From: Kordiimonadales bacterium IMCC3096
Lineage (GTDB): Bacteria; Pseudomonadota; Alphaproteobacteria; Minwuiales; Minwuiaceae
Reading direction: 5' to 3'
DNA: 64,000 bases
NCBI GenBank assembly: GCA_016865035.1
Contig: CP018227.1
Span: 2,137,501 to 2,201,500, forward strand
In this document: piece by piece, positions 1-64,000 of the stretch
Layout: the number at the start of each line of letters is the position of its first letter
Numbering within the stretch: position 1 is the first letter of the stretch
Position numbers and translations under genes: made by a program
Notes under the pieces: model-generated
The model's database searches: none
Seen by the model: the letters and a program-made list of their open reading frames with translations, nothing else
What the model was told of the DNA's origin: nothing

Positions 1-302
1 TCGAACTGGTGGCGGAGGCCGGCAGCCTCAGCGCCTTCTTCTGGTCGCACATGCCAACCGATGCGGAGCGGCCAGATCCGGTGACCCTTGCGACCCTGCG
101 GGAGAACCCGACCACGGATACGTCCAAGCGGCTCTCAAAGGCCCTGAAGAAGCGCGGCTGGCGCTTTGTCGGTCCGACCACCGCCTATGCCTTCATGCAG
201 GCCATGGGGCTGGTCAATGACCATCTGGAGGGCTGCTGCATGCGGGAGCCTGTGGAGCAGGCGCGGCAGGCGTTCATCAAGGGGCTTCAGGGACCGGCGT
301 AG
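1..302 (+). CDS. tag: DNA-3-methyladenine glycosylase I, C-terminal part
   Basis: This is the 3' end of a gene that begins before the window; the frame is open from the first bases. The product excises 3-methyladenine from alkylated DNA as the first step of base-excision repair. The visible ~100 residues match the end of the Tag family: a WRFVGPTTAYAFMQA segment, then GLVNDH and a Cys pair, with the His and Cys residues expected to help bind the structural zinc. The last 16 bases overlap the convergent sugar dehydrogenase gene. The N-terminal catalytic half cannot be seen. Confidence 0.85.
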   Translation, partial: ELVAEAGSLSAFFWSHMPTDAERPDPVTLATLRENPTTDTSKRLSKALKKRGWRFVGPTTAYAFMQAMGLVNDHLEGCCMREPVEQARQAFIKGLQGPA

Positions 303-1537
303 GATATCCGCCAGACCGCCCGTCCACTGTCGTCCGCCACCAGCAGGCTGCCATCGGTCCATACCGCGAGTCCCGCGGGACGTCCGATCACCTCCGCCCG
401 GTCCCGCCCCGCGACCCAGAATCCGGTGGCGAAGTTGCTGTAGCTGCCGACCGGACGACCGTCCCGGAACGGCACGCGGACGATCTTGTATCCGGTCGGT
501 GTGGCCGAGTTCCAGGAGCCGTGCAGCGCGACGAAGGCATCCCCCCGATAGTCGGCGGGGAACTGCTGGCCCTGATAGAACACCAGGCCCAGCGGCGCGG
601 AATGGGACTTGAACAGCACGTCCGGGACAATGGCCCTCGCGGCCTGATCCGCCCCGCGCCCACCCATGTTGGGATCGGGATTGGCGCCGATGTAGCTGAA
701 GGGCCAGCCATAGAAGCCGCCCGGTTCCACCCGCGTCAGATAGTCGGGCACCAGGCCGTCCCCCAGCCCGTCCCTTTCATTGACCACGACATAGAGGTCA
801 TCGGTGCCGGGGTAGAAGGCGATGCCGACCGGGTTGCGCAGGCCGGTGGCGAAGGTTGTCTGCGCTGATCCGTCCGACGCGAATTGCTGCACGGTGGCGC
901 GGGGGGGATCCTCCACCTGAATGTTGCCGCGCGATCCGACCGCGACATGGAACCGGTCACCGTCCGGTGCGAAGGCCAGGTTGCGGGTCCAGTGTCCGCC
1001 GCCATTGCCCAGCGCGCGAGGGCCGGTCACGGGTTCAGCCGGTCCCGCCGCCTTCATGTCCCCCACACGGTAGGGCAGGCGGCTGACGCGGGTTTCCTCC
1101 CCCACGTAGACCCAGCCATCGCGGATCGCCAGCCCGTGCGGTGCGTCGAGGCCATCGGCGAACGTGCCCCGGACCTCGGCCCTGCCGTCCCCGTCCGCAT
1201 CCCGCAGCAGGGTGATCTTTCCGGCCCGCGATTCAGCCAGCAGCACATCGCCGTTCGGTGCGACGGCCATCCAGCGCGGATGCGACAGGCCCGTTGCGAA
1301 CAGCTCGGCCCGGAAGCCGGCGGGAACCTTCAGTGTCGCCCCAGCGGGACGCTCGACCCGATAGGCCGAACTGGCGACGCTGTCGGTGGCGAAGGGAGGC
1401 GGCAGGTCAGCGGGGCGAATATGGAAGCTTTCGCCCACGGGCTGATGATCGGGTGGCAGCGGTTGCGAAACGGCCGCGCAGGACAGCGTCAGCAGCGCGG
1501 GAACAAGGACATGCAGGCGTGACAACGGGTGGCGCAT
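287..1537 (-). CDS. PQQ-type sugar/sorbosone dehydrogenase-like beta-propeller protein
   Basis: About 416 residues. The N-terminus is a signal peptide (basic start, hydrophobic VLVPALLTLSCAA), possibly a lipoprotein signal ending at the Cys. The rest has repeated propeller blades: FRAELFATGLSHPRWMAVAP, a DADGDG calcium-like loop, GNGGGHWTRNLAFAPDG, and the late GSWN and PAGLAVW segments. These are typical of soluble glucose/L-sorbosone dehydrogenase-like proteins, which oxidise sugars or aldoses in the periplasm using PQQ. The substrate is unknown. In-frame starts at 1558, 1549 and 1537 are all possible; 1537 gives the cleanest signal peptide, with a GGGGGAG motif 12 bases upstream. Confidence 0.7.
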   Translation of the reverse strand: MRHPLSRLHVLVPALLTLSCAAVSQPLPPDHQPVGESFHIRPADLPPPFATDSVASSAYRVERPAGATLKVPAGFRAELFATGLSHPRWMAVAPNGDVLLAESRAGKITLLRDADGDGRAEVRGTFADGLDAPHGLAIRDGWVYVGEETRVSRLPYRVGDMKAAGPAEPVTGPRALGNGGGHWTRNLAFAPDGDRFHVAVGSRGNIQVEDPPRATVQQFASDGSAQTTFATGLRNPVGIAFYPGTDDLYVVVNERDGLGDGLVPDYLTRVEPGGFYGWPFSYIGANPDPNMGGRGADQAARAIVPDVLFKSHSAPLGLVFYQGQQFPADYRGDAFVALHGSWNSATPTGYKIVRVPFRDGRPVGSYSNFATGFWVAGRDRAEVIGRPAGLAVWTDGSLLVADDSGRAVWRISYAGP

Positions 1538-1595
1538 TTTCTGTTTCATCTCCCCCATATGGGGTGACGCGACGGCAGGTCGAGGGGGGTCCCGG

Positions 1596-2282
1596 TCAGT
1601 TCACCGTGGGAAAATGCGTCTCGAAGGCCTTCTGCCCCTTGGCCGAGAAACTGATGATCCGCGATTTCGGTACCCGCTCGGCCCAGCCAAGCCCGATAAA
1701 ACGGTCCAGCAGCGCGGTGCCGAGGGCGCCGGCCATGTGCGTGCGCCGCTCGCTCCAGTCCAAGCAGGACTTGCAGACCGGCCGCCGCTCCCGCTCCAGC
1801 GCCTCGACATCGATGCCGAGGTCTTCCAGGAATTCGCGGCCCGCGTCGGTCAGGGTGAAATCCGTCTCTGATCCGGTCAGCAACTGGCGCTGCTGCAGAC
1901 TGTCGAAAAGCTGCACGCCCAGATCACCGGCCAGGTGGTTGTAGCAGACGCGCGCGCGCCGCAGGGCCGGATCCTTCGGACCCGGGCGGGTCCGCATCAG
2001 TCCCCGGCTTGCGGCGAGGCCCATCATGGCCTCCAGGACCTGAGCCACTTCATCGTCGGCCAGCGTGAAATAGCGGTGCCTGCCCTGCTTGCGTTGCTGC
2101 AGCAGCCCGGCACCCTCCAGCTTCGAAAGGTGGGAACTGGCTGTCTGGACGGTGATACCGGCCTCCGAGGCCAGTTCCGTCGCCGTCAGCGCCTTGCCGC
2201 TCATCAGCGCGATCAGCATGTTGGCCCGCGCCGGGTCGCCAATGACGGAACCGAGCAGGGCAATATCTGGTCCTTCTTTCAT
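1596..2282 (-). CDS. ArsR-family winged-helix transcriptional regulator
   Basis: The 228-residue protein begins with an ArsR winged helix (about residues 5-85). It includes the start IGDPARANMLIALM, the recognition region AGITVQTASSHLSKLE and the wing region KQGRHRYF. The longer C-terminal half contains a CKSCLDWSER motif and a second helical region found in ArsR regulators of this larger subtype. It probably represses itself or its neighbours in response to a small molecule, which is unknown. The frame is open upstream, but ATG 2282 is preferred because homology starts there. It is divergent from the NIPSNAP gene, with which it may share a control region. Confidence 0.8.
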   Translation of the reverse strand: MKEGPDIALLGSVIGDPARANMLIALMSGKALTATELASEAGITVQTASSHLSKLEGAGLLQQRKQGRHRYFTLADDEVAQVLEAMMGLAASRGLMRTRPGPKDPALRRARVCYNHLAGDLGVQLFDSLQQRQLLTGSETDFTLTDAGREFLEDLGIDVEALERERRPVCKSCLDWSERRTHMAGALGTALLDRFIGLGWAERVPKSRIISFSAKGQKAFETHFPTVN

Positions 2283-2303
2283 GGTTCGATGATAGTCGAA
2301 GCC
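2283..2303. promoter_or_regulatory. imperfect inverted repeat, possible ArsR operator
   Basis: The arms GGTTCGA and TCGAAGCC surround a short centre directly upstream of the ArsR start, in the 78-bp divergent gap to the NIPSNAP gene. Autoregulation of ArsR proteins by such sites is common. The assignment rests on position and symmetry only. Confidence 0.3.
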
Positions 2304-2360
2304 TCTACAGGCGACAATCGGGCATTCCCGGGTGCGTAACGCAAACCCGGAGAGTTTCCC

Positions 2361-2693
2361 ATGATCACATGTTTCATCCGCTATCACATCGACCCGACGA
2401 AGAAGGCGCAGTTTGCCGAATATGCCCGCAACTGGGGTCAGGCCATCCCGCGCTGCGGCGCTGATCTGGTCGGCTATTACGCGCCGCACGAGGGGTCATC
2501 CACGCTGGCCTACGGCGTCTACAACATCGAGAGCCTGGCGGCCTGTGAAGCCTATCGGGCAAAGCTGGCCGCCGATCCCCTGGGGCAGGAGAACTACGGC
2601 TTTGCCCAGCGGGAGAAGTTCCTGCTGCGGGAAGACAGGACCTTTCTGAAACGTGTTTCAGCGCCGCATGGCCCCGCCGAAGAGGTCGGCTGA
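2361..2693 (+). CDS. NIPSNAP family protein
   Basis: The 110-residue protein has the ferredoxin-like alpha/beta fold pattern of NIPSNAP proteins: MITCFIRYHIDPTK at the start, a central GYYAPHEG loop and a late YGFAQREKFLLRED segment. Bacterial members are small dimeric proteins with no firmly established reaction, often beside regulators or oxidoreductases. It is divergent from the ArsR gene, which suggests it is that regulator's target. It ends three bases before the convergent PaiB-like gene. Confidence 0.75.
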   Translation: MITCFIRYHIDPTKKAQFAEYARNWGQAIPRCGADLVGYYAPHEGSSTLAYGVYNIESLAACEAYRAKLAADPLGQENYGFAQREKFLLREDRTFLKRVSAPHGPAEEVG

Positions 2694-2696
2694 TCG

Positions 2697-3317
2697 TCAG
2701 TCCCGGTCATCGCCGGGGATCATGCCGCCGACTGTCCGCGTCATGGCATCGTCGGAGGCGGCGAGGCCGGTGCGGACAGCGGCCCGATCCTCCGGCGTGC
2801 GGTTCTGGCTCATCTTCCACTTTCCCTCCAGCCGCTCGATCGGGATGCGGAAGGCGACGATGCCCTTCTGCATCCCGGCGCGGTAGCTCTCCGGCGTGGA
2901 TTCATACTGCCAGCCCTCCGCGCCCTCGTACCCGCCGCTGAGGCGGCGCATCAGGGCGGAGACTTCGTCCGCGTCCCCGATGATCTGCGGCGTGCCATAG
3001 GCGTGGACAACGGCATAGTTCCACGTCGGCACGTTCGGACTGGAGGCATACAGGGTTGGCGAGACATAGGTGTGCGGGCCGGAGAACACGGCCAGCACCG
3101 GCGCGCGCCCGAAATCCCGCCACTGCGGATTGGCCCGCGCCATGTGCGCCAGCAGGGTGCCGTTCGGGCCAGCCTGGCGGTCAAGGATGAAGGGCAGGTG
3201 TGTGCCGAAGGGCGCGCCATCCGGGCCCGTCGTGACCAGCAGGCCGAACTCGTTGGCTTCGATCAGATCGTGGCATGTGGCAGCGTCCTCGACGCTGAAA
3301 TGGCTGGGGCGGTACAT
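2697..3317 (-). CDS. FMN-binding PaiB-family protein
   Basis: The 206-residue protein matches the PaiB family from end to end. It has MYRPSHF at the start, an LLVTTGPDGAPFGTHLPF strand pair, a HMARANPQW segment, the FSGPHTYVSPTLY motif and VPTWNYAVVHAYG. The fold is a split beta-barrel that binds FMN. The name 'negative regulator' comes from Bacillus PaiB; a flavin- or heme-related function is equally likely. Its start overlaps the stop of the broken phosphatase gene by one base (TGATG), so the two form a transcription unit. Confidence 0.82.
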   Translation of the reverse strand: MYRPSHFSVEDAATCHDLIEANEFGLLVTTGPDGAPFGTHLPFILDRQAGPNGTLLAHMARANPQWRDFGRAPVLAVFSGPHTYVSPTLYASSPNVPTWNYAVVHAYGTPQIIGDADEVSALMRRLSGGYEGAEGWQYESTPESYRAGMQKGIVAFRIPIERLEGKWKMSQNRTPEDRAAVRTGLAASDDAMTRTVGGMIPGDDRD

Positions 3318-4172
3318 CAGTTCGACACGCTGCCTTTCAGGAACGGCTTCGCCTGCATGCTGTCGGGGATCGGCAGTCCGAAGCGGGAGAGGATGGTGGG
3401 GGCAAGCTGCAGCTGGTCCAGCAGCGCGTCTTCCTCCGGCCCCTTGGCGTCACCGAAATAGTAGACCGGGAAGTCGCGCATGTCGGGCGCATTGCCGCCG
3501 TGATGGCCGCGGTCGCTGTGGCCATGGTCCGCGGTCACGATCACCTCGTACCCCGCCGCGCGCCAGGCCGGCAGGAAGGCTGCGAGCGAGGCATCCACCG
3601 TGTAGCAGGCGAGGTCCATCGGGCCACAGTCCTGCCCGAAGCGATGCGACATGGAATCCAGCGTGCAGGTATGCAGCAGGCCATAGTCCAGGCCGAAGCG
3701 GCCGATCAGGTTGGTCAGCGTGGCGAACAGGTCCACGTCACTTGGCGTCATCTGGTTGTCGCGGCTTTCGCCGGTCATGGTGTGCAACCGGCCATGCCGG
3801 ATCGGCAGGCTGTCATCATCGAATTCGATGTCCCGGACGGGATCGAAGGGATCGCGGTTGAACATCCGCGACCAGTCCGAATGGGTCACCGCGCCCGTGA
3901 CGCCGCCCGCCCCTGAAACGGCGGAGAAGATGTCCGGCAGATTCAGCCGACGCACGGTCTGGTTGGACGTGATGCCATGCACCTGCGGCGGCACGCCGGT
4001 ATGGATGGAGGCATAGCAGGGACCGGAGGTGGAGGGGCAGGACGGAGCGCATGCGCCAGACACGCGCCTCCCCGCTGCTGACCCAGCCCTCCAGATTGCC
4101 CATCAGCCGCCGGGCAGCCCGCCAGGCCAGCCCGTCCAGCACGATCATCAGAAGCTTGCGTTGCAGCGCCAC
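3317..4172 (-). pseudogene. alkaline phosphatase-superfamily hydrolase with a one-base frameshift
   Basis: The N-terminal 46 residues (MALQRKLLMIVLDGLAW onward, starting at 4172) are in one frame. The remainder, beginning STSGPCYASIHTG, is in another. The two join smoothly if one G is removed from the run of four at 4034-4037, which restores a ~284-residue protein. Metal-site features of the phosphatase / phosphodiesterase superfamily are present: IVLDG near the N-terminus, the Ser/Thr-Gly-Pro-Cys nucleophile region, TCTLDSMSHRFG and TADHGHSDRGHHGG. The homopolymer position fits either a real inactivating mutation or a base-calling error. The downstream PaiB-like gene is coupled to it. Confidence 0.75.
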
Positions 4173-4264
4173 CGGAATATCCCCCGTTCAATCCTGTGGA
4201 TGGGAGAAGACTATGGTCGGAAAGCCGCGTCAATGAGGCGGCGTCGCCAGCCGGGCGGCGGCCG

Positions 4265-5314
4265 TCAGGCGGCCAGGGTTCGTGCCGCCTTGCCGAGGAC
4301 TTCCTGCGCCATCCGGTCGGCCATTGCACCCGTCGGGATGCCTTCCCGGGTCGCGCGGCGGAACAGGTCCGTCAGTGTGCCCCCGATGCGGGTGACATGT
4401 TCGAACGCCGTGTCACGGTCATAGTCGGGGCCTTCATGGGCGATGTTGATGATGCCGCCCGCGTTGATGACGTAGTCCGGGGCATAGAGGATCTCCCGCG
4501 CTGCCAGCATCTCGTCGTGCCGGGCCTCGGCGAGCTGGTTGTTGGCCGACCCGGCGACGATGGAGGCCCGCAGCAGCGGGATCGTTTCATCGTTCAGGCC
4601 CGCGCCCAGCGCACAGGGTGCGAAGACATCGGCACGCACCTTGTGGATCGCGTCGGTGCCCACCGCCGCCGCGCCGAACGACTTCGTGGCGGCAGTCATC
4701 AGACCATCGCGCATGTCGGAGACGATCAGCCTTGCCCCGGCCTCGTGCAGGCGGTTGCAGAGATCCCAGCCGACATGGCCGAGACCCTGCACCGCGACGG
4801 TGACGCCCTTCAGTTCATCGTCGCCACGCTGATGTTTCAGTGCGGCCTGGATGCCGACGAACACGCCGAGCGCGGTGGCGGGGGAGGGGTCGCCCGACCC
4901 GCTTTCCAGTCCGGCGACGAAACCTGTTTCCTCCCGCACGAACGCCATGTCGGCGGGGGAGGTTCCGACGTCCTCCGCGATGATGTAGGCGCCGCCGAGG
5001 CGTTCCACGAACCGGCCCATGGCGTGGAACAGGTCCGGCGTGGCGATCCTGCGCGGATCACCGATGATCACCGACTTGCCGCCGCCGCGACCGGTGCCGG
5101 CCAGGGCAGCCTTGAATGTCATGCCGCGCGACAGGCGCAGGGCGTCGGTCAGGGCTTCCTGTTCTCTGGCATAGGGCCAGAAGCGGCAGCCGCCGAGTCC
5201 GGCGCCCAGCGTCGTGTCATGGACGGCAATGATGGCGTTCAGACCCGTCGCGGCGTCGCGGCAGAACACGACCTCCTCGTGGTCGTCGAAATCGGGTGCG
5301 CTGAACACGGCCAT
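4265..5314 (-). CDS. leucine/Glu/Phe/Val-type amino acid dehydrogenase
   Basis: The 349-residue protein deaminates a branched-chain or aromatic amino acid to its 2-oxo acid with NAD+. It shows the glycine-rich substrate loop LGAGLGGCRFWPY, the catalytic-lysine motif GRGGGKSV, a second active-site motif ISAEDVGTS-like (IIAEDVGTSPADM), and the dinucleotide site VAVQGLGHVG. The late GGIINIAHE segment is typical of leucine dehydrogenase. Start 5314 is chosen because an AGGAGG motif lies five bases upstream; the frame is open for 225 more bases. A 270-bp gap to the next gene contains no convincing promoter. Confidence 0.82.
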   Translation of the reverse strand: MAVFSAPDFDDHEEVVFCRDAATGLNAIIAVHDTTLGAGLGGCRFWPYAREQEALTDALRLSRGMTFKAALAGTGRGGGKSVIIGDPRRIATPDLFHAMGRFVERLGGAYIIAEDVGTSPADMAFVREETGFVAGLESGSGDPSPATALGVFVGIQAALKHQRGDDELKGVTVAVQGLGHVGWDLCNRLHEAGARLIVSDMRDGLMTAATKSFGAAAVGTDAIHKVRADVFAPCALGAGLNDETIPLLRASIVAGSANNQLAEARHDEMLAAREILYAPDYVINAGGIINIAHEGPDYDRDTAFEHVTRIGGTLTDLFRRATREGIPTGAMADRMAQEVLGKAARTLAA

Positions 5315-5584
5315 CATGGCCTCCTTGATCGCGTTTGCGGGACTTTCCCTGTTCCGGGGCAGGATTTGGCTCAGCCTGCGCGCGGGTTCAACACTCAACC
5401 GCAGGGTGTCACAAAAACGCAGTAATCCATCTCGCTGGCGAGAATATTCCGCCGGCTGGGCCCGCCACGCTCCGCTGTGCGCAAGAATCTTTCGCGTTCT
5501 GGTCACGTCCATGTGTGTCGATCCGGCGCAACCCGGCACCTAGGGTTCTCCGTAGACACGGAAGGTGTTCAGGGGGAGGGTTCG

Positions 5585-6598
5585 ATGCGTTCGATTACCA
5601 GGCTGCTGCTGGCATCCGCATGGCTGTTCGGTCTGGCCGCGGGACCGGCCTGGGCGCAGACCGACGCGCAGTATGTCCGCTACTGGAAGCAGGAATGGCC
5701 GGTCACGGACTTCAGCAGGTCCTCGGTCGATTTCTCGGAGATCCTGCATGGCGGTCCGCCGAAGGACGGTATCCCGCCGATCGATGAACCGGCCTTCGTG
5801 TCCGTGACCGAAGCCGACGGGATTCTGGCGGACCGGGAACCGGTGATCGGGCTGGTGGTGAACGGGGAGGCAAAGGCCTATCCGCTGCAGGTGCTGATGT
5901 TTCACGAGATCGCCAACGACACGATTGGCGGGGTCCCGGTTGCCGTGACGTTCTGCCCGTTGTGCAACGCGGCCATCGTGTTCGATCGGCGCGTCGGCGA
6001 CCGCGTGCTGGATTTCGGTACCACGGGAAAGCTGCGTCGGTCCGATCTGGTGATGTGGGACCGCCAGACCGAGAGCTGGTGGCAGCAGTTCCTCGGTGAA
6101 GCCATCGTGGGCGAGATGACCGGCACCCGCCTGACCATGATCCCGTCACGGCTGGAGTCCTGGGCCCGGTTCCGTGCCCGCGCGCCGGAGGCGACCGTGC
6201 TGGTGCCGAACGGACGCTACCAGCGTTCCTACGGCGGCAATCCCTACCTGCATTACGACAGTTCAGCGCGTCCCTTCCTGTATCGCGGAGAAATGCCGGC
6301 CGGCATTCCGCCCCTGATGCGGGTGGTGACGCTGGCAGAGCGAGGGGCGTGGAGCCTCGACTTCATGAAACTGAACCGCACCGTGCATCTGGATGACGGA
6401 ACGACGATCCACTGGGAACCCGGACAGGCGTCGGCCCTGGACAGTGGCGAGATTGCGGAGGGGCGGGACGTGGGCAACTTTACCGTCACCCGTTTCGAGA
6501 ACGGCAGGGAGGTCGATGTCCGGCATGGCGTCGATTTCGTCTTCGCCTACCACGCCTTCTATCCGGACAGCCCCATTCATCACGTGACGACGCGATAG
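5585..6598 (+). CDS. secreted DUF3179 domain protein
   Basis: The protein has 337 residues with a classical signal peptide ending near GPAWAQ. The mature part is a DUF3179 domain: VIGLVVNGEAKAYPL, a VTFCPLCNAAIVFDR motif with two cysteines, FGTTGKLRRSDLVMWDRQT, WWQQFLGEAIVG and GRYQRSYGGNPY. These proteins are exported and their biochemical role is not established; the conserved CPLC pair suggests a metal or redox site. ATG 5585 follows a GGGGGAGGG ribosome-binding site. It is divergent from the leucine-type dehydrogenase. Confidence 0.8.
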   Translation: MRSITRLLLASAWLFGLAAGPAWAQTDAQYVRYWKQEWPVTDFSRSSVDFSEILHGGPPKDGIPPIDEPAFVSVTEADGILADREPVIGLVVNGEAKAYPLQVLMFHEIANDTIGGVPVAVTFCPLCNAAIVFDRRVGDRVLDFGTTGKLRRSDLVMWDRQTESWWQQFLGEAIVGEMTGTRLTMIPSRLESWARFRARAPEATVLVPNGRYQRSYGGNPYLHYDSSARPFLYRGEMPAGIPPLMRVVTLAERGAWSLDFMKLNRTVHLDDGTTIHWEPGQASALDSGEIAEGRDVGNFTVTRFENGREVDVRHGVDFVFAYHAFYPDSPIHHVTTR

Positions 6599-6635
6599 CC
6601 TGCGGGCTGGGTCTGCGCCGGTCCCGGCACCCCCG

Positions 6636-7586
6636 TCAGGGCAGCTTGCCGGTGCGTCCCAGGCTGTCGATCGCCTGCACGATCCGGTCGAAGCTCTCCC
6701 GGGCGCGGCGGGCGCGATGGCGTGCGCGCAGGTGCCCGTGGACCAGCCCCCGGTCGTTCAGCCAGACCGCGCTGCCGCCTGCCTCCACTATGCGCCGTGC
6801 ATAGACATCCCCGTCGTCGCACAGCGGGTCGCATTCGGCTGACGCGATGAAGGTCGGTGGCAGGCTGGTGAAGTCGGTGTCCCAGAGGGCCGCATAGGTC
6901 GCGTCGCCACGGACATCGGCACCGCCGCTGCGCATGGCCTGGTAGAAGTCCATGTCGCTGCGTTTCAGCATCGGTGCATCGGCGTGCAGGACGTAGGAGC
7001 CTTCGTCGATGTTGCCGCCCAGGCCCGGATAGATCAGCACCTGCCCGGCAGGCGGCCTGTCCTGTCCCCGTGTCGCATGGGAGAGAGAGGCCGCCAGATT
7101 GCCCCCGGCGCTGTCCCCGGCCAGCACGATTGCGGCATCCGTGGCCGCCCGCAGGTAGGCCCACCCGGCCATGGCATCCTCGAACGCCTTCGGATGGACA
7201 TGCTCCGGGCAGAGGCGATAGTCGACCGAGACCACGTCGAAACCGGTGCGCGCACAGATCTCCGCGCAGACGTCGTCATGGCTGTCCAGTCCGCCGACGA
7301 CGAAGCCGCCGCCGTGCAGGTACAGCACCGCCGCAGCCGGGTCACTGTCTGCCCCGTGGTAGCTGCGGATCGGCACGGCATGGCCATCGGCGCTCGGGAT
7401 CGTGCTGTCGGTCGCGCTCACGCCTTCGGGATAGCCCGCGAAGAAGGCACGGCACATGCGGTCATAGACCTCACGCTGTCCCGCCACCGTCTTGTCCACC
7501 GCATCAGCCGGATAGTAGCTCTCGGTCTCCGCGATGAAGGCCCTGATCTCGTCATCCAGCAGCTTGCCGTAGTCTGCCTGTTCCAT
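6636..7586 (-). CDS. alpha/beta hydrolase, hormone-sensitive-lipase type
   Basis: The 316-residue esterase-like protein has the HSL-family oxyanion motif YLHGGGFVVG, the nucleophile motif AGDSAGGN, and a late Asp/His region ending GLVHGHLR that supplies the rest of the triad. The most similar gene in this window is the hydrolase at 37798. It would hydrolyse short acyl esters in the cytoplasm; the substrate is unknown. Start 7586 has a GGGAGGG motif six bases upstream, while the longer open frame upstream lacks homology. It is divergent from the HAD-MaoC-crotonase operon. Confidence 0.82.
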   Translation of the reverse strand: MEQADYGKLLDDEIRAFIAETESYYPADAVDKTVAGQREVYDRMCRAFFAGYPEGVSATDSTIPSADGHAVPIRSYHGADSDPAAAVLYLHGGGFVVGGLDSHDDVCAEICARTGFDVVSVDYRLCPEHVHPKAFEDAMAGWAYLRAATDAAIVLAGDSAGGNLAASLSHATRGQDRPPAGQVLIYPGLGGNIDEGSYVLHADAPMLKRSDMDFYQAMRSGGADVRGDATYAALWDTDFTSLPPTFIASAECDPLCDDGDVYARRIVEAGGSAVWLNDRGLVHGHLRARHRARRARESFDRIVQAIDSLGRTGKLP

Positions 7587-7647
7587 CCGGTGCCCTCCCT
7601 GAAGCATGATGGCCCATCTTTGATGCTCGGACGGGGGAGGGCAAGGC

Positions 7648-8361
7648 TTGGCACTGCGTGCGGTACTGTTCGACAAGGACGGAACGCTGATCGACTTCGA
7701 CCGAACCTGGTATCCGGTGATGGCGCGGCTGGCGGCGGAGGCGGCACCCGATGATCCGGCGCGCGCGGCGGAGCTGTTGCAGATGGGGGGGCTGGACCCG
7801 GCAACGGGCCGGTTCCGCGCCGGGTCGGTGATTGCCGCCGGCACGATCGACGAGACCGTCGACCTCTGGCATCCGGCACTCAGCGGTGCACGGCGCCAGA
7901 CGATGATCGACCATTTCAATCACGCCTGCGCCACGGAGGGGGCGGCCTGTGCCGCGGCTGTTCCGGGTCTCTCCGGGGCGCTGGATGCGCTGCGCGACGC
8001 CGGATACCCGCTGGGGGTCGCCACCAACGACGGTCATGCCAGCGCCGTTGCGACGCTGGACCGGCTCGGGGTTCTCGACCGTTTCAGTCTGGTGATGGGA
8101 TATGACTCGGTGCCCGATCCCAAGCCTGCGCCGGACCAGCTGCACCGCTTCGCCGGACATGTCGGCCTTGCGGCGGCAGAGGTCGTCATGATCGGCGACA
8201 ATGTCCATGATCTGCAGATGGCCCGCGCCGGTGGTGCGGGGCTGGCGGTGGGCGTCCTGTCCGGCACCGGGTCCCGGCAGGATCTGGAGGGGCTGGCGGA
8301 CCTGATCATCGAATCGGTGGCGCAGCTGCCGCACGTACTGGAAGACCTGGGGAGGAACTGA
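7648..8361 (+). CDS. HAD-family hydrolase, phosphoglycolate phosphatase-like
   Basis: The 237-residue phosphatase has HAD motif I FDKDGTLIDFD, motif II in VATNDG, motif III lysine in DPKPAPDQ and motif IV GDNVHD. A helical cap sits between motifs I and II. It resembles Gph-like phosphatases, but the substrate is not evident. Translation appears to start at TTG 7648, seven bases after GGGGGAGG. It is the first gene of a tight operon with MaoC (one base apart) and a crotonase, which suggests an acyl-CoA or acyl-phosphate context. Confidence 0.8.
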   Translation: MALRAVLFDKDGTLIDFDRTWYPVMARLAAEAAPDDPARAAELLQMGGLDPATGRFRAGSVIAAGTIDETVDLWHPALSGARRQTMIDHFNHACATEGAACAAAVPGLSGALDALRDAGYPLGVATNDGHASAVATLDRLGVLDRFSLVMGYDSVPDPKPAPDQLHRFAGHVGLAAAEVVMIGDNVHDLQMARAGGAGLAVGVLSGTGSRQDLEGLADLIIESVAQLPHVLEDLGRN

Positions 8362-8362
8362 C

Positions 8363-8866
8363 TTGGACACGACATTCGATCCGGCCAAGCACCGGATGTG
8401 CGAGACATCATGGTTCGAGGACCTGGAGGTGGGGCAGGAATTCTACATCAACTCCCGCACCCAGACCGACGGCCTGTTCTCGGCCTTTCAGCTGGCATCG
8501 GGGGACAATCACCCGATCCACTACGACGTCGAATACTGCAAACGCCACGGCCATCGCGGCCTGCTGGCGCACGGGCTGCAGGTGATGGCGCAGACGGCGG
8601 CGGGGGCCGGGATCCTGCCGCATGTCTTCGGGGATGCCATGGTCGGTTTCCTGGAGGCGTCGGCGAAGTTTCTGGCCCCGGTCTATGCCGGGGACACGCT
8701 GTACCCGCTGCTGACCATCACCGAACTGCGCCCCGGGCGCACCACAGGGGTCGTCGTCTGCCGCGCCACCATCCACAATCAGGACGGCGTGCAGGTGCTG
8801 GAGGGCAGCCACAGCTACCTTCTGAAGAAGCGCAATCCGGATCCGAAACCGGCAACAGGGGAGTAA
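8363..8866 (+). CDS. MaoC-family (R)-specific enoyl-CoA hydratase-like protein
   Basis: The 167-residue hot-dog-fold protein carries the hydratase-2 motif, with the catalytic Asp and His in ASGDNHPIHYD, followed by HGHRGLLAHGLQVM. It would hydrate a 2-enoyl-CoA to the (R)-3-hydroxyacyl-CoA, or act on a related CoA ester. TTG 8363 is used as start: it lies one base after the upstream stop, and a GGAGG lies seven bases before it. Next comes a crotonase six bases downstream, so both belong to one acyl-CoA operon. Confidence 0.8.
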   Translation: MDTTFDPAKHRMCETSWFEDLEVGQEFYINSRTQTDGLFSAFQLASGDNHPIHYDVEYCKRHGHRGLLAHGLQVMAQTAAGAGILPHVFGDAMVGFLEASAKFLAPVYAGDTLYPLLTITELRPGRTTGVVVCRATIHNQDGVQVLEGSHSYLLKKRNPDPKPATGE

Positions 8867-8872
8867 GCGGAC

Positions 8873-9604
8873 ATGGGCCTCGTAAGCTACGAGACGGAGG
8901 GTGACGTCGCCATCATCACCCTGAACCGGGCAGACAAGTACAATGCCCTTTCCCGCGACCTCGGGGACGAACTGGTCGCCGCCTGGCACCGGTTCCAGGA
9001 CGGGCCGGAACGTGCCGCCGTGCTGACCGGCGCGGGAAAGAACTTCTCGGTCGGTGCGGACCTGTCGGATCCGCCGGAGATCTGGCCCTTCAGCCCCGAT
9101 GTCGGCGTCGCGGTCGACAAGCCCGTGGTGGCGGCGGTCAATGGCACCTGCGTCGGCGGGGCCTTCATCCTGGTGCAGTTCTGCGACCTCTGCATCATGG
9201 CCGATGATGCGCGCTTCATCTATCCGGAGGCGAAGGTGGGCATCTCCGGCGGGCTGATCAGCTCCGTCGCCGCCCGCATCCCGCACAAGATCGCCATGGA
9301 ATTCATGCTGCTGGGGGAGCCGCTGTCGGCGCAGCGCGCCTATGAGGTCGGGCTGGTCAACCGCCTCGTGCCGCAGGCCGAACTGATGGACGTGGCCATG
9401 GACCACGCCCGCCGCCTGGCCGCGATGGCGCCCCTGGTGGTGCGCACGCTGAAACGCCACGTGGCCGCCACACTGCCGAAGGGCCCCTCCGAACTGGCGG
9501 GTCTCGCCCGCCGGGATATCGAGGCGATCCGCACCTCCGACGACTTCACGGAAGGCGGCACGGCCTTCCGCGAAAAGCGCCCGCCGAAGTTCACCGGCAC
9601 CTGA
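8873..9604 (+). CDS. enoyl-CoA hydratase/isomerase (crotonase) family protein
   Basis: The 243-residue crotonase-fold protein shows ITLNRADKYNALS at the N-terminus, the oxyanion loop AGKNFSVGADL, NGTCVGGAFIL and YPEAKVGISGG. The Glu in the YPE motif is present, but the first catalytic Glu of classical hydratases (GGGCE position) is replaced in GGAFIL. It may therefore be an isomerase, a hydrolase or a hydratase with altered chemistry. It is the last gene of the HAD-MaoC operon and is followed by a GC-rich hairpin near 9625-9655 without a U-tract. Confidence 0.8.
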   Translation: MGLVSYETEGDVAIITLNRADKYNALSRDLGDELVAAWHRFQDGPERAAVLTGAGKNFSVGADLSDPPEIWPFSPDVGVAVDKPVVAAVNGTCVGGAFILVQFCDLCIMADDARFIYPEAKVGISGGLISSVAARIPHKIAMEFMLLGEPLSAQRAYEVGLVNRLVPQAELMDVAMDHARRLAAMAPLVVRTLKRHVAATLPKGPSELAGLARRDIEAIRTSDDFTEGGTAFREKRPPKFTGT

Positions 9605-9676
9605 CATGAGGGGGGCTGCACACGGCAGGGGGCGGGACGCGCGCCCGCCCCGTGCCGCCCATGGGACCAAAACCCC

Positions 9677-9705
9677 TTGCAGCCCCGCCCGCCCCCGGCT
9701 ATAGA
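9677..9705 (+). promoter_or_regulatory. sigma-70 promoter of tRNA-Val
   Basis: TTGCAG at 9677-9682 and TATAGA at 9700-9705 are separated by 17 bases, about 38 bases before the mature tRNA. The following discriminator region is GC-rich, as expected for stable RNA promoters under stringent control. Confidence 0.6.
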
Positions 9706-9742
9706 ACCGCCCGCGTCCCAACGTTTCCCACGGGACGCACGG

Positions 9743-9817
9743 GGGCGCGTAGCTCAGTGGGAGAGCACTACGTTGACATCGTAGGGGTCGCTGGTTCAAT
9801 CCCAGCCGCGCCCACCA
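9743..9817 (+). tRNA. tRNA-Val (anticodon GAC)
   Basis: A full cloverleaf is visible. The acceptor stem GGGCGCG pairs with CGCGCCC, and a D-arm contains AGCTCAGTGGGAGAGC. The anticodon stem CTACG/CGTAG encloses loop TTGACAT, which gives anticodon GAC. The T-arm is GCTGG TTCAATC CCAGC, with discriminator A and an encoded CCA. The 3' part of this gene, from the anticodon stem on, is the left attachment repeat of the 10.9 kb element, so the tRNA has been kept functional by the integration. Confidence 0.97.
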
Positions 9818-9820
9818 TTT
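9768..9820 (+). repeat. attL: 53-bp direct repeat of tRNA-Val 3' end
   Basis: Positions 9768-9820 are identical to 20638-20690. The sequences differ immediately outside on both sides (A versus C before, A versus C after). The repeat starts in the anticodon stem and ends three bases past CCA, as is usual for tyrosine-integrase att sites in tRNA genes. Confidence 0.92.
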
Positions 9821-9885
9821 AACTTCATGGAATAAATATAAAAAGTTTTGGTGCGCGGTGACGATCTCCGATCTAGACTCCACCG

Positions 9886-9905
9886 TGTCAGCGCCATGTC
9901 AGCAG
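9886..9905 (+). promoter_or_regulatory. left pair of putative integrase arm-type sites
   Basis: TGTCAGC at 9886-9892 and TGTCAGCAG at 9897-9905 are 11 bases apart, one helical turn. The same pair with the same spacing and orientation occurs at 20492-20511 beside the integrase. Paired short repeats flanking the core are typical arm-binding sites of tyrosine integrases. Confidence 0.5.
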
Positions 9906-10027
9906 AGAGGGCGATTTCATCGTTCATCGTCCCCCGGGCGCATCGGTGGCAGATCGCGCTAGCCGCGCTATATCATCCCTAGGCCGGGATGCTGCGGGAT
10001 CAACGCCACTTTGCAGTGGAGACAACG

Positions 10028-10522
10028 GTGACAGAGACAATGCACGCGAGCGCCGACCGCCAGCCCCGCAACGAACGATTTGCACAGCTCATCGCCGCCG
10101 GGTGGACGCAGAGCGCCGCTTTCCGTGATGTCTGGCCATATGCTCGCGAATGGAAGCCCGAGAGCGTACACACCGCTGCGTCGCGCAAGGCCGCCAAGGT
10201 TGCGCCAAGGGTTGCGGTGATTTCCGCCGAAGCCGCAGCCCAGGCCGGAGTGGCGCTGCAGGACATGATCCGCCAGGCGGACCTCGATCACGCTGTCGCC
10301 CGCGCCTGCCGGAACGCCTCAGCGGCCATCAAGGCGACGACGCTGAAGGCGAAGTTATGCGGATTGCTCGGTGGGGGGGAAGCGCAGAGGCGTGAGGCAA
10401 ACGAAAAAGCCCTGGCGGACCTTCTGGGGATGCTTGATGGCCTCGACCGCCAGGCGGGGCAGACACCCCCCAGGGGGAGGACACCCCAGGGGCCCCAATC
10501 GGCAAGATCTGGCCGGGTTTAG
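10028..10522 (+). CDS. terminase small subunit-like protein
   Basis: The protein has 164 residues if started at GTG 10028, which follows GTGGAGA; ATG 10040 is the alternative. The N-terminal half reads RNERFAQLIAAGWTQSAAFR, then ASRKAAKVAPRVAVISAEAA. This is the helix-turn-helix plus 'asr..kV..Rv' pattern of small terminase subunits, which recognise packaging sites. A helical region follows with AAIKATTLKAKLCGLLGG. The Pro/Arg/Gly-rich end is encoded by the 48-bp sequence repeated at 13855. No large terminase or other phage gene is nearby, so a satellite that redirects helper packaging is an inference. Confidence 0.5.
   Translation: MTETMHASADRQPRNERFAQLIAAGWTQSAAFRDVWPYAREWKPESVHTAASRKAAKVAPRVAVISAEAAAQAGVALQDMIRQADLDHAVARACRNASAAIKATTLKAKLCGLLGGGEAQRREANEKALADLLGMLDGLDRQAGQTPPRGRTPQGPQSARSGRV
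10448..10495 (+). repeat. 48-bp direct repeat, copy 1
   Basis: Identical to 13855-13902 in the same orientation, 3,407 bases apart. It contains CCCCCCAGGGGG and CCCCAGGGG palindromes and encodes the C-terminal tail of the terminase-like protein. Copy 2 abuts the truncated end of the IS5-family element. Confidence 0.9.
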
Positions 10523-10636
10523 GGGTCCCAGCCTCTCTAGTCCCCGCTAAGATTTCGAGGGGTTGTCAATCGCCTTGGACAACCTGACACTCTTCCCCCG
10601 TCGAAACGGGAGCTTTGCAGTCGCAGAAGGCACGCA

Positions 10637-11284
10637 ATGATCATCCTTACTAGAGTGGTCGTCCTGCTGCCGATCCTGCTTTGGCAGGCTGCGGTCGCCG
10701 AAGAGATCGTCGGCCGGGTATCCGTGACGGATGGTGATACCGTCGTTATCCACGGCGAACGTATCCGGCTGCATGGCATCGACGCAGCAGAGAGCGCTCA
10801 GACATGCGAGGCAGGGGGCAAGGTTTGGCGCTGCGGTCAACAGGCCAGTCTGGCATTGGCGGAACGGATCGGACATCTGCGGGTTCGCTGTGAGACCTTC
10901 CAGCGCGACCGCTATGGCCGGGTCATTGCTATCTGCCGACAGGGGCAGACTGACCTCAACAGATGGATGGTCCGCAACGGGTGGGCAGTTGCCTATCGTC
11001 GATATTCGACCGACTACGTAGCTGCGGAGAACGAAGCTAGTCAGGCTGGACGGGGGATTTGGCGCGGCCATTTCGTTCCGCCCTGGGACTGGCGGCGAGG
11101 GGATCGTCTAGGTGTGACGTCGCCGTCACGTCCGCCCGCCACATCAACCTCGGGACCAGATCGCGACTGCGGGGACTTCCGCACATGGGTTGAGGCGCAG
11201 TGGTTCTTTGAGGCGGCCGGCCCGGGAGACCCGCATCGGTTGGACGGGGATCGGGACGGGGTCGCCTGTGAGCGGTTGAGGTAG
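10637..11284 (+). CDS. secreted thermonuclease-like nuclease with excalibur domain
   Basis: The 215-residue protein has a signal peptide (about residues 1-21) followed by a staphylococcal-nuclease fold: VSVTDGDTVVIHGERIRLHG with the calcium-binding Asp, GIDAAE, then CETFQRDRYGRVIA with the catalytic Arg/Glu region. Residues ~175-214 form an excalibur domain, with paired Cys and the DGDRDGVACE calcium loop. The protein probably degrades nucleic acid in the periplasm or outside the cell. Such nucleases are frequent cargo of mobile elements. An AGAAGG motif precedes the ATG. Confidence 0.85.
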   Translation: MIILTRVVVLLPILLWQAAVAEEIVGRVSVTDGDTVVIHGERIRLHGIDAAESAQTCEAGGKVWRCGQQASLALAERIGHLRVRCETFQRDRYGRVIAICRQGQTDLNRWMVRNGWAVAYRRYSTDYVAAENEASQAGRGIWRGHFVPPWDWRRGDRLGVTSPSRPPATSTSGPDRDCGDFRTWVEAQWFFEAAGPGDPHRLDGDRDGVACERLR

Positions 11285-11392
11285 TGTTGCGCATACGAGC
11301 AGCGTGGCACCGAGGCACCGAGGCTTGCCTGAGCCAAATCACGGTTCGCTAAAGCCCTCGATTTCGGAAACGCGGATGGTATGCTGTATGGC

Positions 11393-12541
11393 ATGAAAAC
11401 ATTGGTGCTCCTTTCCATTGCTGCGCTGATGGCGCTGAGCACGCTAGCTTCGCCGCGGGAGGACATACCCGCCAATCCATGCGGTTACGCGTCACCCGGT
11501 CCATGTGTCGGCACCGCCGAATGGGGCGCACAGCTTGAGTGGGCAAGCAACCATGGCAGCGCTGAGTATCAATTTTTGATAGGGCGAATTTTCGACTCCG
11601 GTTGGAGTATCGAAGAGGATGATTCCGAGGCGGTGAAGTGGTACCGGCGTGCCGCTGCGAGGGGGCACGCTGCCGCACAATATAACCTTGGTGTTGCCTA
11701 CGACACGGGTGAAGGTGTCGGAGAAGATAAAGTTGAAGCGGTGAAGTGGTATCGGTTAGCTGCTGCCCAAGGCTTTTCGATGGCGCAGCACAACCTCGGT
11801 GTCCTGTACGAGTACGGTGAAGGCGTATCCCAGGACCATGTTGAGGCCGTTGAGTGGTACCGGCTAGCAGCCGCACAAGGTCTCGTCAGGTCGCGATACC
11901 TATTGGGACTGATGTACAAAGACGGCAAAGGTGTTCCGCAGGATTCCACCGAGGCGGCGAGACTGTTTCGGCTCGGTGCAGACCAAGAGCACCGCTCTAG
12001 CCAGTTCCATCTCGCTGGTATGTACTATGTCGGTAACGGTGTCCGGCAGGACTCCACCGAGGCGGCGAGACTGTATCGGTTCGCCGCCCTGCAGGGTCAT
12101 TCAGACGCTCAATACAACCTTGGCGTTATGTCGGAGCACGGACATGGCATTCCGCAGGATTATGACGAAGCGCTGAAGTGGTACCGACTTGCTGCAGAGC
12201 AGGGGCATGCAGGCGCGCAATGGGCCATTGGTCTAATGTACGATTACGGCACTGGCGTCCTGCAGGACTACGCGGAGGCAGTGAAGTGGTATCGGCTCGC
12301 CGCTGAGCAGGGGAATGCTTCCGCGCAGCACAGCCTTGCACTCATGGATTTCCTAGGAAAGGGCGTTCCGCAGGATTTTGTGCGAGCACATGCTTGGGCC
12401 AACCTCGCCGCTGCTAGAGGTTATGCAAAGGGTTACGAACTTCGTGCCTCGATTGCCGAACGCATGACGTCTGCACAGGTCGCAGAGGCACAACGGCGCG
12501 CCCGCGAATGGACCGAGGCGTTTGAGAACCGGAAGCGCTAG
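11393..12541 (+). CDS. secreted Sel1-like repeat (SLR) protein
   Basis: The 382-residue protein has a signal peptide (MKTLVLLSIAALMALSTLA) and then eight consecutive ~36-residue Sel1 repeats, recognisable by A.YNLG..Y..G.GV.QD..EA.KWYRLAAEQG. A short C-terminal helix region with RMTSAQVAEAQRRARE follows, as is common after Sel1 arrays. It is probably a periplasmic scaffold for protein-protein contacts; the partner is unknown. ATG 11393 is preferred over the codon at 11381 because the signal peptide begins there. It is an accessory gene of element 1. Confidence 0.85.
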   Translation: MKTLVLLSIAALMALSTLASPREDIPANPCGYASPGPCVGTAEWGAQLEWASNHGSAEYQFLIGRIFDSGWSIEEDDSEAVKWYRRAAARGHAAAQYNLGVAYDTGEGVGEDKVEAVKWYRLAAAQGFSMAQHNLGVLYEYGEGVSQDHVEAVEWYRLAAAQGLVRSRYLLGLMYKDGKGVPQDSTEAARLFRLGADQEHRSSQFHLAGMYYVGNGVRQDSTEAARLYRFAALQGHSDAQYNLGVMSEHGHGIPQDYDEALKWYRLAAEQGHAGAQWAIGLMYDYGTGVLQDYAEAVKWYRLAAEQGNASAQHSLALMDFLGKGVPQDFVRAHAWANLAAARGYAKGYELRASIAERMTSAQVAEAQRRAREWTEAFENRKR

Positions 12542-12599
12542 CGCCCTGCTGAAAAACTCAGATCAAGCACGTTGCAGGCAACCAGGGAGGGAATGATCA

Positions 12600-13016
12600 A
12601 TGTGGCCGTTCCGGCGGAAGAGAGCCAGCAGGCTTGTTGAAAGCCTGACCTTTCAAGACAATCGATCCTTTTTCGAATATACGTGCCAGTTTGGCCAGAC
12701 ACAATTGGAGAAGGGAAAGGGGGTAGTAGGCATTGTTCTCCAAGACCAAGGCGCACTTGATGATGGAAAGCAACTTGTGGTGGTCCATATCGCAGCAGAT
12801 GATGGAGGTTTCGATACTCTTGCGCCCACCGCCTCAGCAAAAAAAGAAAAACTGCTAGCAGAGGACCTTGTGATTTGGATACCTATAGAGCATCGTGCTG
12901 ATATCGGAGAAGAATTTGGCGACTCGCGATGTGGGTGGGTTGGCATCATAAAAGCAAAAATATCTAATAAGTTGGACATATCCAAGATGTATCCAGAAAT
13001 AATCGCAGAGTACTAA
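12600..13016 (+). CDS. hypothetical protein, AT-rich accessory gene
   Basis: I do not recognise this 138-residue protein. It starts at ATG 12600 after a good GGGAGGG site. The sequence is a mix of strands and acidic loops (VVGIVLQDQG, QLVVVHIAADDGGFDTLAP, LVIWIPIEH) without a signal peptide or membrane segment, so it should be a soluble cytoplasmic protein. Base composition here is far richer in A and T than in the neighbours, and the following 150 bases are AT-rich and empty, which points to recent acquisition inside the element. Confidence 0.6.
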   Translation: MWPFRRKRASRLVESLTFQDNRSFFEYTCQFGQTQLEKGKGVVGIVLQDQGALDDGKQLVVVHIAADDGGFDTLAPTASAKKEKLLAEDLVIWIPIEHRADIGEEFGDSRCGWVGIIKAKISNKLDISKMYPEIIAEY

Positions 13017-13175
13017 AATATAAAGAACTAAACAGATAACCAAATTTAACAAGGTATTTCGTTCGCAACAAAGATTGTCGGATTCACTTTTCGATTTATT
13101 TAGGTTTATTTTTGGGTACTGCCCATAAGAACGGATTTCGCCGCCCATCGGCGATGTTCCAGGGCTGAGACTCAA

Positions 13176-13854
13176 TCATAGCCAGAATGCGACGAGGACG
13201 GCGATTGCGACAGCGGACAGGAAGTTTCTGGCCAGCTTGTCGTAGCGTGTGTGAACGCGTCGAAAGTCCTTGATGCGGCAGAACGCATTCTCGATCAGGT
13301 GACGCTCGCGATAGCGCTGCTTGTCGTAGACGATCCGGCGCTTTCTGTTGATGCGCCCCGGAATGACGGGAACGATACCGCTCTGGCGAAGCTCCCTGCG
13401 GATCGCATTGGCGTCGTACCCCTTGTCGGCGAGCAGCCTTCGGGCACCAGCCAGTCTGTTGAAGAGCAACCTTGCCGCCTTTGCATCCGAGACATTGCCA
13501 GCAGTCAGTTCAAAAGCGTAGGGACGGCCTATCGTGTCGGTGAGCGCGTGGACCTTGGTCGTCTGGCCGCCACGCGAAGGTCCGATCGCCTGCGATTTGG
13601 CCCCCCTTTTCCGCCGCGGGCCGAGCGATGCGCCTTCACATAAGTGCTGTCGATGGCGCTCGAAGTCGGTACTGCGCCAGCCGCAGCCAGGGCCTCCGTC
13701 AGGTCCGTCCAGAAGCGACGGCGTGACCAGCGATTGAAGCGATTGTAGATCGTCGTCGATGGACCGTACTCGACAGGGCAATCGCACCATCGGCAACCTG
13801 TCTTGAGAACATGGATGATACCGGAGATCACCCGACGATCATCGACGCGCCGTG
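13176..13854 (-). mobile_element. 5'-truncated IS5-family insertion sequence
   Basis: Two overlapping frames encode an IS5-type transposase. The first starts abruptly at RVDDRRVISGIIHVLK and runs to the AHRSARGGKGG region; the second continues GAKSQAIGPSRGG to ...AVAIAVLVAFWL at 13176. They join by a -1 shift on AAAAGGGGGG near 13600-13609, as in related elements that use programmed frameshifting. The DDE region (IDSTYVKAH, LLADKGYDANAI, ENAFCRIKDFRR) is present. The N-terminal ~25 codons and the left terminal repeat are missing, replaced by the 48-bp repeat. The likely right end lies just before 13176, around 13160. The copy cannot be autonomous. Confidence 0.8.
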
Positions 13855-13902
13855 CGCCAGGCGGGGCAGACACCCCCCAGGGGGAGGACACCCCAGGGGC
13901 CC
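13855..13902 (+). repeat. 48-bp direct repeat, copy 2
   Basis: Exact copy of 10448-10495. It lies between the truncated IS5-family transposase and the 3' end of the secreted hypothetical gene at 13912. It looks like the scar of an IS-mediated rearrangement rather than a target-site duplication, because it is far too long for one. Confidence 0.9.
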
Positions 13903-13911
13903 AAACCAAGC

Positions 13912-14832
13912 TCACTTGTCATCCGCTCTAGCGCGCAGCGCCTTGACTCGATTTCGGAACGAACTTGATAGGAACGCAAACGTCTCATCAAAAATCGCGT
14001 TGAATTCAGCACTGATAATTTCTCTCCCATCCACAATCCTCGAAACACGCGGCTTCTCTAGGCGTGGGAGCGTTGTTCCAAGAATAGTTTCGCAGTCTCC
14101 AGCGGTCTTATTTCGTGCGATTTCAAAAAACTCCTGTGTCTCGAAATTGAAGCTAAGCTGATTGGTTCGGCATGCGCTACTGTTCATCGAGACAGCATCG
14201 ATTAATTGTCCTTCCCACCGTGTAATCCGATAGGTTTCGTCTGTGAGATCACCGACTTGGTATGTCTGGGACCAAGATTTTTCGTCGGGAAGCTCCATCA
14301 CAATCATGCGATATTTACATGTGCCTTCAGCGCGACTGCAGTCAATCTTGGCGTGGTTGATCGGATAGCCGATTTTTTCATCAATCATCTCAACCGTGCC
14401 CTCCACGATAGCCCAGTTCTCGCCCAAAATGCCGCCGAAGTCGAAGGGGAAGAAACTGACACCGGTCATGTTCAGGCGCGACGCGCGGTATCCGAGCGTG
14501 TGAATCTGCCACACGGTCAGCTTGCCCGTGGGTTCCTCACCCATATCCGCCTGAAACGCGCGCTTTGCGCCCTCATAGTCAGCAAATCCGGGATACATCA
14601 GCGAATTCAAGTTGGCCTGCATGATGAGGTTACCTGCAGGCGATATCGCGAGGTTGGCGGCGCCGCTGAACATCATCGGGACTGAATCTCGCCGCTCGTC
14701 CTCGGACAACGCTAGAAGCTGTTCCGGCAGATAGTCACTATATTTTGCGACGGCATTCTCGTCGGCCTGGGCGAACCCGTTCAAAAAAACCAAGCAGATG
14801 AGAGCTATTTCCAAACATGCACGCGGTTTCAC
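13912..14832 (-). CDS. hypothetical secreted protein
   Basis: I do not recognise this 306-residue protein. It has a signal peptide (residues 1-23, ending GFAQA). The mature part has a segment YEGAKRAFQADMGEEPTGKL that recalls a peptidoglycan-binding-like helical motif ('FQ.d.G...tG.lt'), then a mainly beta-rich region with four spaced cysteines that could form two disulfides. This suggests a periplasmic protein, possibly cell-wall associated. It is downstream of the helicase gene on the same strand, 55 bases away. Confidence 0.6.
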   Translation of the reverse strand: MKPRACLEIALICLVFLNGFAQADENAVAKYSDYLPEQLLALSEDERRDSVPMMFSGAANLAISPAGNLIMQANLNSLMYPGFADYEGAKRAFQADMGEEPTGKLTVWQIHTLGYRASRLNMTGVSFFPFDFGGILGENWAIVEGTVEMIDEKIGYPINHAKIDCSRAEGTCKYRMIVMELPDEKSWSQTYQVGDLTDETYRITRWEGQLIDAVSMNSSACRTNQLSFNFETQEFFEIARNKTAGDCETILGTTLPRLEKPRVSRIVDGREIISAEFNAIFDETFAFLSSSFRNRVKALRARADDK

Positions 14833-14887
14833 AAGGCGAACTCCTTTCCGTCGGGCTAGTGGATCGACTCCAAGCCCGAGAACAAAA

Positions 14888-16915
14888 TTACACCACGCCC
14901 CGGAACACTACCGTCTCGGATATTGCAACATTCCCTAGGTGCTCGACCAACCACCCCTTGGGGTCGGGAACCCGGTCGGGATCGAAGATGGCCTTGCGGC
15001 TCTGCTGTCCCCGGCCTCCCGGCTCCGGCCGGTACACGACTTCGACCGGGTGATTTAGCGTTAATTTCCCTATAAAGATATATTCATAGGGATTTTCACT
15101 CGAAATCACTCGTAGAGCGTAGCGGGCCGCCGCCACGTTCTTGAAGATGTCGGGATAAGCCTTCGCCGCGTCGCCGGGAGAGAGCAGCACAACTCCGGCA
15201 AGCGCCATGCGGTCGACCTTGTTGACCTCCAATTGTTTCCACCGGAAACGCTCATGGACCTCCAGCGGCAGCTGCACGTTTGTCAGGAGGTCTACCTGCA
15301 ACGGGTTGTCCGCCGTCCTGTTGACGCCGCGGCCGCGGCCAATCACCTGGAGCACCTCGGCTTCGCAAATCTGCCAACGCAATCGATCCGTGAAGGGGTC
15401 GGGATGCTTGCCTTGCCTGTCGTACCCCGCAGCGGGTTCAACGGCGCTTCCCGTCAACGCTCCGGCCATCGCCTCCACTTCGGTACTCGGCGGCTGCGGT
15501 CGCCCGATCACGACGATGCAGTCGACGTCGCGGTATACATCCAAGCCGCGGAGGTTGTTGAAGTGATCGATGTCCACGTTGGAAGGCAGGCCTCGCTTTT
15601 CCAGCCGCTCCCTGAGGTCCTTGTAGGTCACGACAAGCAGCCGACCGTACTGCCCCGCACGAAAGTCGATGTACTCTGCCACGCCCTCGGCGTTGCGTCC
15701 CCGTCGCCGACATTCATCCGGCTTCAGGCCAGGACGGTGTAGGACTGCGGACTTTCCGAATGTCCGGTCAACCACCCGCCGCACCCGCTGGTGCGCCATC
15801 GTCGCGTCGCCGTCGAACACTACCTGCAGGTCAGGGAACCATTGCTTCACGATCTCCTCGTCCAGCGTTGCATCCAGAACAAGCGTACGCAGGCAATGGA
15901 GCTCTTTCGCGACGTGCCGCATACCGCGCACCGAAATCACTCCGGTGCCATTCGCGTTCGAGAGTCGCGTCAATCGCCCCGAACGCTCTGGCCCACTGTC
16001 CGAAACAAGGGCCCCCAGCGCCTCCCATATCGCCGCGATGCGACCGATCACGGACGGGGTACGGTCGCCGGCCGCCTCGGCGCTCCTGCGGCACTCCTCG
16101 AGAGACATGTCCGGGCGGATACCGGAATCCGCCTTTCGCATCCATTCCAGGTGGATCGCGGTCGAACAGATCTCCGGCGTGATCCCCGCGTCGAGCGCAG
16201 CGGCGCGCCTGATCGGTCCTTCAGGATGTGCGCGCAACAGCCTAGACAAGCACTCTCGATAGCCCCGGAGTTGGTCACGCGCGACGTTGTCTGTGGCTTC
16301 CCCATTGAGGATCGCGCCGACCGTCGATGGTTCCAGATCGTCCACTGTCACCACCGCGGGCTGCGCGACACCAGACTGCCAGAACGACTCGTCAATGATC
16401 AGATACACAAATCCCTTGCACACGTTCTTCGGCGGGGCGTGCCAGAGGCTTTCATGGGAGGCAATGACGACATCCGCCCTGGCGCATTCGGCCTTCTGTC
16501 GCTGATACCGGCACTCGTCGTAGTGGAGGCAGCGGATTTCGCGCCGCGTTCCGTCCGCGTGCATCGCCCGGACGCTGCAGGCTGCCTGCTCCACTGGGAC
16601 ACCCAGGGTGACAGCCTGCCGAACGCGCGCCAGGTCCCGGCACATCGGCTCATTGGTCTCCGGTTCGCATTGTTCGCGTCCGCGCCAGACTTCGGCCCTG
16701 ACGTCCCCGTCTTCGTTGAACAGGTGAAAAAGCTCGTTCGACAGGCGATGGTTCGGGACCACGATGAGCATTCTGAACGGCAGGCCCGATCCTCTGGCCT
16801 CCCTGATTGCTGACTTCGCAAATTCGACCGTACGGCTTGTCTTGCCAGTTCCGACAGTGACCTTGATCGCCTTCCAGCGGCGTAGCGGGATCGGGTGACT
16901 GTCACCCATCCGCAT
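14888..16915 (-). CDS. SF2-type helicase/ATPase of the element's replication module
   Basis: The 675-residue protein carries a Walker A motif KVTVGTGKTSRT (about residues 18-29), motif Ia VVPNHRLSNEL, a cysteine-rich insert with CLHYDECRYQ, then ADVVIASHESLW and the Walker B LIIDESFW. Later motifs include LVLDATLDEE, RLLVVTYKDL and motif VI QVIGRGRGVNR. It is a DNA helicase, probably unwinding at the element's origin together with the upstream primase. The start overlaps the primase gene by 14 bases, which indicates translational coupling. The cysteines could bind zinc or an Fe-S cluster, which is not provable here. Confidence 0.75.
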   Translation of the reverse strand: MRMGDSHPIPLRRWKAIKVTVGTGKTSRTVEFAKSAIREARGSGLPFRMLIVVPNHRLSNELFHLFNEDGDVRAEVWRGREQCEPETNEPMCRDLARVRQAVTLGVPVEQAACSVRAMHADGTRREIRCLHYDECRYQRQKAECARADVVIASHESLWHAPPKNVCKGFVYLIIDESFWQSGVAQPAVVTVDDLEPSTVGAILNGEATDNVARDQLRGYRECLSRLLRAHPEGPIRRAAALDAGITPEICSTAIHLEWMRKADSGIRPDMSLEECRRSAEAAGDRTPSVIGRIAAIWEALGALVSDSGPERSGRLTRLSNANGTGVISVRGMRHVAKELHCLRTLVLDATLDEEIVKQWFPDLQVVFDGDATMAHQRVRRVVDRTFGKSAVLHRPGLKPDECRRRGRNAEGVAEYIDFRAGQYGRLLVVTYKDLRERLEKRGLPSNVDIDHFNNLRGLDVYRDVDCIVVIGRPQPPSTEVEAMAGALTGSAVEPAAGYDRQGKHPDPFTDRLRWQICEAEVLQVIGRGRGVNRTADNPLQVDLLTNVQLPLEVHERFRWKQLEVNKVDRMALAGVVLLSPGDAAKAYPDIFKNVAAARYALRVISSENPYEYIFIGKLTLNHPVEVVYRPEPGGRGQQSRKAIFDPDRVPDPKGWLVEHLGNVAISETVVFRGVV

Positions 16916-17993
16916 AGTCGGCGGGAAAGCCGAAGAACTTTGCTAGCTCCCGATCCATGCCGGCGCGCACTTCATCCACCGGTACGCCCGCAGGGACCTC
17001 GACGTCCGACGTCTCCGGCAGGCCGGCCCAGTACATGATCGTCCCGAAAGTTGCCGGCGTGCCACTGCCGTGCATCGTATGCCAGATGTGCTCGCAGGAC
17101 GCCCGGCCCATGTACTTCACGGGCCGCTCCCCCGCTGGATGCAACTTTCCGCAGGACCAGTTGTCGAAGAGGTCAAGCCGCTCCGACTCCGACAGGACTC
17201 CCGCATTGCCCAGTATGACCATCTCGCGGAGGACGACTCCGACGATGCGCCAGTCCGTATAGGACATGTCCGGATCAAGGCGAGAAAGGGCGTAACGGAC
17301 GTATTCAAGCGACTCCGGCGAGCGGACATCGAACTGTGACCGGACGCCCACTACGGGCTCGTCGCTGGCTGGTACGCGCCCGATCAGATCGGCGAGCATC
17401 GTTTCGAGCCGCGACGGATCGACGACCTTGCAGGGGTAGGTTGCCTGGACCAGTTTCGGCTCGTCGCCCTTGCGGTTGTGTGTATCGGGAACCCTGAGGA
17501 TACGCGCGATATCGGCGGTACAGGCGGTATCGATCTCGAGGCCAATCGATGGCAGATAAGCCTTGAAAGCGGCAGCCAGGGGCCGCCAGCGTCCGGGCGG
17601 CAGCGGTTCGCTCAGCCGCCAGTGGACGTGCAGCCCGGAACCTGACATGACAACCGCCCAGGGCAGCGCAAGTTCCCCGGCACGAAGCTTTTCGAGCAGT
17701 ACCGTCAGGGCTTCCCGGGCGTCGGCATAGGGTTTGCCGGCCCCGCAATCGACGTCGGCCCAGAGCGCCGGAACCGCGAGAGCCTGAGACCCTTTTCGCC
17801 GCCGGGTCCGGAAACTGGCGGGAGCGAAGTAGACGTCCCAGCCGGTGCGATCGAGTTCCATCGCCATAGCACGCCCCTCGTCGGCGTTCGAAACCCACTT
17901 ATGCTTCGGGGGCTTGTCCTTGGCATCCGACATGCGGAGGGCGACAAGACAGTGCTCGCCTTCGTCGCTCCAGAGATCGAAGATCGAGGTCAT
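16902..17993 (-). CDS. archaeo-eukaryotic-type (AEP) DNA primase/polymerase
   Basis: The protein has 363 residues. The catalytic acidic pair is in WADVDCG (D80, D82). The SGSGLHVHW motif (H122/H124) and ARILRVPDTHNRKG (~163-176) complete the AEP core used by primase-polymerases of plasmids and satellites. Around residue 215 onward, YALSRLDPDMSYTDWRIVG matches a PriCT-type primase C-terminal domain. Start 17993 follows GGAGGTGA and overlaps the AlpA-like gene as ATGA; the longer frame upstream has no homology. It likely primes replication of the excised element. Confidence 0.82.
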   Translation of the reverse strand: MTSIFDLWSDEGEHCLVALRMSDAKDKPPKHKWVSNADEGRAMAMELDRTGWDVYFAPASFRTRRRKGSQALAVPALWADVDCGAGKPYADAREALTVLLEKLRAGELALPWAVVMSGSGLHVHWRLSEPLPPGRWRPLAAAFKAYLPSIGLEIDTACTADIARILRVPDTHNRKGDEPKLVQATYPCKVVDPSRLETMLADLIGRVPASDEPVVGVRSQFDVRSPESLEYVRYALSRLDPDMSYTDWRIVGVVLREMVILGNAGVLSESERLDLFDNWSCGKLHPAGERPVKYMGRASCEHIWHTMHGSGTPATFGTIMYWAGLPETSDVEVPAGVPVDEVRAGMDRELAKFFGFPADYADG

Positions 17994-18208
17994 CGTACCG
18001 TCACCTCCGAGGTCGAGCGCCGGGGCGGCGACATGCGTTCCTCGATCCAGGCATCGAGGTCCGGGACCGTGTAGAGTGCGCGGCCGCCGCAGATGCGGTA
18101 GACTGGACCGCCGCCCGTCGTGGCTAGTTTCTGGAGGGTGGCGCGGGAGTAGTGAACGCCTCGTGAGATTAGATGCTCTGATGCCTGCTTGCGGTCGAGA
18201 TAGACCAT
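17990..18208 (-). CDS. AlpA/excisionase-like helix-turn-helix regulator
   Basis: The 72-residue MerR/AlpA-type DNA-binding protein has LDRKQASEHLISRGVHYSRATLQKL, the helix-turn-helix that reads 'yl....a...l..rG......tl.kl', followed by GGPVYRICGGRALY and DLDAWIEERM. Members regulate excision or replication operons of satellites and prophages, or serve as Xis. It leads the operon with primase (ATGA overlap) and helicase. A GGAG lies eight bases before its ATG. An inverted repeat upstream is its likely operator. Confidence 0.82.
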   Translation of the reverse strand: MVYLDRKQASEHLISRGVHYSRATLQKLATTGGGPVYRICGGRALYTVPDLDAWIEERMSPPRRSTSEVTVR

Positions 18209-18218
18209 TGCTTTCGCT

Positions 18219-18238
18219 CCATATCGCTTTCGATACGG
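18219..18238. promoter_or_regulatory. inverted repeat before the AlpA-primase-helicase operon
   Basis: CCATATCG and CGATACGG (one mismatch from perfect symmetry) are separated by four bases. The repeat lies between the start codon at 18208 and a minus-strand -10 candidate TATAAT at 18265-18260. The -35 candidate is weak. The position suits an operator for the AlpA-like protein. Confidence 0.4.
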
Positions 18239-18298
18239 AGAAGATAACCATCTGAGAATATTATAAAATCTAGGATGAATGCAGAAACCTGAAGGCTT

Positions 18299-19120
18299 TC
18301 ATCCTTTCTTTGTGGGCCGTCCTCTTGGCCTAGGCAAGAATGGACCGCCATGTTGCACGGGCACTGCCTTGAACAAGGGGCCCAATGTGTCAGGTGACAC
18401 GGGCTTCTCGCCAATCAGATCGCACAGCCCACCGTACACGCGGATGAACTTCGATTTTCGATAGTGTCCCGGGTCCTCGCCAAAAACTCTTTTCCATGCC
18501 GCTGCAACCCGAAGGGCAAATCGAATCCTGAACATCGGTGTCATCCGCCCGCCCTTCTTGCGAGACACGGGGTCTACCATCTCATCCATTGCCGCAATTT
18601 CGACTTCGTCGTCGATGCCCGCCAACAGACTTCGAGGACTCAATATGTTCTCTTGGTCAGCCCCACTGGAAAGCGCGCGATTCACCACAAGCCAGGAGGG
18701 CCACTTGCCTATGTCAATCGTCCGGTCGGGCCCGACCGGATCGGCGATGTATTGATCCCGCCGGTCTCGCCAGATAGCCAGCATTTCAGAAACCTGCTCG
18801 ATCTCTGCATCGAGGATCGCCCGAGCCTCTTCATGCCCAGTGTTTCGTCGGTATCTTTTGATCTGTTTACACATAGTTTCGCAGGCTTTGACGATGGCTT
18901 GAGCCGCCTCGCATCGGGCGTTTTGCCGTGTGCTTTCGTCCTTATGGGGCTCGTTGTAGGCCGCTCGCGAAACGTGAAACTCTTCCACTATAGGCTCAAT
19001 TGCACTGGCGAACTTTGGCCTCGAGGTGACCGTTCCAGCTCTCTCACACGCCAGAATGTCGAGCAACTTGCGCCGCTCTGGCTCAGACAGCCCATGCCGA
19101 TCACCATCGAGATCGCTCAC
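18299..19120 (-). CDS. hypothetical protein coupled to the integrase gene
   Basis: I do not recognise this 273-residue, mostly helical, charged protein. It has an internal coiled-coil-like stretch (RAILDAEIEQVSEMLAIWRD) and a basic end (RPRGRPTKKG) resembling an AT-hook. It begins at GTG 19120, whose last two bases with the next A form the integrase stop (GTGA), so translation is coupled. Possible roles are a recombination directionality factor or a DNA-binding accessory protein. The much longer open frame running upstream is a shadow of the integrase. Confidence 0.6.
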   Translation of the reverse strand: MSDLDGDRHGLSEPERRKLLDILACERAGTVTSRPKFASAIEPIVEEFHVSRAAYNEPHKDESTRQNARCEAAQAIVKACETMCKQIKRYRRNTGHEEARAILDAEIEQVSEMLAIWRDRRDQYIADPVGPDRTIDIGKWPSWLVVNRALSSGADQENILSPRSLLAGIDDEVEIAAMDEMVDPVSRKKGGRMTPMFRIRFALRVAAAWKRVFGEDPGHYRKSKFIRVYGGLCDLIGEKPVSPDTLGPLFKAVPVQHGGPFLPRPRGRPTKKG

Positions 19121-20454
19121 TTTTTTGCGCCCGGCATAGGAACAATGTCCGCGCTGTCGTCCCCCGAGGCCTTGGCAAGCCCGGCCAGCGCTACCGACGC
19201 GGCCCGCTCGGCCAATTTGCGCTGCGCGTCGGTCGCCCAGTGGACGTACCGAGCCGACATGGCGATGGTTGCGTGCCCCATGGCGGCCTGGATTTCGGCG
19301 GCCTGCGCCCCGGCCATCGCCATGTGCGAGGCCAGCGAGTGCCGCAGCCCATGCAGTCCGATACCCTCGGGCAATTCGGCCTCGACACGGATTGTCCGCC
19401 ATGGATGCGACAGGTCGACCGGCCCCGCCGGCGTCTCCACTACCGTGCCTGCCTTCCTCGCCCTGCGGCCCTGGCCGGACGGCGCAGGCGGAAAGACGTA
19501 GTCGTTGTGATCGCCGCCGGGCTGCCGTGCGATGATCGCCTGCGCCGCCGCGGGCAATTCGATCACCCGCGGCTTGCCGGTCCGCCGGCCGCTCTTGTGG
19601 CCCGCTGGCGGGATCACCAGGCGTCCCGCCTTCAGGTCGACCTGGCCCCATGTCAGGCCGGCAATTTCACCTCGGCGGGCGCCGGTCAGGGCAATGACGC
19701 GGATCGCTTCAGCCACGGGCGCCCGCAGCCGCTTCTCTGCCTGCATCCGGTCGAGCGTCGTGAACAGCCGCGCATAATCATCTTTGCCTTCAAGGAAGGT
19801 CTCGCGTCGGCCCACCGAAGGCAACTTCACGGCCGCCGCCGGATTGGCTGCGGTCAGGTCTTCCGATACCGCCCAGTTCAGGATTGCCCGCAACAGCCCG
19901 ATCGTGTCCCGCGCAGTCGTCGCGCCGCCGGTGACGCGTGCTAGGCCGCGCTTCTTCGTCTTCACCTTGGCCGCCGTCTTGCCGACCGTGATGTCGGCCA
20001 GCGCGCGCCGCACGTCCTCGGGCCGCAACCGATCGACGAAGCTGCGTCCGAGCAGGGGGCGCAGGTGCCGTTCGATCCGTCCGCGGTCGATTGCCTGCGT
20101 TGAAGGAGCCTTCTCGCTGAACCGCGCCGACGCGAGATAGCGGTCGAGCACGTCGTTGACCGTCAGCGCTGCGCGGGCAGTCGCCTTTTCGTCCAGCGGG
20201 TCGCGACCTTCCTTGCGCGCCTGCCGCATCTGGTCGGCCCGTTCGCGCGCCTGGTCCGCCGTCCATTCGCCGTGTTTGCCGATGGTGGCTCGCCGTTCGC
20301 GCCCTTCGGCAGTCCTGTAGCGGTAGATGTAGCTCTTGACGCCGCTTGGCAGAACCAGCAGCCCGAAACCGGTGATCCGGTCATCCCAGACATAGTACCG
20401 ACGCGCTGGGTCCGGCGCCGACGCGTCCACCGTCCGCTTGGTGATCTTTGCCAT
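19117..20454 (-). CDS. int: tyrosine recombinase/integrase of element 1
   Basis: The 445-residue integrase has an N-terminal DUF4102-type arm-binding domain (YYVWDDRITGFGLLVLPSG), a core-binding SAM-like domain (~97-205) and a C-terminal catalytic domain. The catalytic residues are R260 (TGARRGEI), K287 (GHKSGR), H368 and R371 (HGLRHS), H394 (GHATIAM) and Y403 (ARYVH). It catalyses recombination between the element's att site and the tRNA-Val 3' end. Its gene lies about 185 bases inside the right repeat, as is standard. Start 20454 is at MAKITKRTV. The complete active site suggests it is functional. Confidence 0.95.
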   Translation of the reverse strand: MAKITKRTVDASAPDPARRYYVWDDRITGFGLLVLPSGVKSYIYRYRTAEGRERRATIGKHGEWTADQARERADQMRQARKEGRDPLDEKATARAALTVNDVLDRYLASARFSEKAPSTQAIDRGRIERHLRPLLGRSFVDRLRPEDVRRALADITVGKTAAKVKTKKRGLARVTGGATTARDTIGLLRAILNWAVSEDLTAANPAAAVKLPSVGRRETFLEGKDDYARLFTTLDRMQAEKRLRAPVAEAIRVIALTGARRGEIAGLTWGQVDLKAGRLVIPPAGHKSGRRTGKPRVIELPAAAQAIIARQPGGDHNDYVFPPAPSGQGRRARKAGTVVETPAGPVDLSHPWRTIRVEAELPEGIGLHGLRHSLASHMAMAGAQAAEIQAAMGHATIAMSARYVHWATDAQRKLAERAASVALAGLAKASGDDSADIVPMPGAKK

Positions 20455-20491
20455 ACTTATCCCTCGCATGCTGTCGCTAACCGGCTCGCCG

Positions 20492-20511
20492 TGTCAGCAC
20501 TGTGTCAGCAG
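20492..20511 (+). promoter_or_regulatory. right pair of putative integrase arm-type sites
   Basis: TGTCAGCA occurs at 20492-20499 and 20503-20510, 11 bases apart, exactly as at 9886-9905 near the left end. The 20-base pair differs from the left copy at only a few spacer bases. It also overlaps the integrase promoter region, so integrase could repress itself. Confidence 0.5.
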
Positions 20512-20611
20512 TAGCCGGAAAGCCAAGGTGATTTCCGGTCTCACCACTACATGCGAAAGTAAGAGGTTAATCCTTTGACAGCAAGAGATTATCGAATGAT
20601 GGTAAAGGCTG

Positions 20612-20620
20612 TGTCAGCAG
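20612..20620 (+). promoter_or_regulatory. third putative arm-type site
   Basis: TGTCAGCAG followed by TAG repeats the right half of the pair at 20503-20514. It lies 18 bases before the core repeat. Confidence 0.4.
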
Positions 20621-20637
20621 TAGTAAGCCCTATTCAC

Positions 20638-20690
20638 CTACGTTGACATCGTAGGGGTCGCTGGTTCAATCCCAGCCGCGCCCACCATTT
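20638..20690 (+). repeat. attR: displaced 3' fragment of tRNA-Val
   Basis: The second copy of the 53-bp repeat contains the anticodon arm, T-arm and acceptor 3' strand of tRNA-Val, but no D-arm or 5' acceptor strand, so it is not a tRNA gene. Its antisense strand encodes the end of the serine recombinase fragment. Confidence 0.92.
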
Positions 20691-20692
20691 CA
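20682..20692 (+). repeat. 11-bp core of element 2, left copy
   Basis: CCACCATTTCA, overlapping the encoded CCA end of the tRNA fragment. It is identical to 25927-25937, and flanking bases differ on both sides. Confidence 0.6.
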
Positions 20693-21395
20693 CTATTATC
20701 GGTCGCAAACAGGCCTAGAACCCGCAGTGGCTCTGCGATAGAGGCGGTTCGAAAACCCTCATTTTTCGCGTAGGCGAGCGGACCGGTAAATGCCAGTCGA
20801 AGCACCAGTCGCTTATGTTCCAGCCTGTCAGAAGCCCAGAGTTTCTGCGGGTTTGAGAGAAACGTCCAGGCGGTTCGAAAACTTTCGTCGAAGGTCTTCG
20901 ACACCACTCCACTATTTGCTGCTTTTTCGGCCAGCATGATCTTGCGGTGATCAAGTTCCCTGATCTGGTTTTCATAGGCCTGAATGACGCGATCATTCTC
21001 GCTGGCGACGATACGCTCGACCAGTTTGTTGATCTTGCCGTCGATGCCTGTGATCTCGTCTTTCATCTGTCGCTTGCGCTCTTCGGTGTTGCGGCTTTCA
21101 GCCTCCCAGCGATCCGCAAACATGGCGCGCGCGATCTTCAGCAGAAGCGGAGCAGGCGAGAGATCGCCCAGCAGCTTTTCGAAGTCATTCTCGATCAGCT
21201 CCCGGCGGATCGACTTGCCACGCCGCTCGCAGCCGCGCTGATAGCAGACATAGTAGGGATAATGCTTGCTGCGCCCCTTTGACCAACCGGCTGTCATTGG
21301 CTCATTGCAAGAGGTGGCCCGACAAATCTGGACAGTTGAGTTAGGTGGATTTTCTGCTCCCAATCCGGCAGCGTTGCCGGGACGAAGGAGCGAAG

Positions 21396-21707
21396 ATGAC
21401 AAGACGACCCAGGCGGAACCACAGCCCTGCCTTCAAAGCGAAAGTCGCATTGGCGGCGCTGAAGGGCGACAGGACGATGAGCGAGCTGGCGACGCAGTTC
21501 GACCTGCATCCCAATCAGATCAAGCAGTGGAAGGATCAGCTGCTTGAGGGCGTAACGGGTGTCTTCGATGACACGCCAAAGGCCGCGAAAGAGCCGCAGA
21601 TCGACGTAAAGTCCCTGCACGCGAAGATTGGCCAGCTGGCGCTGGAAAACGATTTTTTAGAGGGCGCGCTCGACAAGGCCGGTCTGTTGCCGAGCGCAAG
21701 GAAATGA
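21396..21707 (+). CDS. IS3-family transposase OrfA (helix-turn-helix)
   Basis: The 103-residue protein has the usual OrfA start MTRRPRRNHSPAFKAKVALAA, the helix-turn-helix SELATQFDLHPNQIKQWK and a C-terminal leucine-zipper-like helix (LHAKIGQLALENDFLEGAL). It binds the IS ends. Its stop overlaps the orfB start as ATGA, so OrfB could be made separately by coupling, or as a fusion by frameshifting in the usual IS3 way. Confidence 0.9.
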   Translation: MTRRPRRNHSPAFKAKVALAALKGDRTMSELATQFDLHPNQIKQWKDQLLEGVTGVFDDTPKAAKEPQIDVKSLHAKIGQLALENDFLEGALDKAGLLPSARK

Positions 21708-22534
21708 CGGGCCCGGACCACAGGCTGAGCCTGACACGGCAAGCCCGGCTTCTCGGGATCAGCCGGGGCAGCCTGTATTACGCGCCGCGCCCGACCAGTG
21801 CGGCGGACCTCAAGCTTATGCGCAGAATTGACGAGTTGCACATGGACTACCCGTTCGCGGGCAGCCGTATGATGAAAGGGTTGCTGCGGCAGGAAGGCTT
21901 CACGGCCGGGCGGCTGCACGTGGCAACCTGCATGAAAACGATGGGCATTGAGGCGCTCTATCGCAGACCGAACACCAGCAAGCCTGCGCCCGGTCACAGG
22001 ATCTATCCCTACCTGCTGCGCAAGCTGGCCGTGACGCAGCCCAATCAGGTCTGGGCCATGGATATTACCTACATTCCCATGGCCCGAGGGTTCGTCTATC
22101 TGGTCGCCGTTCTGGACTGGTTCAGCCGCAAGGTTCTGGCCTGGCGGCTGTCGGTGACGCTGGAAACAGCGCCGTGTCTGGAGGCCTTGAATGATGCCCT
22201 GCGCAGATATGGCAAGCCGGAGATCATGAACTCGGACCAAGGATCACAGTTCACGTCCATTGACTTCATCAAGGCGCTGAAGGACGCCGACATCCAGATC
22301 AGCATGGATGGCAAGGGCGCTTGGCGCGATAACGTGTTTGTCGAACGGCTCTGGCGCAGCGTCAAATACGAGGAGGTCTATCTGCACGCCTATGAAAGCG
22401 TGTCAGCCGCCCGACAGGGCATCGACCGATACCTGGCCTTCTACAACACAAGGAGACCGCATTCATCGCTGGAAGGGCAAACGCCCGATCAGGCATATCA
22501 CATCAAGTTGCAACCAATCCCGGTGGCGGCATAA
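21704..22534 (+). CDS. IS3-family transposase OrfB (DDE integrase)
   Basis: The 276-residue protein begins with an HTH_21 region (MRRIDELHMDYPFAGSRMM). The rve catalytic core has the first Asp in WAMDITYIP, the second in NSDQGSQFTS and the Glu in DNVFVERLWRSVKYEEVYL. It ends RPHSSLEGQTPDQAY, as in complete IS3 transposases. All motifs are intact, so this copy may still be active. Confidence 0.92.
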   Translation: MTGPDHRLSLTRQARLLGISRGSLYYAPRPTSAADLKLMRRIDELHMDYPFAGSRMMKGLLRQEGFTAGRLHVATCMKTMGIEALYRRPNTSKPAPGHRIYPYLLRKLAVTQPNQVWAMDITYIPMARGFVYLVAVLDWFSRKVLAWRLSVTLETAPCLEALNDALRRYGKPEIMNSDQGSQFTSIDFIKALKDADIQISMDGKGAWRDNVFVERLWRSVKYEEVYLHAYESVSAARQGIDRYLAFYNTRRPHSSLEGQTPDQAYHIKLQPIPVAA

Positions 22535-22657
22535 CCAAGCGGAAAATCCACCTAAGAAACGGCTCGAAACTGTTCAAACGAACCGAACCACCTCTAACCA
22601 AGCGGAAAATCCACCTAAGAAACGGCTCGAAACTGTTCAAACGAACCGAACCACCTC
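22532..22657 (+). repeat. 63-bp tandem duplication of the IS right end
   Basis: Two identical 63-base units, 22532-22594 and 22595-22657, each start TAACCAAGCGG and end CCACCTC. Each carries a full right terminal repeat, giving the IS two alternative right ends. Confidence 0.92.
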
Positions 22658-23216
22658 TGTCACCATCATCGATCAGCGCCTTGGGGCGCGCACCGCCCAG
22701 AGCAGTGCCGTGCTGGAGCGCAAGATCAAGTTCCGGCGAAAGCGGTACGCCGTCTTCGACGCGCTTGGCGGATTCAATTAGCTCTTCGAGCGTAGCGTTC
22801 TGGCTTTGGCGCGGGACGTATTCGTTAGGGGATTTCTGGAAGTCTAACGCTCCAATCCGGTCAGATCCGGATTCAAGCATATAAGTCAGCTCATCCAGCT
22901 CAGCCGCATCTGCTTCCTTGCCCTGAAGGCCAAGCATCCGGTTGATTATGACCCGCCGACCCCAAGCGTCGGGCGAACCGTCACGGATGCAGCTAGGCAT
23001 CTGCATATTGTCACTGATTTCAATCGAGCCTGCTTTTAAGGGCAGTTCCGGTGCGTAGATCGCGATCGCGTTTTCGCGGCTGAGATAGCTTCGGCCGTAG
23101 TTGTAGGCAAGGCGTCCATCATTCTGGCGGCTGAGCCGTCCTGCCACGATCGGCTTGGTCTCTCCAGGTAGCCAAATCCAAACATAGGCTTCATCGTGGC
23201 GATGATTAGAAGTCAT
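22658..23216 (-). pseudogene. hipA: HipA-type toxin kinase, truncated by the IS
   Basis: About 186 N-terminal residues of a HipA protein remain: the WIWLPGETKPIVAGRL start, YLSRENAIAIYAPELPL, and DGSPDAWGRRVI, which is the conserved SP.AWG region. The frame then reads ALGGARPKALI before entering the IS end. The kinase catalytic loop and magnesium-binding residues, found beyond residue ~200 in the family, are missing, so the toxin must be inactive. HipA phosphorylates glutamyl-tRNA synthetase in characterised cases. It overlaps hipB by 11 bases. Confidence 0.85.
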
Positions 23217-23556
23217 CTCTCACCACCTCTTTGGTCTCGCGCACAGTCTTTGGCATGAGCTGGAGCTTTTCTGCCTGCTCAGCCACACGCATTGACAGCC
23301 TGCTTTCCTCGGCCTCGAACAGGGGAACGCCAACAATTGTGGCTGCTTCAAAGACCGAGCCAATGCCGCAGCGCGGATCGCCATTCTCGATGCGGCGGAT
23401 CATATCGCGCGATACGCCCACGCGTTCGGCCAGCTGTTGGACACTTATCTTTCTTTCGATGCGACCGGCACGAATGAGCTGGCCAAGCAAGGTCAGTGCT
23501 TCTTCCCCGTAATAGGAGAGCGTGCGAGCGCTTGTTGATCCTTTTGTCCGTGCCAT
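23206..23556 (-). CDS. hipB: HipB-like XRE-family antitoxin
   Basis: The 116-residue protein has a helix-turn-helix in the centre (KISVQQLAERVGVSRDMIRRIENG), a region GIGSVFEAATIVGVPLFE typical of HipB-type partners, and a C-terminal tail. It should neutralise HipA and repress the operon. Start 23556 (MARTKGS) is chosen because AAAGGA lies nine bases upstream; 23574 is possible. With hipA broken it is an orphan antitoxin that may still act as a repressor. Confidence 0.85.
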   Translation of the reverse strand: MARTKGSTSARTLSYYGEEALTLLGQLIRAGRIERKISVQQLAERVGVSRDMIRRIENGDPRCGIGSVFEAATIVGVPLFEAEESRLSMRVAEQAEKLQLMPKTVRETKEVVRDDF

Positions 23557-23616
23557 GGGGCTGCATCCTTTCATTCTCCATCATGCCGGAATGAAGCGAG
23601 AATGTCAAGAATAAGA

Positions 23617-23658
23617 CTTATATATAAGCCTTAAGAGGCTTTATGACCTATATATAAG
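23617..23658. promoter_or_regulatory. paired palindromic operators upstream of hipB
   Basis: CTTATATATAAG (23617-23628) is a perfect palindrome. CCTATATATAAG (23647-23658) is the same with one change. Their centres are 30 bases apart, about three helical turns. The sites lie 60-100 bases before hipB in a strongly AT-rich stretch, so they are good candidates for HipB binding and contain likely promoter elements. Confidence 0.6.
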
Positions 23659-23860
23659 TCAATCGGAGCGCTGCGTAATGAGCCAACACCGCCACGATCC
23701 AATCAAACAGAGGGTCGAAACCCGCAAAATCGATCTTACCCGCATTAGGCTTGACGACAGATTCGGCAAACACCTCCTTACCGTCCTCAGTTTGCGGATC
23801 GAGCTCGATGCCGTTAGATGCGGCAGAGCTTCTTCCAGTTGATTCTCCAGACCTCCCGCT
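23648..23860 (-). pseudogene. C-terminal remnant of an unidentified gene
   Basis: A frame open from 23860 to a TAG at 23650-23648 encodes about 70 residues with protein-like composition, ending FDPLFDWIVAVLAHYAALRLTYI. A TGA at 23863-23861 closes it upstream and no good start codon is present. It may be the end of a frameshifted or deleted gene between mobA and hipB. The rest of the 23664-23955 stretch holds nothing else I can support. Confidence 0.3.
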
Positions 23861-23955
23861 TCAGCAGGATGTGCAGTCGCTGGTATCCGGTCGCTCCTTC
23901 CCAAAGAGACCAGCATCTGAACATACCAACACAGGCCAATCGATGAGGGGCGACG

Positions 23956-25398
23956 TTATCGCTCCAGCTTCAGCCTTGCTTGCCGCTGCTGGTCCGGGAC
24001 ACCTCGCCGTTCCGCCTTGAACGCTTGCAAACGCGCGTTCCGGTCCTCAGCCGGGGGCTGGGCAGTCTCCAATTTTGTCTCAGGAGTCCGAGTTGGCCGA
24101 TTTTGTCGCTTTTCATGGCCATCAGGCCGTCGAACCGCGCCTCCGTTCCGCCCGACCGAATGGTCGACGAGGCCACTGCCGACCATTGCATCATATCTCC
24201 TCTTATCAGCTGCAACGGTCTGGGCATGCTCGTTGGTGATCCTTTGTCCATTCTTGCGCTCAGCGATCAGATCGCGGCGCTGCTCCAACTGCTCAGAAAC
24301 CATCCGCTCGCGCTCGGCCAGATCGCGCAGACGCGCCAGATCGGCCTCGCGCATATTCTCCTCAATAATGCGATTGCGCGCGCCTGTCAGACGATCCCAC
24401 AGCCCTTTGACGCCGCCGCGCAGTCGGGCCTGGCGGTCTTGATGCTCCTTCATTTCACGCTGGGCCTGAGCCGTCGAAAGCGCTTTTCGTTCGGCGCGCT
24501 GACGCTCAACCAGTTCTATACGCTGCGTTTCGTATCGTTGCTGTTCGGCTTGCTTGCGGGATGCCAGTTCCTTCTGGAAGACGTCCATCTTCTGCGTCAT
24601 TGCCGCTGCCATGCGGGCCGTCGCGTCCTCGACGCTGGAGAGTGACTTCTCATCGCCCAGCCGCTCGCGAAGGTGCTTGGTCTTCACCCCGGCCCAGCGT
24701 GACAGGCTGAAAACCTCGCCCTCATAATCGACGGCGACATAGCCGCGCCGATCACCACGCGCGAGCCACAGGCCGCGCTCCAGAAGCGCATTGCTGAAGG
24801 CGGTCTTCGTGTCTGAGATGGCCCAGGCGTCCTGTATCGAAGCCTTGAGATCTTTCGCATCTCGGCCCGCACGCCTGGCCTGTTGCCATTCCTCCAGTGT
24901 GAAGTTGCGGGGATCACGGTTCTTTTGATCGGCGAGCCCGCGCGGCATCTTCCAGCCGTGCTCCAGATACAGCTCGCGGCTCATATCCATGAGCTTGCGG
25001 TGCGAATGAGACATCTGCACCGCCTTCATCTCATCGGCCCTGATCCGGCTCCAGACAGCGTGGGCATGACGGCGCATACCGCCGGGTCCTTCCTTCTCAT
25101 GAAACACTACGGCGCGCGGCTGGCCCGTCAGGCCAAGCTTCGCCTCCGCCCGATCAATCGCCGCCTCGAAATCGGCCGTGCTGACCTCTTCATCAGGCGG
25201 CGGATTGAGGCTGAGCGAAAACAGGAACTGTCTGCATTTCGTACCCCGGCTGATCGCGTAGCTTTCCGTGAACGCCCCATCCAGATCGTCGGCAACGAAG
25301 CCGCGCAGCTCATGCACGGAGACATGTTCATTGTCCTGCTTCATGAGATGCCGGGCGAGATCCTTCGCGCCACCGCGCTGGTTGCCGACCAGGATCAT
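23956..25398 (-). CDS. mobA: MobA-type relaxase
   Basis: The 480-residue mobilization nuclease begins MILVGNQRGGAKDLARHLM, as in VirD2/MobP-like relaxases. The histidine motif is H100 plus H111 and H113 in MRRHAHAVWSRIRAD. Residues ~260-400 are a long Gln/Arg/Glu-rich coiled coil, and the C-terminus is basic. It would nick oriT and pilot the strand into a recipient through another element's conjugation system. It overlaps mobC by ATGA. No oriT could be identified with confidence. Confidence 0.85.
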   Translation of the reverse strand: MILVGNQRGGAKDLARHLMKQDNEHVSVHELRGFVADDLDGAFTESYAISRGTKCRQFLFSLSLNPPPDEEVSTADFEAAIDRAEAKLGLTGQPRAVVFHEKEGPGGMRRHAHAVWSRIRADEMKAVQMSHSHRKLMDMSRELYLEHGWKMPRGLADQKNRDPRNFTLEEWQQARRAGRDAKDLKASIQDAWAISDTKTAFSNALLERGLWLARGDRRGYVAVDYEGEVFSLSRWAGVKTKHLRERLGDEKSLSSVEDATARMAAAMTQKMDVFQKELASRKQAEQQRYETQRIELVERQRAERKALSTAQAQREMKEHQDRQARLRGGVKGLWDRLTGARNRIIEENMREADLARLRDLAERERMVSEQLEQRRDLIAERKNGQRITNEHAQTVAADKRRYDAMVGSGLVDHSVGRNGGAVRRPDGHEKRQNRPTRTPETKLETAQPPAEDRNARLQAFKAERRGVPDQQRQARLKLER

Positions 25399-25805
25399 TC
25401 GTCACCGCCAAGCCTCAGGCCCAGCGCACGAATGAGTAGCAGGCGCATCTCCTGTATATCCGCGCAGGCCGCCTGAAGGCTTGCGGCGCACTCATCATCG
25501 AGCAGCAGTGAACCTCGCTCCGCGAGCTTCGCCATCATGCATATGCTGGTCGCCAGCTCAGACGGCCCCAGAGCGGCGAGCACCTTGCTGAGCATCGCAT
25601 AGTCAGGCTTCGGGCTACGCACGGCCGACCGTCCAGCCACATGATCGCCGAGTAGACGGTCACGGATGTAGGTTCCGAGCGGCTTGTTCCCCGCCTTGCG
25701 TTCGAGCCAGGCGCGCTCGTCAGCGGTCAGCCGGATTGAGAATGGGGCGGGGCGGGAGGGTTTCCGGGTAGCACCGGATGCATGGTTGAAAATCGTGCGA
25801 GTCAT
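25395..25805 (-). CDS. mobC: MobC-like relaxosome accessory protein
   Basis: The 136-residue protein has a ribbon-helix-helix-like N-terminus: PFSIRLTADERAWLERKAGNKPLGTYIRDRLLG. A helical second half follows (LSKVLAALGPSELATSICMMAKLAERGSLLL). Such proteins bind oriT next to the relaxase. Its ATG overlaps the upstream stop (ATGA) and its own stop overlaps mobA, so the three reading frames are translationally chained. Confidence 0.8.
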   Translation of the reverse strand: MTRTIFNHASGATRKPSRPAPFSIRLTADERAWLERKAGNKPLGTYIRDRLLGDHVAGRSAVRSPKPDYAMLSKVLAALGPSELATSICMMAKLAERGSLLLDDECAASLQAACADIQEMRLLLIRALGLRLGGDE

Positions 25806-25937
25806 GGTGATGGCCCGTCCGACTTGTTCCCCAGATCGTAGGGGATAACATCTTCGCAGTCCTTGAGTTGCCTTTCCCAGTCAGCCAGAGTCTCAAGGAG
25901 GGTGTTCAAACTTTCACCCTCGGGGACCACCATTTCA
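25802..25937 (-). other. detached 3' end of the serine recombinase gene
   Basis: Reading from the 11-bp core (25937) downwards, the frame gives EMV, then PEGESLNTLLETLADWERQL and on to a TGA at 25804-25802 that overlaps the mobC start. Codon phase at the core (25936 is a first base) is the same as in the recombinase fragment (20691 is a first base). If the ends are joined through the core, the recombinase gains this ~44-codon helical tail in place of the tRNA-derived one. In the present DNA the frame continues into chromosomal sequence to 26110 without meaning. Confidence 0.55.
25927..25937 (+). repeat. 11-bp core of element 2, right copy
   Basis: CCACCATTTCA, identical to 20682-20692. The sequence from 25938 to 26069 has no gene and is probably the original region downstream of tRNA-Val. 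Confidence 0.55.
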
Positions 25938-26069
25938 TCACCGAAATTCCGGATGCCTCTGGCGTGCATGGGTGGATTTGTCATGATCCTGCTTGTGTCC
26001 GGTGGCGGACCTGCGCTTGCTTGAGGGGGCGGTTCGCCCGGCGCGCAGTGGTGCAAACAGGAGGTTCCC

Positions 26070-27020
26070 ATGAGGGTGGGTTTCATCGGTCTCGGCAATG
26101 TCGGGGCCAAACTTTCCGGGTCGCTGTTGCGGAACGGGATCGACCTGACGGTTCATGACCTGGATGCGCAAAGGGTCGATGCGTTCGTCGCGCAGGGCGC
26201 GCGGGAAGGGAACGGCCCGGCGCAGCTGATGCGTGACTGCGATGCGGTCATTACCTGCCTGCCGTCGCCCGCGGCATCGGATGCGGTGATGCGGGAGATG
26301 CTGCCCGAGGTGTCCGCCGGAAAGATCTGGATGGAGATGTCCACCACTGACGAAGCCGAGGTGAAACGCCTCGGCGCGATGGTGACGGAACGGGGCGGGG
26401 CGGCTGTGGATTGCCCGGTATCGGGTGGCTGCCATCGCGCTGCCACCGGCAATATCGCGATCCTTGCCGGTTGTGATCGCGCCACGTTCGAGCGCATCCT
26501 GCCGTTGCTGACCACCATGGGCAGACGGGTCCTGCATACCGGAGCGATCGGCTCAGCTTCGGTCCTCAAGGTCATCACCAATTACCTGGCGACCGCAAAC
26601 CTGCTCACATGCTGCGAGGCGCTGGTGACCGCGAAGGCCGCCGGGATGGACATGAACACGACCTACGAGGCGATCCGGATCAGTTCGGGCAACAGTTTCG
26701 TGCATGAGACCGAAAGCCAGGTCATCCTGAATGGCTCCCGCGACATCTCCTTCACCATGGATCTGGTGAAGAAGGACATCGGGCTGTTCCAGGCCGTCGC
26801 CGACCGGGCAGGTGTGCCACTGGAAATGAATCCGGTGATGATCGAGATCTTCGATGACGGCATTGCCCGCTATGGTGAGCGGGAACTGTCGCCGAACATC
26901 ATCCGGCGGCTGGAAGATGCCACGGGACTGGACATCAGGGCACCGGGATTTCCCGCCGAGATGCAGGATGATGAGCCGGAGGAACCGGGATACGAGGTCA
27001 TTCCGAAAGGCCTCGGGTGA
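26070..27020 (+). CDS. NAD(P)-dependent beta-hydroxyacid dehydrogenase (HIBADH type)
   Basis: The 316-residue protein has a Rossmann start MRVGFIGLGNVGAKL, the substrate motif DCPVSGGCHRAATGN, and the catalytic-lysine helix SVLKVITNYLATANL. This is the pattern of 3-hydroxyisobutyrate / tartronate semialdehyde reductase-like enzymes. It interconverts a short beta-hydroxyacid and its semialdehyde. AGGAGG lies six bases before the ATG. The convergent aldehyde dehydrogenase could take the semialdehyde further, but the substrate is not shown. It is the first chromosomal gene after the mobile region. Confidence 0.85.
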   Translation: MRVGFIGLGNVGAKLSGSLLRNGIDLTVHDLDAQRVDAFVAQGAREGNGPAQLMRDCDAVITCLPSPAASDAVMREMLPEVSAGKIWMEMSTTDEAEVKRLGAMVTERGGAAVDCPVSGGCHRAATGNIAILAGCDRATFERILPLLTTMGRRVLHTGAIGSASVLKVITNYLATANLLTCCEALVTAKAAGMDMNTTYEAIRISSGNSFVHETESQVILNGSRDISFTMDLVKKDIGLFQAVADRAGVPLEMNPVMIEIFDDGIARYGERELSPNIIRRLEDATGLDIRAPGFPAEMQDDEPEEPGYEVIPKGLG

Positions 27021-27059
27021 CCCGGGGCATGCCCAGGCAGGTGAGGCTGCGGCGTGTCG

Positions 27060-28490
27060 TCAGGGGGCGAAGGGGGGCCTGACCTTCAGTTCCTGATAGT
27101 CCTCCAGCCCGAACGACCCGCCTTCCCTGCCATTGCCGGATCGCTTGTAGCCGCCAAAGGGCGAGCCATAGCCTGCGGCACGGCCATTGATGTGGATGCC
27201 GCCCGCGCGCAGCCGGTCCGAGACCCGTTCCGCCCGTGCCGGATCGCCGGTCTGGACATAGGCCGCCAGCCCGTAGTCGGTGTCATTGGCCAGCCTGATG
27301 GCCTCTTCCTCGCTGTCGAACGGCATGATCACCAGCACCGGTCCGAAGATCTCCTCCCGCGCGATGCGCATGTCGGGGTGCACGTCGGCGAAGATCGTCG
27401 GCCGGGCGTACCAGCCGTGCTCGAAACCTTCCGGCTTGCCTGGGCCTCCGACCAGCAGGCGCGCCCCTTCATCGATCCCGGTCCGGATCATGGCCTGCAC
27501 CCGGTCGTACTGGATCCTGTCGAACAGCGGGCCGATATGATCACCTTCCTGAAGCGGGTCGCCGACCGCCTGCGCCCGGCCGGCTGCCGCGGCGATCTCC
27601 AGTGCCCTGGCGTAGCAGGTCCTTTCGACCAGCATCCGCGTGGGCGCGTCGCAGGACTGGCCGGTATTGTAGAAACACTCCGCCACGCCCGAGGTGACGC
27701 TGCGCTCCAGATCACAGTCGGCAAAGACCAGGTTGGGCGACTTGCCGCCCAGTTCCAGCGTGACCCGCTTCACTGTGTCGGCGGCATCCCTTGTGACCTG
27801 GCTGCCTGCGCGGGTGGAGCCGGTGAACGACATCATGGCAATGCCGGTGTGGCGCGACATGGCCGCCCCGACGGTGGGGCCGTCACCGTGCACCAGGTTG
27901 AAGGTACCCGCAGGAAAACCGGCCGCGTGGATGATCTCGGCGTAGATGCTGGCGGAAAGCGGCGTGTGCTCCGACGGTTTCAGGATGCAGGTCGCGCCGG
28001 TCGCAAGGGCCGGAATGACCTTCAGCGCGATCTGGTTGATCGGCCAGTTCCAGGGCGTGATCAGGCCGCAGACCCCGATCGGTTCGCGGGTCAGTATGTC
28101 GCCGTTGGGCAGGGTCTCCCGTTCCTGCTGCACCTTCAGTGCCGCGATGAAGCCCTCCAGGTGTCCGATCGCGCTGTCGGCCTGCGCGTCCCGGGACATG
28201 GTGATCGGGGCACCCATCTCCGCAGTCATTGCCTGGGCCAGATCCTCGAGGCGGGTCCGGGTCACCGCCAGCAGACGTTCGAGCAGGGCCAGCCGTTCGG
28301 CTCTAGTTGTCCGTGAATAGGTCTCGAAGGCGGCGGCGGCAGCAGCCACCGCCCGGTCGATATCGACCGCGTTTCCCAGGCTCAGCGTGCCGATCCTGGT
28401 GTCATGCGCCGGGTTCATCACGGGCATGGTTTCCGTCGAGACAGGCTCCACCCAGGCGCCGTCGATGTAGAATCTGTCCAGCATCACCAT
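27060..28490 (-). CDS. aldehyde dehydrogenase family protein
   Basis: The 476-residue NAD(P)+-dependent aldehyde dehydrogenase shows TPWNWPINQIALKV, KPSEHTPLSA, the glycine motif FTGSTRAGSQV, ELGGKSPNLVF with the catalytic Glu, the catalytic Cys in NTGQSCDAPTR, and EEIFGPVLVIM. All catalytic residues are present, and the length is normal for the family. AGGAGG lies seven bases before ATG 28490. It lies 31 bases after the enolase-superfamily gene on the same strand, so both probably form one catabolic operon with the GMC oxidoreductase. Confidence 0.9.
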   Translation of the reverse strand: MVMLDRFYIDGAWVEPVSTETMPVMNPAHDTRIGTLSLGNAVDIDRAVAAAAAAFETYSRTTRAERLALLERLLAVTRTRLEDLAQAMTAEMGAPITMSRDAQADSAIGHLEGFIAALKVQQERETLPNGDILTREPIGVCGLITPWNWPINQIALKVIPALATGATCILKPSEHTPLSASIYAEIIHAAGFPAGTFNLVHGDGPTVGAAMSRHTGIAMMSFTGSTRAGSQVTRDAADTVKRVTLELGGKSPNLVFADCDLERSVTSGVAECFYNTGQSCDAPTRMLVERTCYARALEIAAAAGRAQAVGDPLQEGDHIGPLFDRIQYDRVQAMIRTGIDEGARLLVGGPGKPEGFEHGWYARPTIFADVHPDMRIAREEIFGPVLVIMPFDSEEEAIRLANDTDYGLAAYVQTGDPARAERVSDRLRAGGIHINGRAAGYGSPFGGYKRSGNGREGGSFGLEDYQELKVRPPFAP

Positions 28491-28521
28491 GGCTGGGCCT
28501 CCTTCCTGGCTGACCGGGTCT

Positions 28522-29730
28522 TCAGGGCACGACGGGTTCGTGGGCCATGCCCAGATGCAGTTCAGTGCCGGTATAGGGGTTCGCGGCGATCACGGCGTCA
28601 TTCAGCGTGATGCCCAGTCCGGGACTGGTGGGCGGGATCAGGTAGCCGTCCTGCCAGGTGAAATCGGCGTCGACCATGGACATGTAGGGTCCGGTGAAGG
28701 TGCCGATGCTTTCCAGGATCAGGAAGTTCGGGCTGCAGGTTGCGATCTGGATGTTGGCCGCCGCCGTCACCGGCCCGCAGTAGAGGTGCGGTGCGATCTG
28801 GGCCTGGCGGGTCTCGGCCATGGCGGCGATCTTCTTCGCCTCCAGCAGACCCCCGACGCGGCTGAGGTTCATCTGCAGGACGGAGGCGGCACCGGCCTCC
28901 AGCAGCCGGGCGAATTCGTGCTTGGTGCACAGCCGTTCACCGGCAGCGACCGGGATCGAGGTGAAACGCGCGATCTCCGCCATGTCGGCGGGGTTCTCCG
29001 GCGTGGTCGGTTCCTCGAACCAGAGCGGGTCGTAGGGCTCCAGCCGCCGGGCCATGCGCTTTGCGCCCGAGACCGTGAACTGGCCATGGGTGCCGAACAG
29101 CAGGTCGGCCCGGGTGCCCACCGCCTCCCGGATGCGCTTGCAGAACATCTCGCTGCGCTCCAGATCCGCCAGCGTCGGCTGGTGGCCGTCATAGACGGTA
29201 TAGGGGCCCGCCGGATCGAACTTCACCGCGGTAAAGCCCTTTTCGACCATCGCCACCGCGACCTCCGCGGCCATGTCCGGGTCGTTGTAGACATTGGGCA
29301 CATCCGGGTCGGGATAGACATCGCCCTCCGGCGGATAGAGGTAGGTATAGCTGCGCAGGCGGTCATGCACCCTGCCGCCCAGCAGGTCGTGGACCGGCCT
29401 GTCCGCCGCCTTGCCGATGATGTCCCAGCAGGCCATCTCGAGACCGCTGAGCACGCCCATCACCGTCACGTCGGGGCGCTGGGTGAAGCCGGCGCCATAG
29501 GTGCGCCGCCAGAGCTTCTCGATTTGGTGCGGATCCTGTCCTTCGAACTGGCGCCCGAACACCTCCACGGCCATGGCGGCGCAGAGATCGGGGCCGAAGG
29601 TGGCGTTGTAGATCTCGCCGACCCCCGTGATCCCGCAGGCGGTGGTCAGGCGCAGGAAGATGAAGTAGCGACCGCCGTGACGGGGCGGCGGATTGCCGAC
29701 GACAAAGGTCTCGATCTTTTCCAGACGCAT
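28522..29730 (-). CDS. mandelate racemase/muconate lactonizing enzyme-family protein
   Basis: The 402-residue enolase-superfamily member has an N-terminal capping domain (to ~residue 125), then a TIM barrel with the lysine region FTAVKFDPAGPY, GTHGQFTVSGAKRM, the metal ligand Glu in PLWFEEPTTPEN and the later PVAAGERL. The GTHGQ and HLYCGP features resemble sugar acid dehydratases such as galactonate or mannonate dehydratase. It would abstract an alpha-proton from a carboxylate and eliminate water. The substrate is unknown. It sits between aldehyde dehydrogenase and GMC oxidoreductase genes. Confidence 0.85.
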   Translation of the reverse strand: MRLEKIETFVVGNPPPRHGGRYFIFLRLTTACGITGVGEIYNATFGPDLCAAMAVEVFGRQFEGQDPHQIEKLWRRTYGAGFTQRPDVTVMGVLSGLEMACWDIIGKAADRPVHDLLGGRVHDRLRSYTYLYPPEGDVYPDPDVPNVYNDPDMAAEVAVAMVEKGFTAVKFDPAGPYTVYDGHQPTLADLERSEMFCKRIREAVGTRADLLFGTHGQFTVSGAKRMARRLEPYDPLWFEEPTTPENPADMAEIARFTSIPVAAGERLCTKHEFARLLEAGAASVLQMNLSRVGGLLEAKKIAAMAETRQAQIAPHLYCGPVTAAANIQIATCSPNFLILESIGTFTGPYMSMVDADFTWQDGYLIPPTSPGLGITLNDAVIAANPYTGTELHLGMAHEPVVP

Positions 29731-29754
29731 GCGTTTCCCAGTCCTTCTCGGTTC

Positions 29755-31395
29755 TCAGGTGTGGTGCGCGGTGGTCTGCGCGTCCTCCAGGATCAGATCA
29801 GCGGCCCGCATGGCCAGCATCATCGTCGGCGCATTGATATTGCCCGATGTGATGTTGGGGAAGGATGAGGCATCGACGACACGCAGGCGCCCGATCCCGT
29901 GCACCCTCAGCCGTTCATCCAGGACCGAAGCGGCCGGGTCGTCCCCCATGCGGCAGGTGCAGCAGGGGTGGAAGACGGTCGCGGCACGGTCGCGAAAGTT
30001 CTCCAGCATCTCGGCGTCGGTCATGACCGATATGTCCGGCGGCTTCGGTGCACGCGTCACGCGCCTTATCGTCGGCGTTCCGGCCAGCAACCGCAACAGC
30101 CTGCCGGCCCGGACAGCCGCCGCGCGATCCGCTTCGGTCGACAGGGAGTTGGGCTGGATCAGCGGCGCTTCGCGCGGATCGGCGGAGGCAATCATGATCT
30201 CCCCGCGGCTGGTCGGACGACAGGGCTGAGCCGACAGGATGAACCCCGGATCGTGATCCATTCGTGGCGCGCCGCCGGGTTGGGTCGAATAGGATACCGG
30301 ATTGCAGAACACCTGCATGTCCGGGACCACGGCGGTCCCTTCCGACCGGATGAAGCCGCCCACCTGATTGACCGGCACACTCAATGGCCCCCTGCGGGTC
30401 AGCAGGTACTGCAGGCCGGCCCTGAACTGCCCGGACCGGCGGCTCAACAGGGTGTTCAGTGTCGGTTCGGTGGCGATGAAGTGATGGGTGATCGCCAGAT
30501 GGTCCTGCAGTCCCCGCCCCACCTGCGACAGGTCACTGACAACATCGATCCCGTGCGACCGCAGCAGTCCTGCCGGTCCGATGCCCGACAGTTGCAGCAG
30601 TTGCGGGGAATTGACGGCACCCGCACTGACGATGACCTCGCCCCTGGCGTGGGCGGTCATGGTCCGGTTCCCGAGGCTGTACTGCACGCCCGTGGCCTGC
30701 CCGTCCCGGATCAGCAGCCGCTCCACCAGCGCATGTTTCAGCACCCTCACATTGCCCCGCCTCAGCGCCGGGCGCAGGAAGGCATCCGCCGGGGAACAGC
30801 GGATGCCGTTGCGCACCGTGCTGCGGTATCGCGAGAGTCCTTCAGGCTGGTCGCCGTTCATGTCGTCGGTCAGCGGCCAGCCAAGCTCCTGCGCGGCTTC
30901 AAGGAACCGGGACGAGAACGGGTGCATCCGGGCGCTGAGATCGGATACGCGCAGCGGACCGGAGCCCCGGATTCGTGCCCTGCCATCGGGGCCGGTCTCG
31001 CTGTGGCTCACCAGCCGCTCGAAGACCGGTTGCGCGGTGCTCCAGTTCCACCCGGCGGCGCCCGCGCCCTCCCAGTCGTTGAAATCATGGGCCTGCCCGC
31101 ACACCCAGGCCATGGCATTGATCGACCCCGATCCGCCGATCACCCGACCGCGCGGCCAGTAGCCGACCCGTGCATTCAGCCCGGGGTCCGGTTCGGCGCT
31201 GTAGCGCCAGTTCACCCTGGGGTCGGAGAAGGTGAAGCCGTAACCCACCGGCACCTTGATCCAGAAGCGGGCGTCGGAACCGCCGGCCTCGATCACAAGG
31301 ACCGTGGTGCGACCGTTCCTGGTCAGGCAATCGGCCAGGACGCATCCGGCCGAGCCCGCGCCGACGATGATGTAGTCGAATTCCATATCAGACAT
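29755..31395 (-). CDS. GMC-family FAD-dependent oxidoreductase
   Basis: The 546-residue protein begins with the FAD site DYIIVGAGSAGCVLA and VIEAGGSD. It then shows GMC signature 1 (YWPRGRVIGGSGSINAMAWVCG), signature 2 (GAVNSPQLLQLSGIGP) and the C-terminal active-site region FHPCCTCRMG, then NITSGNINAPTMM. It is in the choline / alcohol dehydrogenase subgroup and oxidises an alcohol to the aldehyde with an acceptor other than NAD. The adjacent aldehyde dehydrogenase could use the product. ATG 31395 has weak spacing to its AAGGG; 31386 is an alternative start. Confidence 0.88.
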   Translation of the reverse strand: MSDMEFDYIIVGAGSAGCVLADCLTRNGRTTVLVIEAGGSDARFWIKVPVGYGFTFSDPRVNWRYSAEPDPGLNARVGYWPRGRVIGGSGSINAMAWVCGQAHDFNDWEGAGAAGWNWSTAQPVFERLVSHSETGPDGRARIRGSGPLRVSDLSARMHPFSSRFLEAAQELGWPLTDDMNGDQPEGLSRYRSTVRNGIRCSPADAFLRPALRRGNVRVLKHALVERLLIRDGQATGVQYSLGNRTMTAHARGEVIVSAGAVNSPQLLQLSGIGPAGLLRSHGIDVVSDLSQVGRGLQDHLAITHHFIATEPTLNTLLSRRSGQFRAGLQYLLTRRGPLSVPVNQVGGFIRSEGTAVVPDMQVFCNPVSYSTQPGGAPRMDHDPGFILSAQPCRPTSRGEIMIASADPREAPLIQPNSLSTEADRAAAVRAGRLLRLLAGTPTIRRVTRAPKPPDISVMTDAEMLENFRDRAATVFHPCCTCRMGDDPAASVLDERLRVHGIGRLRVVDASSFPNITSGNINAPTMMLAMRAADLILEDAQTTAHHT

Positions 31396-31498
31396 GCCCT
31401 TCGACCCTGATCCGCGGCCCGGTTCCTGACCCGCAAGCTACCGGTGATCCGCATCTCCGTGAACCATGATCACGACTGCAGATCGCTGTCCGTGCAGG

Positions 31499-31540
31499 TT
31501 GATCTGGATCAACGGGTATCGCGGGGGCTTGCCCTAGCAT
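31499..31540 (+). promoter_or_regulatory. FNR/FixK-type box and class II promoter
   Basis: TTGATCTGGATCAA (31499-31512) is a perfect match to the FNR/FixK/Anr consensus TTGAT-N4-ATCAA. TAGCAT at 31535-31540 matches a -10 at the position that puts the box centre at about -41.5 from a start near 31547, the class II activation geometry. The site lies about 120 bases before the Lon-family protease gene in the 237-bp divergent gap. Confidence 0.75.
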
Positions 31541-31632
31541 CGCAGAATGCCTGTCCGGTGGCTTCAGCCGGGCGGTGCCGGTATCCGGACGGGTTCTTCA
31601 TCCTTGCCGTCCGCTGATGATCGAGGTGAACC

Positions 31633-34074
31633 ATGCAGACCGATGACCTTGTGGTTTCCCCTGAACAGCTCCGTCAGGTGACGGAGCCGGCCAGTCTTGG
31701 ATTCTCGACAACGGCAGAGCTGTCCGATGTGGCCCAGAACATCACGCAGGAACGGGCGATCGAAGCGGTCAGCTTCGGCGTCGGCATCCCGTCCCAGGGC
31801 TATAATGTCTTCGTCATGGGTGGCCCCGGTCATGGTCGTCACCGGATCGTCTCCAGCATCCTGAAGCCGCTTGCGGCGGAACGGCCCACGCCGCCGGACT
31901 GGTGTTACGTCCACAACTTCCGGAATCCGCACAAGCCGCGCGCCATCAGGCTTCCCCCGGGCCGTGGCCTGCGTCTGAAGGAAGACATGGACACGCTGGT
32001 GAACGAGCTCAGCGCGGCCATTCCGGGCGCTTTCGAGGGGGATGACTATCAGGCGCGCCGCCGCGCGCTGGACGAGGCAATGCAGTCGAGGCAGCAGGAG
32101 CTGTTTGCCGCGATCCATGAGGATGCGGAGAAATCCGGCGTGGCGCTGATCCGCACACCCATGGGTTTCACCTTCGCGCCGGCGAAGGACGGCGAAGTGC
32201 TGACGCCTGAGGCGTTTCGCGGCCTGGATCAGGCGGAACAGGCGCGGTTCCAGTCGGAAATCGAGCGTCTGCAGGGCCTGCTGAAGAATATCGTCGTGCA
32301 GATTCCGGCGCTGGAGAAGGAGCACCGCGAGAAGGTCCGCGAGCTCGAGAGGGAAGTCACCCGCTTTGCCGTCGGCCATCTGACGGACGAGCTGGAGAAG
32401 GCCTACGCCGATCTGCCGGAGGTGGCTGCCCACATCAATGCGGTCGAGGCGGATGTCGTGGAGAATGCCGCCCAGTTCCTGCGTCCCGCCCCGTCACAGA
32501 ACGCGCCGGGTGAAGCGGAAGCCAGCCCGGAGGCGGCGCGCAGCGCGGTGCAGCGGCGATACCGCGCGAACCTGATCGTCAACAATGCCGAGTCCACCGG
32601 CGCGCCCATCGTCGCGGAAGGATTCCCGTCGCATGGCAATGTCTTTGGCCGGATCGAGCATATTGCCCAGTTCGGTGCGCTGGCCACCGACTTCAACCTC
32701 ATCCTCGGTGGCGCGCTGCATCGGGCCAACGGTGGCTATCTGGTGCTCGACGCCCGCCAGATCCTGACCCAGCCCTTTGCCTGGGATCAGCTGAAACGGG
32801 CGCTGCGTTCGCGGGAGATCCGGATCGAATCGATCGCGCAGTCGATGGGCATGATCTCCACGGTCACGCTGGACCCGGAACCGATTCCGCTGGAAACGAA
32901 GATCGTGCTGATCGGTGACCGGCAACTCTATTACCTGCTGTCGGTGCACGACCCCGAGTTCCCGGAGCTGTTCAAGATCGCGGCGGATATCGAGGATCAG
33001 GTTCCGCGCCAGCCGGAAACGGCTCTCCAGCTTGCCGCCATCATTTCCACGGCATCGCGCAACGAGGGGCTGCTGCCTCTCGACAGCGCTGCCGTCGCTG
33101 CAATCCTGGACCATGCCATTCGCAAGGCAGGGGACGCGGAGCGTTTCTCGACACAGGTTGGCGACCTGATCGATCTGGCGCGGGAGGCCAGTCATCTGGC
33201 TGCGGCCGGAGGGGCGTCCGTTGTGTCCGCCGACAGTGTGACCGCTGCTCTGGACGCCCGTATCCGTCGGGGCAGCCGGGTCCGCGACCTGATCTACGAG
33301 CGCATTGCGCAGGACGTCGTGCTGGTGGATGTCGCGGGCAGCGCCGTGGGGCAGGTCAACGGCCTGTCGGTTCTGCAGGCGGGGTCTCTCGCCTTCGGTC
33401 AGCCGAGCCGGATCACGGCGCGTGTGCGCACGGGCCGTGGCGGCGTCCTGGATATCGAACGGGAGGCGAAGCTTGGCGGTGCGCTGCACACGAAGGGCGT
33501 GATGATCCTGCAGGGCTTCGTTGCCCAGCACTATCTGCCCGACAGGCCGCTGACCCTCTCCGCCAGTCTGGTGTTCGAACAGTCCTACGGCGGGGTGGAC
33601 GGGGACAGCGCCTCCATGGCGGAACTCTGTGCGCTGCTGTCCGCCATCAGTGGTGTCCCGATCCGTCAGGATCTCGCGATGACCGGTTCGGTGAACCAGC
33701 ATGGTGTCTCCCAGGCCATCGGCGGCGTGAACGAGAAGATCGAGGGTTTCTTCGACATCTGCCGCGAAGGTGGGCTGTCCGGCAGCCAGGGCGTGATCAT
33801 TCCGCGGTCGAATGTCAGGCATCTGATGTTGCGGGAGGATGTGGTCGCGGCGGCACGGGAAGGGACATTCCGGATACATGCGGTCAGCAACGTCGATGAG
33901 GCGCTGTCGCTGTTGACCGGCATGGCAACAGGCCCGCGCGGGGCGGACGGCAGCTTTGCCGAGGGCACCATTCATCGCCTGGTCGAGGACAGGCTGACGG
34001 CCTTCGCGAAGGCGTCGAAGGCGGCATCGTCGGACGCGGGTCGTGATCCCGACCCGCCGGAGGGGGCGGGATGA
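31633..34074 (+). CDS. Lon-family (AAA_32/S16) ATP-dependent protease
   Basis: The 813-residue protein has a degenerate nucleotide loop GGPGHGRH (residues 63-70, Arg where Lys is usual, as in this family), a long coiled-coil insert (~190-290) and a second AAA region (ILGGALHRANGGYLVLDAR). The Lon peptidase domain has catalytic Ser659 in DGDSAS and Lys702 in GGVNEKIEGF, 43 residues apart as in Lon. It resembles the LonB/LonC-like 'AAA_32' proteases rather than housekeeping Lon. The FNR-type promoter and the following universal stress gene (ATGA overlap) suggest protein quality control under low oxygen. Confidence 0.85.
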   Translation: MQTDDLVVSPEQLRQVTEPASLGFSTTAELSDVAQNITQERAIEAVSFGVGIPSQGYNVFVMGGPGHGRHRIVSSILKPLAAERPTPPDWCYVHNFRNPHKPRAIRLPPGRGLRLKEDMDTLVNELSAAIPGAFEGDDYQARRRALDEAMQSRQQELFAAIHEDAEKSGVALIRTPMGFTFAPAKDGEVLTPEAFRGLDQAEQARFQSEIERLQGLLKNIVVQIPALEKEHREKVRELEREVTRFAVGHLTDELEKAYADLPEVAAHINAVEADVVENAAQFLRPAPSQNAPGEAEASPEAARSAVQRRYRANLIVNNAESTGAPIVAEGFPSHGNVFGRIEHIAQFGALATDFNLILGGALHRANGGYLVLDARQILTQPFAWDQLKRALRSREIRIESIAQSMGMISTVTLDPEPIPLETKIVLIGDRQLYYLLSVHDPEFPELFKIAADIEDQVPRQPETALQLAAIISTASRNEGLLPLDSAAVAAILDHAIRKAGDAERFSTQVGDLIDLAREASHLAAAGGASVVSADSVTAALDARIRRGSRVRDLIYERIAQDVVLVDVAGSAVGQVNGLSVLQAGSLAFGQPSRITARVRTGRGGVLDIEREAKLGGALHTKGVMILQGFVAQHYLPDRPLTLSASLVFEQSYGGVDGDSASMAELCALLSAISGVPIRQDLAMTGSVNQHGVSQAIGGVNEKIEGFFDICREGGLSGSQGVIIPRSNVRHLMLREDVVAAAREGTFRIHAVSNVDEALSLLTGMATGPRGADGSFAEGTIHRLVEDRLTAFAKASKAASSDAGRDPDPPEGAG

Positions 34075-34874
34075 CGGCAGGCTTCGCGATCCGCCGGATG
34101 CTCTTGGCCCTGGACCTCTCCCCGGCAGCGCGTTCCATGCTGCCCGAGGCCCTGCGGCTGGCAAACCGGCTGAATGCCGAGGCGGAAGGTCTGTTTGTCG
34201 AGGACTCCCGCATGGTGAATGTCCTGGCGGGGGAGGGGCTGCCCGCGCGGCACGTGAGCACGGTGACGGGACTTTCCGAGACGCTGGACGCCCGGGCGAT
34301 GGATGCCGCCTTGCGGGCGCAGTCGGCGCTGCTCGCGCGCCACGTATCGGCCACTGCGGCGGCGCTCCGGTGTCATTGCGAGCTGCGGACGGTGCGCGGA
34401 ATCGTGGCTGAGACGCTTGTATCGCAGGCGGATCAGGATGACCTGCTGGTGCTGTCGCGCCGTCCCGGACATGTGGGGGCGACGCTTGCCGCGACCATCC
34501 GCCGGATGTCCGCCCCCGTCCTGGTGCTGCCGCCGGGCGAGAGCGTCGGGCAGGGGCGCATCGTCGTGGTCGCCGACAGTGCCGGATTTCTTGCCCGTGG
34601 TCTGGCCGCCGCCCGGTGGTTCAAGGGGGACAGTGACCGCGTGGTGGAGGTCCTTTCCGGTGCGGCCGTCACACCCGCCGAAGCCGAGAGCCAGTTGCGG
34701 TCGTTTGATCTTCCTGCCCGGATTACCGCCGCCGTCCAGACAGCGGACCTCATCCAGCAGATCCGCTCGGATGCCGGGCTTGTCATCGTCTCGCCGCAGA
34801 ACGGGGCACTGGCCGGGCCGAACCTGGCTGCATTCCTCGCGTCGGCACACATGCCTGTTCTGCTGATGCGATAG
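34071..34874 (+). CDS. universal stress protein family protein
   Basis: The 267-residue protein has an N-terminal UspA-like fold: RRMLLALDLSPAARSMLPEALRLA, then DDLLVLSRRPGHVGATLAATIRRMSAPVLVLPPG. The last part is the position where ATP-binding Usp proteins carry G-2x-G-9x-G(S/T). A second, more divergent half continues (RIVVVADSAGFLARGLAAAR). Start 34071 overlaps the protease stop as ATGA, so synthesis is coupled. It probably belongs to the FNR/FixK-controlled unit. Confidence 0.75.
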   Translation: MTAGFAIRRMLLALDLSPAARSMLPEALRLANRLNAEAEGLFVEDSRMVNVLAGEGLPARHVSTVTGLSETLDARAMDAALRAQSALLARHVSATAAALRCHCELRTVRGIVAETLVSQADQDDLLVLSRRPGHVGATLAATIRRMSAPVLVLPPGESVGQGRIVVVADSAGFLARGLAAARWFKGDSDRVVEVLSGAAVTPAEAESQLRSFDLPARITAAVQTADLIQQIRSDAGLVIVSPQNGALAGPNLAAFLASAHMPVLLMR

Positions 34875-34938
34875 CGCCATCCGCTGCCCGATTGCTGCGT
34901 CTCTCCGTTTCTCCCCGGTTCCCTGAAAGGACGCCACC

Positions 34939-36126
34939 ATGGCCCTTCATCGCCGCGTCGGACTGAGCCTGCTGATCCTCTACGGCGTCGGCGTCATGGT
35001 CGGCGCCGGAATCTATGTGCTGGTGGGCAAGGTCGCGGGCGTGGCGGGCGCGCTGACCCCGCTTTCTTTCGTTGTCGCGGGCGTGGCAGCGGCGCTCTCG
35101 GCGCTTTCTTTTGCCGAGCTTTCGGCCCGGATACCGGAAAGCGCGGGGGAGGCCGCCTATGTCCGCACCGCCTTCGGTATCGGGTGGTTCGGTGACTGTG
35201 TCGGTGTGGCGGTTGCCTGTGTCGGCGTGATCTCGGCGGCAGCGATCCTGAAGGGTGGGGTTGGCTATCTTGCCGCGCTTGTCGACTTGCCGAGATTCTG
35301 GCTCGAGATCCTTGTCGGCCTCTTGCTGGGCTGCATCGCCCTTGTCGGCGTGCTGGAGTCCCTGGTGTTTGCCGCGATTCTCACCCTCATCGAGATTGTC
35401 GGCCTGCTGCTGATCGTCGGGGCGGGTTTCAGTGCCGAACCGGTGACACCCCTGGCAGACATGGTGGACCTGGGTTCCCTGCTGCACGGCGGCGGTCCGA
35501 TGCTGCTCGCCGCGGCACTGCTGGCCTTCTTCGCCTTCATCGGTTTCGAGGACATGGTCAACCTGGCGGAGGAAACCATCGACCCTGTCCGGACCATGCC
35601 GCGCGGCATCGTCGGCGCGATCATGATCACCACCCTGCTCTACGTGCTTGTCGCGGTCGCTGCGATCCGGGCCGTCGACATGCAGCAACTGGCGCAGAGC
35701 GAACGCCCGCTGGCCCTGGTGTTCGAGAAGGGAACAGGCTGGTCACCGGACACGATCATCGTGATCGCGATCTTCGCCACACTGAACGGCGTGCTGGCCC
35801 AGATCGTCATGGCCGCCCGCGTGCTGTATGGCCTGGGCCGCCGGAACCGCCTGTTCACCTGGGCCCATGCCACCAGTGACCGGCTGGGAACACCTGTCGC
35901 GGCGACCGTCGCCGTGACCCTGATCGTTGTCGTCCTGGCATTGAGTGCCCCCATCGAGAAACTGGCCCAGGTAACGACCTACATCCTGCTGTGCATCTTT
36001 ATCGTCGTGAACCTCGCCCTGCTTGCGCTGAAGCGGCGCGTGCCGACGCCTGCGGGCGCGCCCGATGTCCACCGGACTGTGCCGATGATCGCCATCCTGC
36101 TCTCGCTGGTCCTGCTGTTCGCGTGA
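34939..36126 (+). CDS. APC-superfamily amino acid permease
   Basis: The 395-residue inner-membrane protein has about eleven hydrophobic helices. The APC motif at the start reads LLILYGVGVMVGAGIYVLVG (unwound TM1 with GAG). Later come FAELSARIPESAGEAAYVRTAF and FFAFIGFEDMVNLAEET (TM6-like region). Its substrate is likely an amino acid or amine. It follows the stress protein by 64 bases in the same direction, with AAGGA before the ATG, and may share the anaerobic promoter. Confidence 0.85.
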   Translation: MALHRRVGLSLLILYGVGVMVGAGIYVLVGKVAGVAGALTPLSFVVAGVAAALSALSFAELSARIPESAGEAAYVRTAFGIGWFGDCVGVAVACVGVISAAAILKGGVGYLAALVDLPRFWLEILVGLLLGCIALVGVLESLVFAAILTLIEIVGLLLIVGAGFSAEPVTPLADMVDLGSLLHGGGPMLLAAALLAFFAFIGFEDMVNLAEETIDPVRTMPRGIVGAIMITTLLYVLVAVAAIRAVDMQQLAQSERPLALVFEKGTGWSPDTIIVIAIFATLNGVLAQIVMAARVLYGLGRRNRLFTWAHATSDRLGTPVAATVAVTLIVVVLALSAPIEKLAQVTTYILLCIFIVVNLALLALKRRVPTPAGAPDVHRTVPMIAILLSLVLLFA

Positions 36127-36228
36127 TCGACTGTCCCGTGGTCCTGACGGAAAGTGGTATTCTGCAGGATGGTTTTGTTCAATAAGGTGTCGGAAACGAC
36201 GGCAATGCATCCTGCGGAAGAGGTCACG

Positions 36229-36744
36229 ATGGCGGTCAGAGAACCCACCGACGAACCGGCAGCTTCATCGGGGCCTTCGGCGCAGTCACCGCAGTTCCGG
36301 ATCGGGTTTCTGGTGCATGACGTTTCCCGCATGCGGCGGACGCTGTTCGATCAGGAGATGAAGCCGCTTGGCATCACCCGTTCCCAGTGGTGGGTGCTGG
36401 CGCAACTGTCGCGCAGTCTCGGCACCGAGGGGGCTGAGGCCGGGATGCCCCAGACGAAGCTGGCGCGCATCCTGGACATGGGCAAGGCGCCGATGACCGG
36501 GCTGATCGACCGGCTGGAGGCCAGCGGCTTTGTCGAACGCCGCCCCGACAGCCGTGACCGCCGCGCGAAACGGATCGTCGTCACGGCACGGGGGCAGGGC
36601 GTGCTGGACCAGATGGCGACGGTCGGTCACCGCCTGAACCACACGGTCCTGGACGGCCTGTCGGACGAGGACATCGCCACCGCCGAGAGGGTGCTGGGCC
36701 GGATGAAGGACAATATCCGGGGCATTCTCGACGGCGACGACTGA
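36229..36744 (+). CDS. MarR-family transcriptional regulator
   Basis: The 171-residue protein has a winged helix: RSQWWVLAQLSRS, TKLARILDMGKAPMTGLIDRLEASGFVERRPDSRDRRAKRI (recognition helix and wing with the conserved DxRxR) and a C-terminal dimerisation helix. It probably responds to an aromatic or fatty-acid-like ligand and controls the convergent SDR or nearby catabolic genes. Start 36229 has AGAGG six bases upstream; 36205 and 36169 are other in-frame ATGs. Confidence 0.85.
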   Translation: MAVREPTDEPAASSGPSAQSPQFRIGFLVHDVSRMRRTLFDQEMKPLGITRSQWWVLAQLSRSLGTEGAEAGMPQTKLARILDMGKAPMTGLIDRLEASGFVERRPDSRDRRAKRIVVTARGQGVLDQMATVGHRLNHTVLDGLSDEDIATAERVLGRMKDNIRGILDGDD

Positions 36745-36766
36745 TGTTCCTGCGGTGCGGCCCCGG

Positions 36767-37666
36767 TCAGGGATCCAGTTCGACACCGATATCGATGCCT
36801 GCGTTGGGGCGTGACTTCGCAATGGCGTCCCGCATGCTGTCATTGATGGTGGTCGGGTCCAGCGATGCGGGTGCTGTTGCGCCATGCTGCCAGCTTTCCG
36901 CCACCGTGAAGCCATAGCCCCAGGCTTCGAACACGCGCCCGCTGACGCCTGCCGACTGCGTACTGGCCAGCCAGGTCACGAGCGACGAGACCCACTCCGG
37001 CCGCCGTTTGTCCAACTGCTCCTCCGTCCATTCACGCAGGCCTTCGGTCATGCGCGTGGTGGCACGCGGCGCGATGGCATTGACGGTGACGCCATAGCGC
37101 TGCAGCTCCCGCGCCGCGACGATGGAGAAGGTGGCGATGCCGGCCTTGGCGGCGGCGTAGTTGGTCTGGCCGATGTTGCAGTAGAGGCCGGAGTGGGAGG
37201 TGGTGTTGATGACCCGCGCCTCCGGGCTGCCGCCCTGCTTGCTGATCATGCGCCAGTGGTTGGCGGCATGGTGGGTGACGGCGAAGGTCGACTTCATGTG
37301 CACGCGGACGACCGAGTCCCACTCGTCCTCCGTCATGTTCACCATCATGCGGTCGCGCAGGATACCGGCATTGTTGATGATGACATTGACGTCGCCGAAG
37401 GTATCGATGGCCTTGCGCACCACGCCCTGGGCGCCGTCCCAGGTGGCAACGTCGCTGTGGTCGGCCACTGCCTCGCCACCCGCCGCGCGGATGTCCGCCA
37501 CCACCTCGTCCGCCGGTGTCGCATCCTCCCCGATGCCGCTCGCGGCGGAGCCGAGGTCATTGACGACTACCTTTGCCCCATGCTCGGCCAGCATCAGCGC
37601 ATGGCTGCGCCCCAGTCCCCGTCCCGCGCCCGTGACGATCGCCACGCGTCCTTCACAAAGTTTCAT
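36767..37666 (-). CDS. short-chain dehydrogenase/reductase, multifunctional-protein-2 type
   Basis: The 299-residue SDR has the NAD(P) motif TGAGRGLGRSHA, NNAGILRDR, the catalytic Ser in NTTSHSGL and Tyr/Lys in YAAAKAG. The extended C-terminal part (AWGYGFTVAESWQHG) resembles SDRs of the 3-hydroxyacyl-CoA dehydrogenase / 17beta-HSD4 group. It likely oxidises a 3-hydroxyacyl-CoA or steroid-like alcohol. It is divergent from the hydrolase at 37798 across a 131-bp gap. Confidence 0.85.
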   Translation of the reverse strand: MKLCEGRVAIVTGAGRGLGRSHALMLAEHGAKVVVNDLGSAASGIGEDATPADEVVADIRAAGGEAVADHSDVATWDGAQGVVRKAIDTFGDVNVIINNAGILRDRMMVNMTEDEWDSVVRVHMKSTFAVTHHAANHWRMISKQGGSPEARVINTTSHSGLYCNIGQTNYAAAKAGIATFSIVAARELQRYGVTVNAIAPRATTRMTEGLREWTEEQLDKRRPEWVSSLVTWLASTQSAGVSGRVFEAWGYGFTVAESWQHGATAPASLDPTTINDSMRDAIAKSRPNAGIDIGVELDP

Positions 37667-37797
37667 CGATCTCTCTCCCCTGTTGCTGTGCCGACTCGCC
37701 GTGACACTACATGACCTAGATTATAGTATTCCAGGTGACCATATTCACGTGTCGGCTGCGCCGTATGCAAGGCTTCGACCGTCAGGGGAGGGGAATC

Positions 37798-38694
37798 ATG
37801 AGTGAACTGAGCGATCTGATCGCATTCCTGGAGCAGCAGCCGCCGGCCCATACAGTCTCGCTGGCGGAACGCCGGGCGCTCTACGACCGGGCGGAGAAGG
37901 CCTTTGCACTGCCCGACGGTGTCACTGTCAGTGACTGGTCCTGCGGGGAACTGGCGGGCGAGCTGCTTCAGGTCTCGGGCGCGGCTGCGGACCGGATGAT
38001 CGTCTATCTGCACGGCGGCGGGTATGGCATCGGCTCCCCGCGCTCCCACCGCCACCTTGCCGCCGCGATCGGCGTCGCCGCCCGTTCGGATGTGCTGGTG
38101 CCGGACTATCGTCTGGCCCCTGAGCATCCCTTCCCCGCAGCGCTGCTTGATGCCTGCGCTGCGGTCGAACAGATACGACTCGAACGGCCTGCGGCGAAGG
38201 TATGTGTCATGGGGGATTCCGCAGGCGGTGGCCTGACAGTCGCGGCGCTGACAGCCCTTTGCGACCGGGGCGGGGTTGCACCCGTCGCCGGTGTCTGTCT
38301 GTCCCCCTGGGTGGATCTGGATGTCGCGGCAGGATCCGATGTCGCGAAGGCGACCGCCGACGATCCGCTGATCGATTTCAAGGATATCGCCGGTTATGCC
38401 GCCGCTTACGTGGGTGGCGCGGCGCTGGACGATCCGGGCGCTTCACCCATCCACGCGGATCTTTCCGGTCTGCCGCCGTTGCTGGTTCAGGCCAGCAATG
38501 CGGAGGCCTTGCGCTTCGATACCCTGCGGCTGGCGGAGCGGGCGCAGGCAGCGGGTGCGGATGTCACCCTGCAGATGACGGACGGCGTGCCGCATGTCTG
38601 GCACTGGTTCTGGCCGCGACTGGAGATCGCGCGCCAGTCGATCAGTCAGATCGGAACATGGCTGGAACCGCATTGGCAGGGGGCGGCCGGATGA
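37798..38694 (+). CDS. alpha/beta hydrolase, hormone-sensitive-lipase type
   Basis: The 298-residue esterase has the oxyanion motif YLHGGGYGIG, the nucleophile elbow MGDSAGGGL and a His in GVPHVWHWF that completes the triad. ATG 37798 follows GGGGAGGGGA. It probably hydrolyses a short acyl ester or lactone. Its stop overlaps the start of a 42-codon SDR-like remnant as ATGA. It shares the HSL architecture with the hydrolase at 6636. Confidence 0.85.
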   Translation: MSELSDLIAFLEQQPPAHTVSLAERRALYDRAEKAFALPDGVTVSDWSCGELAGELLQVSGAAADRMIVYLHGGGYGIGSPRSHRHLAAAIGVAARSDVLVPDYRLAPEHPFPAALLDACAAVEQIRLERPAAKVCVMGDSAGGGLTVAALTALCDRGGVAPVAGVCLSPWVDLDVAAGSDVAKATADDPLIDFKDIAGYAAAYVGGAALDDPGASPIHADLSGLPPLLVQASNAEALRFDTLRLAERAQAAGADVTLQMTDGVPHVWHWFWPRLEIARQSISQIGTWLEPHWQGAAG

Positions 38695-38819
38695 CCACGG
38701 CCCGACACATTCTCGGCGACCCGGCATGGTCAGGCGGTGCCGCGCTGTTCCTGTTCTCGGCCCGCGCGCGCTACGTCACGGGCCAGACACTCTCTGCTGA
38801 CGGCGGCGGGCAGGTCTGA
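38691..38819 (+). pseudogene. SDR C-terminal remnant, 42 codons
   Basis: This short open frame begins at an ATG that overlaps the hydrolase stop and encodes the last part of an SDR, including SARARYVTGQTLSADGGG. That segment is the conserved C-terminal 'yvtGq.l.vDGG' strand, which also occurs in the complete SDR at 40544-41362. The nucleotide-binding and catalytic parts are absent. The start and coupling would allow expression, but no SDR activity is possible. Confidence 0.7.
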
Positions 38820-38834
38820 GCCGACGCCGGGTCG

Positions 38835-39923
38835 CTATGCGACCCGATATTTCGCCAGCACGTCCGGGTCGGGCTCGAAGCCGATGCCGGGGCGGTCGGG
38901 AACAGTGATGCTGCCATCGACCGGCGTCGGGATGGTCGGGTCGATGAAGGCTTCGGGCTGGATCCAGAAGAATTCGAACAGTTCCGCGTTCGGTTTCGCT
39001 GCCATGACCTGCAGGGTGGCCCAGTACCCCGGCCCGAAATAGGGCGAATGCGGCATGACGCGCTTGCCCGCCTCGGCTGCCGCATCGCAGATCGCCACGG
39101 CCTCCGACACGCCGCCGACCTTGGTGACAGACGGCTGGACGAAGTCGAGCTTCGGGATGGTGCGGCGGAATTCGGTCAGGGTGCAGGCGTTCTCGCCGCT
39201 GGCGATGGAGACGCCATACTGATCCTGCAGTGCGCCCAGGGTCTCCGCATCGTCAGGCGGAAACACCGGCTCCTCGACCCAGTAGAGGCCGAGGCGCTGC
39301 ATCTCCGGCATCATCCGGTGCGCTTCCTCCAGCGACCAGTTGCAGTTCACGTCGGTGGTGACACGAACCCCGCTGCCCGCCGCCGCGACACCGGCTTCGA
39401 TGCAGTCCAGCGCGATCTCGTGCAGTTTCACGGTCCGGAACCCCCGCGCGACCACATCCGCCGTGAATTCCGCCACCTGTCCGGGATTGCCGTAGCGTAC
39501 CAGGCTGGCATAGGCCGGGATCGACGGGCGCGGGCTGTCCGACAGCAGGTGGGCCAGCGACACCCCTTGCTGCTTCGCCGCGATGTCCCACAGCGCGGTA
39601 TCGACCGCGGATATGGCAAAGATGGTGATGCCATAGCGGCCATGCAGGTGCAGCCGCTTCTGAAGCAGGTGGTTGAAGGCCGGAATGTCATCGATTTCCG
39701 CGCCCACGACATGCGGCAGTACCATGTCCTGCAATGCGGCGATGGTGGCCCCGACGCAATGGTAGGCGAAGCCGTCGCCCCAGCCGACGGTGCCATCCTC
39801 GGTCGTGAGTTTCAGCAGGGCGACATCCAGATGCGTCCATTGCTGCGGCATCAGGCCGACCCCGGAACTGCCATCGGTGAAGGGGATCGACAGGCGGATG
39901 ATCTCGGCGGAACGGATCTTCAT
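38835..39923 (-). CDS. mandelate racemase/muconate lactonizing enzyme-family protein
   Basis: The 362-residue enolase-superfamily enzyme has a capping domain with PFTDGSSGVGLMP, the barrel lysine region FRTVKLHEIAL, metal ligands in TTDVNCNW and YWVEEPVFPPDD, then SIASGENACT, and a late HSPYFGPGYW. It acts by alpha-proton abstraction from a carboxylate; whether the reaction is racemisation, dehydration or cycloisomerisation is not clear. It is unlike the paralogue at 28522 in its KLHE motif. It sits 35 bases after the carboxymuconolactone decarboxylase-like gene on the same strand. Confidence 0.85.
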   Translation of the reverse strand: MKIRSAEIIRLSIPFTDGSSGVGLMPQQWTHLDVALLKLTTEDGTVGWGDGFAYHCVGATIAALQDMVLPHVVGAEIDDIPAFNHLLQKRLHLHGRYGITIFAISAVDTALWDIAAKQQGVSLAHLLSDSPRPSIPAYASLVRYGNPGQVAEFTADVVARGFRTVKLHEIALDCIEAGVAAAGSGVRVTTDVNCNWSLEEAHRMMPEMQRLGLYWVEEPVFPPDDAETLGALQDQYGVSIASGENACTLTEFRRTIPKLDFVQPSVTKVGGVSEAVAICDAAAEAGKRVMPHSPYFGPGYWATLQVMAAKPNAELFEFFWIQPEAFIDPTIPTPVDGSITVPDRPGIGFEPDPDVLAKYRVA

Positions 39924-39958
39924 GGGCTGCTCCTTCCCTCGGTCAGGCAGTCAGGCGC

Positions 39959-40510
39959 TCAGTCGGTCGGAAACGGAAAGCGGTCGAGGTACTGCTGGTA
40001 TTCCGGCTCCACATCGATCTCCAGGCTGGCGAGCATGCGGACGACGCCATTGTAGAAGGCAATGGCCAGAAACAGCTCGATGATCATGTCCTCGGCGAAA
40101 TACTGTTTCAGTTCGTCGAAGGTCCGGGAACTGGCACCGCCGTCCAGCGTCATCTCCCGCGCCGCGCGCAGGACCAGTCGGGCCAGGGGTTCCAGCGCGG
40201 TATCCTCCCCGTTGGTCTCCGCGATCATTGCGGCGATATCCGCGTCACTGACGCCGAAGTCCGCACCGATCTTGATGTGGTGGGAGAATTCATAGGGCGA
40301 GCGGGCGAGGTAGCCGACCTGCAGGATGGCCAGCTCCCGCAACCGTCCATCCAGGCCGCTGCCGAACCTGATATGCCGTCCCAGATGGCTGAAGGCGCGT
40401 GCGGCCTTCGGATTGTGGGCCAGCGCCCGGAACAGGTTGATGTCACGATCCAGCAGCGGCTTGTCCGCCTCCGCCAGGTCGTCCTTCGTCAGATATTTCA
40501 CGCGAGCCAT
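39959..40510 (-). CDS. carboxymuconolactone decarboxylase (CMD)-family protein
   Basis: The 183-residue helical protein has the CMD/AhpD fold pattern: LGRHIRFGSGLDGRLRELAILQVGYLARSPYEFSHH and FAEDMIIELFLAIAFYNGVVRML. The redox CxxC of AhpD is absent. The YEFSHH motif with Glu and His instead suits the decarboxylase/lactonase-like branch. A role in the degradation of a cyclic carboxylate, together with the adjacent enolase-superfamily enzyme, is an inference from context. Confidence 0.8.
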   Translation of the reverse strand: MARVKYLTKDDLAEADKPLLDRDINLFRALAHNPKAARAFSHLGRHIRFGSGLDGRLRELAILQVGYLARSPYEFSHHIKIGADFGVSDADIAAMIAETNGEDTALEPLARLVLRAAREMTLDGGASSRTFDELKQYFAEDMIIELFLAIAFYNGVVRMLASLEIDVEPEYQQYLDRFPFPTD

Positions 40511-40543
40511 GTCCGTTGTCCTCCCCCTTGCATGTGGTCTTGC

Positions 40544-41362
40544 TCAGCCTGCTGAATCGCGCTCCGGCCCCTGCAGGGTGACGCCGCCATCCACCACCAG
40601 CGTCTGGCCGGTGACATAGCGGGCCTGCGCGGAGATCAGGAACCGGATCGCCATGCCAACGTCCCAGCCGGTGCCTTCCAGGCCCAGCAGGGAGGCCTTG
40701 CGGCGCTGCTCCCGCGCCGCATCGCTCATCCCCCGCGCGTAGACCATCGGCGTGTAGACCGGACCCGGGGCGACGCAGTTGACCCGGATGCCGTCCGGCC
40801 CGTGGTCCACCGCCATTGCACGGGTCAGCGCGATCACCGCCCCCTTGGACGTGGTGTAGGCGGTCAGGCCGCGCGGACGCAGCGCGGAGATGGAGGAGAC
40901 ATTGACGATCGCGCCCCCGTCACCGCTTTCGCACATGGCGGGAATGGCGAAGCGGGAGGTCAGGTACATGGTCTCCACATTGACCTGCATCACCCGCTGC
41001 CACTCGGTCTGGCTCATGGCGACGACACTGCCGCGGCTGCCAATACCGACATTGTTGACCAGCCCGTCCAGACGGCCGAAGGCCGCCAGCGTCCGCGCCA
41101 CCATGTTCCGGCAATCGTCCTCCCGCGTCGCGTCACCATCGATCGCCGCTGCCGAGCCGCCTGCGTCGCGGATCATCCGGACCGTTGCCTCGGCCAGGTC
41201 CGCCTGACGGTCGACCACCATCACGTCCGCCCCGGCGCGGGCGAGCAGCAGTGCCGCCGCACGCCCGTTGCCGATGCCGTCACCGGCGGCGCCGCCCCCG
41301 ACAACCAGCACGGCCTTGCCTTCGAGACCGAAGGATTCCGTGGCCGGCTCCATGGCGGACAT
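40544..41362 (-). CDS. short-chain dehydrogenase/reductase
   Basis: The 272-residue SDR has an unusual nucleotide loop (VVGGGAAGDGIGNGRAAA), then NNVGIGSRG, the catalytic Ser in VSSISALRP, Tyr/Lys in YTTSKGAV, and the C-terminal ARYVTGQTLVVDGG. It is an NAD(P)-dependent oxidoreductase of unknown substrate. Start 41362 overlaps the GST stop by one base (TGATG); the long frame upstream is out of homology. It is the probable parent type of the fragment at 38691. Confidence 0.85.
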   Translation of the reverse strand: MSAMEPATESFGLEGKAVLVVGGGAAGDGIGNGRAAALLLARAGADVMVVDRQADLAEATVRMIRDAGGSAAAIDGDATREDDCRNMVARTLAAFGRLDGLVNNVGIGSRGSVVAMSQTEWQRVMQVNVETMYLTSRFAIPAMCESGDGGAIVNVSSISALRPRGLTAYTTSKGAVIALTRAMAVDHGPDGIRVNCVAPGPVYTPMVYARGMSDAAREQRRKASLLGLEGTGWDVGMAIRFLISAQARYVTGQTLVVDGGVTLQGPERDSAG

Positions 41363-42159
41363 CAGTCGCTCCCCCCGTCGAAACCGTCGGTGAAACGGAT
41401 GTCGCCCCGCTCCAGACCCCGGGCGACAATGTCGAAGCCGCCGGAACGGATCATCCATTCCAGGCGGTGGTCCCGATAGTGGCGACGGAAACCGCCGCCT
41501 TCCACCGCGCGATAGGCCTTGCCGATACTGGCGATGGAGGCTTCGGCCTCCGCCGCCGTGGTTGCGACCGCCGGAATCGCATTGACCCGATCCAGCCATG
41601 CCGCAAGCGCGCCGCCCGCCGCCGGCGCAAATCCGAACCCGCGGGAGGCATTGAGGAACGGCACCACCGCCAGATCGGCACGCCCGAATCGTGCGCCGGT
41701 CATCCATTCCGCATCGCCGAGCCGGGTCTCCAGCCAGCCAAAGAAGCCGTCGAGCTGTGCTTCAGCCCGGCCCCGCAGCGCATCGGCCTGCGCCCCCTCC
41801 GCGCGCCGGAAGTACCTCACCTCCCCCAGGCCCCAGTTCACGGCTTCCAGATGCGTGTCCATCACATCCTCGACCATGCGCACGCGCGCCCGCTCCGCCG
41901 GGGCTTCCGGCATCAGCGACGGTTCCGGCCATTTTTCCTCGAGATACTCCAGCATGATCGTGGAATCGAAGATGCGGCAGTCCCCGTCCACCAGCAGCGG
42001 TACTTCCCGCCGTGGATTGCCCTGCGCGAAATCCGCTGCTGCAGCGCCGGACCCCAGCCCCTCCGGCCGAACGAGGTTGAACGGAACGTCCTTGTGGCGC
42101 AGGGCGATCTTCACCTTCTGCGCGTAGGGCGAGAGGGGGTGTTCGTAGAGCTGGATCAT
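41362..42159 (-). CDS. glutathione S-transferase family protein
   Basis: The 265-residue protein has an N-terminal thioredoxin-like domain (MIQLYEHPLSPYAQKVKIAL, then REVPLLVDGDCRIFDSTIMLEYLEE, with the cis-Pro and the Asp/Ser glutathione contacts). A helical C-terminal domain contains RADLAVVPFL. The C-terminus is longer than usual by about 40 residues. AGGAGA lies six bases before ATG 42159. In this cluster it may open an ether or remove a halide in a catabolic route, or serve as a detoxifier. Confidence 0.85.
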   Translation of the reverse strand: MIQLYEHPLSPYAQKVKIALRHKDVPFNLVRPEGLGSGAAAADFAQGNPRREVPLLVDGDCRIFDSTIMLEYLEEKWPEPSLMPEAPAERARVRMVEDVMDTHLEAVNWGLGEVRYFRRAEGAQADALRGRAEAQLDGFFGWLETRLGDAEWMTGARFGRADLAVVPFLNASRGFGFAPAAGGALAAWLDRVNAIPAVATTAAEAEASIASIGKAYRAVEGGGFRRHYRDHRLEWMIRSGGFDIVARGLERGDIRFTDGFDGGSD

Positions 42160-42193
42160 CCCGTTCTCCTGTCCACGGGTTTCAGGGACATGC

Positions 42194-43762
42194 TCAGTAG
42201 CAGGTCGGCCAGGTCGCCAGCGGCTTGAACGACCCCCGCGGGGGAATGTCGATGTGCATGCGGCTGACATGGTGCGCCAGCCAGGCGCGGGTGTCGGCGG
42301 GGTTGATGATCTCGTCCACCTGCATGGCACCGGCGGCGGCGTTCGGACCCGTGTCGCGGGCAACCTCCGCCATCAGGCGGGCATGTTCCGCACCCCGGGC
42401 TTCCGGGTCCAGCTTCGCCAGCTTGTCGGCATAGACCACGTTCACGCCAACCGCCGGGTCCATGAAACTGATCTCCGCAGACGGCCAGGCGGCGACGGCG
42501 CGTCCCCCCATGCTGCTGCCCGACAGGGAGAAATAGGCGAGGCCGAAGGCCTTGCGCATCACCACGGTCAGGCGCGGCACCTCCACCAGCGCCAGTGCCT
42601 CCGCGAAGCGGATCGCCTTGGCCAGCAGATTGGCATGCTCCACCTGCCGCCCGACCATGAAGCCGGGCGTGTCCTGCATGAAGATCAGCGGGATGTTGTT
42701 GGCGTCGCAGAGGCTGAGGAAGGCCGTGGCCTTGTCGCAGGCATCGGGCGACAGCGCCCCGGCATAGATCACCGGCTGCGACGCGACGAAGCCCACCGAC
42801 CGACCGGCGATGCGCCCGAAGGCGGTGATCAGGCTGCGGCCGAAATTGGGCTTCAGTTCGAAGATGCTGCCGTCGTCGGTCATGCGCCGCAGCACCCGGC
42901 GCATGTCATAGGCCCGTGTGCGCTTCATCGGCACCAGATCGCTGATCTTGTCGTCCGGGCCGATGTTGGTGTCATAGGCGGTGCGCGGCGGTTCTTCCCA
43001 GCAGTTCTGTGGCAGATAGCCGAGCAGGGTCCGCACCTGGTCGATGGCATCATCCTCGTCCTTCGCGACCCGGTCGATCTGACCGGTCATGCGGTCGTGG
43101 ACCGAGGTGCCGCCCAGTTCCTCGAAGCCGATCTTCTCCCCCGTCGCGATCTCGATGACGCGCGGGCTGGTGACGGCCAGGCAGGTCCCCTCCACCTGAA
43201 TGACCACGTCGGAGAAGGCCGACTGGAAGGACGAACCGCCAAAGCTCTCGCCGCAGATCACGGAAATCATGGGGGAGCGCCTGCGGCGGCGCGCGTTGGC
43301 AATGTCGGGCGGGACCTTCACGAAACCTTCCGACCCCAGCGTGTCCGGGATGCGGGCGCCGCCAGTCTCCCCGAAATAGACACAGGGGGTGCCATCGGCC
43401 CAGGCGGTCTCGAAGATCCGGTGCAGCTTGCGGCTGCCGATGACGGAACTGGAGCCGCGCTTCACCGTGATGTCGTCACCGGCCACGGCCATGGCACGCC
43501 CGGCCACCGTGCCGAAACCGCCGATCTTGCCGTCGCCCGGCGTGTTGCCCCGATCCTCGACCCGATCCGAGACGGCGAAGGTGCCGACCTCGCTGAAGCT
43601 GTTCGGATCCACCAGCTTCGCGATCCTTTCGCGGATCGTGTAGCGGCCCTTCTCGTGGATGCGGTCGATCTTGTCCTGCCCACCCATTTCCGTGTGGATG
43701 GTTTCGCGGCGCGCGTCGAGCGCGGCACCGAGTTCGTTCAGGGTCTCTGCTTGCTGTTCCAT
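42194..43762 (-). CDS. acyl-CoA carboxylase carboxyltransferase (beta) subunit
   Basis: The 522-residue protein has two crotonase-like halves typical of propionyl-/methylcrotonyl-CoA carboxylase beta chains: YFGETGGARIPDT and ICGESFGGSSFQSAFSD in the first, FMQDTPGFMVGRQVE and MGGRAVAAWPSAEISFM in the second. It transfers carboxyl from biotin to an acyl-CoA. No biotin carboxylase or BCCP gene lies in the window, so the partner must be elsewhere or the protein acts as an acyl-CoA decarboxylase or transferase. The 237 bases upstream (43763-43999) hold no gene that I can see. Confidence 0.88.
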   Translation of the reverse strand: MEQQAETLNELGAALDARRETIHTEMGGQDKIDRIHEKGRYTIRERIAKLVDPNSFSEVGTFAVSDRVEDRGNTPGDGKIGGFGTVAGRAMAVAGDDITVKRGSSSVIGSRKLHRIFETAWADGTPCVYFGETGGARIPDTLGSEGFVKVPPDIANARRRRRSPMISVICGESFGGSSFQSAFSDVVIQVEGTCLAVTSPRVIEIATGEKIGFEELGGTSVHDRMTGQIDRVAKDEDDAIDQVRTLLGYLPQNCWEEPPRTAYDTNIGPDDKISDLVPMKRTRAYDMRRVLRRMTDDGSIFELKPNFGRSLITAFGRIAGRSVGFVASQPVIYAGALSPDACDKATAFLSLCDANNIPLIFMQDTPGFMVGRQVEHANLLAKAIRFAEALALVEVPRLTVVMRKAFGLAYFSLSGSSMGGRAVAAWPSAEISFMDPAVGVNVVYADKLAKLDPEARGAEHARLMAEVARDTGPNAAAGAMQVDEIINPADTRAWLAHHVSRMHIDIPPRGSFKPLATWPTCY

Positions 43763-43999
43763 TGTCCCTCCCCGGACGCTGGTTGCGACATTGCCAATGG
43801 GGGCAACCCGCCGGACCGGCAGGTTGCCTTTGCAGTCAGAACAGACTGGCCTGCCTCTGCGACACGGCAGACCAGTCCTTGCGCAGGGTCAGGACCCGGC
43901 CCTCGAAAGCCCGCGCCCGGAAACGCTCCCGTTGTTCCCGGGACCCGATGGTCAGGCGGCCCACTGCCGCCGGTGCCTGCAGGTTTCGGTGCAGGGACC

Positions 44000-45160
<1,161 letters not shown>

Positions 45161-45206
45161 CTAGAACAGATTGGGTGGTGATGGAAATGCCCGCGGGCGT
45201 CGCCGA

Positions 45207-46643
45207 TCAGTTCAGCAGAGGCGCAAAGCCCTGGCGCGGGCTGCCCACCACGCGCAGCCCGTCCCGCGCAACTTCCAGCACGGGCAGCAGACGTTCGCTC
45301 TGGCCATCCGCGCGCAGGCGGAACGTGCCGTAGTAGGCGGCAAAGCCCTGGTCATCCAGCAGGGCCGACTCACTGAAGACCGGCTGTCCCGCAGGCTGAT
45401 CCCGGATCAGTGTGGCGGCCAGGGCAATGGCGTCATATCCCAGCATGGCGATCCGGTCCGGTTCCGTGCCGAAAGTGGCGCTGAAGCGACTGGCGAAACT
45501 GTTGTAGAAGCCCGGGTCGGGGCCCGGGAACCAGCCGCCGATCAGGGTCGGTTCCGATTGCAGGTCACTGGCAAACCAGCCGCCGAGTCCGAGGTACCTC
45601 ACCACCACGGGGTCAACGTCATAGAACGCCAGCAGGGGGGCGATCGTGGGCAGGCGGCTGGCAGGCTCGGCCAGCAGCACAGCGTCGAACGGCGGATCGC
45701 CAAGCGTATCCAGCACCTCCAGCCGCTCCAGCGCGGATTTCGAGATGGCGTCACCATTGCTTTCCAGCCGGGCCCGTTCCTCCTCCAGCGCCTGCCTGCG
45801 CAGGTCGTAGTCGGCGAATTCACGGGCATACTGCAGCAGCAGTTCATCGTCGGCTTCCGCGCCGGCCGGGTAGTAGGTCACCCGGACCAGCTCGCCAAGC
45901 GACTGTTCCATGGTCTCGACCAGGGCCTGATGCACCCGGCGGCCATAGACCGAGTCCGGCAGGAAGGCGGCGATCTTGCTGTGGCCGCGGGCCAGTGCGA
46001 AGCCGATGATGGAGCGGACTTCGTTTGTCGGCGTTACCCCCAGGATATGGGCACCACGGCCCGCGACGGAACTGTCGTTGGAGAAGGCGAGTACCGGCAC
46101 CCCCGCCGGTTCGGCCACGGCATTGACCACCTGCACGTGATTGCCGAACAGGGGCCCGACAATGACTTCCGCGCCTTCCGCCAGGGCCAGGCGGGCGGCC
46201 TGCTCGGCCCCTTCCGGTGTGCCCTGGGTATCCTTCGGAATCAGGTTCAGCCGGGGTTGCTGCTGGTCGAACATGGCCAGCATTGCCGCGTCCAGCAGTC
46301 GCTGTCCCACCCCGGCCGCACGGCCAGTCAACGGCACCAGAATGGCGACCCGGACAGGCCGCTGGCCGTCCAGTTCGGGACGGTTGAGCAGGATCTGCTG
46401 CATCCTGAATCCCTCGGCGGAGCGGGTTTCAATGGAGCCGAAGGTCCCGGCGAGGCCGCCCGGTATCACCGGCTCGGCGGGTTTCGCTGGTGCGGCAGGC
46501 GCGGGTCTGGCCGGCGCGGCCTTCGCGACCGGTGCGGCTTCGGTGGCCGGTTTCTCCGCTGCCGGGTTGCTGCAGGCTGCCAGCCCGATCAGCAGCAGCC
46601 CGGAAACACCTGTGAGGAAACGGCTTCTGCGGCGGTCGGACAT
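45207..46643 (-). CDS. penicillin-binding protein activator LpoA-like lipoprotein
   Basis: The 478-residue lipoprotein has a lipobox GLAACS at residues ~20-25, an Ala/Pro-rich linker, then a type I periplasmic-binding fold (VRVAILVPLTGRAAGVGQRLLDAAMLAMFD, VGPLFGNHVQVVNAVA, LAFSNDSSVAG). This is the fold of the LpoA C-terminal domain; the N-terminal TPR domain of E. coli LpoA is missing. It probably modulates peptidoglycan synthases from the outer membrane. It is divergent from rsmI with 37 bases between, an arrangement kept from enterics (yraM/yraL). Confidence 0.8.
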   Translation of the reverse strand: MSDRRRSRFLTGVSGLLLIGLAACSNPAAEKPATEAAPVAKAAPARPAPAAPAKPAEPVIPGGLAGTFGSIETRSAEGFRMQQILLNRPELDGQRPVRVAILVPLTGRAAGVGQRLLDAAMLAMFDQQQPRLNLIPKDTQGTPEGAEQAARLALAEGAEVIVGPLFGNHVQVVNAVAEPAGVPVLAFSNDSSVAGRGAHILGVTPTNEVRSIIGFALARGHSKIAAFLPDSVYGRRVHQALVETMEQSLGELVRVTYYPAGAEADDELLLQYAREFADYDLRRQALEEERARLESNGDAISKSALERLEVLDTLGDPPFDAVLLAEPASRLPTIAPLLAFYDVDPVVVRYLGLGGWFASDLQSEPTLIGGWFPGPDPGFYNSFASRFSATFGTEPDRIAMLGYDAIALAATLIRDQPAGQPVFSESALLDDQGFAAYYGTFRLRADGQSERLLPVLEVARDGLRVVGSPRQGFAPLLN

Positions 46644-46680
46644 ATCTGCAATCCTTGCGGAATCGGCGTAACCTGCGGCC

Positions 46681-47562
46681 ATGGTCAGATCCTCTTCACA
46701 TGCCCGGCCGGGACCGCGCGCCCTGGCGCCGGGACTTTACGTCGTGGCCACCCCGATCGGCAATCTCGACGATCTGAGCCCGCGGGCACGTCACGTCCTG
46801 TCGTCCGCGGACCGGGTCCTGGCGGAGGACACGCGGGTCGCGCGGCGTCTGCTGCAGAGCTTCGGGGCCACCGCGACGCTGGATATCTACAACGATCACA
46901 ATGGGGCGAAAGTGAGGCCCGCCCTGCTGAACGCCCTCTCCGGCGGGGCCGCCATCGCCCTGACCAGCGACGCAGGCACGCCGCTGATCTCCGACCCCGG
47001 CTACAAGCTGGTGGATGAGGCGCGCGCGGCGGGCATTGCGGTGCACGCTGTGCCGGGACCGTCCGCGGTGATCACCGCCCTGTCGGTGGCGGGGCTGCCC
47101 AGTGACCGGTTCCTGTTCGGTGGGTTCCTGCCGCCGAAATCGGCGGCGCGCCGGAAGGTGCTGCAGGAGCTGGGCGCGGTGCAGGCGACGCTTGTCTTCT
47201 ACGAGACCGCGAACCGGCTGCAGGCGGTGCTGGGGGACATGGCCGGGGTGCTGGGGGCCAGGCAGGTCGCCGTTGCCCGCGAACTGACCAAGATGTTCGA
47301 AGAAGTGCGGCGCGGTTCGATCCCCGAGCTGGTCGCGCACTACGCGCAGGCCGGTCAGCCGAAGGGGGAGATCGTTCTGGTTGTCGGCCCGCCCGCCGAT
47401 GATGCGGATGTGGAGGCGGTGGATATCGATGCCCTGCTGCGGGACCACCTGTCCCGGCTGCGCACCCGTGATGCCGTCGATGCGGTCGTTGCCGAGACGG
47501 GTCTGCCGCGCCGGGAGGTCTATCGTCGCGCCGTCGAACTGGCCCCGAAGAAGAGTGACTGA
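46681..47562 (+). CDS. rsmI: 16S rRNA (cytidine1402-2'-O)-methyltransferase
   Basis: The 293-residue tetrapyrrole-methylase-fold enzyme has GLYVVATPIGNLDDLSPRA, the AEDTRVARRLL motif, ALTSDAGTPLISDPGY and PGPSAVITALS, followed by FYETANRL and ARELTKMFEE, all diagnostic of RsmI. It uses S-adenosylmethionine to methylate C1402 in the 30S decoding centre. YraN starts two bases after its stop. Confidence 0.95.
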   Translation: MVRSSSHARPGPRALAPGLYVVATPIGNLDDLSPRARHVLSSADRVLAEDTRVARRLLQSFGATATLDIYNDHNGAKVRPALLNALSGGAAIALTSDAGTPLISDPGYKLVDEARAAGIAVHAVPGPSAVITALSVAGLPSDRFLFGGFLPPKSAARRKVLQELGAVQATLVFYETANRLQAVLGDMAGVLGARQVAVARELTKMFEEVRRGSIPELVAHYAQAGQPKGEIVLVVGPPADDADVEAVDIDALLRDHLSRLRTRDAVDAVVAETGLPRREVYRRAVELAPKKSD

Positions 47563-47563
47563 G

Positions 47564-47944
47564 ATGGCGCAACCGGCAGGCAGTCGCCAGAAGCGGCAGC
47601 GTGCCTTTCTGGCCGGGCGCGGGGCGGAGACACTGGCGGTCTGGATGCTGCGGCTGAAGGGCTATCGCATTGTCGGGCGCAACCTGCGGACGCCTGTGGG
47701 AGAGATCGATATCGTCGCCCGCCGTGGCAAGGTTGTGGCATTTGTCGAGGTGAAACGTCGCCCGGAAATGAGCGCCGCGCGCCGCGCCGTCAGCCGCAGC
47801 CAGCAGCAGCGAATCCTGCGCGCGGCCGAGTATCTGCGGGCTTCAGGCCAGTTGGGTGCGGATGTGCAGGGGTACCGTTTCGACCTGATTGCGGTCCTGC
47901 CACGCCGGTTGCCGGTGCATCTGCCGGATATGTGGCGGCCTTGA
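47564..47944 (+). CDS. YraN family protein (UPF0102)
   Basis: The 126-residue protein has an endonuclease-like fold: GRGAETLAVWMLRLKGYRIVGRNLRTPVGEIDIVAR followed by FVEVKRRPE. The Glu-Asp-Glu-Lys arrangement matches the restriction-enzyme-like PD-(D/E)xK core. Activity has not been firmly shown in the family. It directly follows rsmI, as in many proteobacteria. Confidence 0.9.
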   Translation: MAQPAGSRQKRQRAFLAGRGAETLAVWMLRLKGYRIVGRNLRTPVGEIDIVARRGKVVAFVEVKRRPEMSAARRAVSRSQQQRILRAAEYLRASGQLGADVQGYRFDLIAVLPRRLPVHLPDMWRP

Positions 47945-48040
47945 AATCGCCCGCTTTCGCTACCCAGATGCCGTATCATCGGTTGCATGATTCGCTGATC
48001 GGGCCGTGACAGCCCGCTCGCATGGACAGGAGACGGCCCA

Positions 48041-48661
48041 ATGTCAGTTCTTTCAACGGGATCCCGGGGATCGCGCGTTCTCGCGGTGGTGGCGCTTTGC
48101 AGTGCCGCCGGGCTGCTCGGCGGCTGTGCCGGTGCGATCTTCGGCGCGGGCGCAACCGCCGGTGTCAGCCTGGCGCAGGAACGCTCCATCGGCGATGCCA
48201 TCGACGATGCCACGATTTCCACCGCCCTCAGCACCAGCCTGCTGGAAGACAGTTTCCAGCTCTTCCGCGATGTCGATCACGAGGTGGTGGAAGGCCGTGT
48301 ACTGCTGACCGGCAAGGTGGAGAAGAACGAGAGCCGCCTGCGGGCAGAGGCGCTTGCCTGGAAGATCAAGGGCGTGAAGGAAGTCGCCAATGCCATCCAG
48401 GTGACGACGGAGGGGGGCTTCCAGAACTTTGCCCGTGACGTGCGGATCTCGACCGAACTGCGCGGCAAGATCATCGGTGATCCGGACGTCAATGGCATCA
48501 ACTACTCGCTGGAGACCGTCAACGGCACGATCTATCTGATCGGTATCGCGCAGGATGAGGCCGAACTGAACCGCGTGATCCGCCATGCCCGCAATATCGA
48601 GGGGGTCCGGAAGGTGGAGAGCTATGTTCGCCTGAAGAACGATCCTTCCCGCGGCAGCTGA
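48041..48661 (+). CDS. BON-domain outer-membrane lipoprotein (DolP/YraP-like)
   Basis: The 206-residue lipoprotein has lipobox LLGGCAG (Cys ~29), a Gly/Ala-rich segment, and two BON domains (about 50-120 and 130-200), with the typical VEGRVLLTGKV and VNGTIYLIG hairpins. The E. coli counterpart DolP maintains outer-membrane integrity at the division site. The gene order rsmI-yraN-dolP matches the enteric locus except for diaA. The 96 bases between yraN and this gene may hold its own promoter. Confidence 0.88.
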   Translation: MSVLSTGSRGSRVLAVVALCSAAGLLGGCAGAIFGAGATAGVSLAQERSIGDAIDDATISTALSTSLLEDSFQLFRDVDHEVVEGRVLLTGKVEKNESRLRAEALAWKIKGVKEVANAIQVTTEGGFQNFARDVRISTELRGKIIGDPDVNGINYSLETVNGTIYLIGIAQDEAELNRVIRHARNIEGVRKVESYVRLKNDPSRGS

Positions 48662-48667
48662 TCCGGT

Positions 48668-49474
48668 ATGGCGGAGAGCGACTGGCAGTCGGTTCTGCGC
48701 CGGGCCGCCGGCCTGGCCGACAGCGACCTGGATGTGGCGGAGGTGGCCCTGGCGCTTTCCATGGCGGACCATCCGGAACGTGACCCCGCACCCTATCGCC
48801 GGCATCTCGCCGAACTGGCGTCCGCTCCACCCGCCGCAGCACCGGCCGCGAGCTGGCTTGCCGAACGGCTGGCCGGGCAGTTCGACTATCGTGGCGACGG
48901 CCAGACCTACGATGACATGCGCAACGCAGACATGATGGCGGTGATCAACCGTCGTCGCGGTCTGCCTGTGGCGCTGGGGATCCTCTATATCCATGTCGCC
49001 CGTGCGCAGGGCTGGTCGCTGATGGGGCTGAATTTCCCCGGTCATTTCCTCCTGCGCCTGGCATTCCCGGAGGGGCTGGCGATCATTGACCCCTTCAACG
49101 GCGGACGTACCCGCACCATGGATGAACTGCAGGCCCTGCTGAACCGGATCGCGGGGCGGGATGTGGCGCTGCAGCCGGAGCACATGGCGGCGGTGCCGCT
49201 GCGCCATGTCCTGATGCGACTACAGAACAACATTCGCATCCGGGCGGAACAGTCGGGCGACCTGGACCGTGCCGCGGAGATCCTGCATCGCATCTCCCTG
49301 TTCGCACCGCGGGAGCCGGGTGTCTGGCTCGACCGGGCCGACCTGGCGGCGAAATCGGGAAACCTGATGGCGGCGCAGGAGATTCTGGACGATGGCCTGG
49401 CCCATCTTGAGGGCATGGCTGCCGTGCAACTGCTGGAAAAGGCACGGGAAAAGCTGACACGACGGCTGAACTGA
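48668..49474 (+). CDS. SirB1-family transglutaminase-like/TPR protein
   Basis: The 268-residue protein has the SirB1 core DMMAVINRRRGLPVALGILYIHVARAQG and NFPGHFLLRL, with 'R.G.P..l..iy' and the His of the inactive transglutaminase-like domain, and a TPR-type C-terminus (DLDRAAEILHRISLFAPREPGVWLDRADL). The family function is uncertain. It follows dolP by six bases. Confidence 0.82.
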   Translation: MAESDWQSVLRRAAGLADSDLDVAEVALALSMADHPERDPAPYRRHLAELASAPPAAAPAASWLAERLAGQFDYRGDGQTYDDMRNADMMAVINRRRGLPVALGILYIHVARAQGWSLMGLNFPGHFLLRLAFPEGLAIIDPFNGGRTRTMDELQALLNRIAGRDVALQPEHMAAVPLRHVLMRLQNNIRIRAEQSGDLDRAAEILHRISLFAPREPGVWLDRADLAAKSGNLMAAQEILDDGLAHLEGMAAVQLLEKAREKLTRRLN

Positions 49475-49508
49475 GCCACAATGGGCTTTTCCTGGGGAGG
49501 AACCAATC

Positions 49509-50279
49509 ATGAGCTGGAAAAACGTCGAGATCGAGCGTCGCGGCAAGGTGGCCATCGTCACCATGGACCGCCACGAGAAGCTGAATGCCTTCAACCCGAC
49601 CCTGATGCGGGAGATGACGGAAGTGGGGCTGTCATTTCACGATGACCGCGAGGTCCACGCCGTGGTCCTGCGGGGCAATGACAATTATTTCTCGTCCGGC
49701 GCGGATCTGACCGATGCCGACATGTGGCGCACCGAAGGCCTGAGCGAACTGGACATCCGTGACCGTTTTCGCATGGGCGGACGCCTGTGCGATGCCTGGG
49801 AGAAGATGCCCCAGATCACCGTCGCGGCGATGGAGAAGATGGCGGTCGGTGCAGGCTTCGCGCTGCCGCTGGCGCTGGACTGGCGGGTGCTGGGCCGCTC
49901 CGCCTTTCTGTATGTGCCGGAGATCAAGATCGGCCTGAACCTGCAGTGGGGCGCACAGCCCCGCCTGACGCGGCTGGTCGGTCCGGCGCGGGCCAAGCGC
50001 ATCATCATCCTCTGCGAGAAGATGGGGGCGGCGCAGGCGCTGGACTGGGGTCTGGTCGACGAAGTCGCCGACGACGGCAAGACCGCGGAACGGGCGCTCG
50101 AGCTGGCCGAGACCGCAGCCTCGATGCCGCCGACCGCCGTCAGGATGGTGAAGGAGGCGGTGAACGCCACCGCGAACGCCCTGAACCAGGTCTCCAGCTA
50201 CGCTGATTTCGACCAGAGCTGGCTCGGCGCGAACCTCTCGGCAGCCCAGGAGGCCCGGGAGTCGTTCAGCAAGAAATAG
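49509..50279 (+). CDS. enoyl-CoA hydratase/isomerase family protein
   Basis: The 256-residue crotonase shows VTMDRHEKLNAFNP, the oxyanion segment GNDNYFSSGADL, KMAVGAGFALPLALD and YVPEIKIGLN. The second Glu is present in VPE, but the first catalytic Glu position lies in a GFALP segment without acid. A true hydratase role is therefore doubtful. GGGGAGG precedes the ATG. After it, the stretch 50280-50562 holds no gene but two related degenerate repeats. Confidence 0.82.
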   Translation: MSWKNVEIERRGKVAIVTMDRHEKLNAFNPTLMREMTEVGLSFHDDREVHAVVLRGNDNYFSSGADLTDADMWRTEGLSELDIRDRFRMGGRLCDAWEKMPQITVAAMEKMAVGAGFALPLALDWRVLGRSAFLYVPEIKIGLNLQWGAQPRLTRLVGPARAKRIIILCEKMGAAQALDWGLVDEVADDGKTAERALELAETAASMPPTAVRMVKEAVNATANALNQVSSYADFDQSWLGANLSAAQEARESFSKK

Positions 50280-50356
50280 GGGTGGCTGGCGCGACCGGTC
50301 ACCAACAGCGAACGCAGGGCGGAGGGGCGGCTCATTTGAACCGACCGTCCCTCCCT

Positions 50357-50552
50357 GACGCTGTGCCCGGACTCGATCCGAGTATCCAGCGTGCAATCTG
50401 GTTCGGATCAGTGCCGCGAGCGTCGTGAGTGGGCAGGACATTGGTGCTCACCGCTCCCACCCCACCGACGCCGTACCCGGACTTGATCCTGGTACACAGC
50501 AGTGCCGCCCCGGCGCGGGAGGCCGGGCGCACGGATCAGGTCCGCGAGCGTC
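50357..50552. repeat. two degenerate copies of a REP-like intergenic repeat
   Basis: The 34-base segments at 50357-50390 and 50467-50500 (both around CCCGGACT.GATCC) agree at 27 positions. Each is followed by a related 20-base block containing GGATCAG and CCGCGAGCGTC (50405-50424 and 50533-50552). This matches the look of dispersed 'cccggac.tgatccgg' palindromic repeats of alphaproteobacteria. Confidence 0.5.
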
Positions 50553-50562
50553 CTGCAGGCAA

Positions 50563-51207
50563 TCAGTGAACGGTCCCGGTCGCGCCGGAGGCCTTGCCGA
50601 TCCAGCGCTGGATCACCTGTTCCAGCCAGTCCCATTCCTGGTAGCCCATGGCGAGCAGGCGATAGCGTTCCTCGTCGTAGCCGAGCAGTGACGGGAAGCC
50701 GTGGATGCCGAGCTGGCGGCTGAAGGCAAAGTCGCGCTGGGTCATTTCGCGGGTGTTCTCGCTGGCGAAGGTTTCCAGGAACGCATCACGGTCCAGCCCG
50801 AACTCTGCGGCGATGTCGGCCAGGGTTCCGGTGTCGGTGACGTCGCGATTGTCCCGGTAGAACGCACCCTGCAGTGTCGCCAGGAATTCCAGCGGCCTGT
50901 CCGTGCCCATCTTCTTCGCCGCAACCAGCGCCCGGCTGGCGGGTTCGGTGTCGTAGACGAAGGACTCGCGATCAAAGAAGCCATAGTCGAACGGCTGGCC
51001 GGAAGCCTCGTTCACATGCTCCCAGTGCTTGCGGACTTCCTCTTTCGCGTGGGGTTTCATCGGCCTGGTGACGCCCGGATAGAGTCCCCCCATCACCAGC
51101 CGCACCGGAATTTCGGGGAAACGCTCCCGGATGCGGTCCACCGTCGGCGCAAAGCCCCAGCACCAGGAACACATCGGATCCGCCAGAAAGATGAAGCGCA
51201 GGGTCAT
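50563..51207 (-). CDS. DsbA-family (FrnE-like) thioredoxin-fold protein
   Basis: The 214-residue protein starts with the redox motif C13-S-W-C16 in LADPMCSWCWGFAP, which is characteristic of cytoplasmic DsbA-like proteins. It then has a helical insertion and the cis-Pro segment GIHGFPSLLGYD. There is no signal peptide. It may act as a disulfide reductase or isomerase, or as a 2-hydroxychromene-2-carboxylate isomerase-like GST-fold enzyme. It is the last gene of a minus-strand run that begins with the thiolase. Confidence 0.85.
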   Translation of the reverse strand: MTLRFIFLADPMCSWCWGFAPTVDRIRERFPEIPVRLVMGGLYPGVTRPMKPHAKEEVRKHWEHVNEASGQPFDYGFFDRESFVYDTEPASRALVAAKKMGTDRPLEFLATLQGAFYRDNRDVTDTGTLADIAAEFGLDRDAFLETFASENTREMTQRDFAFSRQLGIHGFPSLLGYDEERYRLLAMGYQEWDWLEQVIQRWIGKASGATGTVH

Positions 51208-51244
51208 TTCGTGGGCCTCCAGGGATTGAGTGCAGGTCTCCGGA

Positions 51245-52048
51245 TCAGCTTGCCTCGCTGAAGTTCGGGGCGCGTTTCTCCATGCCGGCGCGGACGGCTT
51301 CGAGCTGGTTCGGGCTGCCGATCAGCTTTTCCTGTTCCTCGCTCTCGGCCATCAGCAAGCCTGCCTCGTCGGCGTCGCCCCGCATGTTCAGCAGGCGTTT
51401 CGCGGCGCGGATGGCGTCGGGGCTCTTGCCCGCAATCTCCCGCGCCATGGCCATGGCCTCCGCATGCGGGTCCGTGGCGGTGCGGGTGGCGAAGCCCAGT
51501 GCCACGGCCTCCTCACCGGAGAACTGACGGCCTGTGAAGGTCAGTTCCCGCACCACATCATCCCCCGCCAGTTCCCGCATCAGCGGCAGGCCGGCCATGT
51601 CGGGCACCAGCCCCCACTTGATCTCCAGCACCGACATGCGGGTGTCGGGGGCGACGATGCGGATATCGGCGCCCAGGCAGATCTGCAGGCCGCCGCCAAA
51701 GGCCACGCCATGCACCGCGGCGATCACCGGCACCGGCAGGTTGCGCCAGCCCCAGGCGGTCTGCTGCGCCCGGTTGGCGATGCCGTGGGTCCGCCTGGTC
51801 AGACGCCCGACGCCTTCGACATTGCCGCCGCCCATCCGCCGGAAGCTCTCGAAGTCGAGCCCGGCACAGAACGCCCGGCCTTCCCCCGACAGGACCACCA
51901 CCCTGACCGCGCTGCTGGATGCCAGTTCGTTGATTGCGGCAACGATGCCGTCGAACATGTCCGGGTCCAGTGCATTCATCTTGTCGGCGCGGTTCAGCCG
52001 GACATCGGCGATGCCGCCCGCGATGGAGATGGTGACGCGGTCATTCAT
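51245..52048 (-). CDS. crotonase/enoyl-CoA hydratase family protein
   Basis: The 267-residue protein has VRLNRADKMNALDPDMF, the oxyanion loop GRAFCAGLDFESF, GVAFGGGLQICLGAD and VLEIKWGLVPDMAG. It resembles the 'crotonase/ECH family' proteins with only the second catalytic Glu in place. It acts on an acyl-CoA. Downstream of the thiolase on the same strand, it suggests a beta-oxidation unit. Confidence 0.85.
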   Translation of the reverse strand: MNDRVTISIAGGIADVRLNRADKMNALDPDMFDGIVAAINELASSSAVRVVVLSGEGRAFCAGLDFESFRRMGGGNVEGVGRLTRRTHGIANRAQQTAWGWRNLPVPVIAAVHGVAFGGGLQICLGADIRIVAPDTRMSVLEIKWGLVPDMAGLPLMRELAGDDVVRELTFTGRQFSGEEAVALGFATRTATDPHAEAMAMAREIAGKSPDAIRAAKRLLNMRGDADEAGLLMAESEEQEKLIGSPNQLEAVRAGMEKRAPNFSEAS

Positions 52049-52127
52049 GGACGTATCCCTTCGCAGGCCGGGGATGCGGAAGACGGGTGCCCCGCATCAG
52101 GGCAGGGCACCCGCGATCCGACAGGAC

Positions 52128-53297
52128 TCAGAGAGCCTCGATGATCGTGACGTTGGCGATACCACCGCCCTCGCACATGGTCTGCAGGCCATAGCGCTTG
52201 CCACGGGCGTGCAGGGCATTGATCAGCGTCGTCATCAGCTTGGCACCGGAGGCACCCAGCGGATGGCCGAGCGAGATCGCGCCGCCATTGACGTTCAGAC
52301 GGGCGTGGTCCGCACCGATTTCCTGCAGCCAGGCCATCGGTACCGGCGCGAAGGCCTCGTTGACTTCATAGAGGTCGATGTCATCGATCTTCATGCCCGC
52401 GCGCTGCAGTGCCTTGCGGGTGGCGCCGATCGGCTCCTCCAGCATGATCACCGGGTCGCCACCGGTCACGGTCAGATTGTGGATGCGGGCCAGCGGCTTC
52501 AGATTGTGCTCCTTCAGCGCGCGCTCGTTGACCACCAGGACACCGGCGGCACCGTCACAGATCTGGCTGGCGTTGGCAGCGGTGATCGCACCGCCTTCCA
52601 TCAGCAGCTTCACGGAGCCGATGGACTCAGGCGAGGCATCGAAACGGATGCCTTCGTCCACGGTGTGCATCTCGCGGCCCTCATCGCCCTCGACCTCCAG
52701 CGCCAGGATCTCGTTGCTGAAGGCACCTTCCTCGGTCGCCCGGATCGCACGCTTGTGGCTTTCCAGCGCGAAGGCGTCGAGCTGGTCGCGGTTGAAGCCG
52801 TACTTCTTCACCATCATCTCGGCACCGGTGAACTGGCTGAACTGCACGCCAGGATAACGCTCTTCCATGTGCGGGCTCATCGGCACGCCGAGACCGGCCT
52901 CCGCGGCGAGGCGGGTCGGGCTGCCCATGGGCACGCGGGTCATGCTCTCGACACCGGCGGCGATGACGATGTCCATGGTGCCGGACATCACGGCCTGGGC
53001 CGCGAACTGGATCGACTGCTGGGAGGAGCCGCACTGACGGTCGATGGAAACCGCCGGCACGCTCTCCGGCAGCTTCGAGGCCAGGACGCAGTTGCGTCCG
53101 ATATGGAACGACTGCTCGCCCGCCTGACCGACGCAGCCCATGACCACATCCTCGATGGCAGCGGGATCAATGCCGCTGCGGTCCACCAGTGCATCCAGCA
53201 CGGCACCGCCCAGATCAGCCGGATGCCATTCCTTCAGACGGCCATTGCGGCGGCCACCGGCGGTGCGTACCGCCTCGACGATATAAGCTTCAGCCAT
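52128..53297 (-). CDS. acetyl-CoA C-acyltransferase (thiolase)
   Basis: The 389-residue thiolase cleaves 3-oxoacyl-CoA with CoA. The nucleophile Cys is in SIDRQCGSSQQSIQFAAQ, the active-site His in NVNGGAISLGHPLGASGAK and the second Cys in MCEGGGIANV. ATG 53297 follows GGGAGAAGAG; the frame is open further upstream without homology. The first half has the MTRVPMGSP segment typical of FadA-like thiolases. It probably works with the crotonase downstream. Confidence 0.92.
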   Translation of the reverse strand: MAEAYIVEAVRTAGGRRNGRLKEWHPADLGGAVLDALVDRSGIDPAAIEDVVMGCVGQAGEQSFHIGRNCVLASKLPESVPAVSIDRQCGSSQQSIQFAAQAVMSGTMDIVIAAGVESMTRVPMGSPTRLAAEAGLGVPMSPHMEERYPGVQFSQFTGAEMMVKKYGFNRDQLDAFALESHKRAIRATEEGAFSNEILALEVEGDEGREMHTVDEGIRFDASPESIGSVKLLMEGGAITAANASQICDGAAGVLVVNERALKEHNLKPLARIHNLTVTGGDPVIMLEEPIGATRKALQRAGMKIDDIDLYEVNEAFAPVPMAWLQEIGADHARLNVNGGAISLGHPLGASGAKLMTTLINALHARGKRYGLQTMCEGGGIANVTIIEAL

Positions 53298-53417
53298 CGA
53301 ACTCTTCTCCCGATCATAATGATTGTTCTGCCCCAGATATGCATTGACGTACAGGTAAGGGCAAGCCCGCCACACCGCATGGCTCGGCAGCCGCTGACGC
53401 AATGTGGCGACCTGTCA

Positions 53418-53446
53418 TTGACAATCATTCGCATTCTCATCATTCT
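53418..53446 (+). promoter_or_regulatory. promoter with Fur-like box upstream of bfd
   Basis: TTGACA at 53418-53423 is a perfect -35, and a -10 candidate (CATTCT) follows after 17 bases. The 19 bases 53420-53438 match the Fur consensus at 13 positions and overlap the promoter, so iron repression is plausible. The start codon of bfd is at 53485. Confidence 0.5.
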
Positions 53447-53484
53447 TGGTCCCAGGTGAGGAAAACAGCGCACGAGAAGCAGTC

Positions 53485-53682
53485 ATGTACGTCTGTATCT
53501 GCAATGCCCTGACAGACTGTCAGATCAACGAGGTCATTGACGGCGGCGAGCGTGATGCCACGGCTGTGCATCCCGGCCTCGGCTGCAGCACACGCTGCGG
53601 CAAGTGCCTTCCCACCATCGCCGACATGATGGAGGCCCGGCAGCAATCGGTCGGCGCCGACTTGGCGATGGCGGCGGAATAG
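53485..53682 (+). CDS. bfd: bacterioferritin-associated ferredoxin
   Basis: The 65-residue [2Fe-2S] protein has C4 and C6 (MYVCICNALTD) and C38 and C41 (CSTRCGKC), the four ligands at the same positions as in E. coli Bfd. It delivers electrons to bacterioferritin heme to release stored iron. ATG 53485 gives the exact family length. Bacterioferritin lies 178 bases downstream, and a Fur-like site upstream suggests induction by iron limitation. Confidence 0.92.
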   Translation: MYVCICNALTDCQINEVIDGGERDATAVHPGLGCSTRCGKCLPTIADMMEARQQSVGADLAMAAE

Positions 53683-53859
53683 CCCTGATGTTCGCCACCA
53701 ACGCAATGCGGCACTGGCTCGGCAGCTCGCGCGTGGCCCGCGGTTCCGTCGGGTCGACACGTTCAGCCTCCCCGGCGCATGATGTGGCCGACACGTCGGC
53801 AATGGCCGTCCGGCCTGTCCGGCAGAACGAACACACAGCAGCAAGGGAAGTCGTGCCGC

Positions 53860-54339
53860 ATGAAGGGCAATCCTGACGTCATCGCCTGTCTCAACAGGGT
53901 TCTCTACAACGAACTGGTCGCGATCAATCAGTACTTCCTGCACGCGCGGATGCTGAAGGACTGGGGTCTGACACGGCTCGGCAAGCATGAACACGACGAG
54001 TCGATCGACGAGATGAAGCACGCCGATCAGCTGATCGAGCGCATCCTGTTCCTTGAGGGACTGCCCAACCTGCAGGATCTCGGCAAGCTGCGCATCGGTA
54101 CCGACACGAAAGAGATCCTGCAGTGTGATCTGGCGCTGGAGATGGACGCGATACCCGACCTGCGTGCAGGCATTTCCCTGGCCGAGAGCGCGGGCGACTT
54201 CGTAAGCCGGGAGCTGATGGAGAGCATTCTGGAATCGGAAGAGGAACATGTGGACTGGCTGGAGACCCAGCTTGGCCTGATCGAACGTGTCGGCTTGCAG
54301 AACTACATCCAGTCGCAGATGGGTGGCAGCGACTCGTGA
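53860..54339 (+). CDS. bfr: bacterioferritin
   Basis: The 159-residue heme-containing ferritin has the ferroxidase ligands E18, E51 and H54, the heme ligand M52 ([15 protein letters not shown]), E94/E127-type residues in the later helices ([17 protein letters not shown]), and the end IQSQMG. It forms a 24-mer that stores iron. ATG 53860 matches the family start. The VOC gene begins at GTG 54336 and overlaps its stop by four bases, so the two are translated together. Confidence 0.95.
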
Positions 54340-55100
54340 CCGCTGCCCCGGCGCTGGTCCGGGACATTGACCACCTGATGGTTCATGTCCATGACGCTGA
54401 CAGGGCCGGTCGGCATTTCGAGGAACTCGGCTTCACGGTCACGCCGAAGAGCACGATGGCGGCGCTGGGGCTGAGCAACCGTTGTGTCCTGTTTCAGCCC
54501 GCCAGTGACCTTTGCTGCAATTACATCGAACTCATGGCGAAGGAAGACCCGGACCGGGTTCCGGCCTTCATGCAGGATGTGCTGGGCACCGACGAGGGGC
54601 CGGTGTCGCTGGTCATGGCCACACCCGACGCGCGGGCGGCGGCGGCGCAGTTGCCGGATCTGGGCGTGCCCTGCCATCCGCCGTTCGATGTAGAACGCGA
54701 CTGGCATCTGGCCGATGGCGTCGATGTGCGTGTCGCCTTCGGTGTCTGCGTGCCCGAGACCGGGCATGCGCCGCTCTACTGGAACCTCTGCGAGCACCGG
54801 ACGCGGGAACACTATGTCCGCCCCGACATCACCCGCCACGCCAATGGCGCGCAGCGTATCGCGACGGTCGGTGCCATTGCCGCGGACCCGCACCACACCG
54901 CGACCCGTCTGGGTGCGCAGTGGTCAGCGCAGGTCACGCAGGTCGGCAGCGGCCGCTGCCAGGTTGCACCCGGCAAGGTCGTCCTGTCCGTCGGTCCGGA
55001 CCCGGCAGCCGACGTGCCCCGCATCGTGTCGCTGCACCTGGAGGGACTGGCGCGGAACGCAGAGGCAAGCCTTTACGGGCTGCACCTGAAAGCCGTCTGA
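54336..55100 (+). CDS. VOC-family (glyoxalase-like domain) protein
   Basis: The 254-residue protein has a glyoxalase_3-like start [30 protein letters not shown] and a segment [26 protein letters not shown] typical of this two-domain VOC group. Metal-binding His and Glu are visible, but the reaction is not known. Start GTG 54336 forms a GTGA overlap with bfr. Coupling to an iron-storage gene is unusual and may be accidental. Confidence 0.75.
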
Positions 55101-55124
55101 CCAACCGGGCCCGGTGCCCTGTCT

Positions 55125-56093
55125 TCAGGCCGACGGCGGCAGGTACCTGCCCGCCCCGTGATCCATGTCGCGCAGCGCCCTCAGGATGGCGACGAGGCCG
55201 TCGTCGCGCAGTTGCTCCAGTTCGCGGATCGATGCGTCACCGGCCTGATCGTCGGACTGGTCGACGATGCGGTTCAGCAGTTCATCGGTCAGTTCCGGGG
55301 CTTCCAGCTTGGTCCAGGGCAGCTTCAGCGCCGGGCCGAACTGGCTCATGAAGTGCCGCATTCCGGCCTCGCCGCCCGCAACGCGATAGATCAGGAAGGT
55401 CCCCATCAGGGACCAGCGCAGGCCGGGGCCCATGTGGATGGCACGGTCGATCTCCTCCACCGTTGCCACACCGTCGTTGATCATGTGCAGCGCCTCCCGC
55501 CAGACGGCTTCCAGCAGCCGGTCGGCGATAAAACCGTCGATCTCGTGGCGGACATGCAGCGGATGCATGCCGATCGATTCATAGATTGCGCGGGCCTGTT
55601 CGATGGTTTCAGCCGCTGTCTTTTCACCGCCGCAAAGCTCCACCAGCGGCAGCAGGTAGACCGGGTTGAACGGATGCCCGACGGTCAGCCTTTCGGGATG
55701 TTTCATCGCCGACTGCAGCCGCGTCGGCAGCAGGCCGGAGGTGGAGGAACCGATGATGACCTCCGGCGCCAACAGGGCGTCAGCCGCTGCCAGCACCCGG
55801 ATCTTGAGGTCTTCCTGCTCCGGCAGGCTCTCCTGCACGAAACCGGCACCGTCCAGAGCGTCCTCCAGCCGCGTCACGACGCGAAGCTGCCCCTCCGCCG
55901 GGCGGCTGTCGGGGTGCAGGCCCGCCAGCGCGCGCCGGGCGTTGGCGAAGACCTCGCCCAGCTTGCGTTCCGCCTCCGGGTCGGGATCGAAGACCGTCAC
56001 GTCGGAACCGGCGAGGCAGAAGCGCGCGGCCCAGCCGCCACCGATGACGCCGCCGCCGATCAGGCCGACGCGGGCGGGACGTGCGCCGCTCAT
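55125..56093 (-). CDS. L-carnitine dehydrogenase-like 3-hydroxyacyl-CoA dehydrogenase family protein
   Basis: The 322-residue protein has the NAD site [32 protein letters not shown], the catalytic region [12 protein letters not shown] and [19 protein letters not shown] with the active-site His and Asn. The later RWSLMGTF is characteristic of L-carnitine dehydrogenase and relatives. It would oxidise L-carnitine to 3-dehydrocarnitine. Its start overlaps the BKACE stop as ATGA. This gene pair is the known carnitine degradation unit, which supports the assignment. Confidence 0.82.
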
Positions 56094-56980
56094 CGTTTCA
56101 CCAGCTTCAGCCGGTCGCGGACCTCTGCCGGGCCGAGCACCCGGACATTCATCGCCCGCAGGATCGACACCGCGCGTTCGACAAGGCTGCCGTTGGTGGC
56201 CTGCACACCCTTCTCCAGCCAGAGGTTGTCCTCCAGCCCGACGCGGACATTGCCGCCTGCCAGTACCGCCATCGCCACGAAGGGGATCTGCATCCGGCCG
56301 ATGGAGAAGGCCGACCAGGTCGCCCCGGCGGGCAGGCGGTTGACCATCGCCATCAGGGTCTGCGGATCGTCCGGCGCGCCGTAGGGGATGCCCATGCAGA
56401 GCTGGATCATCATCGGATCATCCAGATAGCCGTCGCGGGCCAGTTCGTTGACGAAGACCAGGTGGCCGGTGTCGAAGACTTCCAGCTCCGGCCGGACGCC
56501 CAGTTCCTTGACCCGCATGGCCATGGTGCGCAGCGCGCCCGGCGTGTTGGTCATGACGTAGTCGGATTCGGCGAAATTCATCGTGCCGCAGTCCAGGGTG
56601 CAGATCTCCGGCAGCAGTTCCTCGACATGTCTCAGCCGCTCCAGAGGTCCGACCATGTCGGTGCCCGCCGGGTCCAGCGGCAGGGGCCGCTCCCCGGGGC
56701 CGAAGACCATGTCACCGCCCATGCCCGCCGTCAGGTTGATGACCACGTCCACGTCGGATGCGCGCACCCGTTCCACGACTTCCCGGTACAGCGCCGTGTC
56801 CCGGCTGCCCTTGCCGGTTTCCGGGTCGCGGACATGGATATGCGCGATCGCCGCCCCGGCCCGTGCGGCCTCGATGGCGCTGTCGGCGATCTGTTCGGGC
56901 GTCACCGGGACATGCGGTGACTTGTCGGTGGTGGCACCAGACCCGGTCACGGCGCAGGTGACGAAAGCTTCGAAGTTCAT
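56090..56980 (-). CDS. beta-keto acid cleavage enzyme (BKACE), probable dehydrocarnitine cleavage
   Basis: The 296-residue zinc enzyme of the DUF849 / 3-keto-5-aminohexanoate cleavage family has [19 protein letters not shown] with the metal His pair, [16 protein letters not shown], and [14 protein letters not shown]. It condenses a beta-keto acid with acetyl-CoA; with carnitine-derived substrate the products would be betainyl-CoA and acetoacetate. ATG 56980 is chosen because GGAGAG lies seven bases upstream. It is divergent from the DmdA-like gene over 153 bases. No thioesterase gene is adjacent. Confidence 0.85.
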
Positions 56981-57133
56981 GACCGATCTCTCCATCCTTG
57001 CAGGTCGGACCCAGCTTTATGCGCCTGAACGGCCTCTGGAAAGTCCGTTCCCGACAGGAACTGCCGCAAGCGGGATACCCGGTTTCTTCGATCCGGCTGT
57101 ATGCAGAAGAAAAAAAGGTGGGGAGGCACCGCC

Positions 57134-58252
57134 ATGACATTCCGGATCACCATCGGGCCACGCATCCGCAAGTCCCCGTATTTCGACGCCACGGTCGCGG
57201 CCGGTGTCAGTGACATGACGGTCTACAATCACATGTACATGCCGACCGGCTTCGGTGATTTCGAGGCCGAGTACCGGCGCCTTGTCGAGACGGTGGCCCT
57301 GTGGGACGTGGCGGCGGAACGCCAGGTGCAGATCGCCGGACCGGACGCGGCCAGGCTGGTTCAGATGCTGGCGCCGCGCGACATCTCGAAGATGCGGGTC
57401 GGTCAGGGCCGCTACGCGCTGCTGAGCGACGTGACGGGGAAGCTGATCAACGATCCCGTGCTGCTGAAACTGGCCGATGACCGCTTCTGGTTCTCCATCG
57501 CCGATTCGGACATGGAATACTGGGTCGGCGGGATCGCCGCCGCGCTGGGCCTGGATGTGGAGGTGACGGAGCCGGATGTTTCACCGCTCGCGATCCAGGG
57601 ACCGAACGCGCCGCTGGTGGTGGCCGACCTGTTCGGGGAATGGGTCCACGACCTGAAGTACTTTGCCTTCCGTGAAACGGAACTCGACGGCATTCCGCTG
57701 ATCCTTGCCCGCTCCGGCTGGAGCAAGCAGCCGGGCTTCGAGATCTATCTGATGGACGGAACGCGCGGCACCGATCTGTGGGACCGGGTGATGTCCGCCG
57801 GACTGCCCCACGGCATCGGTCCCGGCGCCCCGAACGTCGTGGAGCGTACGGAGGGTGACCTGCTGTCCTGGGGCGCGGACACCCGCCCGGACGCAAACGC
57901 GCTGGAACTGGGTCTGGGGGATTTCATCAATCTGGACATGGCGCCGGACTTCATCGGCAAGGACGCGCTGAGGAAGATCCGTGCGGAGGGACCGAAGCGC
58001 CGCCGGGTCGGGCTGTTCATCGAACCGCCGACCCTGGAACCCAGCGACCACAACTGGCTGGTGCGCGACCGGGATGGAAATGCGGCCGGCCTGATCTCGG
58101 TCGCCGTGCCATCCATCCGGCTGCAACGCAACATCGCCATCGCGCTGATCAACAGCCCCCTGGCCGAAGTCGGAACGCAACTGGTCGTGGAGACGTCCAG
58201 TGGTCCCCGTCAGGCGGAAGTCACTTCGCTGCCGTTCATCCAGCCTGGCTGA
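57134..58252 (+). CDS. DmdA/GcvT-family aminomethyltransferase-like demethylase
   Basis: The 372-residue protein resembles DMSP demethylase DmdA over its length: TVYNHMYMPTGF, LWDVAAERQVQIAGPDAARL, FSIADSDMEYW, LILARSGWSKQPGFEIYL and GPGAPNVVERTEGDLLSWG. Members bind tetrahydrofolate and transfer a methyl group from a sulfonium or quaternary amine. Located head-to-head with the carnitine genes, it could demethylate glycine betaine or a related product, or DMSP itself. Start 57134 follows GGGGAGG by eight bases. The substrate is not proven. Confidence 0.78.
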   Translation: MTFRITIGPRIRKSPYFDATVAAGVSDMTVYNHMYMPTGFGDFEAEYRRLVETVALWDVAAERQVQIAGPDAARLVQMLAPRDISKMRVGQGRYALLSDVTGKLINDPVLLKLADDRFWFSIADSDMEYWVGGIAAALGLDVEVTEPDVSPLAIQGPNAPLVVADLFGEWVHDLKYFAFRETELDGIPLILARSGWSKQPGFEIYLMDGTRGTDLWDRVMSAGLPHGIGPGAPNVVERTEGDLLSWGADTRPDANALELGLGDFINLDMAPDFIGKDALRKIRAEGPKRRRVGLFIEPPTLEPSDHNWLVRDRDGNAAGLISVAVPSIRLQRNIAIALINSPLAEVGTQLVVETSSGPRQAEVTSLPFIQPG

Positions 58253-58270
58253 GCCGGAGCTTCTGCGGTT

Positions 58271-58876
58271 TCAGTCTGACAGGCAGGCAGCGATCAACTG
58301 GCGGAAGGCGTCGGCGCGGTGGCTCATGCCGTGCTTTGCGTCCGGGTCCATTTCACCAAAACTGATGCTGTGACCACGCGGCTGAAACACCGGGTCATAG
58401 CCGAAGCCCTGGCTGCCGCGCGGCGGAAAGGTGATCTCTCCCTCCACCTTGCCCTCGAAGGCCGCTTCCTCCCCATCGGGCCAGACCAGTGCCAGCGCGC
58501 AGATGAAACGCGCTGTCCGCTCCGGTCTGCCGCTTGCGGTCATGTCACGCTCCAGACGCGCCATGGCAAAGCCGAAATCCCGGTCGGGACCGGCATAGCG
58601 TGCGGAATGGATGCCCGGTGCGCCGTCCAGCGCATCGACCGCCAGACCGGAATCGTCCGAAAGCGCGGGCAGGCCGGATGCGGTGGCGGCGGCGCGGGCC
58701 TTCAGCAGCGCATTGCCGATGAAGCTGTCTTCGGTCTCCTCCGGCTCCGGCAGGTTCAGGTCAGCGGCGGAAACCGCCTCCAGACCGAAGGGGCGCAGCA
58801 GGTCATTGATCTCCCGCACCTTGCCGGCATTGTGGCTGGCGACGACGATCCGCTTCTCTGTCAGGCGTCTTGCCAT
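58271..58876 (-). CDS. rdgB: XTP/dITP diphosphatase (non-canonical purine NTP pyrophosphatase)
   Basis: The 201-residue Ham1-family enzyme has [14 protein letters not shown] at the start, [16 protein letters not shown] with the catalytic acid, [22 protein letters not shown] and [10 protein letters not shown], and ends with SHRADAF. It removes dITP and XTP from the nucleotide pool. The gene follows rph by five bases; the pair is conserved in alphaproteobacteria. Confidence 0.95.
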
Positions 58877-58881
58877 GGCGT

Positions 58882-59601
58882 TCAGTCGCTGACGGCCGCG
58901 CGCTGCAGCTCGGCCAGTTCCCCGGCGCCCTTCCGCGCCAGCCGCAGCAGTTCCATGAACTCCGCGTCGGTGAAGGGCGTGCCCTCCGCCGTGGCCTGGA
59001 TCTCGACCAGCGTGCCGCCATCGGTGATGACGAAGTTGCTGTCCGTCTCGGCCTTCGAGTCCTCGTCATAGTCCAGGTCCAGCACGGGCTGGCCCTGATA
59101 GATGCCGCAGGAAATGGCAGCGACCTGACCGATCAGCGGGATCGACTTGATGGCACCCTTGTCCACCAGCCCTTTCAGGGCGATGTGCAGCGCGACCCAG
59201 CTGCCGGTGATCGCGGCGGTGCGGGTGCCGCCATCGGCCTGCAGCACGTCGCAGTCGACGCGGATCTGGCGCTCGCCGAAGCCTTCCAGGTTGGTCACCG
59301 CGCGCAACGAGCGCCCGATGAGACGCTGGATCTCCTGCGTGCGGCCGGACTGCTTGCCGCGGGCGGCCTCGCGGTCGGTGCGGGTGTGGGTGGAACGCGG
59401 CAGCATGCCGTATTCCGCCGTGACCCAGCCACGACCGGAATTGCGCAGCCAGCCGGGCACGCGCTCCTCCACCGTGGCGGCACACAGCACGTGGGTATCG
59501 CCGAAGCGGACGAGGCAGGAGCCTTCGGCATGGCGGGAGAAGCCGGGTTCCAGGCTGACGGCGCGCATTTGGTCGGCGGCGCGACCGGAGGGACGGGACA
59601 T
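58882..59601 (-). CDS. rph: ribonuclease PH
   Basis: The 239-residue phosphorolytic exoribonuclease trims tRNA 3' ends. It shows [11 protein letters not shown], the phosphate site [29 protein letters not shown], and the catalytic [18 protein letters not shown], then LDLDYDEDS. Start 59601 matches MSRPSGR; the open frame upstream is not homologous. It is divergent from hrcA with 167 bases between them. Confidence 0.95.
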
Positions 59602-59768
59602 GAAAGCTCCTGCTGCTGTTCGTTCACGGGGAAGTCCGCCGCACGGGGCGGCATATCGCGGACATTTCCGTAGGAAGTGGTGGCGCGTTCTATCCCCCGC
59701 ACCGAATATCTTCAACCCGCGCACATCGGCATCTTCCCTGTGGCCACCTGACTCCCTAGATTTGCAGC

Positions 59769-60821
59769 ATGAGCGAGAACAACACGATCCAGTCCCTGAA
59801 CGAGCGCAGTCGTGAGATCTTTCGCCATATCGTGGAGGATTTCCTGCAGACCGGCGCGCCCGTAGGCTCGCGCACCATCTCGCGCAAGCTGATCTCTCCC
59901 CTGTCGCCGGCATCGATCCGCAACGTCATGTCGGATCTGGAGGAAGCCGGGCTGCTCTACGCACCGCATACCTCCGCCGGGCGTCTGCCCACCGACCTTG
60001 GTCTCAGGCTGTTCATCGACGGACTGCTGGAGATCGGGGACCTGACGGATGACGAACGCGCGTCGATCGAAGGGCGCTGCGTCACCCAGGGCCGCAACTA
60101 TACAGACGTGCTGACCGAAGCCTCCGAGCTGCTTTCCAGCCTGTCCGGCTATGCCGGTCTGGTGACGGTGCCGAAGAATGACCAGCCGCTGAAGCATCTG
60201 GAGATCGTCAGCCTGTCGCCGGACCAGGCGCTGGTGGTCATGGTCACGGTCGGCGGCGTGGTGGAGAACAGGCTGATCAGCGTCACGCCGGGGCTGACCC
60301 CTTCGGCGCTGGTGGAGGCCGGGAACTATCTGAACGACCGCCTGCGGGGGCGCACCATCCGCGAGGCGCGCGACGAGATCCTGAAGGAAATCGAGCAGCA
60401 GCAGGCGAAGCTGGACCGTCTGGCGGCCAACGTCGTGGAGGCCGGACTGGCCGACTGGGCCGGCAGCGACAATACGCCGAGCCGCCTGATCATCCGGGGG
60501 CGATCCCGCCTGCTGGACGACATCACGGCCATCGAGGATCTGGAGCGGCTGCGTCTGCTGTTCAATGATCTGGAGGCGAAGGGGGATCTGCTGAACATCC
60601 TCGACCTCGCCCAGGACGGCGAAGGGGTGCGGATTTTCGTGGGATCGGAGAGCAATCTGTTCAGTCTCACCGGTTCATCGGTGATCGTTGCACCCTTCAC
60701 CGACAGCAAGCAGCAGATCATCGGGTCCATCGGCGTGATCGGTCCGACGCGCTTGAATTACGCCCGGATCATTCCCATGGTTGACTACACGGCAAAGGTG
60801 GTTGGTCGCCTGATGGGTTGA
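59769..60821 (+). CDS. hrcA: heat-inducible transcription repressor HrcA
   Basis: The 350-residue repressor has a winged helix ([52 protein letters not shown]) and the HrcA C-terminal domain ending [23 protein letters not shown]. It represses groE-type chaperone genes through CIRCE elements and is folded by GroEL. No CIRCE sequence is visible upstream of this gene or grpE, so it may act only elsewhere. grpE follows after 78 bases. Confidence 0.95.
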
Positions 60822-60899
60822 CGTGGGCCACCGAAACCGCCACCTGCCAGCAACAGCACACATTCATGCAGATGAATTCCTTGCGATCAGGGCGAACTG

Positions 60900-61556
60900 A
60901 TGACTGACGAGAACAAGAAAGAAGCGGCGGCGGAAGCGGCCAACGATGATGCCAATCCGGATCAGGCCAATCCTGCCGGGACACCGGTGGAGGGCGTGGA
61001 TTCCGAACAGGCCGACGCGGGCGATCCCGATGTCGGTATCGAGGTCGGATTGCCGGAGGAGGACCAGATCGCGGAACTGACCGCGGAGGTCGCGGCGCTG
61101 AAGGACCGGCTGGTCCGCACCTACGCCGATCTGGAGAACACCCGCAAGCGTGCCGAACGTGACCGGCAGGATGCGCTGAAGTTCGGGGCGACCAAGTTCG
61201 CCCGCGACATGTGCGAGGTGGCCGACAACCTGCGCCGTGCCCTGTCATCGGTGCCGGAGGATGCCGGGGACGCCAACCTGGTGGCGCTGACCGAAGGGGT
61301 GAAGGTGACCCAGGCGGCGCTGTCGCAGATCTTCGAGCGTCATGGCGTGAAGCAGATCGAGGCGCGCGAGCAGAAGTTCGATCCGAACCTGCACGAAGCC
61401 ATGACGGAGATCGAGATTCCGGGTGCCCCGCCGGGTACCTGTGTCGACGTGATCGAGGAAGGCTATACCCTGAACGGTCGCCTGCTGCGTCCGGCGCGCG
61501 TGGTCGTGGCGAAGGGGAATCCGGCTGCGGGGCCGACGGTCGATACATCCGCCTGA
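60900..61556 (+). CDS. grpE: nucleotide exchange factor GrpE
   Basis: The 218-residue DnaK cochaperone has an acidic, disordered N-terminus (to ~60), the dimeric coiled coil (LTAEVAALKDRLVRTYADLENTRKRAERDRQDA), and the beta-wing domain with the signature around FDPNLHEAMTEIE and VIEEGYTLNGRLLRPARVVVAKG. It releases ADP from DnaK. It is in the same direction as hrcA. Downstream, 61557-61797 contains a short GGACGG/CCGTCC hairpin and a T7 run at 61616-61622 that may act as a weak terminator. Confidence 0.95.
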   Translation: MTDENKKEAAAEAANDDANPDQANPAGTPVEGVDSEQADAGDPDVGIEVGLPEEDQIAELTAEVAALKDRLVRTYADLENTRKRAERDRQDALKFGATKFARDMCEVADNLRRALSSVPEDAGDANLVALTEGVKVTQAALSQIFERHGVKQIEAREQKFDPNLHEAMTEIEIPGAPPGTCVDVIEEGYTLNGRLLRPARVVVAKGNPAAGPTVDTSA

Positions 61557-61797
61557 TTCTCTCCCCCTGCGGACGGATCTGCCGTCCAGCGGGGCGCGAA
61601 TCCGCGCAGATGCACTTTTTTTCGCGGGAATCGCGGTTGAGACGCTAAAGCGACTGGCCATGTTGACGACACTTTTGCTACAGGCAGGAAACTCAGCGGT
61701 GCATGGTGCCCGCGTCATGCCGCGAAGGGCATTTCTCAGGCTTTGAAGTAAGACTTGGCACGGCAGCGTTTCACGTGCCCTGTGGGGAGAGAGCATC

Positions 61798-63408
61798 TTG
61801 GACAACCTCGGACCGACGATCAGCAGCCACGGGCTGGAGAAACAGGGCTTTGGTGGCGTCAGCACGGCGCACTGGAACTATGGCACTGCGGCGCTCTACA
61901 CCGCGGCGCTTGGTCGGCACGAGGCGCGGATCGGCCGTGGCGGTGCGCTGGTGGTCGAAACCGGTGTGCATACCGGCCGTTCGGCACAGGACAAGTTCAT
62001 CACGCGGGAGAGCAGCTCCGCCGACAACATCTGGTGGGGTGCGGTGAACAAGGACATCACCGAGGAAACCTTCGACGCGCTGCTGGGCCGGATGCAGGGG
62101 TACATGACCGGTCGCGAGGTCTTCGTGCAGGACTGCTGGGCCGGTGCATCGCATGAACATCGTCTTGGCGTCCGGGTGATCACGGAGCGCGCCTGGCACA
62201 ACCTCTTCGCCCGCAACATGTTCATCCAGCCGACGGCGGACGAACTGGCGGACTTCGCGCCGCAGTTCACCATCGTCCAGGCCCCGAACTTCCGCGCCGA
62301 CCCGGAGCGTGACGGCACCCGTTCCGACTGTTTCATCTTCGTCAACTTTGCCCGTCGGCTGGTGCTGATCGGTGGCACCCACTATGCGGGCGAGATCAAG
62401 AAGTCGGTCTTCTCGATCCTCAACTACCTGCTGCCGGAGCGGTCGATCATGCCGATGCATTGCTCGATCAATGTCGGCGAGAAGGGGGACGCGGCAATCT
62501 TCTTCGGCCTGTCCGGCACCGGCAAGACCACCCTGTCGGCTGACCCGAAGCGCATGCTGATCGGCGATGACGAGCATGGCTGGGCCGATGACGGCGTCTT
62601 CAATTTCGAAGGCGGCTGCTACGCCAAGGTGATCAACCTGTCGGCGGAGGCTGAACCGGAGATCTACAAGACCACCGGCATGTATGGCACGGTGCTGGAG
62701 AACGTGGTGATGGACCCGATGACCGGGGAACTGGACCTGTTCGACAACAGCCTGACCGAGAACACGCGCGCGTCCTATCCCATCGAGTTCATCCCCAACG
62801 CCAGCCCGACCGGTGTCGCCGGGCATCCCGACAATGTCGTGATGCTGACGGCAGACGCCTTCGGTGTGCTGCCTCCGATTGCCCGGCTGACACCGGAGCA
62901 GGCGATGTACCACTTCCTGTCCGGCTACACCGCCAAGGTCGCAGGCACCGAGAAGGGTCTGGGCAGCGAGCCGCAGGCGACCTTTTCCACCTGCTTCGGC
63001 GCGCCGTTCATGCCGCGACACCCCTCCGTCTATGCCAACCTGCTGGGCGCGAAGATCGCGAAGCACGGGGCCGATTGCTGGCTGGTCAACACCGGCTGGA
63101 CCGGCGGCGTCTATGGCGTTGGCCAGCGCATGCCGATCCGCCACACCCGCGCCCTGCTGAACGCCGCGCTCGACGGCTCGCTGGCCAATGTGCCGACGCG
63201 GACCGACCCCAACTTCGGCTTCCAGGTTCCGACATCCTGCCCGGGTGTGCCCGACGAGGTGCTGAACCCGCGCATGACCTGGAGCGATGGCGGTGCCTAT
63301 GACACCAAGGCGCAGGAACTGGTCGGTCGTTTCAACGACAACTTCACCCAGTTCGAAGCCTATGTAGAAGCGGAGATCCGCGGCGCGGCCCCGGCTGTCG
63401 CTGCCTGA
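61798..63408 (+). CDS. pckA: phosphoenolpyruvate carboxykinase (ATP)
   Basis: The 536-residue gluconeogenic enzyme converts oxaloacetate and ATP to PEP and CO2. It shows [14 protein letters not shown], the kinase-1a loop [11 protein letters not shown], the kinase-2 motif IGDDEHGW with metal ligands, HCSINVG, and [11 protein letters not shown]. The start appears to be TTG 61798, placed after GGGGAGAG; no closer ATG fits the N-terminal homology. It has an individual terminator downstream. Confidence 0.95.
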
Positions 63409-63434
63409 CGAACCTGACTTCGGTCGAGAGATTG

Positions 63435-63469
63435 CGGCGCTGGCGGGTTGATCCCGTCAGCGCCGTTTT
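63435..63469 (+). terminator. Rho-independent terminator of pckA
   Basis: A 13-bp stem (CGGCGCTGGCGGG / CCCGTCAGCGCCG, one G-T pair) with a five-base loop is followed by TTTT at 63466-63469. It lies 27 bases past the pckA stop and before the convergent mgtE. Confidence 0.85.
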
Positions 63470-63521
63470 CGTTGGTGTGGTAGGTCACGCACCGCGCATG
63501 CCCATCGCCTGACGTTCCCGC

Positions 63522-64000
63522 CTACAGCAGCAGCCAGGCTCCCAGGCCGAGGAAGGCGAAGAAGCCGACGATGTCGGTGATGGTGGTCAGGAACACGGCG
63601 CTGGAGATCGCCGGATCGACCCCGGCGCGGTCGAGGCCCAGCGGGATCAGGATTCCGGCCAGCCCGGCCACGACCATGTTGATGACCATGGCCGCCGCGA
63701 TGACCCCGCCCAGGATCGGGTCCTGGAACCAGAGCAGGGTGGCGAGCCCGATGAGGATGGCAAAGGCGATGCCGTTGATGCCGCCCACCACCAGCTCCTT
63801 CGAGACCTGGCGCAGCGCGTTCGATGTCGTCAGGTCCTTCGTCGCCAGGGCGCGGACCGCGATGGCCAGGGTCTGCGTTCCGGCATTGCCACCCATGGAG
63901 GCGACGATGGGCATCAGCACGGCCAGGGCCACCACGGCCTCGATGGTTGCATCGAACTGGCCGATGACGGCAGAGGCCAGCAGGGCAGTGCCGAGATTGA
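63522..64000 (-). CDS. mgtE: magnesium transporter MgtE, C-terminal membrane part
   Basis: The gene runs off the right edge of the window, so only the last ~159 residues are seen. They are the MgtE transmembrane domain: VALAVLMPIVASMGGNAGTQTLAIAVRALA with the conserved MGGNAGTQ pore segment, then GINGIAFAILIGLATLL, MVINMVVAGLAGILIPL, and the end TTITDIVGFFAFLGLGAWLLL. The channel conducts Mg2+ across the inner membrane, gated by cytoplasmic N and CBS domains that lie outside the window. Confidence 0.9.
   Translation of the reverse strand, partial: NLGTALLASAVIGQFDATIEAVVALAVLMPIVASMGGNAGTQTLAIAVRALATKDLTTSNALRQVSKELVVGGINGIAFAILIGLATLLWFQDPILGGVIAAAMVINMVVAGLAGILIPLGLDRAGVDPAISSAVFLTTITDIVGFFAFLGLGAWLLL

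Follow-up and report, generated by a model that had tools for sequence, protein, structure and literature searches.

A perfect FNR-type box ahead of genes for a LonC-like protease, a putative tandem USP-fold partner and an amino acid permease in Kordiimonadales bacterium IMCC3096

The window analysed here, a stretch of 64,000 nucleotides from contig CP018227.1 of Kordiimonadales bacterium IMCC3096, probably holds a new FNR-type operon with a little-studied cargo. A perfect FNR-type palindrome precedes genes for a LonC-like protease, a protein with a predicted universal stress protein (USP) fold and an amino acid permease, and we consider it likely that an FnrL-like regulator activates this unit from a class II position at low oxygen, so that LonC would provide protein turnover without ATP. 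The unit comprises the following features:

31499..31512, plus strand: FNR-type palindrome TTGATCTGGATCAA, read from the sequence; it falls within a 15-nt block, the longest stretch without any change when the region is aligned with two congeners
31535..31540, plus strand: predicted -10 element TAGCAT, 22 nt past the end of the box, from sequence and orthologue spacing
31547, plus strand: predicted transcription start, placed by geometry with the box centre at -41.5
31623..31628, plus strand: ribosome-binding site GAGGTG, from the sequence and kept in two congeners
31633..34074, plus strand: LonC-like protease, 813 aa, predicted dyad S659/K702, with the Pfam domains AAA_32, LonC_helical, LonB_AAA-LID and Lon_C
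34071..34874, plus strand: putative diverged tandem USP-fold partner, 267 aa, from profile matches and predicted fold; its start overlaps the lonC stop
34939..36126, plus strand: APC-family amino acid permease, 395 aa, with the Pfam domain AA_permease_2

The centre of the box at 31505.5 lies 41.5 bases 5' of the predicted start, as an earlier note on this DNA had claimed. Both marks of a class II promoter are present in the sequence, namely the TTGATN4ATCAA box and a spacing of about 22 nt between box and -10 element, and together they constitute, as far as sequence can tell, class II FNR geometry. An ordinary sigma-70 promoter can be rejected, given that a scan of 31380-36300 found none, compared to 0.7 in shuffles; such an absence is what one would predict where an activator takes over the role of the -35 element.

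The remainder of the genome points to a candidate for the regulator that would read the box. Perfect boxes occur five times in its 4.29 Mb, compared to about 0.44 expected from the base composition of the window, and the reversed box pattern does not occur at all in the whole genome. The other four adjoin ccoN together with a hemerythrin gene, a USP gene, sdhC and ppk2 (ccoN assigned by NCBIfam TIGR00780 at 725 bits, sdhC by TIGR02970, both above cut-off). In Rhodobacter capsulatus, the text of PMC4634722 lists ccoN, a UspA protein, sdhC and polyphosphate kinase 2 among the FnrL targets with boxes. The perfect box by ccoN and the hemerythrin gene is also close to a gene for an FnrL-like protein, whose top NCBIfam match is FnrL (266.5 bits, under the equivalog cut-off of 300) and whose Cys motif CDIC-x7-C and helix ETVSR suggest a regulator with an Fe-S cluster. 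Among six genomes with a boxed lonC, the present one included, G052 (locus L020) has no FnrL-type protein at E 1e-30.

It is possible, though not very probable, that the box is functional but read by another CRP/FNR protein, in which case the signal would be something other than oxygen sensed via an Fe-S cluster. Five stretches of the genome exceed the cut-off of PF13545, among them the FnrL-like protein, L007 and L008; one PF13545 match, L010, is a GntR-family protein. L007, a CRP/FNR-type regulator of 220 aa (G000:C1, about 358.7 kb), is one example of such a reader, as its reading helix REVVSRQ contains the E..SR residues that are typical of FNR readers. However, its best family match, at 55.1 bits, falls short of the cut-off of 274 and gives it no close assignment, whereas the FnrL-like gene lies near a perfect box and the genes at the perfect boxes are known types of FnrL target.

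It is quite unlikely that the target of the box is the divergent gene for a GMC oxidoreductase (29755-31395, minus strand), or that the box acts in repression, with lonC a mere neighbour. The box does lie in the intergenic region common to both genes, and the text of PMC2908626 reports an identical 14-mer at the FnrL-bound site of coxI, a repressed gene of R. sphaeroides. As FnrL represses at some sites, it is only the spacing that argues for activation here. Control of the GMC gene was nevertheless rejected: on the minus side no TAnnnT stands at 21-23 nt from the box, whereas the plus side has one at 22, and the congener loci L216 and L217 retain the box with no GMC match.

Conservation beyond the congeners was assessed in 186 LonC loci, comprising 106 from the same class and the best 80 of at least 587 named matches, whose MAG titles may reflect mis-binning. 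The same-class set consists of 100 of 141 matches (a hand count) and six further loci; 60 of those 100 were chosen by hand, 40 nearer and 20 more distant. Usable were 183 loci upstream, 178 downstream and 175 on both sides, with 173 proteins for motif counts, and all counts include the window's own locus (L017) and the two congeners. A box matching at least nine of ten positions is present in 23 of the 183 upstreams (15 from the class sample, 8 from the named matches) and is perfect in six, whereas 19 permutations of the half-sites yielded 0-3 matches and none that was perfect; some of the nine-of-ten matches will be due to chance, given that permuted motifs reach up to three. The density of boxes per 100 kb is 42.6 upstream, compared to 4.3 in lonC coding sequence and 4.9 elsewhere in the loci, i.e. 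about 9-10 times that of the other DNA. When the best box per locus (at least 8/10) was considered, 11 of the 183 upstreams had TAnnnT at 21-23 nt, compared to 0-3 for permuted boxes; among 120 loci the counts at 21, 22 and 23 nt were 3, 6 and 2, with the maximum at 22, and a small second count occurred at 18 nt (3/120). One of the 23 boxed loci (L095) is in a record titled Chlorobiaceae. That the palindrome arose by chance and has no function is very improbable: the expectation per window is 0.66 boxes when one mismatch is allowed, but the exact box, found once, averages 0.01 in 100 dinucleotide shuffles, exceeds its genome-wide expectation, is kept in diverged congener DNA and is enriched upstream of orthologues.

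The class II FNR-type promoter that the earlier note proposed is thus backed by the congener footprint and by enrichment over orthologues. The check that it suggested, conservation of the box upstream of orthologues, yields an enrichment, but 160 of the 183 upstreams stay below 9/10. Oxygen control is therefore no general property of the family, and most of the lonC genes examined are, judging by their upstreams, probably under other control than this box. The partner gene is present in 23/23 boxed and 72/152 unboxed loci (Fisher 2.8e-7, relatedness disregarded). This association was dropped because phylogenetically independent pairs on a FastTree tree gave median p values of 0.5 and 0.25, although the opposite direction never occurred.

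The product of the first gene is LonC-like by its dyad, insertion, degenerate Walker motifs, Pfam domains and best PDB match. S659, K702 and C710 are present in 173/173 LonC sequences. The closest PDB match is 4fwd (E 2.5e-94), listed as TTC1975 peptidase / endopeptidase La, which we take to be MtaLonC. The catalytic Lys is followed by CREGGLSG at 710-717, in agreement with the insertion CX3GLX(G/E) that defines LonC in the text of PMC3391209. The Walker motifs, GGPGHGRHR (A) and GGYLVLDA (B), are non-canonical when set beside those of MtaLonC given there, and MtaLonC, with similar motifs, is described as having no ATPase activity. The degenerate motifs suggest that the LonC-like protease of the window is probably ATP-independent as well; the ATP-dependent reading of 'Lon-like' was rejected on the same motifs and the MtaLonC comparison. 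The structure model is moderate (pLDDT 79.1, pTM 0.53) and was left out of the conclusions. The earlier idea of oxygen-controlled proteolysis by a Lon relative persists in altered form: the relative is LonC-like, the proteolysis meant is probably ATP-independent, and the box belongs to a minority of loci.

The second gene was found by profile search, since the gene caller had placed an opposite-strand call there. Its product has no Pfam match at 0.001 and scores 15.7 bits against Pfam Usp (PF00582), below the gathering score of 24; among eight partner-family relatives scanned, five pass the Usp cut-off. The AF2 model (pLDDT 91.8) has its best fold match in 3ab8, TTHA0350 (Z 20.9, rmsd 3.2, 243 aligned residues, 26% identity), followed by 3loq (Z 20.3) and 3cis (Z 19.6), and a profile match to TTHA0350 reaches E 3.1e-22. 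A diverged tandem USP fold is thus predicted with high confidence. The strict ATP motif G-2x-G-9x-G(S/T) is absent from the window partner and present in 9/99 partners, although it is not universal in USPs. The partner lies directly 3' of lonC in 97 of 178 sampled loci.

The three same-strand genes, two of them overlapping by ATGA (34071-34074), are as first described, and the order lonC, partner, permease is identical in both congeners. The permease has the same position in both and lies same-strand downstream in four other loci; in L061 it is convergent. From this gene order it is part of the unit in the window and the two congeners. A MarR gene (36154-36744) was rejected as a fourth member, as it has no match in the loci; most of these stop short of its position, but the congener loci L216 and L217 extend there.

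On the preferred reading, an FnrL-like Fe-S regulator would bind the box at low oxygen and activate RNA polymerase at the predicted -10 element, as at class II FNR promoters, and the three genes would be transcribed as one unit. LonC would then degrade unfolded or damaged proteins while respiration and ATP are low, the permease would move amino acids, and the co-made partner would probably regulate LonC, the permease or both by sensing energy state or a ligand. A further extension is speculative and we regard it as doubtful: LonC and the tandem USP-fold protein may be the two halves of a conserved machine, with the USP half gating the ATP-independent protease by energy state, and several lineages may have separately placed this machine under FNR control, so that turnover goes on without ATP at oxygen loss; in some alphaproteobacteria the USP half might also dock on the APC permease, as a split counterpart of the cation-chloride cotransporters, which combine a transporter with a USP domain.

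Proteolysis by AAA+ enzymes consumes ATP, and ATP falls when oxygen is lost. LonC under an oxygen switch, if true, would suggest how respiring bacteria keep protein turnover at low ATP, and would provide a physiological setting for an enzyme that the available texts describe from thermophiles. The functions of universal stress proteins are mostly unknown, and the conserved LonC-USP gene pair offers a concrete, testable partner for a USP-fold protein. The box before lonC-usp makes oxygen-controlled protein breakdown directly testable, with a pairing that is seen in many bacteria.

The Rhodobacter FnrL regulon shares the box TTGATN4ATCAA and has, in the texts of PMC4634722 and PMC2908626, the same ccoN, USP, sdhC and ppk2 targets as the other boxes here. 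It differs in that the main texts consulted name no Lon-type protease among FNR-type targets: the word 'protease' is absent from the texts of PMC2908626, PMC4999443, PMC5398030, PMC7713065 and PMC8510549 and occurs in that of PMC5934665 in methods only, while PMC4634722 mentions one putative membrane protease and PMC2908626 the peptidases U32 and U62. Proteins raised under micro-oxia include ClpA, ClpB and FtsH, with LonC not named in the text of PMC3759415, and lon is among the protease genes raised under an ambiguous condition in that of PMC8269255. Among the matches listed from the open-access literature, none dealt with FNR control of LonC or described the LonC-USP pair.

MtaLonC (TTC1975, MEROPS S16.007 according to the text of PMC9569914) shares with the window LonC the Ser-Lys dyad, the CX3GLX(G/E) insertion and a Walker B-like GYL.LDA with Leu before Asp. 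The two are nevertheless remote: Walker A reads GPPSLGKHE in MtaLonC, with R69 of the window protein at the position of its Lys, and the biochemically measured relatives in the texts consulted are thermophile enzymes, unlike the window enzyme, which is known from sequence. TTHA0350 (PDB 3ab7/3ab8), the nearest fold to the partner, is described in the text of PMC3673472 as an ATP-binding protein whose N-terminal domain retains the ATP motif, whereas the window partner has no strict motif. The partner model also matches the C-terminal domains of cation-chloride cotransporters (KCC/NKCC) at Z 11-14. These cotransporters are APC superfamily transporters. In contrast to them, the partner is a separate gene of low identity and the permease accompanies it only in some loci; the likeness, an analogy and not a family claim, is that in the window the gene next to the partner encodes an APC permease.

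An FNR palindrome, TTGATCTGGATCAA, occupies positions 31499-31512 of the window, whereas shuffled copies give an expectation of 0.01 exact TTGATN4ATCAA per window. A predicted -10 element, TAGCAT (31535-31540), lies 22 nt 3' of the box and, with a start predicted at 31547, the box would be centred at -41.5; the leader running 86 nt from this predicted start carries GAGGTG ahead of the ATG at 31633. Both the 41.5-base distance to a predicted start and the three same-strand genes with one ATGA overlap are as the earlier note had described them. The operon and the two enolase-superfamily genes around it are:

28522-29730, - strand, enolase-superfamily (MR_MLE) gene
31633-34074, + strand, lonC (gene 1)
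34071-34874, + strand, USP-fold partner (gene 2), ATGA overlap with gene 1
34939-36126, + strand, APC permease (gene 3), 64 nt after gene 2
38835-39923, - strand, enolase-superfamily (MR_MLE) gene

The MR_MLE genes stand on either side of the operon region; aldehyde dehydrogenase, hydroxyisobutyrate-dehydrogenase-like, SDR, alpha/beta hydrolase and CMD-family genes are also near, and these surroundings resemble a set of catabolic genes with no relation to the operon.

In the mechanism we propose, low oxygen would cause an FnrL-like regulator to activate the lonC promoter, LonC, the USP-fold partner and the permease would be expressed together, and LonC made at low oxygen would provide ATP-sparing proteolysis. 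The activation step is proposed because of the box, its spacing, its regulon company and its conservation, the proteolytic step because of homology. FNR class II promoters are known, as are LonC and tandem USPs; among the mostly open-access papers listed and consulted, we found no description of FNR-type control of a LonC operon or of the LonC-USP pair.

Within the genus, two congeners possess a lonC orthologue at 84% identity, two further members a relative at 49%, and another two just a weak Lon protease domain match, as ordinary Lon would give. The longest invariant run in the intergenic alignment of the window and the two close congeners is the 15-nt block GTTGATCTGGATCAA; the GAGGTG/start region is likewise kept, the remaining invariant columns are scattered, and column identity averages 67%. 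In both close congeners the -10 is TATCAT, 21 nt from the box. Among 183 orthologue upstream regions (300 nt each), 23 contain a box matching at least 9/10 positions and 6 a perfect one, against 0-3 and 0 for 19 half-site permutations. The best box per locus, at 8/10 or better, has TAnnnT at 21-23 nt in 11/183 (permutations, 0-3); an initial set of 120 loci, with every box of this grade counted, gave 11 with that spacing (permuted, 0-1), namely 3 at 21 nt, 6 at 22 nt and 2 at 23 nt, and outside this range 3 at 18 nt. Positions at 9/10 or better number 24/56,297 upstream, 19/443,280 in lonC coding sequence and 53/1,083,638 in the rest of the same loci. Of the 23 boxed loci, 15 belong to the class sample, which supplies the window and both congeners, and 8 to the best 80 of 587 named matches; their record titles include alpha- (L115), beta- (L110) and gammaproteobacteria (L140) and Chlorobiaceae (L095), the last of which may be chance. 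When the box is mapped on a FastTree tree covering 173 sequences, its state changes at least 17 times, consistent with recurrent gains or losses. The conservation upstream of orthologues that the earlier note named as a check is seen in the two congeners and in the excess over permutations, but most orthologues examined lack the box, which speaks against the proposed mechanism.

The genome, a single contig of 4,291,441 bases within which the window lies, has five perfect boxes (reversed pattern, 0; iid expectation, 0.44) and 11 matches to TTGAYN4RTCAA (reversed control, 1). The perfect boxes outside the window are:

L001, 1501-1514, upstream of a USP gene
L002, between sdhC and a coaBC-type gene
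L004, 1501-1514, between ppk2 (PPK2 polyphosphate kinase) and a glyoxalase-family gene, upstream of ppk2
L005, 1501-1514 (G000:C1:3348866-3348879), between a hemerythrin-domain gene and ccoN

An FnrL-like gene adjoins the hemerythrin gene at L005, and the hemerythrin gene may likewise be an oxygen-switch target. The FnrL-like protein scores 266.5 bits against the NCBIfam FnrL model, under the cut-off of 300, and has CDIC-x7-C near its N terminus and the helix ETVSRQIGR; it is found at 250 bits or more in 7/7 genus genomes examined (own included). The box could instead be read by another CRP/FNR protein of the window genome, and in the genome of one boxed relative (G052) an FnrL-type protein was not found at E 1e-30.

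The pairing of gene 2 family members with lonC is conserved: a profile made from 30 neighbours matches the window protein at 123.8 bits (E 4.1e-40, single-sequence search), and the partner lies directly 3' of lonC in 97 of 178 scorable loci (58/104 in the class sample, 39/74 among the best 80 of 587 named matches). In the more remote LonC group, at 36-41% identity to the window protein, it is nearly always absent (present in 1/23), and at 30-36% it occurs in 0/4. The association of box and partner across loci is lost after correction for relatedness. The predicted structure (pLDDT 91.8) is a tandem USP with TTHA0350 as nearest fold (Z 20.9); the protein falls below the Pfam Usp cut-off, which 5/8 partner relatives scanned pass, and the strict ATP motif, present in 9/99 partners, was not found in it. 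We call the product USP-fold, short of a certified USP. Matches of the model to KCC/NKCC transporter C-terminal domains (Z 11-14) suggest, and no more, that this part could act on the permease.

The APC permease follows lonC-usp in both congeners. Relatives at 46-49% identity, with orientations derived from coordinates, lie same-strand 3' of lonC-usp in loci L060, L067, L174 and L180 and divergent from lonC in two:

L148, 5612-6790, - strand, APC permease, divergent from lonC
L166, 4161-4880, + strand, APC permease, divergent from lonC

At L148, a 9/10 FNR box lies between the two genes. Locus L061 has a convergent relative at 39%. The permease is not general, because among the best 80 of 587 named matches only L148 has a match.

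The 813-aa product of gene 1 contains AAA_32, LonC_helical, LonB_AAA-LID and Lon_C domains; in the PDB it is closest to a set whose first entry is 4fwd (E 2.5e-94), titled TTC1975 peptidase / endopeptidase La. S659, K702 and C710 are invariant in 173/173 LonC relatives, and the LonC insertion CX3GLX(G/E) is found as CREGGLSG. The label "Lon-like protease" holds for family (Lon_C, S659/K702), but the Walker motifs are non-canonical. They read GGPGHGRHR (A) and GGYLVLDA (B), compared with GPPSLGKHE and GYLILDA in MtaLonC, which is reported as nucleotide-binding yet without ATPase activity (PMC3391209); by this analogy ATP-independent action of the window LonC is likely. As to the regulon, ccoN, a UspA protein, sdhC and polyphosphate kinase 2 are listed as R. 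capsulatus FnrL targets with boxes (PMC4634722), and fnr is described as adjoining cbb3 genes in many alphaproteobacteria (PMC2908626); the gene types ccoN, USP, sdhC and ppk2 of the R. capsulatus regulon also stand at perfect boxes of the window genome.
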